Assembly (NCBI GenBank): GCA_017507905.1
Contig: JAFWAA010000021.1
Coordinates: forward strand, 1-38,182
Direction: 5' to 3'
Source: Clostridia bacterium
GTDB lineage: Bacteria > Bacillota > Clostridia > Oscillospirales > CAG-272
Length of the DNA stretch: 38,182 nt
Part shown: piece after piece, positions 1-38,182 of the stretch
How the letters are laid out: the number at the start of each line of letters is the position of its first letter
How positions within the stretch are numbered: position 1 is the stretch's first letter
The notes under the pieces: generated by a model
The model's database searches: none
The model's input: only the letters and a program-made list of their open reading frames with translations
What the model was told of the DNA's origin: nothing
Program-made: the position numbers and the translations under genes

Positions 1-62
1 TGTTGGGGTTTTATGTGGCGTGACATTGTCGCGGACCGTCGGGGACGCCGGTCCCTACACGG
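1..62 (+). repeat. Palindromic repeat of C type (truncated by window edge)
   Basis: The segment ends in a hairpin with arms GGACCG and CGGTCC followed by CTACAC. Close relatives lie at 20697-20752 (+), 4907-4964 (+, diverged) and about 4661-4717 (-). At 20668 and 4719 the same unit sits beside a second palindrome with arms GTAGGGGCGAAC / GTTCGCCCCTAC. No coding signal is present. It is one part of the mosaic repeat blocks in this window. Confidence 0.7.
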
Positions 63-100
63 CTTGTGCGTTATTCCTTCCGCGCGCCACAACTTTTCAC

Positions 101-216
101 CCTGCGGAGCAGGATATCATCGCGGAGCGATTTCATCCACCGGAGGTGGATATCATCCGTCGGCGGGGGTGTCCCTCGCCGACCGGATATCATTGCGTGG
201 GCGGCCAAGCCCACGC
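101..216 (-). repeat. Array of variable hairpins separated by a fixed 7-nt spacer (array 1)
   Basis: Five hairpins are separated by ATATCAT at 114-120, 150-156 and 187-193, and by ATTTCAT at 130-136. The hairpins are CCTGC-gga-GCAGG (101-113), CGC-gga-GCG (121-129), CCACC-gga-GGTGG (137-149), a longer imperfect one at 157-186, and GCGTGGGC / GCCCACGC (195-216). Stems differ but each pairs with itself, and the first three share a GGA loop. Read on the minus strand the spacer is ATGATAT, almost the GTGATAT spacer of the array at 37697-37768. The array abuts repeat A1. Confidence 0.75.
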
Positions 217-413
217 CCGGGCGAGGCTTCGAAGAAGTCCACGAGCGAGAGGGGCACAAACTAAAATCTGTACTGCAGTACGGGCGAACGAAAACTCCCC
301 TTAAAAGCATAGAAAAAGGAAGCACGTTGTTCGCACTTCCTTCCGAGGGTAGCAATCCTTTTTGTTGGGGAGTTTTGGGGGAGCTCGAGGGGACTTTTCC
401 AAAAGTCCCCTCG
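216..413 (-). repeat. Element A, copy 1
   Basis: Full-length copy of the A family. Read on the minus strand it opens with a hairpin (arms CGAGGGGACTTTT / AAAAGTCCCCTCG, 386-413). It continues through CCCCAAAACTCCCC, a second hairpin with arms GGAAG and CTTCC followed by a U run, GGGGAGTTTT, and ends in the conserved CTTCGAAGCCTCGCCC. It lies between array 1 and the sbcD promoter, so it is antisense to sbcD. No gene on its 5' side on the minus strand explains its orientation. Confidence 0.8.
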
Positions 414-463
414 AAAAAACCGCGTCCCCTAACCCGCGTCCCCACAAAAAATGGTTTTGGGGC

Positions 464-492
464 TTGCTATTTTGCAGGATCTGTGCTATACT
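464..492 (+). promoter_or_regulatory. Sigma-A-type promoter for the sbcD-like/sbcC-like pair
   Basis: TTGCTA at 464-469, a 17-bp spacer, and TATACT at 487-492. It lies 50 bp before the start codon, just downstream of element A copy 1. Confidence 0.65.
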
Positions 493-505
493 AAAAGGAG
501 AATTA

Positions 506-523
506 CGGCAGAGCACTCTGCCG
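506..523 (+). promoter_or_regulatory. Perfect leader hairpin before the sbcD-like ribosome binding site
   Basis: Arms CGGCAGAG (506-513) and CTCTGCCG (516-523) form a perfect stem in the predicted 5' leader. It ends directly before the AGGAAAGG ribosome binding site. It could modulate translation or mRNA stability; its role is inferred only from position. Confidence 0.5.
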
Positions 524-541
524 AGGAAAGGATGTGCCCCG

Positions 542-1606
542 ATGAAGCTGATCCACTGTGCCGACCTGCATCTGGATTCCCCCATGGAGTCGAATCTCCC
601 GCCCGAAAAGGCGCGCGAGCGCAAGAACGAGATCCTCTCTACCTTTGCAAAGCTCGTCCGCCTGGCCGAGGAGGGGGGCGTGGAGGCCATTCTCATCGCA
701 GGCGACCTCTTTGACGGTGACCGCGTATCCAAAAAGACGCGGCAATACGTCCTGGATCTGATGCGCATGCACCCCGCGATCCGCTTCTTCTACCTCGCGG
801 GCAATCACGACAGCGGCAACGCCCTGCGCCATGCGGAGGAGCGTCCCGAAAATCTCTACACCTTTGACGAGACCTGGCGCTCCTATTCCTTCGGTGACGT
901 GGTCATCACGGGCAGCGAGCGTCCCGACCCCGACACGCTCCGCCTCAAGGAGAACGACCTCAACATCCTGCTTCTGCACGGGCAGGAGCGCGCAGGAAAG
1001 GGAAGCGGACGGGAGGACGTCATCTCCTTTTCCGCCCTCAAAAACAAGCATATCGATTACATCGCCCTCGGGCACCTGCACGAATACCGCAAGGCACAGA
1101 TCGATCCCCGTTGCACCGCCTGCTACAGCGGCTGCCTTGAGGGACGCGGCTTTGACGAGTGCGGCGAGAAGGGCTACGTCCTGCTCGAAACGGCAAACGG
1201 ACGCATCTCCCACCGCTTCGTGCCCCTGGCCTACCGCCGTCTGCACACCGTCACCTGCGACGTCAGCGAGTTTTCTACACAGCTCGAGCTTGAGGAGAGA
1301 CTGCTCTCGGCCGTGGAGCAGATTTCCGCACGCGATATGGTCAAGGTGATCCTTACGGGCAAGGTTCCCGCCGAGGCGCAAAAGGATACGGCGCACCTGC
1401 GGCAGGTGCTGTCCGAGCGCTTTTACTTTGCCAAGCTCGCCGACGAAACGCGCCTTCTCATTCGTCCCGAGGATTATCGCAACGATATTTCCCTCAAGGG
1501 GGAATTCGTGCGCCGCGTGATGGCGTCGAGCCTTACCGAAACAGAAAAAGAACGCATCATCGCCTGCGGATTCCGCGCGCTGAGCGGAGAGGAGATCGGA
1601 ATATGA
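542..1606 (+). CDS. SbcD/YhaO-type metallophosphoesterase, DNA repair exonuclease subunit
   Basis: A 354-residue calcineurin-like phosphoesterase of the SbcD/Mre11 class, expected to be a Mn-dependent nuclease acting on DNA ends or hairpins with the ATPase encoded next. The metal-binding motifs are all visible: D8-x-H10, G54-D55 (GDLFDGD), G87-N-H-D90, H146 (LLHGQE) and G-H178-L-H180. The ATG at 542 follows AGGAAAGG and begins with the canonical MKLIHCADLHLD. The frame is open upstream to 362, but that part lies in repeat A. The gene overlaps the next by ATGA, so the two are probably translationally coupled. The pairing with an ATPase carrying membrane segments fits the YhaO/YhaN branch better than classical SbcD/SbcC. 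Confidence 0.92.
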   Translation: MKLIHCADLHLDSPMESNLPPEKARERKNEILSTFAKLVRLAEEGGVEAILIAGDLFDGDRVSKKTRQYVLDLMRMHPAIRFFYLAGNHDSGNALRHAEERPENLYTFDETWRSYSFGDVVITGSERPDPDTLRLKENDLNILLLHGQERAGKGSGREDVISFSALKNKHIDYIALGHLHEYRKAQIDPRCTACYSGCLEGRGFDECGEKGYVLLETANGRISHRFVPLAYRRLHTVTCDVSEFSTQLELEERLLSAVEQISARDMVKVILTGKVPAEAQKDTAHLRQVLSERFYFAKLADETRLLIRPEDYRNDISLKGEFVRRVMASSLTETEKERIIACGFRALSGEEIGI

Positions 1607-4197
1607 AGCTTTTACGTTTGCACATCGAAAACTTCGGCACGCTTGCCGATTATGATCTCGACCTTCGGGAGGGACTGAATCTGCTCTATCAGCCCAACGG
1701 CTGGGGCAAGAGCACGCTGGCCGTCTTCATCAAGGCCATGCTCTACGGTCTTCCCACCTCGTCCAAGCGCTCGCTGGACGAGAACGAACGCAAGAAATAC
1801 ACCCCCTGGCAGGGCGGCGTCTACGGCGGAAGCCTGGAGTTCGTCTGCCAAAAGGGCGCCTTCCGCGTGGAGCGCTTCTTTGCGGCCAAGGAGAGCGGCG
1901 ACACCTTCGCCCTCTACGATCTTGCCACCAATCTGCCCTCCAACGCCTTTTCCGCCTCCCTTGGCGAGGAGCTGTTTGGCGTGGACGCCGACGGCTTTGA
2001 GCGCACCACCTATCTCTCCCAGCGCGAGACGGGTCCCGTGGGCGGCAACAACAGCATTTCCGCAAAGCTTGGCAATTTGCTTGACGACGTGGACGACATC
2101 GGCAGCTTTGACGAGGCGCTCGAGGCGCTGGAAAAGCGCAGACGCTTCTACGTGATGACGGGCAACCGCGGCGCCATCGCCGAGGCCGAGCAGGAGAAGC
2201 TGGAGAAAACGCACGAGGCCGAGCGGCTCTCTCGCGTACGCGAAGCCCTGCAAGCCCAGGAGGAAGAAAGACGTGAACTGGCGGACGAGCTTGGCGCACG
2301 CCAAAAGCTGCTTGCCGCCACGCAGGAGCAGCTCCGCGAGATCGGTGCTTTGCGCGAGCGCGCGGCACAGATCGAGCATAAGAACCGCATGATGGAGGAG
2401 CTCGCCGAGCTCGCCCAGCAGAAAAAGACCATCAAGGAGGCCTTTGGGGGACTGATCCCCACGGCCAGCGAATACGCCGAGGCCAACCGCGTGTACGAGG
2501 AGCTGAAAAGCACGCACGCCCGTCTTGGCGCAATTCCCACCGTTTCTCCCGACGCCGAGGTGCTTGCCGACCTGCGCCGCAAATATCCGCGCGGTGTTCC
2601 TGCGCGTGAGCGCATCGACAAGCTTTCGGCCGCCAACGCACAGCTCCGTGCTCTGCGCGAGCGCCGTTCGGTTCTGCAGGGGGCGCAAACCGCCGATCCC
2701 TCAGACGTCCGCTTTGCCAAGGGCATTCCTGCGGACGCACGCATCGAAGCAGGCTTTACCCGTCTTGGCGAAGCCAAAAAGCATCAGCAAAACGCCGTTA
2801 GCTACGAGGAGCGTCTGCGCGCGATCCCCGCAAAGAAGCCCATGCTTCCTCTTTCGATCGCGGCCATCGCCGTCGGAGCACTTGGCCTGATCCTTGCCTT
2901 TATTCCCGCCCTTGGCGGCGCGCGCATCGCACTTGGCCTGGTTGGCGCACTCTTCCTTCTCGCGGGAGCGATCCTCCTGCCCACCACGCTCCGCCGCAAC
3001 AAGCAGCGCGACACGGACGTTGCCCGTCTTGAGCGTGCCATCGCCAAGAACCGCGCGGCAGAGACGGCCGCCCTGCAGGAGGTCGCGGCCTTCCTGAACG
3101 AATATGGCATGTCCCCTGCGGAGGATCCCGACCGCGCGCTTGCCGAGCTGCGCGTTCTGGCCACGCAGTACCGCGCGACCCTGCGTCAGCGCGAGCGTAT
3201 TGCCGCCGAGCTTATTGAGGTAGACAAGCGCTACGACGCCTTTTTGGAGTATCTGCGCGCGTCCTTCCCGAGCACGCCGCGCAAGGAGGATTACCAGGAG
3301 GAGCTGGACACGCTCCTGCAGGAGTCCACGTTGCTTGCCCGTCTGGAGGCGGACGAGCTTCGTCGCATCAACGATCGCGCCACGGCCGAGCAGGCCATCA
3401 AGGATCTGCAGGAGCAGCTGTTGCCCTTCCTGCGCCGCTACGATCCGCAGGGTAAGCTCCGCGCAGGGGATTGCCTTGCCGCCATCTCCGAGCAGATGAC
3501 CGAGCATCACCGCATCAGCGCCGACCTGCAGCGCAAGGAGCGTCAGCTTCGCCAGTTCATGCAAGAGAAAAAGCTGGACGGCAATTCGGTCGCTGTGACC
3601 ACCGAGGAGATCGACCGCATTCGCGCCGACGAGATCCGTCTGCAAAAGGAGATCGCCGCCCTGCAGGAAAAGCAGGCCAACCTCACGAGCGCCATTGACC
3701 GTCTGGAGACCGAGGTCGACCGTTTGCCCGCGGTCAACGAGCAGATCCGCGAGCTGACCGAGCGCATTTCGCGTTATAAAGAAAACAGCGCCACCATCTC
3801 GGCCACCGAAAAGTTCCTTTCGGAGGCAAAGGTCGCTCTCTCCACGCGCTACCTTGGCGGTATGCAGGAGAGCTTTGACAAATTCATGGCGCATCTTCTG
3901 GGCGACTCTGCTCCCGAGTCCGCGCTGGACGCCTCCTTTGAGGTCCGCCTCCGCGAAAAAGGACAAAGCCGCACGATGGAGAGCTTCAGCCGCGGCTGGA
4001 GAGACACGGTGCGCTTCTGCCTGCGCTTGGCACTTTCGGACGCCCTCTACGCCGAAGGCGAAAAGCCCTTCCTCCTCCTGGACGACCCCTTCGTCAACCT
4101 GGACGAGCAACGCCTTGCCGCCGCGCGCAAGCTCCTCTCCGCTCTCTCGAACGACTACCAGATCCTCTACATGATGTGCCACTCCGACCGCAAATAA
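1603..4197 (+). CDS. SbcC/YhaN-type coiled-coil AAA ATPase with central membrane hairpin
   Basis: An 864-residue SMC-like ATPase. The Walker A is PNGWGKST (31-38). Long heptad-like, Glu/Arg/Leu-rich coiled coils occupy about 180-400 and 460-740. The ABC-type signature is SRGW (796-799), and the Walker B is LLLDD (824-828). Two hydrophobic segments at about 411-460, in the middle of the coiled coil, look like a transmembrane hairpin, which is typical of YhaN-like proteins and absent from classical SbcC. The ATG overlaps the preceding stop by four bases. The likely role is DNA end or hairpin processing with the phosphoesterase, possibly at the membrane. No Cys-x-x-Cys zinc hook is evident. Element A copy 2 begins 30 bp after the stop. 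Confidence 0.9.
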   Translation: MKLLRLHIENFGTLADYDLDLREGLNLLYQPNGWGKSTLAVFIKAMLYGLPTSSKRSLDENERKKYTPWQGGVYGGSLEFVCQKGAFRVERFFAAKESGDTFALYDLATNLPSNAFSASLGEELFGVDADGFERTTYLSQRETGPVGGNNSISAKLGNLLDDVDDIGSFDEALEALEKRRRFYVMTGNRGAIAEAEQEKLEKTHEAERLSRVREALQAQEEERRELADELGARQKLLAATQEQLREIGALRERAAQIEHKNRMMEELAELAQQKKTIKEAFGGLIPTASEYAEANRVYEELKSTHARLGAIPTVSPDAEVLADLRRKYPRGVPARERIDKLSAANAQLRALRERRSVLQGAQTADPSDVRFAKGIPADARIEAGFTRLGEAKKHQQNAVSYEERLRAIPAKKPMLPLSIAAIAVGALGLILAFIPALGGARIALGLVGALFLLAGAILLPTTLRRNKQRDTDVARLERAIAKNRAAETAALQEVAAFLNEYGMSPAEDPDRALAELRVLATQYRATLRQRERIAAELIEVDKRYDAFLEYLRASFPSTPRKEDYQEELDTLLQESTLLARLEADELRRINDRATAEQAIKDLQEQLLPFLRRYDPQGKLRAGDCLAAISEQMTEHHRISADLQRKERQLRQFMQEKKLDGNSVAVTTEEIDRIRADEIRLQKEIAALQEKQANLTSAIDRLETEVDRLPAVNEQIRELTERISRYKENSATISATEKFLSEAKVALSTRYLGGMQESFDKFMAHLLGDSAPESALDASFEVRLREKGQSRTMESFSRGWRDTVRFCLRLALSDALYAEGEKPFLLLDDPFVNLDEQRLAAARKLLSALSNDYQILYMMCHSDRK

Positions 4198-4227
4198 TCG
4201 CGGCGTGTGGGGAAGACGAGGATTTTT

Positions 4228-4447
4228 GTGGGGGACTTTTTGAAAAAAGTCCCCCACACCCCCCCAAAAACTCCCCAAACAAAAATATGGCTACCCATGA
4301 AAGGAAGTGCGAACAACGCGCTTCCTTTTTTTGTGTGGTGAGGGGGAGTTTTCGCGTACCCGCACTGCAATACAGACTCCGGTTTCTGCCCCGCTCGCTT
4401 ATAGACTTCTTCGAAGCCTCGCCCTACGGGGTGTTTGCGAATAGAGG
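4228..4447 (+). repeat. Element A, copy 2 (3' of the sbcC-like gene, terminator-like)
   Basis: Full-length sense copy. The first hairpin has arms GTGGGGGACTTTTT / AAAAAGTCCCCCAC (4228-4257). A second hairpin with arms GGAAGTGCG / CGCGCTTCC is followed by seven Ts, like an intrinsic terminator. AAAACTCCCC before it and GGGGAGTTT after it are complementary and could enclose it. The copy ends in CTTCGAAGCCTCGCCC. As the only recognisable terminator after the sbcC-like gene, it probably ends that transcript. Confidence 0.8.
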
Positions 4448-4451
4448 CGAC

Positions 4452-4720
4452 TCCTCATCCACCGCTGCCGCGGTCCCCCTTCTCCCGCAGGAGAAGGCTT
4501 TGGTTCCCGCGCCGTTTTAAGTTTGCGCGTAGCCGTATAAACGGGTGGCACATTTCAGCAATTTGTTGCCGTTAGCGGAAAATTTGGTAGCCTTCTCCAG
4601 TGGGAGAAGGTGGCACCCGTAGGGTGACGGATGAGGTGTTCCAAAGCAAAACTAACTTCTGTAGGGACCGGCGTCCGCGACGGTCCGCAAAATCTGTGCC
4701 ACATAATACCCCAACACCGT
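4452..4720 (+). repeat. Composite palindrome block (E1, E2, C type)
   Basis: Contains an E element in minus orientation (4452-4498), an E element in plus orientation (4590-4636) and a minus-oriented C palindrome (about 4661-4717). The whole block is matched, inverted, at about 20697-20990, including the non-palindromic stretches between the hairpins (for example GTTAGCGGAAAATTTGGTAG at 4571-4590). The two are therefore copies of one composite repeat. No coding potential is evident. Confidence 0.7.
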
Positions 4721-4964
4721 AGGGGCGAACTGAGTTCGCCCGACCGAGAGTAACTAAAATAAGCCTCTCCCCATGGGAGAGGTGGCACGGCTTGCCGTGA
4801 CGGAGAGGGCTTTTTCTCACCTCTCACCCGCTTCGCGGGAGCTCCCCCTGAGGGGGAGCCTAATGTTAGAACCACTTGGCTGGGCGAACACAGTTCGCCC
4901 CTACACGCAAGAAATGTTATGCGACGAAAATCCACGGACCGTCGCGGACGCCGGTCCCTACACA
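4719..4964. repeat. Mosaic of palindromes (D, E3, C types)
   Basis: Holds a GTAGGGGCGAAC-type palindrome (4719-4745), an E element (4763-4809: stem CCTCTCCC / GGGAGAGG, junction GGTGGC, stem ACGG / CCGT, then GACGGAGAGGG), a GCTCCCCCTGAGGGGGAGC hairpin near 4841-4859, another GGGCGAAC palindrome (4884-4908) and a C-type palindrome (4935-4964). Together with its neighbours it fills the interval between the sbcC-like gene and the next gene. Confidence 0.65.
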
Positions 4965-4995
4965 AGATTGCTTTGCTTTGAAACGCCTCCCCCAC

Positions 4996-5208
4996 TATTC
5001 GCTCACTTCCCGTAGGGCGAGGCTTCGAAGAAGTCTATAAGCGATCGGGGCACAAACCAAAATCTGCGCCGCACAAACGGCGAGCGAAAACTCCCCTTGA
5101 AGGCATAGAAAAAGGAAGCGCGTTGTTCGCACTTCCTTCCATGGGTATCTATTCCTTTTTTGGGGAGTTTTGGGGGAGCTCGAGGGGACTTTTTCAAAAG
5201 TCCCCTCG
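4996..5208 (-). repeat. Element A, copy 3 (3' of the GH-like gene)
   Basis: Full-length copy, sense to the minus-strand gene ending at 5281. Its first hairpin uses arms CGAGGGGACTTTT / AAAAGTCCCCTCG (5181-5208), a paired change relative to the GTGGGGG version. A partial duplicate of the hairpin (CTTTTTCAAAAGTCCCCTCG) follows at about 5243-5262, between this copy and the gene. Confidence 0.8.
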
Positions 5209-5280
5209 AATAACCGCGTCCCCCACAAAAACCGCGCGGCTTTTTCAAAAGTCCCCTCGAATAAATCTCTCACCTCTGCG

Positions 5281-7239
5281 TTAAAGCTCTGCGATCGCAA
5301 CGTCGCCTGCGGGAACGGTCGTGCCGCACAGCGTGCAGTCCTCGCGGCTGTCATTCCAAAGAGCCAGGATCTTACGGTTGCCGAGCGTATATTGAACGCC
5401 GTGTATGCCCTGCGGCAGATCGATCGAAGGCAGATCGTAGATGCCATCGGTGAAGAAATCAAGATAAGCGTGCCGCAGATCGGTCAGTTTCTTGATCAGA
5501 GCCGAGTAATTGGGGCAATCGTTCATGGTATCGATGCGGCAGCGGTAAAGACCGACGTCGAACAGCAGGCCGTGGATGAAGGCATAATTCAGTTCACGGC
5601 GGTAGATCGCCTTCTCGTCGTGCGCCATACGGTTGGATGTCAGCACCTCGGGGAAGGTGTAACGGTAAAGGTAGGGATAAGCGCTCTCCTCGAGCGACGT
5701 ACCCGGGCCGATGCCGTGGGTGAAGTCGAGCAGGGGACTGATGCGGTCGGATGTTCTCTCACTGCCGAACCATTGATCCTCATCCACCATCTCGCGGATG
5801 CGCTTGACCGTATCCACGCGGAATTGTGGCTCAACGTCAATGCGATCGCCATGATCATGGGAGCGGTCAAAGCAAAGGCGGAAGCCACAGCTGAGCTGAT
5901 CGAAAAAGGTGCCGCCCGAGCCAAGCTCCAGATGGCGATGTGCCAGCTCCTCGACCTTATCACGCCATTGGGGCGTGCCGAGACAAGCACAGACAAAGGT
6001 CTTGAGCCCCCCGTAGCGGAGCATCGTGCCGTTGTTAGAGAAGTTGTAATACTCACGGTACTCCTGCATCTCGATGTTCTTCATGGTGTATTTCCACCCT
6101 TCGTCCCGATAATAATCGGTGTTGACGTCGACGAGGTGACCGTTGGCGTAAAGCACCACTTTACCGCCCAGTTCGTTGATCTCTCGAATGGCATTGCGCA
6201 GGGTGTCAGCACCTCCAAGCTCTTCGTCCGGCCGGTAGTTGGGATAGCCGCTATCCATACCCTCCTGCCACCAGGCAAAGAGCAGGATCATGCGAATGCC
6301 GTACTTGGCGCCCTCGCGGTAAATTCGGGGCAGATCGTGATACGTGTGAAAGATCTCACCGTATTGATGTTTCAGAATGATACGTTGCCAGCCGTGAAGC
6401 GGTTTGATGCTCTCCTTTTGGCGGATACGGCCATTTTCGTCAAGGATATCCGCGAGATAGGTACGATTGGACCATGCGCGGTAGGAAGCGGCCTCCTCAC
6501 GCCAGTCGGTATCGTAGACGGCGAGGCGGTAACCCTCCAGCGTAAGCGTCTCGCCGGGAAGGACGGCAGGATAGGAGCTAACGGTCATGATCAAGCGGGT
6601 ATCCTTCTCCTCGCGGGGACCTGTGCCGAGCACGAAACCGCTGATGCGACAGGTCTCGTCGCGACGGGAGAGAGCCAGCGTATGATCACCGTTTTGCAGA
6701 CAGATCCAAGGCATGGACATCTGTCCGGGATAGGTGTGACGGCGCCAGATGTTTTTGTAGTCCGCAGCCATGTATTCGGTGTGCGCTTTTTGGACGTAGC
6801 TGAGCGGATCTGTCACGCGCTGTCCGAGTGCCATTGGCAGATACAGAACATCCTTTTTGCTTTGCTCTGCGGGATAAGCGATTTCAAACAAGGGATATTG
6901 CAGCTCGTTGACGCGTACCTTGCTTCGATTGTCGATCTCGGCGGCATATTCCAATGCGCCGTTTATCTGACGGACGGTCAGCGTCAGTGCAATGGGATAG
7001 GTGTTTCCATCCTCGGCAAGGAGATCGTCATAGTGAACGGTCAGCGTGTCGCCCTCATGGCGGATGGCGGCAGGCGTCTGCGCGTGAGAATAGACGCCAA
7101 GCTCATTGTTTTTGCCCACCTGACAGAAATCCAGATGGAGCCGCCAAAAATCGGCATCCGCTTTGAAGAGAGGGGTATAGCTTTCCGACGAGAAGGTCAA
7201 CGTATTGCGCTCGAATTGAATATGTAAAGTGTTTTGCAT
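5281..7239 (-). CDS. Glycoside-hydrolase-like protein (DUF6259-like TIM barrel)
   Basis: A 652-residue protein without signal peptide or membrane segment. About 250 N-terminal residues look like a beta-sandwich. A likely (beta/alpha)8 barrel follows, with segments such as GIRMILLFAWWQEGMDSG, KVVLYANGHLVDV and GGTFFDQLSCGF, and a small C-terminal beta domain. The layout resembles the DUF6259 group of putative carbohydrate-active enzymes; substrate and catalytic residues cannot be assigned with confidence. The start at 7239 follows a strong AGGAGGT. The gene is apparently monocistronic, flanked by element A copies 3 and 4, and its third-codon GC looks somewhat lower than in neighbouring genes. 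The long open frame on the opposite strand is a shadow. Confidence 0.72.
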   Translation of the reverse strand: MQNTLHIQFERNTLTFSSESYTPLFKADADFWRLHLDFCQVGKNNELGVYSHAQTPAAIRHEGDTLTVHYDDLLAEDGNTYPIALTLTVRQINGALEYAAEIDNRSKVRVNELQYPLFEIAYPAEQSKKDVLYLPMALGQRVTDPLSYVQKAHTEYMAADYKNIWRRHTYPGQMSMPWICLQNGDHTLALSRRDETCRISGFVLGTGPREEKDTRLIMTVSSYPAVLPGETLTLEGYRLAVYDTDWREEAASYRAWSNRTYLADILDENGRIRQKESIKPLHGWQRIILKHQYGEIFHTYHDLPRIYREGAKYGIRMILLFAWWQEGMDSGYPNYRPDEELGGADTLRNAIREINELGGKVVLYANGHLVDVNTDYYRDEGWKYTMKNIEMQEYREYYNFSNNGTMLRYGGLKTFVCACLGTPQWRDKVEELAHRHLELGSGGTFFDQLSCGFRLCFDRSHDHGDRIDVEPQFRVDTVKRIREMVDEDQWFGSERTSDRISPLLDFTHGIGPGTSLEESAYPYLYRYTFPEVLTSNRMAHDEKAIYRRELNYAFIHGLLFDVGLYRCRIDTMNDCPNYSALIKKLTDLRHAYLDFFTDGIYDLPSIDLPQGIHGVQYTLGNRKILALWNDSREDCTLCGTTVPAGDVAIAEL

Positions 7240-7313
7240 AAGTGGTACCTCCTATACGGTTTATTTTATGATCAAACAACACGGCACAAAAAGCAGACGG
7301 ATATAAGAGTACG

Positions 7314-7404
7314 CACCTTTGTTCGCACTTCCTTTTTTTCGTATCTATTCCTCTTTTGGGGAGTTTTTGGGAAGCGCGAGGGGCCTTTTTCAAAAGGCCC
7401 CTCG
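7314..7404 (-). repeat. Element A, copy 4 (truncated, 3' of pmbA)
   Basis: Only the 5' half of the element is present on the minus strand. The first hairpin, CGAGGGGCCTTTT / AAAAGGCCCCTCG (7377-7404), carries a paired A-T to C-G change. The copy breaks off within the second hairpin, leaving GGAAGTGCGAAC. The hairpin starts 17 bp after the pmbA stop and may serve as its terminator. Confidence 0.75.
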
Positions 7405-7420
7405 AAAAAACACTACCCGC

Positions 7421-8764
7421 TTACTTTCCCGCAACGCTCATGTCGCGAATGAGGACGTCGGGAGAGCCGAAGACGGTAAAGCCGCCGGGAAGTCCCCACT
7501 TGACCGCGTTTCCGAGGCGGTCGATCTGCTTGAGCAGCTGATAGAAGTTTCCGGCAACCGTAAAGGATTTGATGGGCTCGGCCTTCTTTCCGTCGCGGAT
7601 CATAAAGCCTGCGCTCTCGATGGAGAAGTCGCCCGTCACGGCGTCAGCACCCGCGTGGAAGCCCTTGCACTCGGTCACGTAGATGCCGTTTCCAACGGCG
7701 GCGAAAAGCTCCTCCTCGGAGGCGTCTCCGGGAGCCAAGCTAAAGTTGTAGGGCGCGATCGAAACGGGGGAGAGGTAGGCGCCCTTTTGTCCGTTTCCGG
7801 TGGACTGCACGCCCGCCTTCTTGGCGGTGGTCAGGTCGTAGAGCAGGGTTTTGAGCACGCCCTTTTCGATGACGTTGCGGCGTGCGGTGGCAACGCCCTC
7901 ACCGTCAAAATTGGTCTGCATGGGGCAGCCCTCGCGCATGGGATCGTCGGTGACGGTCACGCACGCGGCCGCAATCTGCTCGCCCTCCTTGCCGGCCAGG
8001 AGCGAGAGCCCCATCTGGGCGTTCTTGGCGGAAAAGGCGGCGGAGAAGACCGAGAGGAAGCTGCGGAACTGCTTTCCGCTGAAGAGGACGTTGTACTTTC
8101 CGGAGGGAACGGTGGTCGCGCCCAGCTTGTCGAGCGCGCTCTGCACGGCCTTGGCGGGCATATCCTTGACGTCCTCGTAGGTCTCGCCCACGGCGTACTC
8201 AAAGCTTTCCTGCGCCTCCTCGCCCTCGCGGACGACCACAGAGGAGTAGGCAAAGCTGACGCCCACGCGGTTGGAGAGGTCCAGTCCCTTGGAGTTGCAC
8301 AGATGGATCTCGCTGACGGCACCCACGGCGGCCGACTGCGTGCCGTCGGCAACCTTGTCGCAGATGGCGTAGTGATCGGCCTGAAGCTTTAAGGCCGTGT
8401 CGCGCACGGCGGCGGGGTCGATCAGCTTGACCTCGCGCTCGGGAAGGGGGGCGTATGCGGACGAGCCTGCAAAGATGAAGACCTCGTCCTCGCTGTCGAT
8501 GGCGCGCGCGTTGGAAATGGCGTTTGCCACCATCTCCTCCATGGCCTCCTCGGTCATCAGCTCGCCCGAGGCGTAGCCCATCTTGCCGTCCACGATGCAA
8601 CGGAAGCAGATGCCGCCCGTGTTGCTCGAGGAGAAGGAGCTGATCTCCTGCTTCAGCGTCTCTGCGCTGATGCTCTCCTCGGCCTGGTAATAGATCTCGT
8701 ATTCCTTCAGCCCTTGGCGCTCTGCGGCGGCAACGAGGGCCTGCTTCAATTCTTCAAACTTCAT
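7421..8764 (-). CDS. pmbA: PmbA/TldE family protein, partner of TldD metalloprotease
   Basis: A 447-residue protein of the TldE/PmbA family. In the characterised TldD/TldE pair this subunit lacks the zinc site and supports peptide cleavage by TldD, for example on modified peptides or leader peptides. No HExxxH motif is present, as expected. Family-like features are the N-terminal EYEIYYQ segment, a central GKYNVLFSG stretch and a C-terminal GNFYQLL-type segment. The start at 8764 follows AGGAGG, only one base after the tldD stop codon, so the two genes form a tight operon with tldD first. A truncated element A follows the stop. Confidence 0.9.
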   Translation of the reverse strand: MKFEELKQALVAAAERQGLKEYEIYYQAEESISAETLKQEISSFSSSNTGGICFRCIVDGKMGYASGELMTEEAMEEMVANAISNARAIDSEDEVFIFAGSSAYAPLPEREVKLIDPAAVRDTALKLQADHYAICDKVADGTQSAAVGAVSEIHLCNSKGLDLSNRVGVSFAYSSVVVREGEEAQESFEYAVGETYEDVKDMPAKAVQSALDKLGATTVPSGKYNVLFSGKQFRSFLSVFSAAFSAKNAQMGLSLLAGKEGEQIAAACVTVTDDPMREGCPMQTNFDGEGVATARRNVIEKGVLKTLLYDLTTAKKAGVQSTGNGQKGAYLSPVSIAPYNFSLAPGDASEEELFAAVGNGIYVTECKGFHAGADAVTGDFSIESAGFMIRDGKKAEPIKSFTVAGNFYQLLKQIDRLGNAVKWGLPGGFTVFGSPDVLIRDMSVAGK

Positions 8765-8765
8765 T

Positions 8766-10145
8766 TCAGCGACCTCCTACGGTAATGGTGGAAACGCGGA
8801 TCAGGGGCTGGCCGACGTCGGTGGGCACGCTTCCGCTGGAGGAGCCGCACATGCCCTGCGCGCGGGCAAGATTCTGCCCCACCATGTCGATGTTCTGCAG
8901 GATCTCCGAGCCCGTGCCGATCAGCGCCGCGCCGCGCACCGGCTCACAGATCTTGCCGTTGCGCACGAGGTATCCTTCGGTGACGGCAAAGTTGAATGCG
9001 CCCGTGAGGGGATTGACCGAGCCGCCGCCCATCTTGCGGCAGTAGAGGCCGTACTCCATGGAGGCGATGATGTCCTCGTTCTTGTCGGGGCCGTTGGCAA
9101 TAAAGGTGTTGGTCATGCGGGAGGTGGGCTCGTAGGTGTAGCCCTGGCGGCGGGAGTTGCCCGTCATGGGCATGCCCATACGGCGCGAGCCGAGACGGTC
9201 GATCATGTAATTCTTGAGAATGCCGTTCTCAATGAGGACGTTTCTCTGCGTGGGGTGTCCCTCGTCGTCGATGTTCACCGAGCCCCACGCACCGGGGATG
9301 GTGCCGTCGTCGATGGCGGTCACCTTGGGATTGGCGATCTGCTGACCGAGCTTGCCTGCCATCTGCGAAGCCCCAATGGCGACCGAGGTGGCCTCCAGCG
9401 AGTGACCGCAGGCCTCGTGGAAGATGACGCCGCCAAAGCCGTTTTCGATGGCGACGGTCATGGTTCCCGCAGGGCAGTAGTCGGCGCGCAGGTTGACGAG
9501 CGCCTGGCGTGCGGCCTCGCGTCCGATGTCGGCGGGGTTGACCAGGTCAAAGAACTCCAGTCCCATGCCTGCTCCGGGGGAATCGCTGCCCGACTGGTTC
9601 TCGCTTCCGTTGCTGGCAACGGCGGAGACGGCCATACGCGTGCGGACGTGGCGGTCGGTGGTATACAGGCCTTCGGTGTTGGCCACGAGAATGGTGTGGT
9701 CCACGCCTGCGATGCTTCCCATCGCCTGGACGATGGCGGGATCTGCCTCCTTGGCGGCAAAGCAGCCCTGGCGGAGAATGTCCGCACGGACCTTCGCCTC
9801 AACGCTTGAGGGCAGGATCTTTACGGGGTGAATGTTGGGGAAGATGCGCTCGGTGAGGTTGACCGATACGTCGCCGCGGATCTCGCCCATGGCGGCGGCC
9901 ACGCTTCTGGCGCACTTGAACAGTCCCTCGGGGGAAAGATCCGAGGTCGAGGCAAAGACCGTCTTGGTCCCAAGGAATGCGCGAATGCCAACGCCCGAGA
10001 CCAGATTGTCGCTTGCGCGCTCGATCTTGCCGTTCATCATGGTGATGCTGTTGTTACAGGTGATCTGCCCGTAGATCTCCGCAAAATCCGCTCCGCCCGA
10101 CATGGCGCAGGCCAGCACGGATTCTGCCAATGCTCTTGTGATCAT
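8766..10145 (-). CDS. tldD: TldD family zinc metalloprotease
   Basis: A 459-residue TldD protein. The zinc-protease motif HEACGH is at 243-248 (H243, E244, H248). Further conserved segments are GLYCRKMGGGSVNP and the C-terminal GSEILQNIDMVG. It is expected to form a heterodimeric peptidase with the downstream PmbA, cleaving unstructured or modified peptides. No RiPP precursor was recognised nearby. The ATG at 10145 follows GGAGG and gives MITRALAESVL; the frame is open 60 bp further upstream, but without an equally good site. The ribosome binding site can pair into a small hairpin (see 10153-10169). Confidence 0.92.
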   Translation of the reverse strand: MITRALAESVLACAMSGGADFAEIYGQITCNNSITMMNGKIERASDNLVSGVGIRAFLGTKTVFASTSDLSPEGLFKCARSVAAAMGEIRGDVSVNLTERIFPNIHPVKILPSSVEAKVRADILRQGCFAAKEADPAIVQAMGSIAGVDHTILVANTEGLYTTDRHVRTRMAVSAVASNGSENQSGSDSPGAGMGLEFFDLVNPADIGREAARQALVNLRADYCPAGTMTVAIENGFGGVIFHEACGHSLEATSVAIGASQMAGKLGQQIANPKVTAIDDGTIPGAWGSVNIDDEGHPTQRNVLIENGILKNYMIDRLGSRRMGMPMTGNSRRQGYTYEPTSRMTNTFIANGPDKNEDIIASMEYGLYCRKMGGGSVNPLTGAFNFAVTEGYLVRNGKICEPVRGAALIGTGSEILQNIDMVGQNLARAQGMCGSSSGSVPTDVGQPLIRVSTITVGGR

Positions 10146-10152
10146 AGAAAAA

Positions 10153-10195
10153 CCTCCGTTCGCGGAAGGAGGGAGCGCCTCCTCCGTGTTTTTTT
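10153..10195 (-). promoter_or_regulatory. tldD leader with hairpin over the ribosome binding site
   Basis: On the minus strand CTTCCG (10168-10163), a CGAA tetraloop and CGGAGG (10158-10153) can form a stem holding the tldD GGAGG. Upstream, GGAGGAGGCGCTCC (about 10185-10172) offers a competing partner for the CCTCC stretch. This could be a translational switch or chance. On the plus strand the same segment resembles a weak hairpin followed by seven Ts. Confidence 0.35.
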
Positions 10196-10223
10196 GTATC
10201 TGCAATTTTTGGATTTTTAAATA

Positions 10224-10336
10224 AGGGGAGGATCATTCTCGTCCTTCGTTGTGCGCGCACGAGGGGGGATCATTCCCGTCCTTTGTTGTGCACGCACGAG
10301 GGGGGATCATTCCCGTCCTTCGTTGTGCGCGCGCAC
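10224..10336 (-). repeat. Three tandem 37-39-bp repeats duplicating the 3' end of the HAD gene
   Basis: Near-identical units lie at 10224-10260, 10261-10297 and 10298-10336. The last holds the end of the HAD reading frame and its TGA stop (10307-10309). The two downstream units repeat the codons for ...HN(K/E)GRE and the stop. It looks like slippage or unequal recombination that amplified the gene's end into the 3' untranslated region. Confidence 0.85.
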
Positions 10337-10981
10337 AAGCGCGGGGATCTCCCGAAGCGAGCCTGCGCGATGCCAAAGCAGGGGCAAAAGCTCCTCGGCG
10401 GGCGGATAGAGGTCGGGGACGAGAATGGGATAGCAGCCCGCTCTGTGGGCGGCGAGAATGCCGTTTTTGGCGTCCTCGACCACGGCGCAGGCCTTGGCGG
10501 GAAGGTCCAGCTCGCGTGCGGCAAGCAGGAAGATGTCGGGAAAGGGTTTTCCCCGTTCGACGCGCTCTCCCGTGACGGCGGTGTCAAGGAGGGGGAGAAG
10601 CCCCGTCCTTTCCAGATAGGGCAGGGCGATCTCGGCGCGGGAGGAGGTGGCCACGGCCACGGAAAGTCCCATCTCTCGCAGCGCGGTCAGCGTTTCCTTG
10701 GCATAGGGCTTTACGGGAGGACCGCTCGCGTGAAAAACCGACGCGGCGTACTCCCACATTTTTTCGCGCCAGGCGTCGTAGGGAAAATCCGCTCCAAAGA
10801 CGCTTTTCATGTAGACGCGGCTTTCGTTGCGCGGCAGACCGCACAGATGCGCGTGGTGATCGACCGTCGCGCGCGGAAGGCCGAGCTGCTCGGCGGCGCG
10901 GAGAAAGCCGTCACGGTAGACGCGCTCGGAATCAAAGAGCGTGCCGTCAAGGTCAAACAAAACGGCGCGAATGCAGGACAT
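10307..10981 (-). CDS. HAD-superfamily hydrolase (beta-phosphoglucomutase/phosphatase-like)
   Basis: A 224-residue HAD hydrolase. Motif I is F9-D10-x-D12-G-T (DLDGTLFDSE), motif II lies in VATSS, a motif III lysine is in GERVERGKPFPD, and motif IV is VVEDAKNGI. The helical cap after motif I places it with subfamily IA enzymes such as beta-phosphoglucomutase or sugar-phosphate phosphatases; the substrate cannot be told from sequence. The start at 10981 is favoured over 11002 because GGAGG sits just upstream of it. The last codons and stop are part of a tandem repeat. It is apparently a single gene, divergent from the 11248 operon. Confidence 0.9.
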   Translation of the reverse strand: MSCIRAVLFDLDGTLFDSERVYRDGFLRAAEQLGLPRATVDHHAHLCGLPRNESRVYMKSVFGADFPYDAWREKMWEYAASVFHASGPPVKPYAKETLTALREMGLSVAVATSSRAEIALPYLERTGLLPLLDTAVTGERVERGKPFPDIFLLAARELDLPAKACAVVEDAKNGILAAHRAGCYPILVPDLYPPAEELLPLLWHRAGSLREIPALVRAHNEGRE

Positions 10982-11167
10982 AGGCGAGCCTCCTTTTTCC
11001 AAAAAGAGCGGGGATATGCTATTATTTTACTATACGCCGCCCCAAAATGCAATGCCTTTCGGAAAATAAATGCGGAAAAAATTCCCCGTCGCGCACGCCC
11101 TGCCGCAAAAAAGTGCCTCGCTCCCCGCGGCGGGCGGAAAAATTCGGGGCAAATCGGCAAAACCCTA

Positions 11168-11196
11168 TTGATTTTGCAAACGGAATGATATATAAT
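11168..11196 (+). promoter_or_regulatory. Sigma-A-type promoter for the deaminase-to-tsaD operon
   Basis: TTGATT at 11168-11173, a 17-bp spacer and a perfect TATAAT at 11191-11196, in an AT-rich stretch about 50 bp before the deaminase start. Confidence 0.8.
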
Positions 11197-11247
11197 ATAA
11201 ACTGTATGGGTATGCCCACTGAAAACGGAAAGGATGCTTGAATACCT

Positions 11248-11736
11248 ATGGATCGCGTATCAAAACATAACTACTATCTGGATATTGCCGAGACCGTCTC
11301 GGAGAGATCGACCTGCCTGCGTAAGCACTACGGTGCCATCATCGTCAAGAACGATTCCATCATCTCCACCGGCTACAACGGAGCTCCGCGCGGACGCAAG
11401 AACTGCGACGACATCGGCTCCTGTATGCGCGAGACGCTGGGCATTCCGCGCGGTGAGCGATACGAGCTTTGCCGCTCGGTGCACGCCGAGGCCAACGCCA
11501 TCATCGCCGCCCCCCGTGAGCAGATGCTGGGCGCAACGCTTTACATGGTGGGCGTGGACTCCAAGAGCGGAGAGCTGGTTCCCGGAACCTCCTCCTGCAT
11601 GATGTGCAAGCGCCAGGTCATCAACGCGGGCATCGAGAGAGTCATCGTCCGCGATACGGCCACCGACTTCCGCATCATCGAGGTCAAGGACTGGATCGAG
11701 AACGACGATTCGCTCAGCGGCGTCTTCGGCTACTGA
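11248..11736 (+). CDS. dCMP/cytidine deaminase family protein (ComEB-like)
   Basis: A 162-residue zinc deaminase of the dCMP deaminase family, probably converting dCMP to dUMP for thymidylate synthesis. The zinc ligands and catalytic Glu are H79-A-E81 and C117-M-M-C120. The first Cys is preceded by Ser rather than the usual Pro. GYNGAPRG and CMRETLGIPRGERYELC fit the substrate loop of this family. The ATG at 11248 lies about 14 nt after GGAAAGGA, a long spacing; no better in-frame start is visible. First gene of a plus-strand cluster that continues into a lipoprotein, rimI and tsaD. The leader AAAACGGAAAGGAT recurs before the next gene. Confidence 0.88.
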   Translation: MDRVSKHNYYLDIAETVSERSTCLRKHYGAIIVKNDSIISTGYNGAPRGRKNCDDIGSCMRETLGIPRGERYELCRSVHAEANAIIAAPREQMLGATLYMVGVDSKSGELVPGTSSCMMCKRQVINAGIERVIVRDTATDFRIIEVKDWIENDDSLSGVFGY

Positions 11737-11777
11737 TCAACAAACCGCTACCCGAAAACGGAAAGGATACGTTACGC

Positions 11778-12545
11778 ATGAACAATCGCCAACACCTGTT
11801 GCGTCTCTCCTCGCTTCTTTTGCTTCTTCTGCTTCTCCTCACCTCCTGCGCGAGCGTGCCGAGGCTTGAGGCCGAGGGAGGAAGATACCGCAACAACAAG
11901 ACCGGCATCACCTATCTTGAGGCGCCCCTTTGCTACAAGGCCGCCTCCTATCAGCAGAGCAAGGCCGTGGCCAGGATCTCGGAGAAGAAGGTGGAGGACG
12001 TGGTCCTCTATCAGATCAACGACACCCTCTCGCCCGAGCGCTTTCTCACCACCGCACGCTTCGATCTCTTTTACGCCGAAGGGTCAACGCTCCCCACGCT
12101 TTCCGAGATGGATCCCTACCGCGTGCATCTCGGCCAGTCGGACGCCATCACCGTCACCTTCTCCCTGATCACCGAGGAAAAGGATATCGACGCCCTGCTT
12201 GCCGCTTACGGAGATCCGCTTTCCTTTGCGGAGTCCGAGGTCTATTGGCTTCTGATGGATTACGAGAAGTACGAGCTTCGCTTTGAGTCCGAGGAATTTG
12301 ACGGACTGTACTACTATCTGGACTACTACCACTGCAACGACGAGGTCGTGATCGAGGAGCAGATCGATGACCCCGAGAGCTTTACGCACCGCTTTGCGGG
12401 CGTGGAGGTCACGGTCAGCGAGTATAAGGGAGCGTACTACGCCGCGTATCATTTCGGTCACGGCATTCTGCGCGACCCCGCAACCGGAATCTGCTATCCC
12501 ACCTGGAATCTGCTTTCCCCTTACGTGGAGGGGATCGAGCCGTGA
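11778..12545 (+). CDS. Predicted lipoprotein of unknown function
   Basis: A 255-residue protein with a classic lipoprotein signal: MNNRQH, a run of nine leucines, then lipobox L-T-S-C with Cys24, so it should be anchored on the outer face of the membrane. The mature part is rich in Glu, Tyr and Asp, including a cluster with EEFDGLYYYLDYYH around 175-188. I do not recognise a domain. The start at 11778 is chosen because it gives the signal peptide and follows GGAAAGGA. It lies 41 bp after the deaminase gene, and its stop TGA overlaps the rimI ATG (TGATG), so it is probably cotranscribed and coupled. Confidence 0.82.
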   Translation: MNNRQHLLRLSSLLLLLLLLLTSCASVPRLEAEGGRYRNNKTGITYLEAPLCYKAASYQQSKAVARISEKKVEDVVLYQINDTLSPERFLTTARFDLFYAEGSTLPTLSEMDPYRVHLGQSDAITVTFSLITEEKDIDALLAAYGDPLSFAESEVYWLLMDYEKYELRFESEEFDGLYYYLDYYHCNDEVVIEEQIDDPESFTHRFAGVEVTVSEYKGAYYAAYHFGHGILRDPATGICYPTWNLLSPYVEGIEP

Positions 12546-13000
12546 TGGCGGAGCGGATAGAGGAAGCACGCATCCTGCCCATCGGGCGGGAGCATCTTTG
12601 CGCGGTGGCGGAGCTTGAAGCGCTCTGCTTTTCCGAGCCCTGGAGCGAGAAGGCGCTGGAGCTTCTTCTTGGTGACGGGGCGGTGGGCCTTGTCTGCCTG
12701 CTTGACGGGCGCGTGGCGGCCTACGGCGGAATGCTTCTGGTTCCCCTTGAGGGGCAGGTCACCAATATTGCCACCCATCCCGATTTTCGCCGACGCGGTC
12801 TTGGGCGTGCGCTTTTGCGTGCGCTATTGACAGTGGCGAAGGAGAAGGGCTGCGAGCAGGTGGCGCTGGAGGTCCGCGCCTCCAACGAGGCCGCGATCCG
12901 AATGTACGAGGACGCAGGCTTTTCTACGGCGGGCAGACGCCGCGGCTTTTATCGCGATCCGCGCGAGGACGCCTTGGTGATGCTCTGCCCCATCAGCTGA
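12545..13000 (+). CDS. rimI: GNAT N-acetyltransferase, RimI (ribosomal protein S18 alanine acetyltransferase)
   Basis: A 151-residue GNAT protein. The acetyl-CoA site is visible as V-T-N-I-A-T-H-P followed by RRRGLGRAL (R/Q-x-x-G-x-G/A), and the C-terminal part has EVRASNEAAIRMYEDAGF, the typical RimI signature. RimI acetylates the N-terminal alanine of S18. Its position between a lipoprotein and tsaD matches the common tsaE-tsaB-rimI-tsaD neighbourhood in Bacillota, although tsaE and tsaB are not in this window. The start is either GTG 12542 or ATG 12545; the ATG, overlapping the previous stop, is preferred. Confidence 0.88.
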   Translation: MAERIEEARILPIGREHLCAVAELEALCFSEPWSEKALELLLGDGAVGLVCLLDGRVAAYGGMLLVPLEGQVTNIATHPDFRRRGLGRALLRALLTVAKEKGCEQVALEVRASNEAAIRMYEDAGFSTAGRRRGFYRDPREDALVMLCPIS

Positions 13001-13016
13001 AACTTGGAGAAGGCAT

Positions 13017-14030
13017 ATGTATATTTTAGGAATGGAAAGCTCCTGCGACGAGACCTCTGCGGCCGTGGTGGAGATGGGGGATGGCACACGGGCCATTCGC
13101 TCCAATATCGTGGCCTCGCAGATCGAGATCCATCGGCTTTACGGCGGCGTGGTTCCCGAGATCGCCAGCCGTGCGCACATCGAGGCGGTGTCGGGCATCG
13201 TCTACCAAGCGCTTGAGGAGGCTGGGATCACGCTCCGCGACCTTGGTGCGGTGGCGGTCACGGCCAATCCCGGGCTGATCGGCGCGCTCCTCGTGGGGGT
13301 CAACTTTGCCAAATCCCTGGCCTTTGCCAACGGCATTCCGCTCGTGGCGGTCAATCACATTCACGGACATGTGGCGGCCGCGTATCTTTCGCACCCCGAC
13401 CTTGAGCCGCCCTTTTTGGCGATCGTGGTCTCGGGCGGACATACCTCCTTCTACGAGGTCAAGGACTACACCGATTTCTCGGAGATCGGCGCAACGCGTG
13501 ACGACGCCGCAGGCGAGGCCTTCGACAAGATCGGGCGCGTGATCGGAATGCCCTATCCCGGAGGTGCGGCGCTGGACAAGCTGGCCTACGAGGGGGACCC
13601 CAAGGCCATTCGTCTGCCCTCTCCCGCCCTTGCGGGGGACACGCTGGATTTCTCCTTCAGCGGCATCAAGACGGCCATGCTCAACTACCTCAACGGAGCG
13701 GAGCAGAGGGGCGAGGAGATCAACCGCGCCAACGTTGCCGCGGCCTACACCGAGCGCATCGTCTCGGCCATCACCCAAAAGGCGGAGGCCGCGCTTTTGC
13801 AAACGGGACACAAAACGCTCGTGCTTGCGGGCGGTGTGGCGGCAAATTCGCACCTGCGTGCCTCGCTTGAGGCGCTTTGCAAGCGGCTTGGCGTTCGCCT
13901 GGCCATGCCCGAGAGAGGCCTTTGCGGCGACAACGGCGCCATGATCGCGGCGGCGGGCTACTACCGCTTCCTCAAGGGCGAGCTTGCCGACACCTCGCTC
14001 AACGCATCGGCCGCGGACGACGGGCTCTGA
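13017..14030 (+). CDS. tsaD: tRNA N6-threonylcarbamoyladenosine transferase TsaD
   Basis: A 337-residue ASKHA-fold protein of typical TsaD length. It transfers the threonylcarbamoyl group to A37 of ANN-decoding tRNAs together with TsaB and TsaE. Evidence: N-terminal ILGMESSCDETSAAVV, the metal-binding His pair in H114-I-H-G-H118, SGGHTSFYEV for nucleotide binding, the FDKIGRVIGMPYPGG segment and LAGGVAANSHLR. The ATG at 13017 follows GGAGAAGG. It is the last gene of the operon that starts at 11248. An intergenic region with DnaA-box-like sequences follows. Confidence 0.96.
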   Translation: MYILGMESSCDETSAAVVEMGDGTRAIRSNIVASQIEIHRLYGGVVPEIASRAHIEAVSGIVYQALEEAGITLRDLGAVAVTANPGLIGALLVGVNFAKSLAFANGIPLVAVNHIHGHVAAAYLSHPDLEPPFLAIVVSGGHTSFYEVKDYTDFSEIGATRDDAAGEAFDKIGRVIGMPYPGGAALDKLAYEGDPKAIRLPSPALAGDTLDFSFSGIKTAMLNYLNGAEQRGEEINRANVAAAYTERIVSAITQKAEAALLQTGHKTLVLAGGVAANSHLRASLEALCKRLGVRLAMPERGLCGDNGAMIAAAGYYRFLKGELADTSLNASAADDGL

Positions 14031-14166
14031 TGCCTGCATAAATATGCAGCAGAGGCTTGACGCTTCAAGGGGAGCGGATCAATAAAAATGCAGCCGCAGT
14101 CCCGTCTCGGTTTTACGCGGACGGCGGAAAAGTGCCGATTTCGGAACAGGCGGTTTTCCCCAAAGA

Positions 14167-14318
14167 AAATCCACAGCTTGTGGAAAACCCACCGCAAAAT
14201 CCGAAAATTTTAGCAAAAAAGAGAAAATGATGGCGAAAAAAGGCAGAGGATTTCGGCTTGATTGTGGAAAAGTCTGTTGATTCTGTTGAAAAACACGGGG
14301 CGAACGCCCTGTGGAAAA
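14167..14318 (-). promoter_or_regulatory. Cluster of DnaA-box-like 9-mers upstream of rex
   Basis: The 358-bp gap between tsaD and rex holds TGTGGAAAA three times in one orientation (14179-14187, 14263-14271, 14310-14318), plus a relaxed AAATCCACA at 14167-14175 facing the first. The same 9-mer is the main box at oriC. I see no clear -35/-10 promoter and no Rex operator of the TTGTTAA-N4-TTAACAA type here. The first part (14031-14160) shows nothing recognisable. Confidence 0.55.
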
Positions 14319-14388
14319 GCGAAAAAACGGCCCGTGCAGCAAAATTCCAAACGGGATATTTTCGGACGGGCGGGAAGGGAGAATATTT

Positions 14389-15141
14389 ATGCGATCGGAG
14401 AACAGCTGGGTCTCGGGATCCGAGCAGGGGGACTTTTCGGAGAAGACCTACGTATCCCCTGCGGTCATTCGGCGTCTGCCGCGCTATTTCCGCTATTTGC
14501 GGGAGCTGATCCGCCAGGGAAAGATGCGCATCAGCTCGGGCGAGCTTGCCGCGATGATGAACGTCACGGCCTCGCAGATCCGTCAGGATCTCAACTGCTT
14601 TGGCGGCTTTGGTCAGCAGGGCTACGGCTACAACGTGCAATACCTTTACACCAAGATCTGCGAGCTTCTGGGCGTGCAGATGGGCATTCGCGGCATCATC
14701 GTGGGCGCGGGCGACCTTGGACGCGCGCTGGTGCGTTCTCCCATGTTTGAAAAGCGCAATATGGAGATCGTCTCCCTCTTTGATATCGATCCCAAGCAGA
14801 TCGGGCGCGTGGTTGGCGGCGTCAAGGTGCGGGATATGGCCGAGCTTGAGGATTTTTGCTCGCGCACGCACGTGGACATGGCCGTGCTGACCGTGCCGAA
14901 GAACCAGGCCGCCGAGGTGGCGGGACAGCTGATGCGTCTTGGCATCACCGCCTTCTGGAATTTTACGGGCAAGGAGCTGAGCGAGAGCGAGGCCGAGGGC
15001 GTGATCATGGAGAACGTGCATCTTGGTGACTCGCTGATGATCCTCAACTACCGCCTGTGCCAGAGGAGCATCGCCAAGGAAAACGAAACGAAGAAGGGGG
15101 AACGGAGCCATCGCTCCGCGTCCCGAAAGAGGCAGATATGA
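14389..15141 (+). CDS. rex: Redox-sensing transcriptional repressor Rex
   Basis: A 250-residue Rex-family regulator sensing the NADH/NAD+ ratio. The N-terminal winged helix (about 20-80) contains ISSGELAAMMNVTASQIRQDL followed by the family hallmark FGGFGQQGYGYNV. The Rossmann domain has GAGDLG (106-111), and the C-terminal part has the domain-swapped helix typical of the dimer. Rex usually represses fermentation and NADH-reoxidation genes. The start at 14389 follows GGGAAGGGAG; the frame is open 78 bp upstream without a ribosome binding site. It overlaps the DnaD-like gene by ATGA, linking a redox regulator to replication-loader genes. Confidence 0.93.
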   Translation: MRSENSWVSGSEQGDFSEKTYVSPAVIRRLPRYFRYLRELIRQGKMRISSGELAAMMNVTASQIRQDLNCFGGFGQQGYGYNVQYLYTKICELLGVQMGIRGIIVGAGDLGRALVRSPMFEKRNMEIVSLFDIDPKQIGRVVGGVKVRDMAELEDFCSRTHVDMAVLTVPKNQAAEVAGQLMRLGITAFWNFTGKELSESEAEGVIMENVHLGDSLMILNYRLCQRSIAKENETKKGERSHRSASRKRQI

Positions 15142-16202
15142 GGTTTAACTATCAACAAGAGGTCCTGGTGCTTCCCGCGTCGGTCCTGAATGCGGGGGCG
15201 GACGGCGTACAGCTGCGCGTTCTGCTCTGGCTTGCGTCCGACCCGTCGCTTCTGCGCAAGGTGCGCCAGCTGGCAAAGCTGGCCGACTGCACCGCGGACG
15301 AGGCGCGTGCGGCCATTCGCTTCTGGCAGGAGGCGGGCACCGTTACCGTTGACGGCGAGGGTGAGGCGATCCCTGCCATGGCGTCGGCCGAGACGGCACC
15401 GACGACTAAGCCCGAGAAGACCGAGGAGACGAAGCCCAAAAAACCTGCGCGCACGCTTCTTCGACGCGCCGACGAGCTGCCCACGTATACCTCGACCGAG
15501 CTTGCCGACCTTCTGGAGGCACGCGCCTCGGTGCGTATCCTCGTGGACGAGGCACAGAGAACGCTGGGCAAGATGTTCAATCCGAGCGAGCTGAATATCC
15601 TCGTTGGCATGCTGGATTATCTTTCCCTTAGCGAGGAGAGCATTCTGCTTCTTCTTGCGCATTGCAAGCGCATCGGCAAGACCAATCTGCGCGCCATTGA
15701 AAAATACGCCTATTCCCTGGTGGATCGCGGCATCACCGAGCCTGCGGCCCTGGAGGAGGAGATCTGCGTCTTGGAGGAGCTACATAGCTTTGAGGGCGAG
15801 ATCCGCACCCTCTTTGGCATGAAGAGCCGCGCGCTGACCGAGCGCGAGTCCAAGATGCTGCGCGCATGGCGGAGCTTTGGCTATGGCATTGAGATCGTCC
15901 GTCTTGCCTACGAGCTGACGGTCAACGCCACGAGCGACCCCTCCTTGCCCTATGCCAACGCGATCCTGGAGCGCTGGAACGCCGAGGGATTGCGAAATGA
16001 GGAGGAGATCCGCGCGAGCATGGAGGCGTCTGCGGGCGACGCGGAGGGTGCAAGAGGACAAAGGAACCGCAAGGGCGGAAAGGGTGGAAAAACCGCCTCT
16101 GTAAAAACCTCGCTTGGCAACAGCTTTGATACCGACGATTTCTTTGAGGCCGCACTGCAGAGAAGCTTTCAGCAAGGCGGCAAAGAGACGGGAGGCAAAT
16201 GA
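15138..16202 (+). CDS. DnaD domain-containing replication initiation protein
   Basis: A 354-residue protein with an N-terminal winged-helix-like part (about 20-80), a Pro/Lys/Thr/Glu-rich linker (about 80-110) and DnaD-type helical domains (about 120-300), including NLRAIEKYAYSLVDRGI and YANAILERWNAEGL, the end of the DnaB_2/DnaD fold. The C-terminal tail is basic and Gly-rich. DnaD-family proteins bridge DnaA or PriA to helicase loading. The ATG overlaps the rex stop, and its own stop overlaps the next ATG, so rex, this gene and the ATPase form a coupled trio. Confidence 0.87.
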   Translation: MRFNYQQEVLVLPASVLNAGADGVQLRVLLWLASDPSLLRKVRQLAKLADCTADEARAAIRFWQEAGTVTVDGEGEAIPAMASAETAPTTKPEKTEETKPKKPARTLLRRADELPTYTSTELADLLEARASVRILVDEAQRTLGKMFNPSELNILVGMLDYLSLSEESILLLLAHCKRIGKTNLRAIEKYAYSLVDRGITEPAALEEEICVLEELHSFEGEIRTLFGMKSRALTERESKMLRAWRSFGYGIEIVRLAYELTVNATSDPSLPYANAILERWNAEGLRNEEEIRASMEASAGDAEGARGQRNRKGGKGGKTASVKTSLGNSFDTDDFFEAALQRSFQQGGKETGGK

Positions 16203-17188
16203 GTATGGGATACAATCAGGAAAACTATAAGCGCATTCGCACCGAGTACGAGACCAAGGCGTTTCGTGCGCAGGAGGAGGCCGAGCTTCGCCGTGAGGAG
16301 CTGTATCGCGAGATCCCCGAGCTGAAGGAGATCGACGGACGCCTCGGCAAATTCGGTCTGCGCATCATGCAGTCCGCCCTGCAGGGAGAGAATGCCGAAG
16401 CGGGCATTGAGGCCCTTCGCCGCGAGAACGAGGAGATCTGCCGCGTTCGCGCCGAGCTTTTGCGCCGACACGGCTATCCTGCCGATTACAGCGAGCCGCA
16501 CTACGAGTGCGACAAGTGCCGCGACAGCGGCTACGTGGGCATCAAAATGTGCTCCTGTATGCGCATGCGCCTGGTCGAGGCGGGCATGGCGTCCTCGGGG
16601 CTTTCCTCGCTGATGCGCACGCAGTCCTTCGACAATTTCTCCTTAGCGTTCTACCGCGGTGACGCGCGCGAGGAGGAGATCATGACGCGCAATCTGCGCA
16701 CCGTCCGCGAGTACGCCGAGGGCTTTTCGCTCGAGGGCGAGAAGAAGATGCAAAGCCTGCTCTTCCTTGGCGGAACGGGCCTTGGCAAAACGCATCTTTC
16801 CACCGCCGTGGCGAGGTGCGTCATCGAGAAGGGCTACGACGTCTTCTACAACAGCGCCGTGGGAATGCTCTCGGATTTTGAGGAAAGACGCTTTGGCAAC
16901 GGTGCCGTCGCAGGCGACGGCGACAACACCGCGCGCTATACCGCGTGCGACCTGCTCATCATCGACGATCTGGGCACCGAGGTGGTCAATCAGTTCACCC
17001 TCTCCTGCCTCTACCACGTCATCAACACGCGTCTGAACCTGCAAAAGCCCACCGTCATCAGCACCAACCTGACCTCGCAGGAGCTGCGCCGCGCGTACAG
17101 CGACCGCATCACCAGCCGCCTGATGGGCGAATATCTCCTGGTTCCGTTTTACGGCACCGACGTCCGCAAGCAGAAGATCCGTTCGTGA
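16199..17188 (+). CDS. DnaC/DnaI-like helicase loader AAA ATPase
   Basis: A 329-residue AAA+ ATPase of the DnaC/IstB class. The N-terminal helical part leads to a Cys cluster, C104-x-x-C107 and C118-S-C120, a likely zinc site for contact with the replicative helicase. The ATPase domain has Walker A GGTGLGKT (191-198), Walker B LLIIDDLGTE, sensor-1 STNLT and the arginine-finger region SDRITSRLMG. Placement after a DnaD-like gene supports a chromosomal helicase loader rather than an IS21 IstB. The start overlaps the previous stop (ATGA); a second ATG lies two codons on. A strong terminator follows. Confidence 0.9.
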   Translation: MSMGYNQENYKRIRTEYETKAFRAQEEAELRREELYREIPELKEIDGRLGKFGLRIMQSALQGENAEAGIEALRRENEEICRVRAELLRRHGYPADYSEPHYECDKCRDSGYVGIKMCSCMRMRLVEAGMASSGLSSLMRTQSFDNFSLAFYRGDAREEEIMTRNLRTVREYAEGFSLEGEKKMQSLLFLGGTGLGKTHLSTAVARCVIEKGYDVFYNSAVGMLSDFEERRFGNGAVAGDGDNTARYTACDLLIIDDLGTEVVNQFTLSCLYHVINTRLNLQKPTVISTNLTSQELRRAYSDRITSRLMGEYLLVPFYGTDVRKQKIRS

Positions 17189-17212
17189 TCCCGTCCTTGC
17201 GTGCATAAAGAA

Positions 17213-17250
17213 AAGCGATACGGCAAAGACTAAGGCCGTATCGCTTTTTT
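17213..17250 (+). terminator. Intrinsic terminator of the rex operon
   Basis: Perfect 12-bp stem AAGCGATACGGC (17213-17224) / GCCGTATCGCTT (17235-17246) with a 10-nt loop and a T run through 17250. Confidence 0.92.
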
Positions 17251-17284
17251 CACGTATATCGGGCGATCAAGGAAAGGAGAAACC

Positions 17285-17740
17285 ATGGAACAAGCAACCG
17301 TAGCACGGGCCACCGAGGAGATCCTGCAGGGGATCTACAAGAATATCAAGATGGCGGAGGACGCCATTCTGGATCTGATGCCGCGCGTCAAGGACGAGGC
17401 GCTCAAGAGCGACCTCACCGTGCAGCTCGCCACCTACGAGGCCTTTGCCTCGCGCACGGCAAAGCTGCTTGAGCGTGAGGGCGCAAAGCCCGTGGCCGAG
17501 GGAGCGCTGACGCGTCTTTCGGCCAAGTGGGGGACCATGATGAACGCGATGAAGGATTCCAGCTCCACGCATCTTGCCGAGATGGTGGTGGAGGGCGCAA
17601 CGATGGGGGTCAACGATCTGCTCTCCCTTCTGCGCGACGGACGCGCCAAGAGCGTGGACGAGGACGTCCTGCGCCTGGCGCAGGATCTTTGCGCCTACGA
17701 GGAGCGCACCGTAAACGAAATGCGCGCCTACCTCCGCTGA
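17285..17740 (+). CDS. Predicted four-helix-bundle protein of unknown function
   Basis: A 151-residue, almost wholly helical, cytoplasmic protein with no signal or membrane segment. Four amphipathic helices can be traced (about 5-28, 32-62, 75-110, 120-150), as in ferritin-like or DUF2383-type proteins. The clear EXXH pairs of a di-iron site are not evident, so no metal site is claimed. A good GGAAAGGAG lies before the ATG. The gene starts 35 bp after the rex-operon terminator and converges on the PFL gene with only 24 bp between stops; no shared terminator is visible. Confidence 0.72.
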   Translation: MEQATVARATEEILQGIYKNIKMAEDAILDLMPRVKDEALKSDLTVQLATYEAFASRTAKLLEREGAKPVAEGALTRLSAKWGTMMNAMKDSSSTHLAEMVVEGATMGVNDLLSLLRDGRAKSVDEDVLRLAQDLCAYEERTVNEMRAYLR

Positions 17741-17764
17741 AGGCGGGGGTGGCGCGCAGGTCGA

Positions 17765-19123
17765 TCAGTTCTTCAGGCTGTGAATGGGCGCGGGGATACG
17801 TCCGCCGCGGTGAATGAATTTTGCGGGGGAGTAGGAGCGGAGGCTCATTACGGGGGCACGGCCAAGCAGGCCGCCGAAGTCCACGCTCTCGCCCACCGTC
17901 TTGCCGTAGGCGGGGATCACGCGCACGGCCGTGGTCTTGGTGTTCACCACGCCGATGGCGATCTCGTCGGCGATGATGCCGTCGATCACCTCCTCGGGGG
18001 TGTCTCCTGGAATAGCGATCATGTCAAGACCGACCGAGCAGACGGCGGTCATGGCCTCCAGCTTTTCCAGCGAGAGTGCGCCTCTCTCCACGGCGGCGAT
18101 CATGCCTGCGTCCTCCGAGACGGGAATGAACGCGCCCGAAAGGCCGCCCACGTGCGAGGAGGCCATCACGCCGCCCTTTTTGACGGCGTCGTTGAGCATG
18201 GCAAGAGCCGCGGTCGTGCCGTGCGCGCCGCAGGACGCAAGGCCCATCTCCTCAAGAATATAGGCCACCGAGTCACCCACGGCAGGCGTGGGAGCCAGGG
18301 AAAGGTCGATGATACCGAAGGGCACGTCAAGTGCCTTTGCCGCCTCACTTGCCACGAGCTGACCGACGCGCGTGATCTTGAAGGCGGTCTTTTTGATGAC
18401 GTCGGCAAGCTCGGAGAGGTTGCAGTCACCCGCGCGTCTGATGGCCGAGGCGACCACGCCGGGGCCGCTGACGCCCACGTTGATGGCCACGTCGGGCTCA
18501 CCGATGCCGCAGAAGGCGCCTGCCATGAAGGGGTTATCCTCGGGAACGTTGGAGAAGACCACCAGCTTTGCACAGCCGATGGAGTCCTCCTCACGGGTGA
18601 GGTAGGCGGTCCTCTTGATGGCCTTGCCCATCATGGCGATGGCGTCCATGTTGATGCCTGCCTTGGTGCTGGCCACGTTGACCGAGGAGCAGACGTTGCG
18701 CGTGGTTGCCAGCGCCTCGGGAATGCTTTCGATCATGTTGCGTGCGCCGGGGGTCATGCCCTTCTGCACGAGAGCGGAAAAGCCGCCGATAAAGTTGATG
18801 CCCACCGTGTCGGCCGCGCGCTGCAGAGTGTGCGCGATCTTGACGTAGCCCTCGGGAGAGGCGGCTCCGCCAATGAGCGAGACGGGGGTGACCGATACGC
18901 GCTTATTGACGATCGGAATGCCGTATTTCTTTTCGATCTCGGCACCCGTTTCGACCAGATGCTCGGCCTTTTTGGTGATCTTGTCGTAGATCCTTTGGCA
19001 GAGCCTGTCGGTATCCTCGCTCACGCAATCCCAAAGGGAGATCCCCATGGTAATGGTGCGGATATCCAGGTTCTCCTGGCGGATCATGCTGATGGTTTCC
19101 AGAACGTCCTGTGTGTTGATCAT
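17765..19123 (-). CDS. PFL family protein (UPF0210/DUF711)
   Basis: A 452-residue protein of the UPF0210 (DUF711, 'PFL family') group, normal length for the family. Characteristic segments include [16 protein letters not shown] near the N terminus, [36 protein letters not shown] and [20 protein letters not shown]. The biochemical role is not established; the fold relates it to the pyruvate formate-lyase superfamily, but no glycyl-radical motif is seen. It follows the ACT-domain gene by 15 bp, an arrangement conserved in many Bacillota, which suggests ACT-linked small-molecule control. Confidence 0.92.
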
Positions 19124-19138
19124 CCGTCAAGACTCCCT

Positions 19139-19408
19139 TCAGATGTGGTGCATGGTATTGAAGATGTCCTCGTGCATGGTGTGGATCACCAATCCGCACC
19201 TCTCGCCAAGCTCGGCCAGAAGGTCCACGAATGCGGAGAACTCGATGTTCAGCCCCTGAATGTCTGCGAGCATGATCATGGCAAAATACTCTCCAAGCAC
19301 GCTCTGGGTGATGTCAAGAATGTTGGCGTTGTGCTTGGCACAAACGTTGGCCACGTCCGCGATGATGCCGACGGTGTCCTTTCCCGTGACGGTAATAACT
19401 GCTTTCAT
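19139..19408 (-). CDS. ACT domain protein (UPF0237)
   Basis: An 89-residue stand-alone ACT domain: KAVITVTGKDTVGIIADVANVCA opens the beta-alpha-beta fold, with the conserved Gly of the turn (VGI) and NILDITQSVL following. Such proteins are thought to sense amino acids or related ligands. It is first in a two-gene unit with the PFL protein and is driven by the consensus promoter at 19455-19483. An AAAGGA-type ribosome binding site lies upstream. Confidence 0.93.
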   Translation of the reverse strand: MKAVITVTGKDTVGIIADVANVCAKHNANILDITQSVLGEYFAMIMLADIQGLNIEFSAFVDLLAELGERCGLVIHTMHEDIFNTMHHI

Positions 19409-19454
19409 TTCTTCACCGTTCCTTTCTGTAAGACAGGATTTTTCAGTTAGTTAA

Positions 19455-19483
19455 AGTATATAACACAACGCGCACTTTGTCAA
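19455..19483 (-). promoter_or_regulatory. Consensus promoter for the ACT-PFL pair
   Basis: On the minus strand a perfect TTGACA (19483-19478), a 17-bp spacer and TATACT (19460-19455). Divergent from the promoter at 19503. Confidence 0.88.
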
Positions 19484-19502
19484 GTATTTTTCGGTCTCTG
19501 CC

Positions 19503-19531
19503 TTGACTTTTTCCGCGCGGCATGGTATAAT
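19503..19531 (+). promoter_or_regulatory. Consensus promoter for the two-TM protein and RHH protein
   Basis: TTGACT (19503-19508), a 17-bp spacer and perfect TATAAT (19526-19531). It lies 54 bp before the start codon at 19585. Confidence 0.88.
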
Positions 19532-19584
19532 CGGGTAGGCCCTTGCTTTATCGGAACGAAAAACATGAAAGGACGGATCTTAAC

Positions 19585-20142
19585 ATGAACAACAACGCAG
19601 GCTTTGGCTCGAGCGGCATTCCCTACGAGGAGGCGGTCAGAGAAGCCAAAAGTAGCAAGCTGATGCTCAAAAAAGCCCTTCTGATCCTTGCGTACGTCGG
19701 CTACGCGGGCGGACTTCTGCTCGCAGGCTCGATGACCAAGCTGATCCTCCCCCTGCTGGCGCTGATCCCCATTACGCTCTGGATCATCGTCTTTTTCACC
19801 TGGCGCTACACGCAGGTGCAGTACGAATACTCCTTCTTCTCGGGCGAGCTGACGGTCAACCGCATTCTCGGCGATCGCTTCCGCAAAACGCTGACCAAGG
19901 TGCGCATCGCCCAGCTTTCCGCCGTTCTCCCCTACGAGGACGCCTATGCCGAGCAGATCGAGCGCTTTGGCGCCGAGAATACGGTCTTTGCGGCGTCTTC
20001 CGCGTCCGCGCCCGCGCTCTACGTGGCGCTCTGGGAGGATCCGGACAGCAAAAAGCGCTGTGCGCTGACCTTTGAGCCGGACGAGCACGCCATCAAGATC
20101 CTGCGCTACTACAATGCCGCCGCGCTTACGCTGCGCAAATAA
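19585..20142 (+). CDS. Two-TM membrane protein of unknown function (possibly DUF6106-like)
   Basis: A 185-residue protein with two adjacent transmembrane helices (about 33-75, with a short GSMTK turn between) followed by a soluble alpha/beta domain of about 110 residues beginning YTQVQYEYSFFSGELTVNRILG. This layout recalls small Clostridia proteins such as DUF6106, but the family cannot be confirmed by eye. The start at 19585 is chosen for position after AAAGGA and the lack of a better upstream site. The RHH gene follows 25 bp downstream and is probably cotranscribed. Confidence 0.75.
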   Translation: MNNNAGFGSSGIPYEEAVREAKSSKLMLKKALLILAYVGYAGGLLLAGSMTKLILPLLALIPITLWIIVFFTWRYTQVQYEYSFFSGELTVNRILGDRFRKTLTKVRIAQLSAVLPYEDAYAEQIERFGAENTVFAASSASAPALYVALWEDPDSKKRCALTFEPDEHAIKILRYYNAAALTLRK

Positions 20143-20167
20143 GCAAAGAAGTATAGGAGGCTTTGTC

Positions 20168-20389
20168 ATGGCTAAGCAACAGCCCGAAATCACCGTACAT
20201 ATGCAGGAAGACCTCCTGCGCAAGCTCCTCTACGTGGCAAACGCCGAAGGACGCTCGCCCAACAACCACCTCATCATGCTCCTGCGCAACAACGTCCAGT
20301 ACTTTGAGCGCGCCAAAGGACGCATCCCCGCCGACAAGCTCCGCGACCTCGACCTCTCGGACTACCTCCCTAAAGAAGACGAAGAGTAA
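20168..20389 (+). CDS. Arc-like ribbon-helix-helix DNA-binding protein
   Basis: A 73-residue protein matching an Arc/MetJ-type ribbon-helix-helix: beta strand EITVHMQ, helix EDLLRKLLYVANAEG, turn RSPNN, helix HLIMLLRNNVQYFER, then an acidic tail. Such proteins bind operator DNA as dimers; with no toxin gene adjacent it is more likely a chromosomal regulator than an antitoxin. TAGGAGGC precedes the ATG. Element A copy 5 begins 29 bp after the stop. Confidence 0.83.
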   Translation: MAKQQPEITVHMQEDLLRKLLYVANAEGRSPNNHLIMLLRNNVQYFERAKGRIPADKLRDLDLSDYLPKEDEE

Positions 20390-20417
20390 AGACGTGGGAG
20401 AAAGACACGGGGTTTTT

Positions 20418-20635
20418 GTGGGGGACTTTTTGGAAAAAGTCTCCCACACCCCCCAAAAACTCCCCAAAAAAAGGAATAGGTACCCATGGAAGGAAGTGCG
20501 AACATAGCGCTTCCTTTTTTTGTGTAGCAAAGGGGAGTTTTCGTTCGCCGTTTGTGCAGAGCAGATTTTGATCTCTGCCTCTCCCGCTCATGGACTTCTT
20601 CGAAGCCTCGCCCTACGGGGTGTGAGCGAATGGTG
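20418..20635 (+). repeat. Element A, copy 5 (3' of the RHH gene)
   Basis: Full-length sense copy. The first hairpin is at 20418-20447, where one arm change (GTCTCCC) leaves a G-T wobble. The second hairpin, GGAAGTGCG / GCGCTTCC, is followed by a seven-T run. The 3' end reads CTTCGAAGCCTCGCCC. Confidence 0.8.
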
Positions 20636-20667
20636 GCAAGAGCGTTCCAAAACAAAACTAATCCGTG

Positions 20668-20970
20668 TAGGGGCGAACACAGTTCGCCCCTACGGTGTTG
20701 AAATTTTATGCGGCGTGAGATTGTCGCGGACCGTCGGGACGCCGGTCCCTACAGAAGTTAGTTTTGCTTTGGGACACCTCATCCGTCACCCTACGGGTGC
20801 CACCTTCTCCCACTGGAGAAGGCTACCAAATTTTCCGCTAACGGCAATCAATTTCTAAAGCGTGCCACCTGATTATGCGGCGATGCACAAATTAAAGCAA
20901 CGCACAAACCGAAGCCTTCTCCTGCGGGAGAAGGGGGACCGCGACAGCGGTGGATGAGGAGTTGCCTCTG
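20668..20970 (-). repeat. Composite palindrome block, inverted copy of 4452-4745
   Basis: Contains the GTAGGGGCGAAC palindrome (20668-20693), the C palindrome (20697-20752), E4 (20777-20823, minus) and E5 (20914-20961, plus). Order and intervening sequence match the 4452-4745 block in reverse. It lies between element A copies 5 and 6, so 20418-21183 is almost entirely repeat. Confidence 0.7.
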
Positions 20971-21183
20971 TTCGCCGACACTCTGTAGGGCGAGGCTTCG
21001 AAGAAGTCCATAAGCGATCGGGGCAGGAACCAAAGTCTGCACCGCACAAACGGCGAACGAAAACTCCCCTTGAAAGCATAGAAAAAGGAAGCACGTTGTT
21101 CGCACTTCCTTCCGTGGGTAGCCAATCCTATTTTTGGGGAGTTTTGGGGGGGCGTGGGGGACTTTTTTCAAAAAGTCCCCCAC
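20971..21183 (-). repeat. Element A, copy 6 (3' of the DUF4173 gene)
   Basis: Full-length copy, sense to the minus-strand DUF4173 gene. The first hairpin, GTGGGGGACTTTTT / AAAAAGTCCCCCAC, is at 21154-21183, 27 bp after the gene's stop. The second hairpin and U run follow on the minus strand. Confidence 0.8.
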
Positions 21184-21210
21184 AAAAACCCGCGTCCTAA
21201 CCCCGCGTCC

Positions 21211-22929
21211 TTATTCCCCAGAGGCGGAGCGCTGAGAGAGGAGGGCGCGGGCGCGGGAGGAGGGGAGGGAGAAGGAGAGGGGAGAGGGAGAGGCGGCGAG
21301 GGCGTCTTCCGCGCGAGCGTCAAGAAGGTCACTGAGCAGGCGGAGGGTCACGCGCTCGTCGTAGGAGAGACGGCCGAGCAGGTTTTCTTCTTTCCAGACC
21401 GACTCCAGCTTCACCATGGCGGGGATCGCAGAGTCGCCAAGGTCGGCAAGGGCTTCCACGTCAACCGTTTCCAGATCGCCGCGCAGGTAGGCGTCCACGT
21501 TGTAGGTGGCGATCAGCGCGTCGGGGTTGCAGAGCGTCATCACGGCGGCGAGAAGCAGACCTGCCACAAGCGTCACGGGAACGGACGGGAAGCGGCGGAT
21601 CAGCTGACGCAGCAGCACCGAGAGGAAGCAGACCGCAAGCAGGATCATCGCGGCCGAGGCGTAGACGCGCTTTTGCGTCAGACCGTAGGAGTGGATATAG
21701 AGGATCATTTTGGAGAGCGCCGTGGCGATCAGCACAAGCGTCAGGAGTGCCAGAACGGCCGAATAGATGCGGCGCAGAATGGGCTTTCCGCTGGGCGGCG
21801 TCCGCATCAGCAGGTGGAGCGCCAGGAGCAGAAGCGCGTTGATGATCGAGACGGCAAAGAGCTGGAAGAAGCCCTCGCGTGCGTACTGCGCGTAGGTCAT
21901 GCCCGCGGGCAGGACGTGCGTAAAGGCAGAGACGTAATAGCTCCACTGCGAGACAAAAAAGAGGACGTAGAGCAGGAGAATAGGCGTCACGGCGGCGCAG
22001 AGCAGGGCGGGCGGAAGAACGCGGAAGCGTCCGACCGAGAAGGCGGATTCCTCTGCCGAGCCCGTCTTTTTGGCGCGCGCCTTCACGGCAAAGAGCGTGC
22101 CGAAGAGCAGCATGGCGAGCGGAACGGTGAAGATCAGGTCGCCCACCACCTCAAAGAAGCCGTCAAGCGAGAAGGAGAGCAGGCGCTCAAGCAGGGCAGT
22201 GAACTGCGCGTCGTAGGAGAGCAGAGCCGCAACGATCACGGTGGGGATCACGGCGAGGCAAAGGCCGAGCAGCGTCCAGCCAACCGTTTTCCACAGCTTG
22301 CGCGAGGCGCGCGAGCGGCGAAGGGGAAGCGAGAGGGAGGGAAAGAGCGCGGTCAGCGCGCAGAAGGGAAAGCGGAGCGTCGCGTTGGCCAGGTGCGAGA
22401 GAAGTCCGTCCGAGGAGAGCTTTCGTCCCGCAAGGCCGCAGGCGTCGTAGGCCAGAGCGGCAAAGGCCGCAAGGAGAAGGAGCAACAGCAGATTGCGCGA
22501 GGTCGCATTCCCCGAGAGCACAAGCCCGAGGGAGAGAATCGCGGTAAGCGACGCGAGCAGAATGCCGCGCAGACGGAGACGGTGCCCCGAGAGGTGCAGG
22601 TAGAGCCCCTCCAGAAGGAGAAGCGCCCACACGCCGATCAGGCCCCCCAGAGGATAGGTCCCTACGGGGAAGAAGCGGATAAAGAAGAAGGAGAGCCCGA
22701 GCAGCAGCCAGGCGAATATCGCGTCAAGCGTGGCGTATTCGGCTTTTGGCAGGAGGCCGCCCCGTTCGCCTTGCGCCTGCGGCTGAGAATACCACGGCTG
22801 CTGTGCGGCAGGGGTTTTTGCAGGCTCTGCCGAGGGGGCGTCGGACGCAGAGGAAGCCGTCTTGCTCACTTGCGGCTCGGGGGAGACGGAGGGCGTTTCT
22901 TCGGGGACGTGGTTGGTTTTTCGTTCCAT
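21211..22929 (-). CDS. DUF4173 family multi-spanning membrane protein
   Basis: A 572-residue integral membrane protein. The first 70 or so residues are a Pro/Ser/Ala-rich cytoplasmic tail, followed by 11-13 hydrophobic helices and a charged C-terminal tail. DUF4173 hallmarks are YAQYAREGFFQLFAVSIIN, the SYGLTQKRVYA segment and NPDALIATYNVDAYL near the end. The function is unknown; a role as membrane sensor or transporter partner has been guessed for such proteins. The start at 22929 is chosen because AAAGGAG precedes it; the GTG at 22944 would overlap the HTH stop. It is the last gene of a unit with the YozG-type HTH and the DUF2975 protein. Confidence 0.85.
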   Translation of the reverse strand: MERKTNHVPEETPSVSPEPQVSKTASSASDAPSAEPAKTPAAQQPWYSQPQAQGERGGLLPKAEYATLDAIFAWLLLGLSFFFIRFFPVGTYPLGGLIGVWALLLLEGLYLHLSGHRLRLRGILLASLTAILSLGLVLSGNATSRNLLLLLLLAAFAALAYDACGLAGRKLSSDGLLSHLANATLRFPFCALTALFPSLSLPLRRSRASRKLWKTVGWTLLGLCLAVIPTVIVAALLSYDAQFTALLERLLSFSLDGFFEVVGDLIFTVPLAMLLFGTLFAVKARAKKTGSAEESAFSVGRFRVLPPALLCAAVTPILLLYVLFFVSQWSYYVSAFTHVLPAGMTYAQYAREGFFQLFAVSIINALLLLALHLLMRTPPSGKPILRRIYSAVLALLTLVLIATALSKMILYIHSYGLTQKRVYASAAMILLAVCFLSVLLRQLIRRFPSVPVTLVAGLLLAAVMTLCNPDALIATYNVDAYLRGDLETVDVEALADLGDSAIPAMVKLESVWKEENLLGRLSYDERVTLRLLSDLLDARAEDALAASPSPLSFSLPSSRARALLSQRSASGE

Positions 22930-22940
22930 GATTGCTCCTT

Positions 22941-23171
22941 TCACAGGTCGGTCGCGTCGGGCTCCTCCTCGTCAGGGAGGAACTCGAGCAGGTCGGCGGG
23001 CTGACAATCGAGCGCACGGCAAAGGGCGTCCAGCGTGGAAAAACGGATCGCACGTGCGCGGTTATTCTTTAAGATAGAGAGGTTGGCCTGGGTGATGCCG
23101 ATGCGGGCGGAAAGCTCTCCCAGGGATATGCGGCGCTTGGCCATCATCACGTCAAGATTTAATCGGATCAT
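22941..23171 (-). CDS. YozG-like Cro/CI-type helix-turn-helix regulator
   Basis: A 76-residue regulator that is essentially one HTH domain: MAKRRISLGELSARIGITQANLS is helices 1-3, and ALCRALDCQPADLLEF the last helix, as in YozG. The C-terminal tail is acidic. The ATG at 23171 follows GAGGTG; the same frame is open far upstream, but that part is a shadow of the DUF2975 gene. Paired with a DUF2975 membrane protein, it matches the YoaS/YozG-type pair. A 9-bp inverted repeat near the operon promoter is a candidate operator. Confidence 0.9.
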   Translation of the reverse strand: MIRLNLDVMMAKRRISLGELSARIGITQANLSILKNNRARAIRFSTLDALCRALDCQPADLLEFLPDEEEPDATDL

Positions 23172-23179
23172 CGCGCACC

Positions 23180-23692
23180 TCAAATGGTAAAGTCGTTTTC
23201 GGCCTTGATGCGGCAGGCTTCGCTCATCACGTTGCGCACGGTCAAAAGGCACAGGCCGATAAAGGCGAAGATGCCCACGCCGAGCAGAGAGCTGAGGAAC
23301 CAGACCGACGTGCCGAGAAAGAGAAGGGCTTCCAGAAAGCAGCAGAGCGAGACCGCGAGCAAATGCAGGACGGTGCTTTCCGAAAAGACCTTTCCGCGAG
23401 AGATGGAGCGAAGGAGACGGATCAAAAAGAGGATCGCGCCTGCCGCCACGAGGACCATGACGTAGGCGAGCGCCAGGAGGAGCCCTTTTTGCCCGGTGGG
23501 GAGGGGAGGGAGCTGTGGGTGAAGGCCTGCGCGCGCCTCGCACAGCAGATCGACGAGGGTGGGGAGCAGGACCGAGAGGAGCGCCAGCGCACAGAGAAGG
23601 AGAAGGGCCAGAATGCGCGCCAGACGAACGGGGAGCTTGAGGGGCTTGCGTAACACGGGAGAGAACCTCGCTTTCCAAATTTTAGAGATCAA
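23180..23692 (-). CDS. DUF2975 family four-TM membrane protein
   Basis: A 170-residue protein with four transmembrane helices (about 22-48, 67-92, 106-127, 129-150), the DUF2975 layout, including the SRGKVFSESTVLHL segment between helices 2 and 3 and the C-terminal ENDFTI typical of the family. It is the first gene of the unit with the YozG-type regulator, separated from it by 8 bp. The function is unknown, but the pair is widely conserved in Bacillota. It has its own strong promoter. Confidence 0.88.
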   Translation of the reverse strand: MISKIWKARFSPVLRKPLKLPVRLARILALLLLCALALLSVLLPTLVDLLCEARAGLHPQLPPLPTGQKGLLLALAYVMVLVAAGAILFLIRLLRSISRGKVFSESTVLHLLAVSLCCFLEALLFLGTSVWFLSSLLGVGIFAFIGLCLLTVRNVMSEACRIKAENDFTI

Positions 23693-23757
23693 TTACGGGG
23701 GATTTTCGATGCGCTTTCCCGACGAAAACGGAAGGAGAAGACGCATTCGGTGCTTTT

Positions 23758-23786
23758 ATCATAGCACAATCTTTTCCGTTTGTCAA
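23758..23786 (-). promoter_or_regulatory. Consensus promoter for the DUF2975-HTH-DUF4173 unit
   Basis: On the minus strand TTGACA (23786-23781), a 17-bp spacer and TATGAT (23763-23758). Confidence 0.88.
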
Positions 23787-23790
23787 TAAG

Positions 23791-23813
23791 AATTTATCGA
23801 AAAACGATAAATT
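23791..23813. promoter_or_regulatory. Candidate operator: perfect 9-bp inverted repeat upstream of the -35
   Basis: AATTTATCG (23791-23799), AAAAA, CGATAAATT (23805-23813). It lies five bases upstream of the -35 box of the DUF2975 promoter. By position it is a plausible site for the YozG-like regulator encoded in the operon. Confidence 0.5.
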
Positions 23814-23903
23814 TTTATAGAATAGAATAAGACTAAGAATTATTCTAAAAAATGGGTAAAAGGGCGCGAGCACAGGTTGCACGACTCAGCGGGACTAATA
23901 TTA

Positions 23904-23951
23904 GCCTTCTCCTGTGGGAGAAGGGGGACCGCGACAGCGGTGGATGAGGAG
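23904..23951 (+). repeat. Element E, copy 6
   Basis: CCTTCTCC-tgt-GGGAGAAGG hairpin, junction GGGA, second hairpin CCGC-gaca-GCGG, then TGGATGAGGAG. Nearly identical to the copy at 20914-20961. Confidence 0.7.
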
Positions 23952-23979
23952 TCGGCAAACCACCGCATTACCTGCAACC

Positions 23980-24237
23980 TGTCATCCTGAGCGAAGTCGA
24001 AGTTTTGGAGAGGGAGTGAGCCGCAAGGCGACGATCCGATCCAAAACCGAGGAGCGGAGCGACGAAGGGATCTCGTCAGGACGCTTGCTATCCGACCACA
24101 TGATGTAACTTTCCTTACAGGAAGATACGAAGCGCTTAAACGAGATCCCGCGCGTCCTACGGACGCACGCTTTTGCTTGCTCGCTTCACTCGACCCGCAA
24201 AAGTTCGACTACGGCTTCGCCTCCGCTCAGGATGACA
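23980..24237. repeat. 258-bp element with perfect 14-bp terminal inverted repeats
   Basis: TGTCATCCTGAGCG (23980-23993) is inverted exactly at 24224-24237. The inside is arranged in imperfect palindromes (AAGTCGAAGTTTT against AAAAGTTCGACT; GGGATCTCG against CGAGATCCC). No open reading frame is credible. It resembles a non-autonomous MITE-like or extragenic palindromic element; related CATCCTGAGCG-type repeats are common in gut Bacillota. I see no target-site duplication. Confidence 0.75.
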
Positions 24238-24299
24238 GATAGGGGGTTATCTTGCGAGACACGGTCTCGCCGTATAGAAAGCAAACCCCGTTACTCCCG

Positions 24300-24508
24300 C
24301 TTTTTCTTTTGCCCATGTAGGCCCAAAAGAAAAAGCTTGGCAAAAAGAAAACGGCCGAGGGGAGAGTTTCGCGCGTTGCGACGCGCGACCAAGGCTACGC
24401 GCCTTGGATGGGCGCCCACTGGCGTGGGGGCTGCAAACGCGCTAACGCGCGGTACGTAGCCGCTTTGTGCGTCTGACGCGCTCACGCGCGAGGCAACACT
24501 CCGCTTAA
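24300..24508 (-). repeat. Element B, copy 1 (3' of the YifB/ComM gene)
   Basis: In plus coordinates the four hairpins are P4 CTTTTTCTTTTG / CAAAAGAAAAAG (24300-24335), P3 CGCGCGT-tgcg-ACGCGCG (24370-24387), P2 CCAAGGC-tacgc-GCCTTGG (24389-24407) and P1 CCCAC-tggc-GTGGG (24415-24428). It is in sense orientation to the preceding minus-strand gene, whose TAA stop (24505-24507) lies in GTTAAGC, a motif also found at the start of copy 4. Confidence 0.8.
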
Positions 24509-26046
24509 CCCCAGTACTTGCGGTCAAGGCTGCGGAGCTGGATCGCCTCGGCAATGTGGTTCGCGCCTATGCGCTCACTCTCGTCCAGATCCGCGATCGT
24601 CCTCGCTACGCGCAAAATGCGATCGTATCCTCTCGCACTCAGTCCCATGCGCTCATACGCCGCCTTGAGCAGCGCCGATGCACTCTCGTCCATCTCGCAA
24701 TAGCGGTGAATGCCCGCCGCGTCCAGCTGCGCGTTGCAGTAAATGCCGCTCTCCTCACCCATTCGCGCGCGTGCAAACGCTCTTGCACGCGTCACCCTCT
24801 CGCGGATCACGTCCGAATGCTCCGCCCCTCCTGCAGGCGCGGAGATCTCATCGTAGGAGAGCGAGGGAAGCTCGATCTGTATGTCCATGCGGTCCAGCAT
24901 CGGTCCGCTGATGCGCGAAATATACCGCTTCACGTCCTCGGGCTTGCAGGTGCATTTGTGCGTGGGATGCCCAAAATAGCCGCATCGGCAGGGGTTCATC
25001 GCCCCCACAAGCATAAAGGAGCAGGGAAAGGTCACGCGCCCGTTGGCACGCGTAATGGTCACCCGTCTGTCCTCCAGAGGCTGACGGAGCGCATCCGTCA
25101 CCGCCTTGGGAAATTCGGGAAGCTCGTCAAGAAACAGCACGCCGTTGTCGGCCAGCGAGACCTCTCCCGGCGTGGGATTGATGCCGCCGCCCACCAGGCT
25201 CACGGGGCTCATGGTGTGGTGCGGCGCACGGAAGGGGCGCACCGGGATCAGGGAAACCCCCTCGGGGAGCGTTCCCGCAACCGAATGCACCTTGGTCGTC
25301 TCGATCGCCTCGGCAAAGGAGAGAGGAGGCAGAATGGTGGGCAAACGCTTTGCCAGCATGGATTTTCCCGTTCCTGGAGGGCCGATCAGCAAAATGTTGT
25401 GTCCGCCTGCCGCCGCGATCTCCATCGCGCGCTTGGCCATGGCCTGTCCGCGCACGTCGTAAAAGTCCTCGCGGTAGCGGTTAGCGCCTGCCGAAAAGGC
25501 CGCGCGGTTGCACTCCACGGGGTCAAGAAGCTTGTCGCCGTTGAGGTGCATCACCAGATCCCGCATCGTGGGAACGGCGTAAACGCGGATCCCCTCCACG
25601 GCCGCGGCCTCGGCGGCGTTTTCCACGGGGGCGTAGAATTCGGAAAATCCGTTGTCCCTTGCCGCCACACACATACACAGAATGCCGCGCACGCCACGCA
25701 AGCCTCCCGAGAGCGAAAGCTCGCCCACGATGCACCGCTTTTCCAGGCTCACGTCCCGATGAATGATGCCCGAGCTGTGAAAGATCGCGGTCAGAATGGC
25801 CGCATCAAACACCGAGCCCTCCTTCTTTCGGTCGGCGGGCGCCAGGTTCACGGTAATGCGGGAATAGGGAAAGGGATAGCCGCTGTTCTGGCAGGCCGTC
25901 CTCACGCGCTCCTTGGCCTCCTTCACCGCAAGGTCGGGAAGTCCCACAAGCTCAAAGCCCTGCAGATTATTCTTTTGGTTGCACTCTACGGTCACGGGAA
26001 ATCCGTCGATCCCGCAAATTCCTGCGCTGTATGCGGCGGAGAGCAT
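24505..26046 (-). CDS. YifB/ComM family Mg-chelatase-like AAA ATPase
   Basis: A 513-residue protein of normal YifB length. It has an N-terminal ChlI/Lon-protease-like domain (1-170), Walker A GPPGTGKS (222-229), Walker B VLFLDELPEF and the ISGPMLDRMDIQIELP segment near the C terminus. A Cys cluster (CRCGYFGHPTHKCTC) sits between, as usual for the family. ComM, the best-studied relative, is a hexameric helicase aiding branch migration in natural transformation. The start at 26046 gives MLSAAYSAGI, the family start; the AGAGGT ribosome binding site is modest. Monocistronic with its own promoter; the stop is inside repeat B1. Confidence 0.92.
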   Translation of the reverse strand: MLSAAYSAGICGIDGFPVTVECNQKNNLQGFELVGLPDLAVKEAKERVRTACQNSGYPFPYSRITVNLAPADRKKEGSVFDAAILTAIFHSSGIIHRDVSLEKRCIVGELSLSGGLRGVRGILCMCVAARDNGFSEFYAPVENAAEAAAVEGIRVYAVPTMRDLVMHLNGDKLLDPVECNRAAFSAGANRYREDFYDVRGQAMAKRAMEIAAAGGHNILLIGPPGTGKSMLAKRLPTILPPLSFAEAIETTKVHSVAGTLPEGVSLIPVRPFRAPHHTMSPVSLVGGGINPTPGEVSLADNGVLFLDELPEFPKAVTDALRQPLEDRRVTITRANGRVTFPCSFMLVGAMNPCRCGYFGHPTHKCTCKPEDVKRYISRISGPMLDRMDIQIELPSLSYDEISAPAGGAEHSDVIRERVTRARAFARARMGEESGIYCNAQLDAAGIHRYCEMDESASALLKAAYERMGLSARGYDRILRVARTIADLDESERIGANHIAEAIQLRSLDRKYWG

Positions 26047-26092
26047 CGTCCTGGTACCTCTTTTCTCAGAATTGGCGTACGTATACAGTCTA

Positions 26093-26121
26093 ATTATACT
26101 ACAAAGAAGGAAGGATGTCAA
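26093..26121 (-). promoter_or_regulatory. Perfect-consensus promoter for the YifB/ComM gene
   Basis: On the minus strand TTGACA (26121-26116), a 17-bp spacer and TATAAT (26098-26093). Confidence 0.9.
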
Positions 26122-26218
26122 CAGAAATATCCCCCGCAAGAAGCACCGAGAGGCCGCGAGAAGTAGGCAAGATTTTCAGAAAAAGAGAAAAATGTTTACA
26201 AACGAAGGGAAAAAGCTA

Positions 26219-26247
26219 TTGACTTTCGGGCGGTTTTCTTGTATAAT
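26219..26247 (+). promoter_or_regulatory. Promoter for the LRR lipoprotein gene
   Basis: TTGACT (26219-26224), a 17-bp spacer and TATAAT (26242-26247), 50 bp before the start codon. Confidence 0.88.
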
Positions 26248-26297
26248 TTGTATATATGCCATTTTGTTGGCCGCAAACCGATTTGGAGGATACTCGC

Positions 26298-27113
26298 ATG
26301 AAAAAACTTTTGGCTTCGCTTTTGGCTCTTTTGCTGATCGCATCGCTTTGCGCTTGCTCTGAGGAGCAGGGCAACGAAGATGACTGGGGTGACAATTTCC
26401 AGCAGAACGACGAGAAGGTTGACCACATCAACACGGGCAACGCCTACAACGAGGTCTTTTATTTTGAGGCGATCGACACCGAGACCGTGACCATCACGGG
26501 CTACCAGGCCGTTGACGCTCCCCACGTGATGAAAATTCCCGAGACGCTGGACGGCAAGGCCGTTGTGGCGATCTCGGAGAGAGCCTTCTACTTCTGCTCC
26601 AAGATCAACGGCGTGGAGTTCCCCTCCACCCTGACCGAGATCGGCAAGGAGGCCTTTGCAGGCTGCTCGCTGATCGAGTCCTTGACCGTTCCCGCACAGA
26701 TCACGTCGATCGGCGAGCTTGCCTTCTACGGCTGCTCCGCACTCAAGACGCTGACCTTTGCCGAGGGCTGTGCCGCCAAGATCGGCCAGTCTGCCTTTAT
26801 GGATTGCAACGCGCTCAAGGCCGTCACAATTCCCGGAACGGTAAAGACGGTTGCCGCAGGTGCCTTCTTTGAGTGCCTGGCGCTCGAGACGGTCGTCATC
26901 GAGGAGGGCGTTGAGGTGATCGGCGCGCAGGCCTTCCAGAAGTGCACGGCTCTGCAGTCGCTCACTCTGCCGGCATCGGTCGCCACCATTGGCTCCTACG
27001 CCTTCAGCGGCTGTGACGTTCTCTACAACGAGGGTGTAACCGCCCCCGCGGGCTCCGTTGCCGCAACCTATATCGCCAACCTGAACCTCGGCTCTCGCCC
27101 TGTTGAGGAATAA
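26298..27113 (+). CDS. BspA-type leucine-rich-repeat lipoprotein
   Basis: A 271-residue surface protein. The signal MKKLLASLLALLLIASLCAC ends in a lipobox with Cys20, followed by an acidic linker (EEQGNEDDWGDN). From about residue 55 it carries six or seven 23-residue BspA-type repeats of the form I-x-x-x-A-F-x-x-C-x-x-L-x-x-(V/L)-x-(I/L)-P, for example ISERAFYFCSKINGVEFPS and IGKEAFAGCSLIESLTVPA. Such repeats form a solenoid used for binding host or bacterial surface ligands. The ATG at 26298 follows TTGGAGGA. Monocistronic; element A copy 7 and element B copy 2 follow. Confidence 0.9.
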   Translation: MKKLLASLLALLLIASLCACSEEQGNEDDWGDNFQQNDEKVDHINTGNAYNEVFYFEAIDTETVTITGYQAVDAPHVMKIPETLDGKAVVAISERAFYFCSKINGVEFPSTLTEIGKEAFAGCSLIESLTVPAQITSIGELAFYGCSALKTLTFAEGCAAKIGQSAFMDCNALKAVTIPGTVKTVAAGAFFECLALETVVIEEGVEVIGAQAFQKCTALQSLTLPASVATIGSYAFSGCDVLYNEGVTAPAGSVAATYIANLNLGSRPVEE

Positions 27114-27140
27114 GGAAAAGAGAATATGGATGGGTTTATT

Positions 27141-27360
27141 CGAGGGGACTTTTGAAAAAGTCCCCTCGAGCTCCCCCAAAACTCCCCAAACAAAAAGAAT
27201 AGCTACCCATGGAAGGAAGCGCGAACAACGTGCTTCCTTTTTTTGTGCGGCATAGGGGAGTTTTCGTTCGCCGTTTGTGCGGTACAGATTTTAGTTTGTG
27301 CCCCGATCGCTCGTGGACTTCTTCGAAGCCTCGCCCTACGGGGTGTTGGCGAATAGTGGG
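27141..27360 (+). repeat. Element A, copy 7 (3' of the LRR lipoprotein gene)
   Basis: Full-length sense copy. The first hairpin has arms CGAGGGGACTTTT / AAAAGTCCCCTCG (27141-27168). The second hairpin, GGAAGCGCG / CGTGCTTCC, is followed by a T run. It runs straight into element B copy 2. Confidence 0.82.
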
Positions 27361-27590
27361 GAAAAATAAAATGTGTTGCACAAAGCGGCTACGCGACGTG
27401 CGATAGCGCGCCCGCCGCACGAAACGGCTGCGTACTGCACCTCGCTTTGGGAAAGCCCCACCGCAAGGTGGCGCAGGTGGAGGGCGCGTAGCCCTCCTCG
27501 CCGTCCGCAGACGGCGAAACGATCCCCTCGGCCGTTTTATTTTTGCCAAGCTTTTTCTTTTGGGCCTACATGGGCAAAAGAAAAAGCGGA
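27361..27590 (+). repeat. Element B, copy 2
   Basis: P1 CCACC-gcaa-GGTGG (27458-27471), P2 GGAGGGC-gcgta-GCCCTCC (27479-27497), P3 CGCCGTC-cgca-GACGGCG (27499-27516), P4 CTTTTTCTTTTG / CAAAAGAAAAAG with a 12-nt loop (27551-27586). Relative to copies 1 and 4, stems P1 and P2 differ in both arms while the P2 loop GCGTA is kept; P3 differs in both arms from the other three copies while its loop CGCA is kept. Confidence 0.82.
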
Positions 27591-27630
27591 GGTGGGAAGG
27601 CGTGCAAAATTAGCGGTAATTTTGAAATGA

Positions 27631-27656
27631 GCCACCACGTTTTCGTGGTGGCTTTT
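27631..27656 (+). terminator. Hairpin terminator after element B copy 2
   Basis: GCCACCACG (27631-27639), TTTT loop, CGTGGTGGC (27644-27652), then TTTT. A compact stem facing the plus strand between the repeats and the convergent HTH gene. Confidence 0.6.
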
Positions 27657-27678
27657 GATATGCAGAAACAAATAAGAA

Positions 27679-27697
27679 GCCCCGCGCGAAGCGGGGC
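27679..27697 (-). terminator. Probable terminator of the HTH gene
   Basis: On the minus strand GCCCCGC, a five-base loop and GCGGGGC, then TTCTTATTTG, six bases after the stop codon at 27703. The T run is broken, so its strength is uncertain. Confidence 0.6.
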
Positions 27698-27702
27698 AAA
27701 TA

Positions 27703-28872
27703 TTACAAATCCTTTTGTTTGGTAACAATTAACGCTTTTATACGTTCGCAAAGTTTTGTAAATTCCGGATGATCGCGAAGAGGGGCAAAATCCTTTCCGT
27801 TAAGAACGTCATAATGGTCGTGGGGGAATATGCAATAGCAGCTACTCATGCCACTCATTTCGGTGAAAATATAAATAAATCGCTCTTCGGGACTGTCAGG
27901 ATTATTATCACGATTCGACCAAGCCTCTTTGGCACGCCATTCCATTCCGTCAAGAAAACGGCAGGACGTTGGCAATAGAACCTCATCCGTAATCATCATT
28001 GTATCCTCTAACAGCTTTACAACAGTTTCTGTTTTCGAAAGAGCCTCATCTATATTACCCCCAGATATTGACCGTACCGCAGATTTAAGTCCGAGTTCAA
28101 TGCGATCATCTATCCACATATCAGGACGGTCATCCTCAGCATCACAACGAATGAACGAAAGCATAGTTTCCATGAATTTATCCACAGATTGTTTATGTTC
28201 GTTGCTTTCTCCCCACTTTAGCAAGTAGCGTGGGCAAAGTAATGTGTTGAATGCTTGATACAATTGATATCTGCGCTCCGGCTCGAATTTTTCTGTATCA
28301 CCGCGTCGTAAATACCTGTCAAACAACAGTGCACGCGCGGAACAATCAAAGGGTGTTGTATATTTACTCAAAAAGCCTTCTAAATGTTCCTCATCCTCGA
28401 TTTCCGCCATTGCTTCTATTACATGCGGCTGCATAGGGTGACGTTCAAGGTAGGCTTCTGCCAGCAAACGTGCCTCGGGAAGTATTTTAGGATCGCGGAA
28501 TGCTCTGTCATTTCCTTCAACCCACGGACGCCAAGCAGAATTACTGCTGAGATAATTTCTGCGTATATCACGAAGAAGATCAATAATTTTATCGGCATCA
28601 TAATCACGTTTTATACACTCACGGCGAAGTTCATCAAATGTTTGAACCGCGCGGTTTTCTTTTTCGATTTGAGGCATTCCAAGCAGCTCGTCAACAGTTA
28701 CAGCAAGCACCTCGGCAATAGCAGGGATCAGCTCAAGGTCAGGATAAGTCGTGCCGTTTTCCCAGCGGCTGATCGATTGATATGTTACACCCAAGCGATC
28801 GGCAAGTGCTTCTTGCGTCAAATCGTTTTTCTTTCGGAAGTTACGTATATTTTTCCCAATCGCAAGTTTCAT
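27703..28872 (-). CDS. XRE-family transcriptional regulator with long C-terminal helical domain
   Basis: A 389-residue protein. The Cro/CI-type HTH spans about 1-65 (IGKNIRNFRKKNDLTQEALADRLGVTYQSISRWENG in outline). About 320 residues follow that look alpha-helical and rich in Arg/Glu/Asp with aromatic residues, possibly TPR-like; no known ligand domain is recognised. The gene is AT-richer, with many A/T-ending codons, unlike its neighbours, so recent transfer is possible. AAGGAGGAAAA precedes the ATG. It has its own promoter (28929-28957) and two hairpins after it. No partner gene is adjacent, so its target is unknown. Confidence 0.85.
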   Translation of the reverse strand: MKLAIGKNIRNFRKKNDLTQEALADRLGVTYQSISRWENGTTYPDLELIPAIAEVLAVTVDELLGMPQIEKENRAVQTFDELRRECIKRDYDADKIIDLLRDIRRNYLSSNSAWRPWVEGNDRAFRDPKILPEARLLAEAYLERHPMQPHVIEAMAEIEDEEHLEGFLSKYTTPFDCSARALLFDRYLRRGDTEKFEPERRYQLYQAFNTLLCPRYLLKWGESNEHKQSVDKFMETMLSFIRCDAEDDRPDMWIDDRIELGLKSAVRSISGGNIDEALSKTETVVKLLEDTMMITDEVLLPTSCRFLDGMEWRAKEAWSNRDNNPDSPEERFIYIFTEMSGMSSCYCIFPHDHYDVLNGKDFAPLRDHPEFTKLCERIKALIVTKQKDL

Positions 28873-28928
28873 TTTTCCTCCTTGTGCAGGTGATTGCTTT
28901 GCAAAGCATTTCTTTTGTCGACACCTAT

Positions 28929-28957
28929 ATTATACTGTAAATTTATCAAAATTTCAA
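28929..28957 (-). promoter_or_regulatory. Promoter for the HTH gene
   Basis: On the minus strand TTGAAA (28957-28952), a 17-bp spacer and TATAAT (28934-28929) in a markedly AT-rich stretch. Confidence 0.82.
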
Positions 28958-29109
28958 TAACGCATTTTGAGAGAAAAATTATCAATTAGTGTTATATTTT
29001 CCGCTTTCCCGATGCTCGCATCTGGGGCAAGCATAGCGTGCAAAAAATGCAGCTACCGCCTGTCATGCTGTCACACCATTCAAAATCTGCGTCGGAGTAA
29101 ACAAAGAAA

Positions 29110-29317
29110 AGCCCCGCGCGAGGCGAGGCTTCGAAGAAGTCCATGAGCGAGCGGGGCAGAAACCGGAGCCTGTATTGCAGTAACGGTACGCGAAAACTCC
29201 CCTTTGCCGCACGAAAAGAGGAAGCGCTATGTTCGCACTTCCTTCCGAGGGTAGCAATCCTTTTTGTTTGGGGAGTTTTTGGGGGGCGTGGGGGACTTTT
29301 TCCAAAAAGTCCCCCAC
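29110..29317 (-). repeat. Element A, copy 8 (upstream of the GT4-CsaB gene)
   Basis: Full-length copy, antisense to the following gene. The first hairpin, GTGGGGGACTTTTT / AAAAAGTCCCCCAC, is at 29288-29317. It fills most of the gap between the divergent HTH gene and the GT4-CsaB gene; the rest of the gap shows the HTH promoter and nothing else clear. Confidence 0.8.
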
Positions 29318-29392
29318 AAAAAATCATCCTCGCAAATAAAGGAATGAAGGCCGAGGGGAGGGGAAGAATAGGAAGAAAAGGGGGCGAGGGGA

Positions 29393-32296
29393 ATGCGGAT
29401 ACTGCTTGTGACGGAGGGAATGGAGAGAGGGGGCGCGGAGACGCACGTGGCCGCGCTGGCACGAGGGTTGAGGGACGCGGGCGACGAGGTGGAGGTGCTT
29501 TCCGCGGGCGGACGCGAGGCCGAACGGCTCCTGAGGGAGGGCGTTGGGCAGATCTGCGTCCCTTTTTGCCGCACGCCCGTGGGCGCCGTCAAGAGCATTT
29601 TGGCGATGCGCAGAGTTTTGACGCGCGGAGGGTACGACGTTCTGCACGCGCACGCGCGCTATCCCGCGTTTTTGCTCCGCGTAGCCGCGTTTGGCAGGCG
29701 GACGCCCATCGCCGTCACGGCGCACGCGCGCTTTCGCCACGGTCCTCTTTTGCGGCGCGTCTGCTTTTGGGGCGACTTCACCGTGGCCGTCAGCGAGGAC
29801 ATTCGGTGCGACCTGCTCCGCTTTTGCCGTCTTGCACAGGACCGCGTCCTCGTCATTCCCAACGGCATCGACGTTCACCGCTTTTCCCCTACCCGAACAG
29901 AAGAAGAAAGTATCGACGTTCATGCTTTTTTCCCTACCCGAACAGAAGAAAAAAGCACCGACGCCCATGATTTTTCGCCTCCGCAGGCGGAAGAAGAAAG
30001 CACCGACGCCCGTCCGCTTTCGTCTTTTTCGGAGGAGAAAAACGCCGCCCCGTTGAAGGGCGCCCTCTGCGTGGGCTTTGCCAGCCGCATGGACGCCGAT
30101 TGCTCGCGCGGCGCGGAGCTGCTTTGCGCCATCGCTCCCCGTCTTGCGCGGCGGTATCCGCGTCTTCGCATCACGCTGGCAGGCGGCGGAGGCGAGCTTG
30201 AAAAAATTCGCGCACTTGCACAAAAAGCAAACGCCGACGTCGGGCGCGAGGTGGTGCGCGCCGTGGGCTGGGTGGAGGACATGGCCGCGTTTTGGCGCGC
30301 GCAGGAGGTTTGCGTGGCGGTCTCCCGTGCGGCGATGGAGGGGGCGGCCACGGGCTGCGCCGTGCTGCTCTGCGGCAACGAGGGCTACCTTGGACCGCTG
30401 TGCAAGGAGAACGCCGAACGCGCGCTGGAGAGCAATTTTTGCTGCCGCGGAGAGGAAAGTGCCACCGCCGAGCGCCTGCTTGGGGATCTTCTCCCCCTGC
30501 TTTCGGACGCCGCTTTGCGTGCGCGCATAGCACGGGAGGGCAGGGCCTTCGTGCTTGCCCGATTGAGCCTTGACGCGATGGTGGAACAGACGCGCGCGCT
30601 TTATCGGCGCCTTGCGGCGGAGAAAAAGACCGCCCGTCCTCTCCGCGTTTCTCTTTCGGCAAGAAAAGCGGCCTTCCCCCACCGGGCGGCGATTTTTAGG
30701 AAAAAGAAGAAGAATTTTTCCCACAAGACGTCTGTTTTTTTAAGAAAAAAGGAGAAAATTCCCCACTCGGTGTCCGTTTCCTCGAAAAAGGAGAAAAATT
30801 CCCACTTAGCGTCCGTTTTTCCCAAACAGAAGGCGGAAAATCCCCACCCGACGTCCATTTTTCCGAAAAAGAAGGGTAAAAATCCCCACCTGCTCGTCGG
30901 CGGCTATTTTGGCTGCGGAAATCTTGGGGACGACGCCATTCTGCTCGGTCTTTTGCAGCTGTTGCGCGAGCAGGCGCCCGAAATACGGGTGTCGGTGCTG
31001 TCGGGAGACCTGCGCGCCACGCAATCTCTTTGCCGCGTAAAGGTTTATCGGCGAAAGTCGCCCCTCTCCTTGCTCCGCGCGTTTCTCTCCGCCGACGCCT
31101 TTTTGCTTGGCGGCGGCTCGCTCCTGCAAAACCGCACGGGCAGGCTCTCGCTCGCCTACTATCTCGGCCTGCTTCGCCTCTCCCGCCTGCTAAAAAAGCC
31201 TGCCGCCCTCTTTGCCGCGGGCATCGGTCCGCTTTTGGGAGAGGCCGACCGACGCAAAACCTGCCTCGCTCTTTCCTCTCTTTCCCACGTCGGTCTGCGC
31301 GATCCGCTCTCCCTCTCCCTCCTCCGCTCTCTCGGTCTTTCTTCCTCTCTCCTCTCCCTCGGCTCGGATCCCGCATTTTTTATTCCACCCAACTGCAGTA
31401 CTCTCGACCAAAATTTTGCCTCTTTTATTCCGCCTACCTGCACTACGCTCGACCAAAATTTTGCCTCTTTTATTCCACCCAACTGCAACAGACCCTCTAA
31501 TTCTGCCGAATTTTTATCTTCTTCCCCCACTTTTACTGCAAATAAGCCAAAAAAGAAACGGTTTTTTCCCACTTTGCAAAAGAAAGAAAGGGAAAATAGA
31601 ACTCCTTTCCCCACCGTTTTGGGCGAACATTTCTCTCCTTCGGGCAAGGAAGCGGAGGACTGCTTGCCGAAAAATCGAATTTTCCCCACTTGTTATGCAA
31701 ATTTGCAGAAAAGAGTGGATTTTGCCCCCACTTGGAACAAAAAAGAAGGGGATTTTGCCGAAAATCGGTTGCTTTTGCTCCTTCGCGAGTGCCGCGACCT
31801 TCCCACTCTTCCCGAAGCGCTTTCCTCTGCCGTGGGCGACTTTTGCCGCGAGAGGGGGCTCTCTCTGCTTCTTCTTCCCATGGACGTGCGCGCCGACCTT
31901 GCCGTTGCCAAGCGAGGCGCCGAGGTCAGCGGAGGGCGCCTGCTCGTCCTGCGGGATCCGCGCGAGCTGCTCGCCCTTCTTTCTACCTCGCGCGCCTGCG
32001 TCACCCTGCGCCTGCACGGCGCGATCCTCGCATCAAGCGCGGGGCGCCCCTGCCTTTGCATCTCCCCCGACCGCGAGGACCAAAAGCTCGCGGCTTTTGC
32101 AGGGACGCTCGGGCAGGAGCATCTCTCCTCTACGGAGGCTTCGGACGCTGCCTCACTTTCTTCGGCGCTCTCGCGTCTTCTCGCTCGGGACGGGGACTTT
32201 TGCCGTCGGCTTTTGCTCCTTGTGGAGGAGGAGCGAAAAAAAGCGCGGAAAGACCTTGCAAAACTGCTCGAAATGCTTTATAATAAGAGAGGATAA
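29393..32296 (+). CDS. Fused GT4 glycosyltransferase-CsaB polysaccharide pyruvyltransferase with repeat insertions
   Basis: A 967-residue fusion. Residues 1-425 form a GT4 glycosyltransferase (MRILLVTEGMERGGAETHVA, then VIPNGIDVHRF, then NEGYLGPL). Residues from about 499 to the end form a CsaB-type pyruvyltransferase, with GCGNLGDDA (507-515), GGGSLLQ (573-579), VGLRDPLSLSLL and RLHGA (H875). CsaB enzymes add ketal pyruvate to cell-wall polysaccharides that anchor SLH-domain surface proteins. Clostridia encode such fusions of roughly 750 residues; this one is longer because of repeat insertions at 159-218, 430-498 and 663-698 and a Lys/Phe/Pro-rich stretch from about 699 to 790. No frame break is seen. 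The ATG at 29393 follows AGGGGA; it may share a transcript with rarA. Confidence 0.86.
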   Translation: MRILLVTEGMERGGAETHVAALARGLRDAGDEVEVLSAGGREAERLLREGVGQICVPFCRTPVGAVKSILAMRRVLTRGGYDVLHAHARYPAFLLRVAAFGRRTPIAVTAHARFRHGPLLRRVCFWGDFTVAVSEDIRCDLLRFCRLAQDRVLVIPNGIDVHRFSPTRTEEESIDVHAFFPTRTEEKSTDAHDFSPPQAEEESTDARPLSSFSEEKNAAPLKGALCVGFASRMDADCSRGAELLCAIAPRLARRYPRLRITLAGGGGELEKIRALAQKANADVGREVVRAVGWVEDMAAFWRAQEVCVAVSRAAMEGAATGCAVLLCGNEGYLGPLCKENAERALESNFCCRGEESATAERLLGDLLPLLSDAALRARIAREGRAFVLARLSLDAMVEQTRALYRRLAAEKKTARPLRVSLSARKAAFPHRAAIFRKKKKNFSHKTSVFLRKKEKIPHSVSVSSKKEKNSHLASVFPKQKAENPHPTSIFPKKKGKNPHLLVGGYFGCGNLGDDAILLGLLQLLREQAPEIRVSVLSGDLRATQSLCRVKVYRRKSPLSLLRAFLSADAFLLGGGSLLQNRTGRLSLAYYLGLLRLSRLLKKPAALFAAGIGPLLGEADRRKTCLALSSLSHVGLRDPLSLSLLRSLGLSSSLLSLGSDPAFFIPPNCSTLDQNFASFIPPTCTTLDQNFASFIPPNCNRPSNSAEFLSSSPTFTANKPKKKRFFPTLQKKERENRTPFPTVLGEHFSPSGKEAEDCLPKNRIFPTCYANLQKRVDFAPTWNKKEGDFAENRLLLLLRECRDLPTLPEALSSAVGDFCRERGLSLLLLPMDVRADLAVAKRGAEVSGGRLLVLRDPRELLALLSTSRACVTLRLHGAILASSAGRPCLCISPDREDQKLAAFAGTLGQEHLSSTEASDAASLSSALSRLLARDGDFCRRLLLLVEEERKKARKDLAKLLEMLYNKRG
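29867..30046 (+). repeat. In-frame 45-bp minisatellite, four units, in the GT4 domain
   Basis: Four 45-bp units (29867-29911, 29912-29956, 29957-30001, 30002-30046) encode IDVHRFSPTRTEEES, IDVHAFFPTRTEEKS, TDAHDFSPPQAEEES and TDARPLSSFSEEKNA. The first overlaps the canonical GT4 motif N-G-I-D-x-x-R-F-x-P, so the array looks like amplification of that motif. Confidence 0.9.
30680..30886 (+). repeat. In-frame 39-42-bp minisatellite, five units, in the interdomain linker
   Basis: Units begin at 30680, 30722, 30764, 30803 and 30845, each of the form H-x-x-S-(V/I)-F-x-K-K-x-x-K-N-P, for example HPTSIFPKKKGKNP. The third is one codon shorter. A strongly basic spacer between the two catalytic domains. 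Confidence 0.88.
31379..31486 (+). repeat. In-frame 45-bp minisatellite, 2.4 units, in the CsaB domain
   Basis: Units at 31379-31423 and 31424-31468 and a partial third encode FIPPNCSTLDQNFAS, FIPPTCTTLDQNFAS and FIPPNC. They start directly after the conserved CsaB motif G-S-D-P-A-F. Their Asn/Gln/Cys/Phe-rich composition is unlike the enzyme around them. Confidence 0.9.
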
Positions 32297-32370
32297 AGCG
32301 TCGGGAAGGGAAAACGCGCAAAGACCCCTCTCCTTCCTCGCGCTCAAGACGTGTAAGAGAGGTTGATCAC

Positions 32371-33585
32371 ATGAAAAACGCACAGCTCGCCGACCTGCTT
32401 CGTCCGGACAGCTTTGACGGTATCGTCGGCCAGGAGCATCTCTTTGGCGAAAAAGGGGTGATCCGCCGCATGGTTTCGGCAGGACGCATCACCAACATGA
32501 TCTTTTTCGGTCCTCCCGGCACGGGCAAGACCACGGCCGCAGGCATTATTGCCAAGCAGTCGGGCATGACCTTCCGCCGTCTGAACGCCACCTCGGCGTC
32601 GCTCGCGGACGTCAAGGAGGTCATTCGCGAGACCGACAACGTCTTCGGCTCGGGCGGCATTCTGCTCTACCTGGACGAGATCCAGTATTTCAACCGCAAG
32701 CAGCAGCAATCCCTGCTCGAATACATGGAGGACGGCCGCGTGACGCTGATCGCCTCCACCACCGAAAATCCGCATTTCTTCGTCTACAACGCGATCCTCT
32801 CGCGCTCATCTCTCTTTGAGTTCCACGCGGTCATGCCCGAGGCACTCCTACCCGTTCTGCGCCGCGCGCTGGACTATCTCAACCGCGAATGCGGACAGGA
32901 AAAAACGGCCTCAGATGAGCTTTTGCGCTACGTTGGCACCTGCGCCCGAGGAGACGTCCGCCACGCCGTGGTCCTCTTTGAAAACGCCTACCACGCGGCC
33001 GACGGGGAGATCGAGCGCGCGCACGTGGATTCCTTTGACACCTCAATCTCCAATTTCAACGACGACACGCACTACGATCTGCTCTCCTGCCTGCAAAAAT
33101 CCATTCGCGGCTCAGATCCCGACGCCGCCGTATTCTATCTGGCAAAGCTGCTCTCCCTTGGCGAGCTTCTCTCGGTCTGCCGAAGGCTGCAGGTCATCGC
33201 CTCGGAGGACGTGGGCCCTGCCTACCCGATGGCAGCCGTCCTCACGCGCGCCTGCTGCGAGTCGGCCAAAGAGCTGGGAATGCCCGAAGCGCAGATTCCT
33301 CTCTCCAACGCGGTGATCCAGCTGGCCACTGCCCCCAAGTCCAACAGTGCAGAGGCCTCAATCCAGGCGGCCATGGCGGCCGTCAAAGCGGGGAAAGGGA
33401 TCGAAATCCCTCTGCACCTGCAAAGCCCCCTCTTTAAGGGCTACCGCTATCCGCACGACTATCCAAACCATTACGTCCGCCAGCAGTATCTCCCCTCCGA
33501 CCTTCTCGGCGAAACCTTCTACCGTCCCGGCCCCAACAAAACCGAGCAAGCCGCCGCCGACTACTGGTCGAAGATTAAAGGATAA
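32371..33585 (+). CDS. rarA: Replication-associated recombination protein RarA (MgsA)
   Basis: A 404-residue clamp-loader-like AAA+ ATPase of normal length that acts at stalled or gapped replication forks and binds SSB. Visible motifs: Walker A GPPGTGKTT (47-55), Walker B LYLDEIQYFN (D102, E103), sensor STTENPHF, then the C-terminal tetramerisation part with SEDVGPAYPMA (family form ASEDIG) and GYRYPHDYPNHYVRQQYLP. An AGAGAGG-type ribosome binding site precedes the ATG. It starts 74 bp after the GT4-CsaB gene and could be cotranscribed with it; element A copy 9 begins 15 bp after the stop. Confidence 0.95.
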   Translation: MKNAQLADLLRPDSFDGIVGQEHLFGEKGVIRRMVSAGRITNMIFFGPPGTGKTTAAGIIAKQSGMTFRRLNATSASLADVKEVIRETDNVFGSGGILLYLDEIQYFNRKQQQSLLEYMEDGRVTLIASTTENPHFFVYNAILSRSSLFEFHAVMPEALLPVLRRALDYLNRECGQEKTASDELLRYVGTCARGDVRHAVVLFENAYHAADGEIERAHVDSFDTSISNFNDDTHYDLLSCLQKSIRGSDPDAAVFYLAKLLSLGELLSVCRRLQVIASEDVGPAYPMAAVLTRACCESAKELGMPEAQIPLSNAVIQLATAPKSNSAEASIQAAMAAVKAGKGIEIPLHLQSPLFKGYRYPHDYPNHYVRQQYLPSDLLGETFYRPGPNKTEQAAADYWSKIKG

Positions 33586-33600
33586 ATGTTTGCGTTTTTT

Positions 33601-33820
33601 GTGGGGGACTTTTTGGAAAAAGTCCCCCACACCCCCAAAAAACTCCCCAAAAAAAGAATAGATACCCACGGAAGGAAGTGCGAACAACGTGCTTCCTTTT
33701 TTTGTGCGGAGAAGGGGAGTTTTCGTTCGCCGTTGCTGCAGTACAGATTTCAGTTTGTGCCCCTCCCGCTCGCGGACTTCTTCGAAGCCTCGCCCTACGG
33801 GGTGTTTGCGAATGGTGGGG
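33601..33820 (+). repeat. Element A, copy 9 (3' of rarA)
   Basis: Full-length sense copy. The first hairpin is at 33601-33630 (GTGGGGGACTTTTT type). The second hairpin, GGAAGTGCG / CGTGCTTCC, is followed by a seven-T run. It continues directly into element B copy 3, as copy 7 does into B copy 2. Confidence 0.82.
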
Positions 33821-34055
33821 GAGGAGTAAAAATGCACGGCACAAGGCAGCAACGCGACGTGCGAGAGCGAGCTCGCCGCATAATGGGTGTGTTGCTTCGC
33901 GCGTGAGCGCGGTGGAAAGCCCCACCGCCAGGTGGCGCAGGTGGAGGGCGCGTAGCCCTCCTCGCGCGTCGCAACGCGCGAAATATTCTCCCGGCCGTTT
34001 TCTTTTTGCCAAGCTTTTTCTTTTGGGCCTACATGGGCAAAAGAAAAAGCGGAGG
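33821..34055 (+). repeat. Element B, copy 3
   Basis: P1 CCACC-gcca-GGTGG (33922-33935), P2 GGAGGGC-gcgta-GCCCTCC (33943-33961), P3 CGCGCGT-cgca-ACGCGCG (33963-33980), P4 CTTTTTCTTTTG / CAAAAGAAAAAG (34014-34049, 12-nt loop). It mixes the P1/P2 type of copy 2 with the P3 type of copies 1 and 4. A GGCTCCC-type hairpin follows near 34109-34128. Confidence 0.82.
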
Positions 34056-34143
34056 TAGGAGCGCTGAAATGCAAGACGGCTGTTGGTTTTGGGCGGAAGT
34101 ATCGTTAGGCTCCCTCTCAGGGGGAGCCTTTCGTTAACCCCCT

Positions 34144-34359
34144 CTATTCGCCAACACCCCGTAGGGCGAGGCTTCGAAGAAGTCCACGAGCGGGAGAGGC
34201 AGAGACCAAAATCTGCTCTGCACAAACGTCGAGCAAAAACTCCCCTTGAAGGCATAGAAAAAGGAAGCACGTTGTTCGCCCTTCCTTCCGAGGGTAGCAA
34301 TCCTTTTTGTTGGGGAGTTTTTGGGGGGCGTGGGGGACTTTTTTCAAAAAGTCCCCCAC
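34144..34359 (-). repeat. Element A, copy 10 (upstream of dnaA)
   Basis: Full-length copy in inverted orientation to copy 9. The first hairpin (34330-34359) lies about 90 bp from the dnaA -35 box. A9, B3 and A10 thus fill nearly all of the rarA-dnaA gap. Confidence 0.8.
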
Positions 34360-34450
34360 AAAAAACGCGTCCTAACCGCGCGAAGGCGGAGATTTTCTTC
34401 GTTAAATTGTATCAAAAGTGTAAATTTTTGTTATATTACCTTTGAATATC

Positions 34451-34479
34451 TTGAAATAGATATATTTATATGATATAAT
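34451..34479 (+). promoter_or_regulatory. dnaA promoter
   Basis: TTGAAA (34451-34456), a 17-bp spacer and TATAAT (34474-34479) in a very AT-rich stretch (34395-34500). No TTTTCCACA or TTATCCACA box is seen here, so classic DnaA autoregulation upstream of dnaA is not supported. Confidence 0.85.
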
Positions 34480-34515
34480 ATCTATAATTATAGTTATAGC
34501 CGAAAGGAGTATTCC

Positions 34516-35886
34516 ATGGCAGAGCAGAATTACATCGAGGAGATCAAGGAAGTCTGGGAAATGGTCAAGACGTCCTTAAAGGATAAATTTTCCGAGACCG
34601 CCATCAATCTCTGGCTTGGTGATATTCGCATCTTGTCCTTTGAGACCGACGTGATCACCATGGGCATCGATTCTGAGCTGAAGTTCAAGATCGTCCAGGA
34701 AAAATACGTTCCCGAGGTCGAGAGCGCGTTCAGCCGTCTTTTAGGATATGAGATCCGCGTGCATCTCACCTTCACAGGGTCCTCCGTGGCGGCCGACCGC
34801 ATTTCCTCCGAGCCCGCTCCCGCGCAAAAGAAGGAGCCCACCCCCCTGCAAAAGGCGGCTATGCTCCCCAATTACAACTTTGAATACACCTTTGAAAACT
34901 TCATTGTGGGAAGCACCAACAAGTTTGCGCAGGCGGCCTGCATCTCGGTGGCCAACAACCCCGCCACCAACTACAACCCCCTCTTTATCTACGGCAACAG
35001 CGGACTGGGAAAGACTCACCTCATGTACGCGACCATCAACCGCTTAAAGGAGAACAACCCCAACATCAACATCATCTACACCAAGGGCGAGGATTTCGTC
35101 AACGAGATGGTGGCCTGCCTTTCCTCCAAGACCATGGAGGAGTTCCGCGAGAAGTACCGCAAGTGCGACGTTCTGATGATCGACGACATTCAGTTCATCG
35201 CGGGAAAGACGGGTACGCAGGAGGAGTTCTTCCACACCTTCAACGCGCTTTACGAGTGGCGCAAGCAGATCATTCTCACCTCCGACCGTCCGCCCTGTGA
35301 CATCAAACCCCTGGAGGACCGTCTCAAGACGAGATTTGAGTGGGGACTTCTGGCCGACATCGAGCCGCCGGATCTGGAGCTTCGCGTGGCCATCATCAAG
35401 AAGAAGGCCGAGCAGGTCAACGTGGTGATCCCCAATGACGTGCTGACCTTCCTTGGCGAAAACCTGCGCTCCAATATCCGCCAGATCGAGGGCGCGATCA
35501 AAAAGCTGGGGGCTTTGACCTTCCTCTCGGGAAGACAGATCACCATGGATCTTGCGCACGATTGCATCTCCGAGCTGCTCGGCGGCGCCGAGCCCGTGAG
35601 CGTAACGGTGGAGAAGATCTTCAGCGTGGTCAACGAGAAGTACGGCGTTTCCAAGGATGAGCTGGCAGGACCTAAGAGAAACAAGGAGATTGCGGCCGCA
35701 CGGCACATCTGCATCTTCCTGATCCGCGAGCTGACCGAGATGTCCTTCCCCAACATCGGAAAGCTTCTGGAGCGAGACCACACCACGGTCATGTCCTCCT
35801 ACAACAACTCCTTCACGCGCTATCAGCTTGAGCCCATGTTCACGCTTGAGATGAACGAACTGAAAAAGGAGCTCAGCGGCGAATAA
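34516..35886 (+). CDS. dnaA: Chromosomal replication initiator protein DnaA
   Basis: A 456-residue DnaA with the usual four domains: the N-terminal self-association domain (1-90), a short Pro/Glu/Lys-rich linker, the AAA+ domain with Walker A GNSGLGKT (160-167) and Walker B LMIDD (D223, D224), and the DNA-binding domain (about 345-456) with basic-loop R388 and the signature R-D421-H-T-T-V. After HTTV the usual (I/L/M)-H-A is M-S-S, so the position equivalent to E. coli H439 is Ser, and the loop before the signature is one residue short compared with E. coli and B. subtilis. GAAAGGAG precedes the ATG. Confidence 0.97.
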   Translation: MAEQNYIEEIKEVWEMVKTSLKDKFSETAINLWLGDIRILSFETDVITMGIDSELKFKIVQEKYVPEVESAFSRLLGYEIRVHLTFTGSSVAADRISSEPAPAQKKEPTPLQKAAMLPNYNFEYTFENFIVGSTNKFAQAACISVANNPATNYNPLFIYGNSGLGKTHLMYATINRLKENNPNINIIYTKGEDFVNEMVACLSSKTMEEFREKYRKCDVLMIDDIQFIAGKTGTQEEFFHTFNALYEWRKQIILTSDRPPCDIKPLEDRLKTRFEWGLLADIEPPDLELRVAIIKKKAEQVNVVIPNDVLTFLGENLRSNIRQIEGAIKKLGALTFLSGRQITMDLAHDCISELLGGAEPVSVTVEKIFSVVNEKYGVSKDELAGPKRNKEIAAARHICIFLIRELTEMSFPNIGKLLERDHTTVMSSYNNSFTRYQLEPMFTLEMNELKKELSGE

Positions 35887-35925
35887 AACGGGATTTTTTT
35901 AAGAGATCCACAGAGAAAATTCCCG

Positions 35926-36136
35926 TTTTCCACAAGCTTTTCCACACCTGTGGAAAAGCTGTGCAAAACCCAACGAATTCCTGTTGATCCGCGTGCCCGA
36001 GGAAAGGAAAATTCCCTTGCGGCGCAAGAAAAAGGAAAACGGGAAAACCGAATTTTCCCTCTTGTGGAAAACCAACCGTTTTTCCCCATCTTCGACCAAA
36101 AAAACCGCTTTTCCACAAGGAAAACGCTGTGGAAAA
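35926..36136. other. oriC: DnaA-box cluster between dnaA and dnaN
   Basis: Six exact TTTTCCACA 9-mers: forward at 35926-35934, 35938-35946 and 36109-36117; reverse at 35949-35957, 36063-36071 and 36128-36136. The second and third form a perfect inverted pair with two bases between. Near-matches continue at 36238-36246 (TTTTCCACC). Position between dnaA and dnaN matches the B. subtilis-type origin. Confidence 0.88.
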
Positions 36137-36312
36137 GAAGGACGGAAGGAAGAAAAGCAAGCCCGTTTTCCAAAACGGCTTCTCCCTTCCCGCTCTTTCG
36201 GGGAGGGGAGAGGGTTTTCCAAAAGGTTTCCCCTTCGTTTTCCACCGCTTTTCCCAAGGGTAATCAACAGGCCGAGCGCCGAGGATCCCTTGCGCGTCAA
36301 GGCGAGATCGAG

Positions 36313-36368
36313 TTTTCCCCAGTTTCCACAGGCCCTACTTCTACTACTGCTATTTTACTGTATATACC
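36313..36368 (+). other. Basal origin unwinding module (boxes, GC spacer, DnaA-trios, AT-rich DUE)
   Basis: Two adjacent boxes, TTTTCCCCA (36313-36321) and GTTTCCACA (36322-36330), are followed by GGCC (36331-36334). Triplets CTA CTT CTA CTA CTG CTA (36335-36352) come next, reading as 3'-GAT-type DnaA-trios on the opposite strand, then AT-rich TTTTACTGTATATA. This order (box, GC-rich, trios, AT-rich) is that of the B. subtilis basal unwinding system. Confidence 0.82.
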
Positions 36369-36525
36369 GTCTTTCCTCTTCCGCTTCGCGGAAAGCGAGC
36401 GAGAGAGGGACCGAAACGCTTTGCGGCATTTTCCCAAAGAGCGGAAAGTGCGAAAACGGAAATCTCTGCCGAGGGGCGGAGAGAACGCCTTATTTTTGAT
36501 GAACGTTTTGAAAGGATAGAATATT

Positions 36526-37677
36526 ATGAAGATCATTCTGAACCGTCTGGCCATCAGCGAGGCCGTAGCCCCCTTGATGTGTGCGATCTCGGGAAAATCC
36601 ACCCTCTCTGCCATTGAGGGCATTCTGATCGATGCCACGGGCGAGGACACCTGCACCATGACCACCTTTGACCTGGAGAAGGGTATGCGCATCACGGTTG
36701 CCGCAGAGATCTGCGAGCCGGGTGCAGCCATCGTCAACGCGCAAAAGTTCGTGCAGACGCTGCGCGTGATGGAGGGGGATTTCGTCACCCTTACGGTGGA
36801 CGAGAAGAACCTGGCCTGCATCGAGAGCGGAAAGTCGGTGCATCGCATGAATTCGCTTCCCGCAAGCGAGTATCCCACGGTTCCGCGCCTTGTCACCGAG
36901 GACGGCTTTGTCATTGGCCAGTCCGTACTTAAGGAGATGCTGACCAAGGTGATGCACGCCATGGCCTCCAACGATCAGCGTCCCGTGCTGAACGGCTGCT
37001 TCTTCCGCATTGAGGAGGGAAGACTGATGGCGGTGTCCTGCGACAGCTTCCGTCTGGCGAAGTGTGCGGTCAGCACCGAGATTGAGAACAAGAACGAGGA
37101 CGGCTCGGATCTGCGTTTTTCCTTCATCATTCCCACGAAGACGGTGGGCGAGCTTTACAAGCTGCTCAAGGACGACGAGCGCGAGACGGTTCGCATTTAC
37201 CTGTCGAGAAAGACCATCGTGTTCAACATTGGCAGCATGATTTTCTTCTCCCGTCTGATCGAGGGGCAGTACATTGATTTTGACCGCATCATTCTCAACA
37301 CGCACCGCATTTTTGCCACGGTGAACCGCGAGGAGCTGATCGCGTCCTTGGACAGAGCGGCGCTTGTCACCGAGGAGAAGGTGGCGGGAAGCGTACGCTC
37401 GCACGTCAAGCTGTTGTTTGAGGGCAACCTGCTCAAGATCAGCGCGATCTCGGCTTTGGGAAGCACGTATGACGAGATGGAGATCGAGCACGAGGGCATT
37501 GACCTGTTGATTGCGTTCAACAACCGATTCCTGATCGACTGCTTGCGCGCGTCGGACGAGGAGAAGGTAAGGATTTCGATGACGTCGGCGCTGACGAGCA
37601 TTAACGTAGAACCTGCAGAGAAGAAGGAGGACAGCGAGGAGCTGTTCATGCTTCTCCCGGTCAGAATGAAGGAGTAA
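36526..37677 (+). CDS. dnaN: DNA polymerase III sliding clamp, beta subunit
   Basis: A 383-residue beta clamp of three repeated domains. Supporting segments are MKIILNRLAISEAV, the CMTTFDLEKG turn, SASEYPT-like LPASEYPTVPRL, the VLNGCFF domain-2 strand, SCDSFRLA, and the C-terminal FMLLPVRMKE that forms part of the partner-binding pocket. GAAAGGA lies nine bases before the ATG. The usual downstream genes (S4-domain protein, recF, gyrB) do not follow within the 500 bp available; structured repeats do. A promoter near 36350-36366 is possible but overlaps the unwinding region. Confidence 0.97.
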   Translation: MKIILNRLAISEAVAPLMCAISGKSTLSAIEGILIDATGEDTCTMTTFDLEKGMRITVAAEICEPGAAIVNAQKFVQTLRVMEGDFVTLTVDEKNLACIESGKSVHRMNSLPASEYPTVPRLVTEDGFVIGQSVLKEMLTKVMHAMASNDQRPVLNGCFFRIEEGRLMAVSCDSFRLAKCAVSTEIENKNEDGSDLRFSFIIPTKTVGELYKLLKDDERETVRIYLSRKTIVFNIGSMIFFSRLIEGQYIDFDRIILNTHRIFATVNREELIASLDRAALVTEEKVAGSVRSHVKLLFEGNLLKISAISALGSTYDEMEIEHEGIDLLIAFNNRFLIDCLRASDEEKVRISMTSALTSINVEPAEKKEDSEELFMLLPVRMKE

Positions 37678-37683
37678 GAGCGT

Positions 37684-37768
37684 TCGCCTGCGGCGAGTGA
37701 TATGCGCTGCGCGCGTGATATGCACTTCGTGCGTGATATGTCCTTCGGACGTGATATGCGCTGCGCGC
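37684..37768 (+). repeat. Array of variable hairpins separated by GTGATAT (array 2)
   Basis: Hairpins TCGCC-tgc-GGCGA (37684-37696), GCGC-tgc-GCGC (37704-37714), GCAC-ttc-GTGC (37722-37732), GTCC-ttc-GGAC (37740-37750) and GCGC-tgc-GCGC (37758-37768) are separated by four exact GTGATAT spacers, giving a strict 18-bp period from 37697 to 37768. It starts seven bases after the dnaN stop and abuts element B copy 4. Confidence 0.88.
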
Positions 37769-37957
37769 GTTAAGCCGCAGCACAATGCGGCTACGTACCG
37801 CGCGTGAGCACTTTGCAGCCCCCACGCCAGTGGGCGCCCATCCAAGGCGCGTAGCCTTGGTCGCGCGTCGCAACGCGCGAAAAAACCTCGGCGTTTCTCT
37901 TTTGATAACTTTTCTCTTTGCGCCCGCGGTGTCAAAGAGAAAAGTGGCTATGGGGGC
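37769..37957 (+). repeat. Element B, copy 4 (3' of dnaN)
   Basis: P1 CCCAC-gcca-GTGGG (37821-37834), P2 CCAAGGC-gcgta-GCCTTGG (37842-37860), P3 CGCGCGT-cgca-ACGCGCG (37862-37879), P4 CTTTTCTCTTTG / CAAAGAGAAAAG with a 12-nt loop (37909-37944). P4 differs from the other copies in both arms and in its loop, yet pairs perfectly. Confidence 0.82.
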
Positions 37958-37993
37958 TGAAACGCAAGGGGGCTATTGACTTATCCACCGCAT

Positions 37994-38035
37994 CATACCC
38001 CAACATCGTAGGGGCGAACTGCGTTCGCCCGTCCG
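37994..38035 (-). repeat. D-type palindrome with TACCCCAACA flank
   Basis: TACCCCAACAtcGTAGGGGCGAAC and GTTCGCCC form the same arrangement as at 4707-4745 in the mosaic block. Confidence 0.6.
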
Positions 38036-38050
38036 AGAAAAACTAAAAAA

Positions 38051-38173
38051 GCCTCCCTTGTGTAAAGGGAGGTGGCTCGCGAAGCGAGACGGAGGGATTG
38101 TAAAAGGTGAAACATTGTGGAAAACAATCCCTCAGTCGCCTAACGGCGACAGCTCCCTTTACACAAGGGAGCC
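38051..38173. repeat. Inverted pair of E elements (E7, E8) forming a 123-bp palindromic unit
   Basis: E7 (38051-38098) is CCTCCCTT-gtgt-AAGGGAGG, GTGGC, TCGC-gaa-GCGA, GACGGAGGGATTGT. E8 (38173 down to 38126) is CTCCCTT-gtgt-AAGGGAG, CTGTC, GCC-gtta-GGC, GACTGAGGGATTGT. The ends are inverted repeats, and the centre holds TGTGGAAAA (38116-38124). MITE-like; no gene. Confidence 0.72.
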
Positions 38174-38182
38174 TAACGTAAA

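Follow-up and report, generated by a model that had tools for sequence, protein, structure and literature searches.

The four-copy intergenic element of this stretch of Clostridia DNA (38,182 nucleotides in all, hereafter the window) belongs to one lineage of a large, apparently undescribed family of dispersed, non-coding, MITE-like mobile repeats in Clostridia. Comparative sequence makes us nearly certain that, on the strand and in the orientation given here, the sequence is maintained to form three hairpins, P1, P2 and P3, and in this genus a predicted H-type pseudoknot with 8-10 base triples; outside the lineage of the window's own genome, P1 is predicted to carry 3-5 triples as well. Mobility and a constrained fold are both supported. 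The explanation that best covers the whole, and which we consider probable, is a mobile MITE-like repeat with a constrained triple-helix fold that would insert at terminators and act as RNA. The parts of the copy under study and the other three copies in the window lie as follows.

33907..34066, plus strand: conserved core of type A, the copy under study (covariance model R1, 121.9 bits, E = 5.8e-31)
33920..33935, plus strand: P1 hairpin in the own-genome form without a U tract, read from the sequence
33943..33961, plus strand: P2 hairpin, GGAGGGC-GCGTA-GCCCTCC; both-side changes in 7 of 7 P2 pairs
33963..33980, plus strand: P3 hairpin, CGCGCGT-CGCA-ACGCGCG; both-side changes in 5 of 8 P3 pairs
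33993..33996, plus strand: 5' strand of S1, GGCC, predicted pseudoknot partner of 34026-34029
33998..34007, plus strand: predicted third strand TTTTCTTTTT, parallel Hoogsteen partner of the purine arm
34014..34025, plus strand: pyrimidine arm of S2 (first annotated as P4), CTTTTTCTTTTG
34026..34029, plus strand: 3' strand of S1, GGCC, inside the P4 loop
34038..34049, plus strand: purine arm of S2 (first annotated as P4), CAAAAGAAAAAG
24283..24444, minus strand: type A copy 3' of yifB/comM (R1, E = 1.6e-31); third strand 24342-24351, S2 24324-24335 with 24300-24311, S1 24353-24356 with 24320-24323
27442..27603, plus strand: type A copy 3' of the LRR gene (R1, E = 2e-31); third strand 27535-27544 with one mismatch, A for C, S2 27551-27562 with 27575-27586, S1 27530-27533 with 27563-27566
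37806..37961, plus strand: type B copy 3' of dnaN (R1, E = 1e-34); third strand 37894-37903, S2 37909-37920 with 37933-37944, S1 GGCG 37890-37893 with CGCC 37921-37924

Direct reading and placement of the parts by script found the four copies where the initial annotation had put them, in the common order P1-P2-P3-P4. R1, a covariance model built from 53 copies of the genus, including three of the four window copies and leaving out the one annotated from 27361, recovered all four as full copies at the E values given above. Its five other matches were weak: four were partial and fell on the P4 palindrome read from the opposite strand, and the fifth had E = 0.047. The extent first drawn for the element contains the conserved core, about 160 nt in the window, but its 5' portion of about 85 nt is other, mosaic repeat sequence. 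The GCGTA and CGCA loops, described as unchanged, are so in the four window copies but vary in other copies and in relatives. Likewise, the position 3' of a gene in sense orientation holds in the window (yifB/comM, LRR, rarA and dnaN, by Pfam) but is no rule of the family: among copies with tandem flanking genes, two copy sets pooled, 33 were sense and 18 antisense according to a home-made gene caller. This caller, which is not a validated gene finder and was used alongside a home-made hairpin scan, placed no gene over any copy (77 of 77 and 66 of 66).

The window holds other repeats too. A separate repeat of about 100-120 bp that ends in ...GACTTCTTCGAAGCCTCGCCCTACGGGGTGTT.. lies 5' of own copies at 27250-27350 and 33710-33830 and is found inverted near 34145-34200, downstream of the copy annotated from 33821, giving a nested mosaic. 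A different hairpin (about GTGGGGGACTTTTT..AAAAAGTCCCCCAC), preceded on one strand by a U tract, has nine window copies (385-414, 4227-4258, 5180-5209, 7377-7404, 21154-21183, 27140-27169, 29288-29317, 33600-33631 and 34330-34359); by eye the length of its U tract equals that of the A run in 6 of 9, and it may be a P1-like triplex repeat. Since dnaA and dnaN lie between copies (34516-37677), the window may span a replication origin region.

That the two arms of the stems change together was borne out strongly in larger alignments. In the alignment A1, both-side changes were counted in 278 cells against a shuffle mean of 87; none of 500 shuffles reached that number, and sliding the arms left at most 72. 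P1-P3 across the order had 99.3% of cells paired and both-side changes in 22 of 24 pairs. A1 omits 24 of 77 copies: 15 from the own genome for redundancy, 8 that lack the module or are odd or clipped (in L044, L056, L081, L130, L140, L149 and L160), and 1 lost to clipping; four of its reference ranges were trimmed by hand. From the A2 counts, 19 of 85 matches, weak or partial, were omitted. G-U pairs are very rare in the element, unlike in typical RNA families: A1 holds 19 G-U and 27 A-C against 1755 Watson-Crick pairs, A2 11 and 4 against 2290, and A3 9 and 1 against 1413. As a test of which strand folds, the ratio of G-U to A-C is weak, being 7 to 6 in A1 (pairs at least 85% Watson-Crick) beside the values just given for A2 and A3.

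P4 had been annotated as a hairpin. The hairpin is present, but it appears to form only half of a pseudoknot, and the annotation had missed a U-rich strand that lies 5' of it. Directly 5' of P4 stands TTTTCTTTTTG in type A and TTTCTCTTTTG in type B, the mirror image of the pyrimidine arm of P4. Because it mirrors that arm, we assign it as the predicted parallel Hoogsteen third strand on the purine arm (T.A-T and C.G-C). A search pattern that allowed C or T at three positions of each tract, hence 64 combinations, found 89 sites, spread over 8 of 40 genomes with the own genome among the eight, and these used four combinations only, each an exact mirror pair. A pattern search gave 153 matches, 64 of them without a perfect hairpin and 24 of these 64 not full mirrors; we read most non-mirror matches as chance matches in other phyla and two as decayed copies of the element in L129, which likewise violate the mirror rule. 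In A1 the parallel rule held in 530 of 530 cells (53 copies), against 400 for the antiparallel rule, 241-347 for shifted ones, and a mean of 453 and a maximum of 478 in 1000 row shuffles; the search pattern fixes 7 of the 10 columns, so that the information lies in the three varying columns only, and the cells of kindred copies are not independent events.

A further 66 copies came from model matches in other genomes and were unselected for the third strand, to which the model gives no pairing score. Sixty of them had exact third strands. Among the six exceptions, three lacked a parsed S2 (two of these look truncated or decayed) and three had one mismatch, situated once in the third strand and twice in the purine arm. 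In the own genome 22 of 23 third strands were exact, the exception being the copy annotated from 27361. Over both sets there are nine third-strand haplotypes, which are 8-10 bases long and carry one or two C at varying positions, and the product of the chance matches of every C position across the nine is about 2.6e-11. The third strands are mirrored, not inverted, so palindromes alone cannot explain the pattern. By reasoning, mirror symmetry is not produced by copying or strand switching, and some folded single strand would therefore be under selection. The initial annotation had named, as one of the findings that would overturn it, a described mobile repeat whose palindromes account for everything; the family does turn out to be a mobile repeat (MITE) in relatives, but the palindromes fall short of the mirrored third strands.

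An upstream tract accompanies P1 as well. A U tract stands 5' of P1 in relatives that lie outside the own-genome lineage; own-genome copies lack it. Among 192 copies given from the genus and the order, 143 were parsed, and in 137 of these the length of the tract equalled the length of the A run of the P1 hairpin; the 49 copies without a parsable P1 and third strand include 40 from the first genus set, which contains own-type copies without a U tract. A first count of lengths had given 40 equal among 44 parsed of 77. The base that follows the tract was C in 50 of 58 copies whose purine strand continues with GG and in 0 of 79 otherwise (Fisher p = 2.5e-29, the sequences being related). In L278, L279 and L317 the purine run starts with G and the third tract, by eye, with C. 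Outside the own-genome lineage P1 would thus have a short third strand of its own with 3-5 triples, which gives the relatives two predicted triple helices. These observations bear on the idea that the element is an ordinary palindromic repeat (REP/BIME or tandem terminators), with arms matched by strand-switch correction and a U-rich tract that is a low-complexity coincidence. Such correction would yield nearly perfect, G-U-poor stems like those seen here, but nine mirror-matched haplotypes and the C/GG association at P1 make this idea very improbable.

The P4 loop opens with four bases that pair with four bases 5' of the third strand. All four Watson-Crick pairs of this helix, S1, were present in 129 of 136 parsed copies (out of 143, offsets of up to 2 bases being allowed), and scrambled loops reached four pairs in 4.4%. 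Six pair forms occur, GGCG/CGCC, GGCC/GGCC, GGCA/TGCC, GGTG/CACC, GCCC/GGGC and AGCG/CGCT, of which the last three were seen once each, so that changes at pairs 1-3 rest on single copies. S1 and S2 are both supported by covariation. P4 and S1 are predicted to combine into a pseudoknot of the H type with a triple helix like that of telomerase, loop 1 being the third strand that would cross the deep groove of stem 2. By structural reasoning this topology fits only the strand given here; the opposite strand would put the third tract in loop 3, on the shallow-groove side. By eye an outer stem (CUC../..GAG) surrounds the pseudoknot.

We also weighed a DNA repeat of the PIT/ITxF kind, an intrastrand triplex that is kept by chance or mutation bias and is only an obstacle to replication that destabilises loci. 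Its strand order, Hoogsteen-pyrimidine-purine in class IV of ITxF according to the available text of PMC4666352, is the order seen here. The triplex of the present element, however, is a module of a conserved multi-hairpin element with a covarying pseudoknot (S1) and mobility of its own, and the reasoning on the origin of mirror repeats applies here too; we regard such a repeat as unlikely.

Copies of this element are numerous. BLAST of the copy annotated from 33821 against its own genome gave 28 matches, some of which are pieces of one copy, and the 23 distinct copies in which the P4 module could be read divide into 13 type A and 10 type B copies. R1 gave 34 matches in the own genome at E 0.001, including weak partial matches on the opposite strand. 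The search of related Clostridia genomes with a covariance model, which the initial annotation had proposed, did find matches: at E 0.001, 30 of 35 genomes of the genus matched, 23 with a best E < 1e-25 and 7 weakly only, and 5 had none; counts per genome reached at least 84, weak opposite-strand partials included. At E 1e-7, where the P1-P2-P3 core is what matches, R1 matched 31 of the order's 245 genomes, the own genome included, spread over 22 of its 127 genera; in the class it matched 8 of 291 genomes, of which two lie outside the order. The loci read in other families of the order keep the P1-P2-P3 core and differ in the 3' module. G430, which belongs to another order, has a short-loop hairpin 3' of the core, and by eye the tract upstream of this hairpin mirrors its arm in 6 of 7 copies. 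Among the matches listed, genus copies are from uncultured Clostridia and Oscillospiraceae, mostly of animal gut by record titles.

Rfam gave no match in the window at the gathering threshold and, at relaxed limits, only NsiR9 (E = 0.37) and BASRCI153 (E = 0.13), both far below gathering scores. A phage collection searched with L189 and a plasmid collection searched with L264 yielded no match, and viral contigs yielded one match to one P1 pattern. Searches of the open-licence literature by sequence strings and by topic returned nothing on this repeat family or on a pseudoknotted intrastrand triplex repeat. The initial description as a structured RNA or a single-stranded DNA substrate of no named family therefore stands, with covariation in larger alignments and no Rfam family. 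Several copies of the own genome (G000) lie at or near the ends of contigs C5, C37, C43, C49 and C63. Assemblies are therefore probably interrupted by the repeat, and there may be more copies than were counted. At six loci of other families, two core elements lie on opposite strands about 60-190 nt apart, tail-to-tail in L265, L317, L318, L319 and L328 and head-to-head in L279.

Evidence for mobility comes from the relatives. In G042, G020, G044, G012 and others, the element reaches as far as inverted ends of the CAGACTGTAGACAAAA...GTCTACAACCTG type; the terminal inverted repeats are of the type CAGACTGTAGAC(A/C)AA...TTT(G/T)GTCTACAACCTG and enclose no coding capacity, as in a MITE. Of 143 copies searched with end patterns, 33 matched at both boundaries, and 31 of these measure 232-246 bp; the own genome and the first genus set contributed none of the 33. 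By eye, own copies have neither such ends nor duplicated hairpins. The same hairpin stands at both boundaries in 25 of the 33 two-ended copies (alignment score of at least 15; shuffled pairs gave a median of 7, a 99th percentile of 14 and a maximum of 47). A's precede the left hairpin in 13 of 24 and T's follow the right hairpin in 12 of 24, giving AAAA-hairpin-element-hairpin-TTTT, the arrangement to be expected if a single AAAA-hairpin-TTTT terminator were split open and its hairpin copied. By eye, the two boundary loops are direct copies in some elements and reverse complements in others. One empty site was found: the site in G048 orthologous to locus L224 of G020 has one hairpin, then TTTTTGTATG, and no element. 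It follows from this site that the insertion duplicated a whole stem-loop, and the comparison of sequences makes it very likely that in several relatives an element of about 235 bp is flanked immediately on both sides by copies of one terminator hairpin. In G016, a relative of the window, no element follows the LRR gene, and yifB is followed by a type B copy where the window has type A. Direct repeats round the elements in other families of the order had a median of 8, equal to the control (8), and 4 of 31 loci exceeded the 99th percentile of the control (12), with scores of 14, 21, 25 and 28. Of 47 matches listed for G020, none is evidently a long, autonomous version of the 235-bp element.

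As for the mover, pieces of a PF13751 transposase were found in 2 of 12 carrier genomes and relatives of P0001 in 2 of 35 genomes; PF13751 (DDE_Tnp_1_6) is a family that we take to be linked to IS1182. In G012, a transposase C-terminus at L283 is followed by ...CGTCTACAGTCTG and directly by a terminator hairpin, and L284 is a 304-bp unit with a C-terminal transposase piece between element-type ends. Transposase relics also lie beside an element-type end in G042. These remnants suggest, as the likelier course, that an IS1182-type transposase recognising hairpins moves the element, a step that we infer because no full-length transposase was found in the genomes searched. A REP-like element moved by a Y1 (IS200/RAYT) transposase would be palindromic, intergenic and present in many copies, as this element is. 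PF01797 (Y1 transposase), however, had no match in the element-rich genomes G000, G001, G008, G013 and G016 (incomplete assemblies), where the Y1 transposase and the element were uncorrelated, and Y1 enzymes are not known to make long hairpin duplications; this candidate is highly improbable.

The following course of events is proposed. One strand would fold into the hairpins P1-P3, with the loop-1 third strand on S2. An IS1182-type transposase would recognise a terminator hairpin, insert the unit of about 235 bp and double the stem-loop, and the insertion would part the upstream hairpin from its U tract while an intact terminator is kept downstream. Because the intact terminator stays downstream, a sense copy would become part of the transcript and enter its 3' UTR. 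There the triple helices might protect the 3' region of the transcript from exonucleases, which would make the insertion tolerable. That sense copies join 3' UTRs, where their triple helices most likely act as RNA and shield transcripts, is a suggestion to which we give slightly less than even weight. RNA seems, modestly, the likeliest acting form; the excess of sense copies among tandem genes, 33 of 51, is mild, and this and the rarity of G-U pairs weigh against it.

The main rival is that the fold acts as single-stranded DNA in replication or transposition, for recognition by the transposase or choice of strand, and has no function in transcripts. Both orientations occur, the stems are nearly perfect without G-U, and the P1-P3 core is a repeat in many genera, all of which would suit a DNA fold. 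A transposase, however, needs the ends only, and the core modules persist despite differing flanks; G-U exceeds A-C in A3 (9 to 1); and at neutral pH C+.G-C triples are weaker in DNA. IS1182-type elements do recognise DNA stem-loops, according to the available text of PMC5678879 and PMC4923244, and we give this rival a substantial minority probability. Returning to action as RNA, we tentatively propose a new class of natural nucleic-acid element, a bacterial transposable 3'-UTR module with two triple helices, their third strands betrayed by parallel (Hoogsteen) covariation, that is put into terminators genome-wide, by which dozens of transcripts may gain an ENE-like signal for 3' protection or processing.

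Natural triple helices have usually been found through structure determination. Here selection on a third strand is indicated by comparative sequence alone, by mirror changes in nine haplotypes and by C standing only opposite G. If our explanation is right, the family would offer a set of natural variants on which triple helices could be tested in cells, a structural code that can be searched in other genomes, and a documented case of whole stem-loop duplication by hairpin-targeted transposition. It would also mean that gut Clostridia contain a repeat, seemingly without annotation so far, that changes the ends of genes and may break up the assemblies of these bacteria.

Several known systems resemble parts of the element. 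PIT and class IV ITxF sequences, as given in the available text of PMC4666352, likewise have a 5' Hoogsteen pyrimidine tract, a pyrimidine arm and a purine arm on one strand, and the pseudoknot module has the Hoogsteen-Y-R order with a stem within 6-15. ITxF loops measure 1-6 nt, whereas the apical loop here is 12-13 nt in most genus copies and pseudoknotted; the ITxF minimum is 6 triples, above the 3-5 predicted for P1; and the triplex here sits within a larger conserved element. The word pseudoknot is absent from the main text of PMC4666352 as available. Short-loop mirror triplex hairpins of the type GTTTTCTTTTTG-CTA-CTTTTTCTTTTG-CGC-CAAAAGAAAAAG-TAG, resembling ITxF class IV, were noticed at L029, L043, L108, L055 and other loci, which belong to Selenomonadaceae, Bacteroides and, with an imperfect arm, Mucilaginibacter.

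The pseudoknot of telomerase RNA contains a pyrimidine-motif triple helix in which loop 1 pyrimidines lie in the deep groove of stem 2. The H-type topology is the same here, whereas this element has 8-10 predicted triples, tens of dispersed copies and no template. In ENE RNA stability elements, triple helices near the RNA 3' end block decay. ENE and the present element share U-rich and A-rich strands in a triple helix near a 3' end; here, however, the A-rich strand is part of a hairpin and not of a poly(A) tail, the element is bacterial, and the function is putative. The guanidine-III riboswitch pseudoknot (PMC5696562) also combines an H-type fold with a triple helix, and no ligand-linked gene accompanies the element here.

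In transposition, the closest systems are IS1272 and TnSha1 of the IS1182 family, which, in the available text of PMC5678879 and PMC4923244, insert at stem-loops irrespective of their sequence and delete or replace the target stem-loop with no duplication; confirmed terminators make up several of these targets. They share with the present element the stem-loop or terminator target, and DDE_Tnp_1_6 matches the remnants that carry the element's ends. Here, in contrast, the stem-loop is duplicated and not lost, and the unit is non-coding, about 235 bp long and internally folded. In the available text of PMC5678879, Wan et al. drew duplication of the whole stem-loop as a possible pathway b, and the stem-loop duplications in relatives of the window correspond to the product that this pathway predicts.
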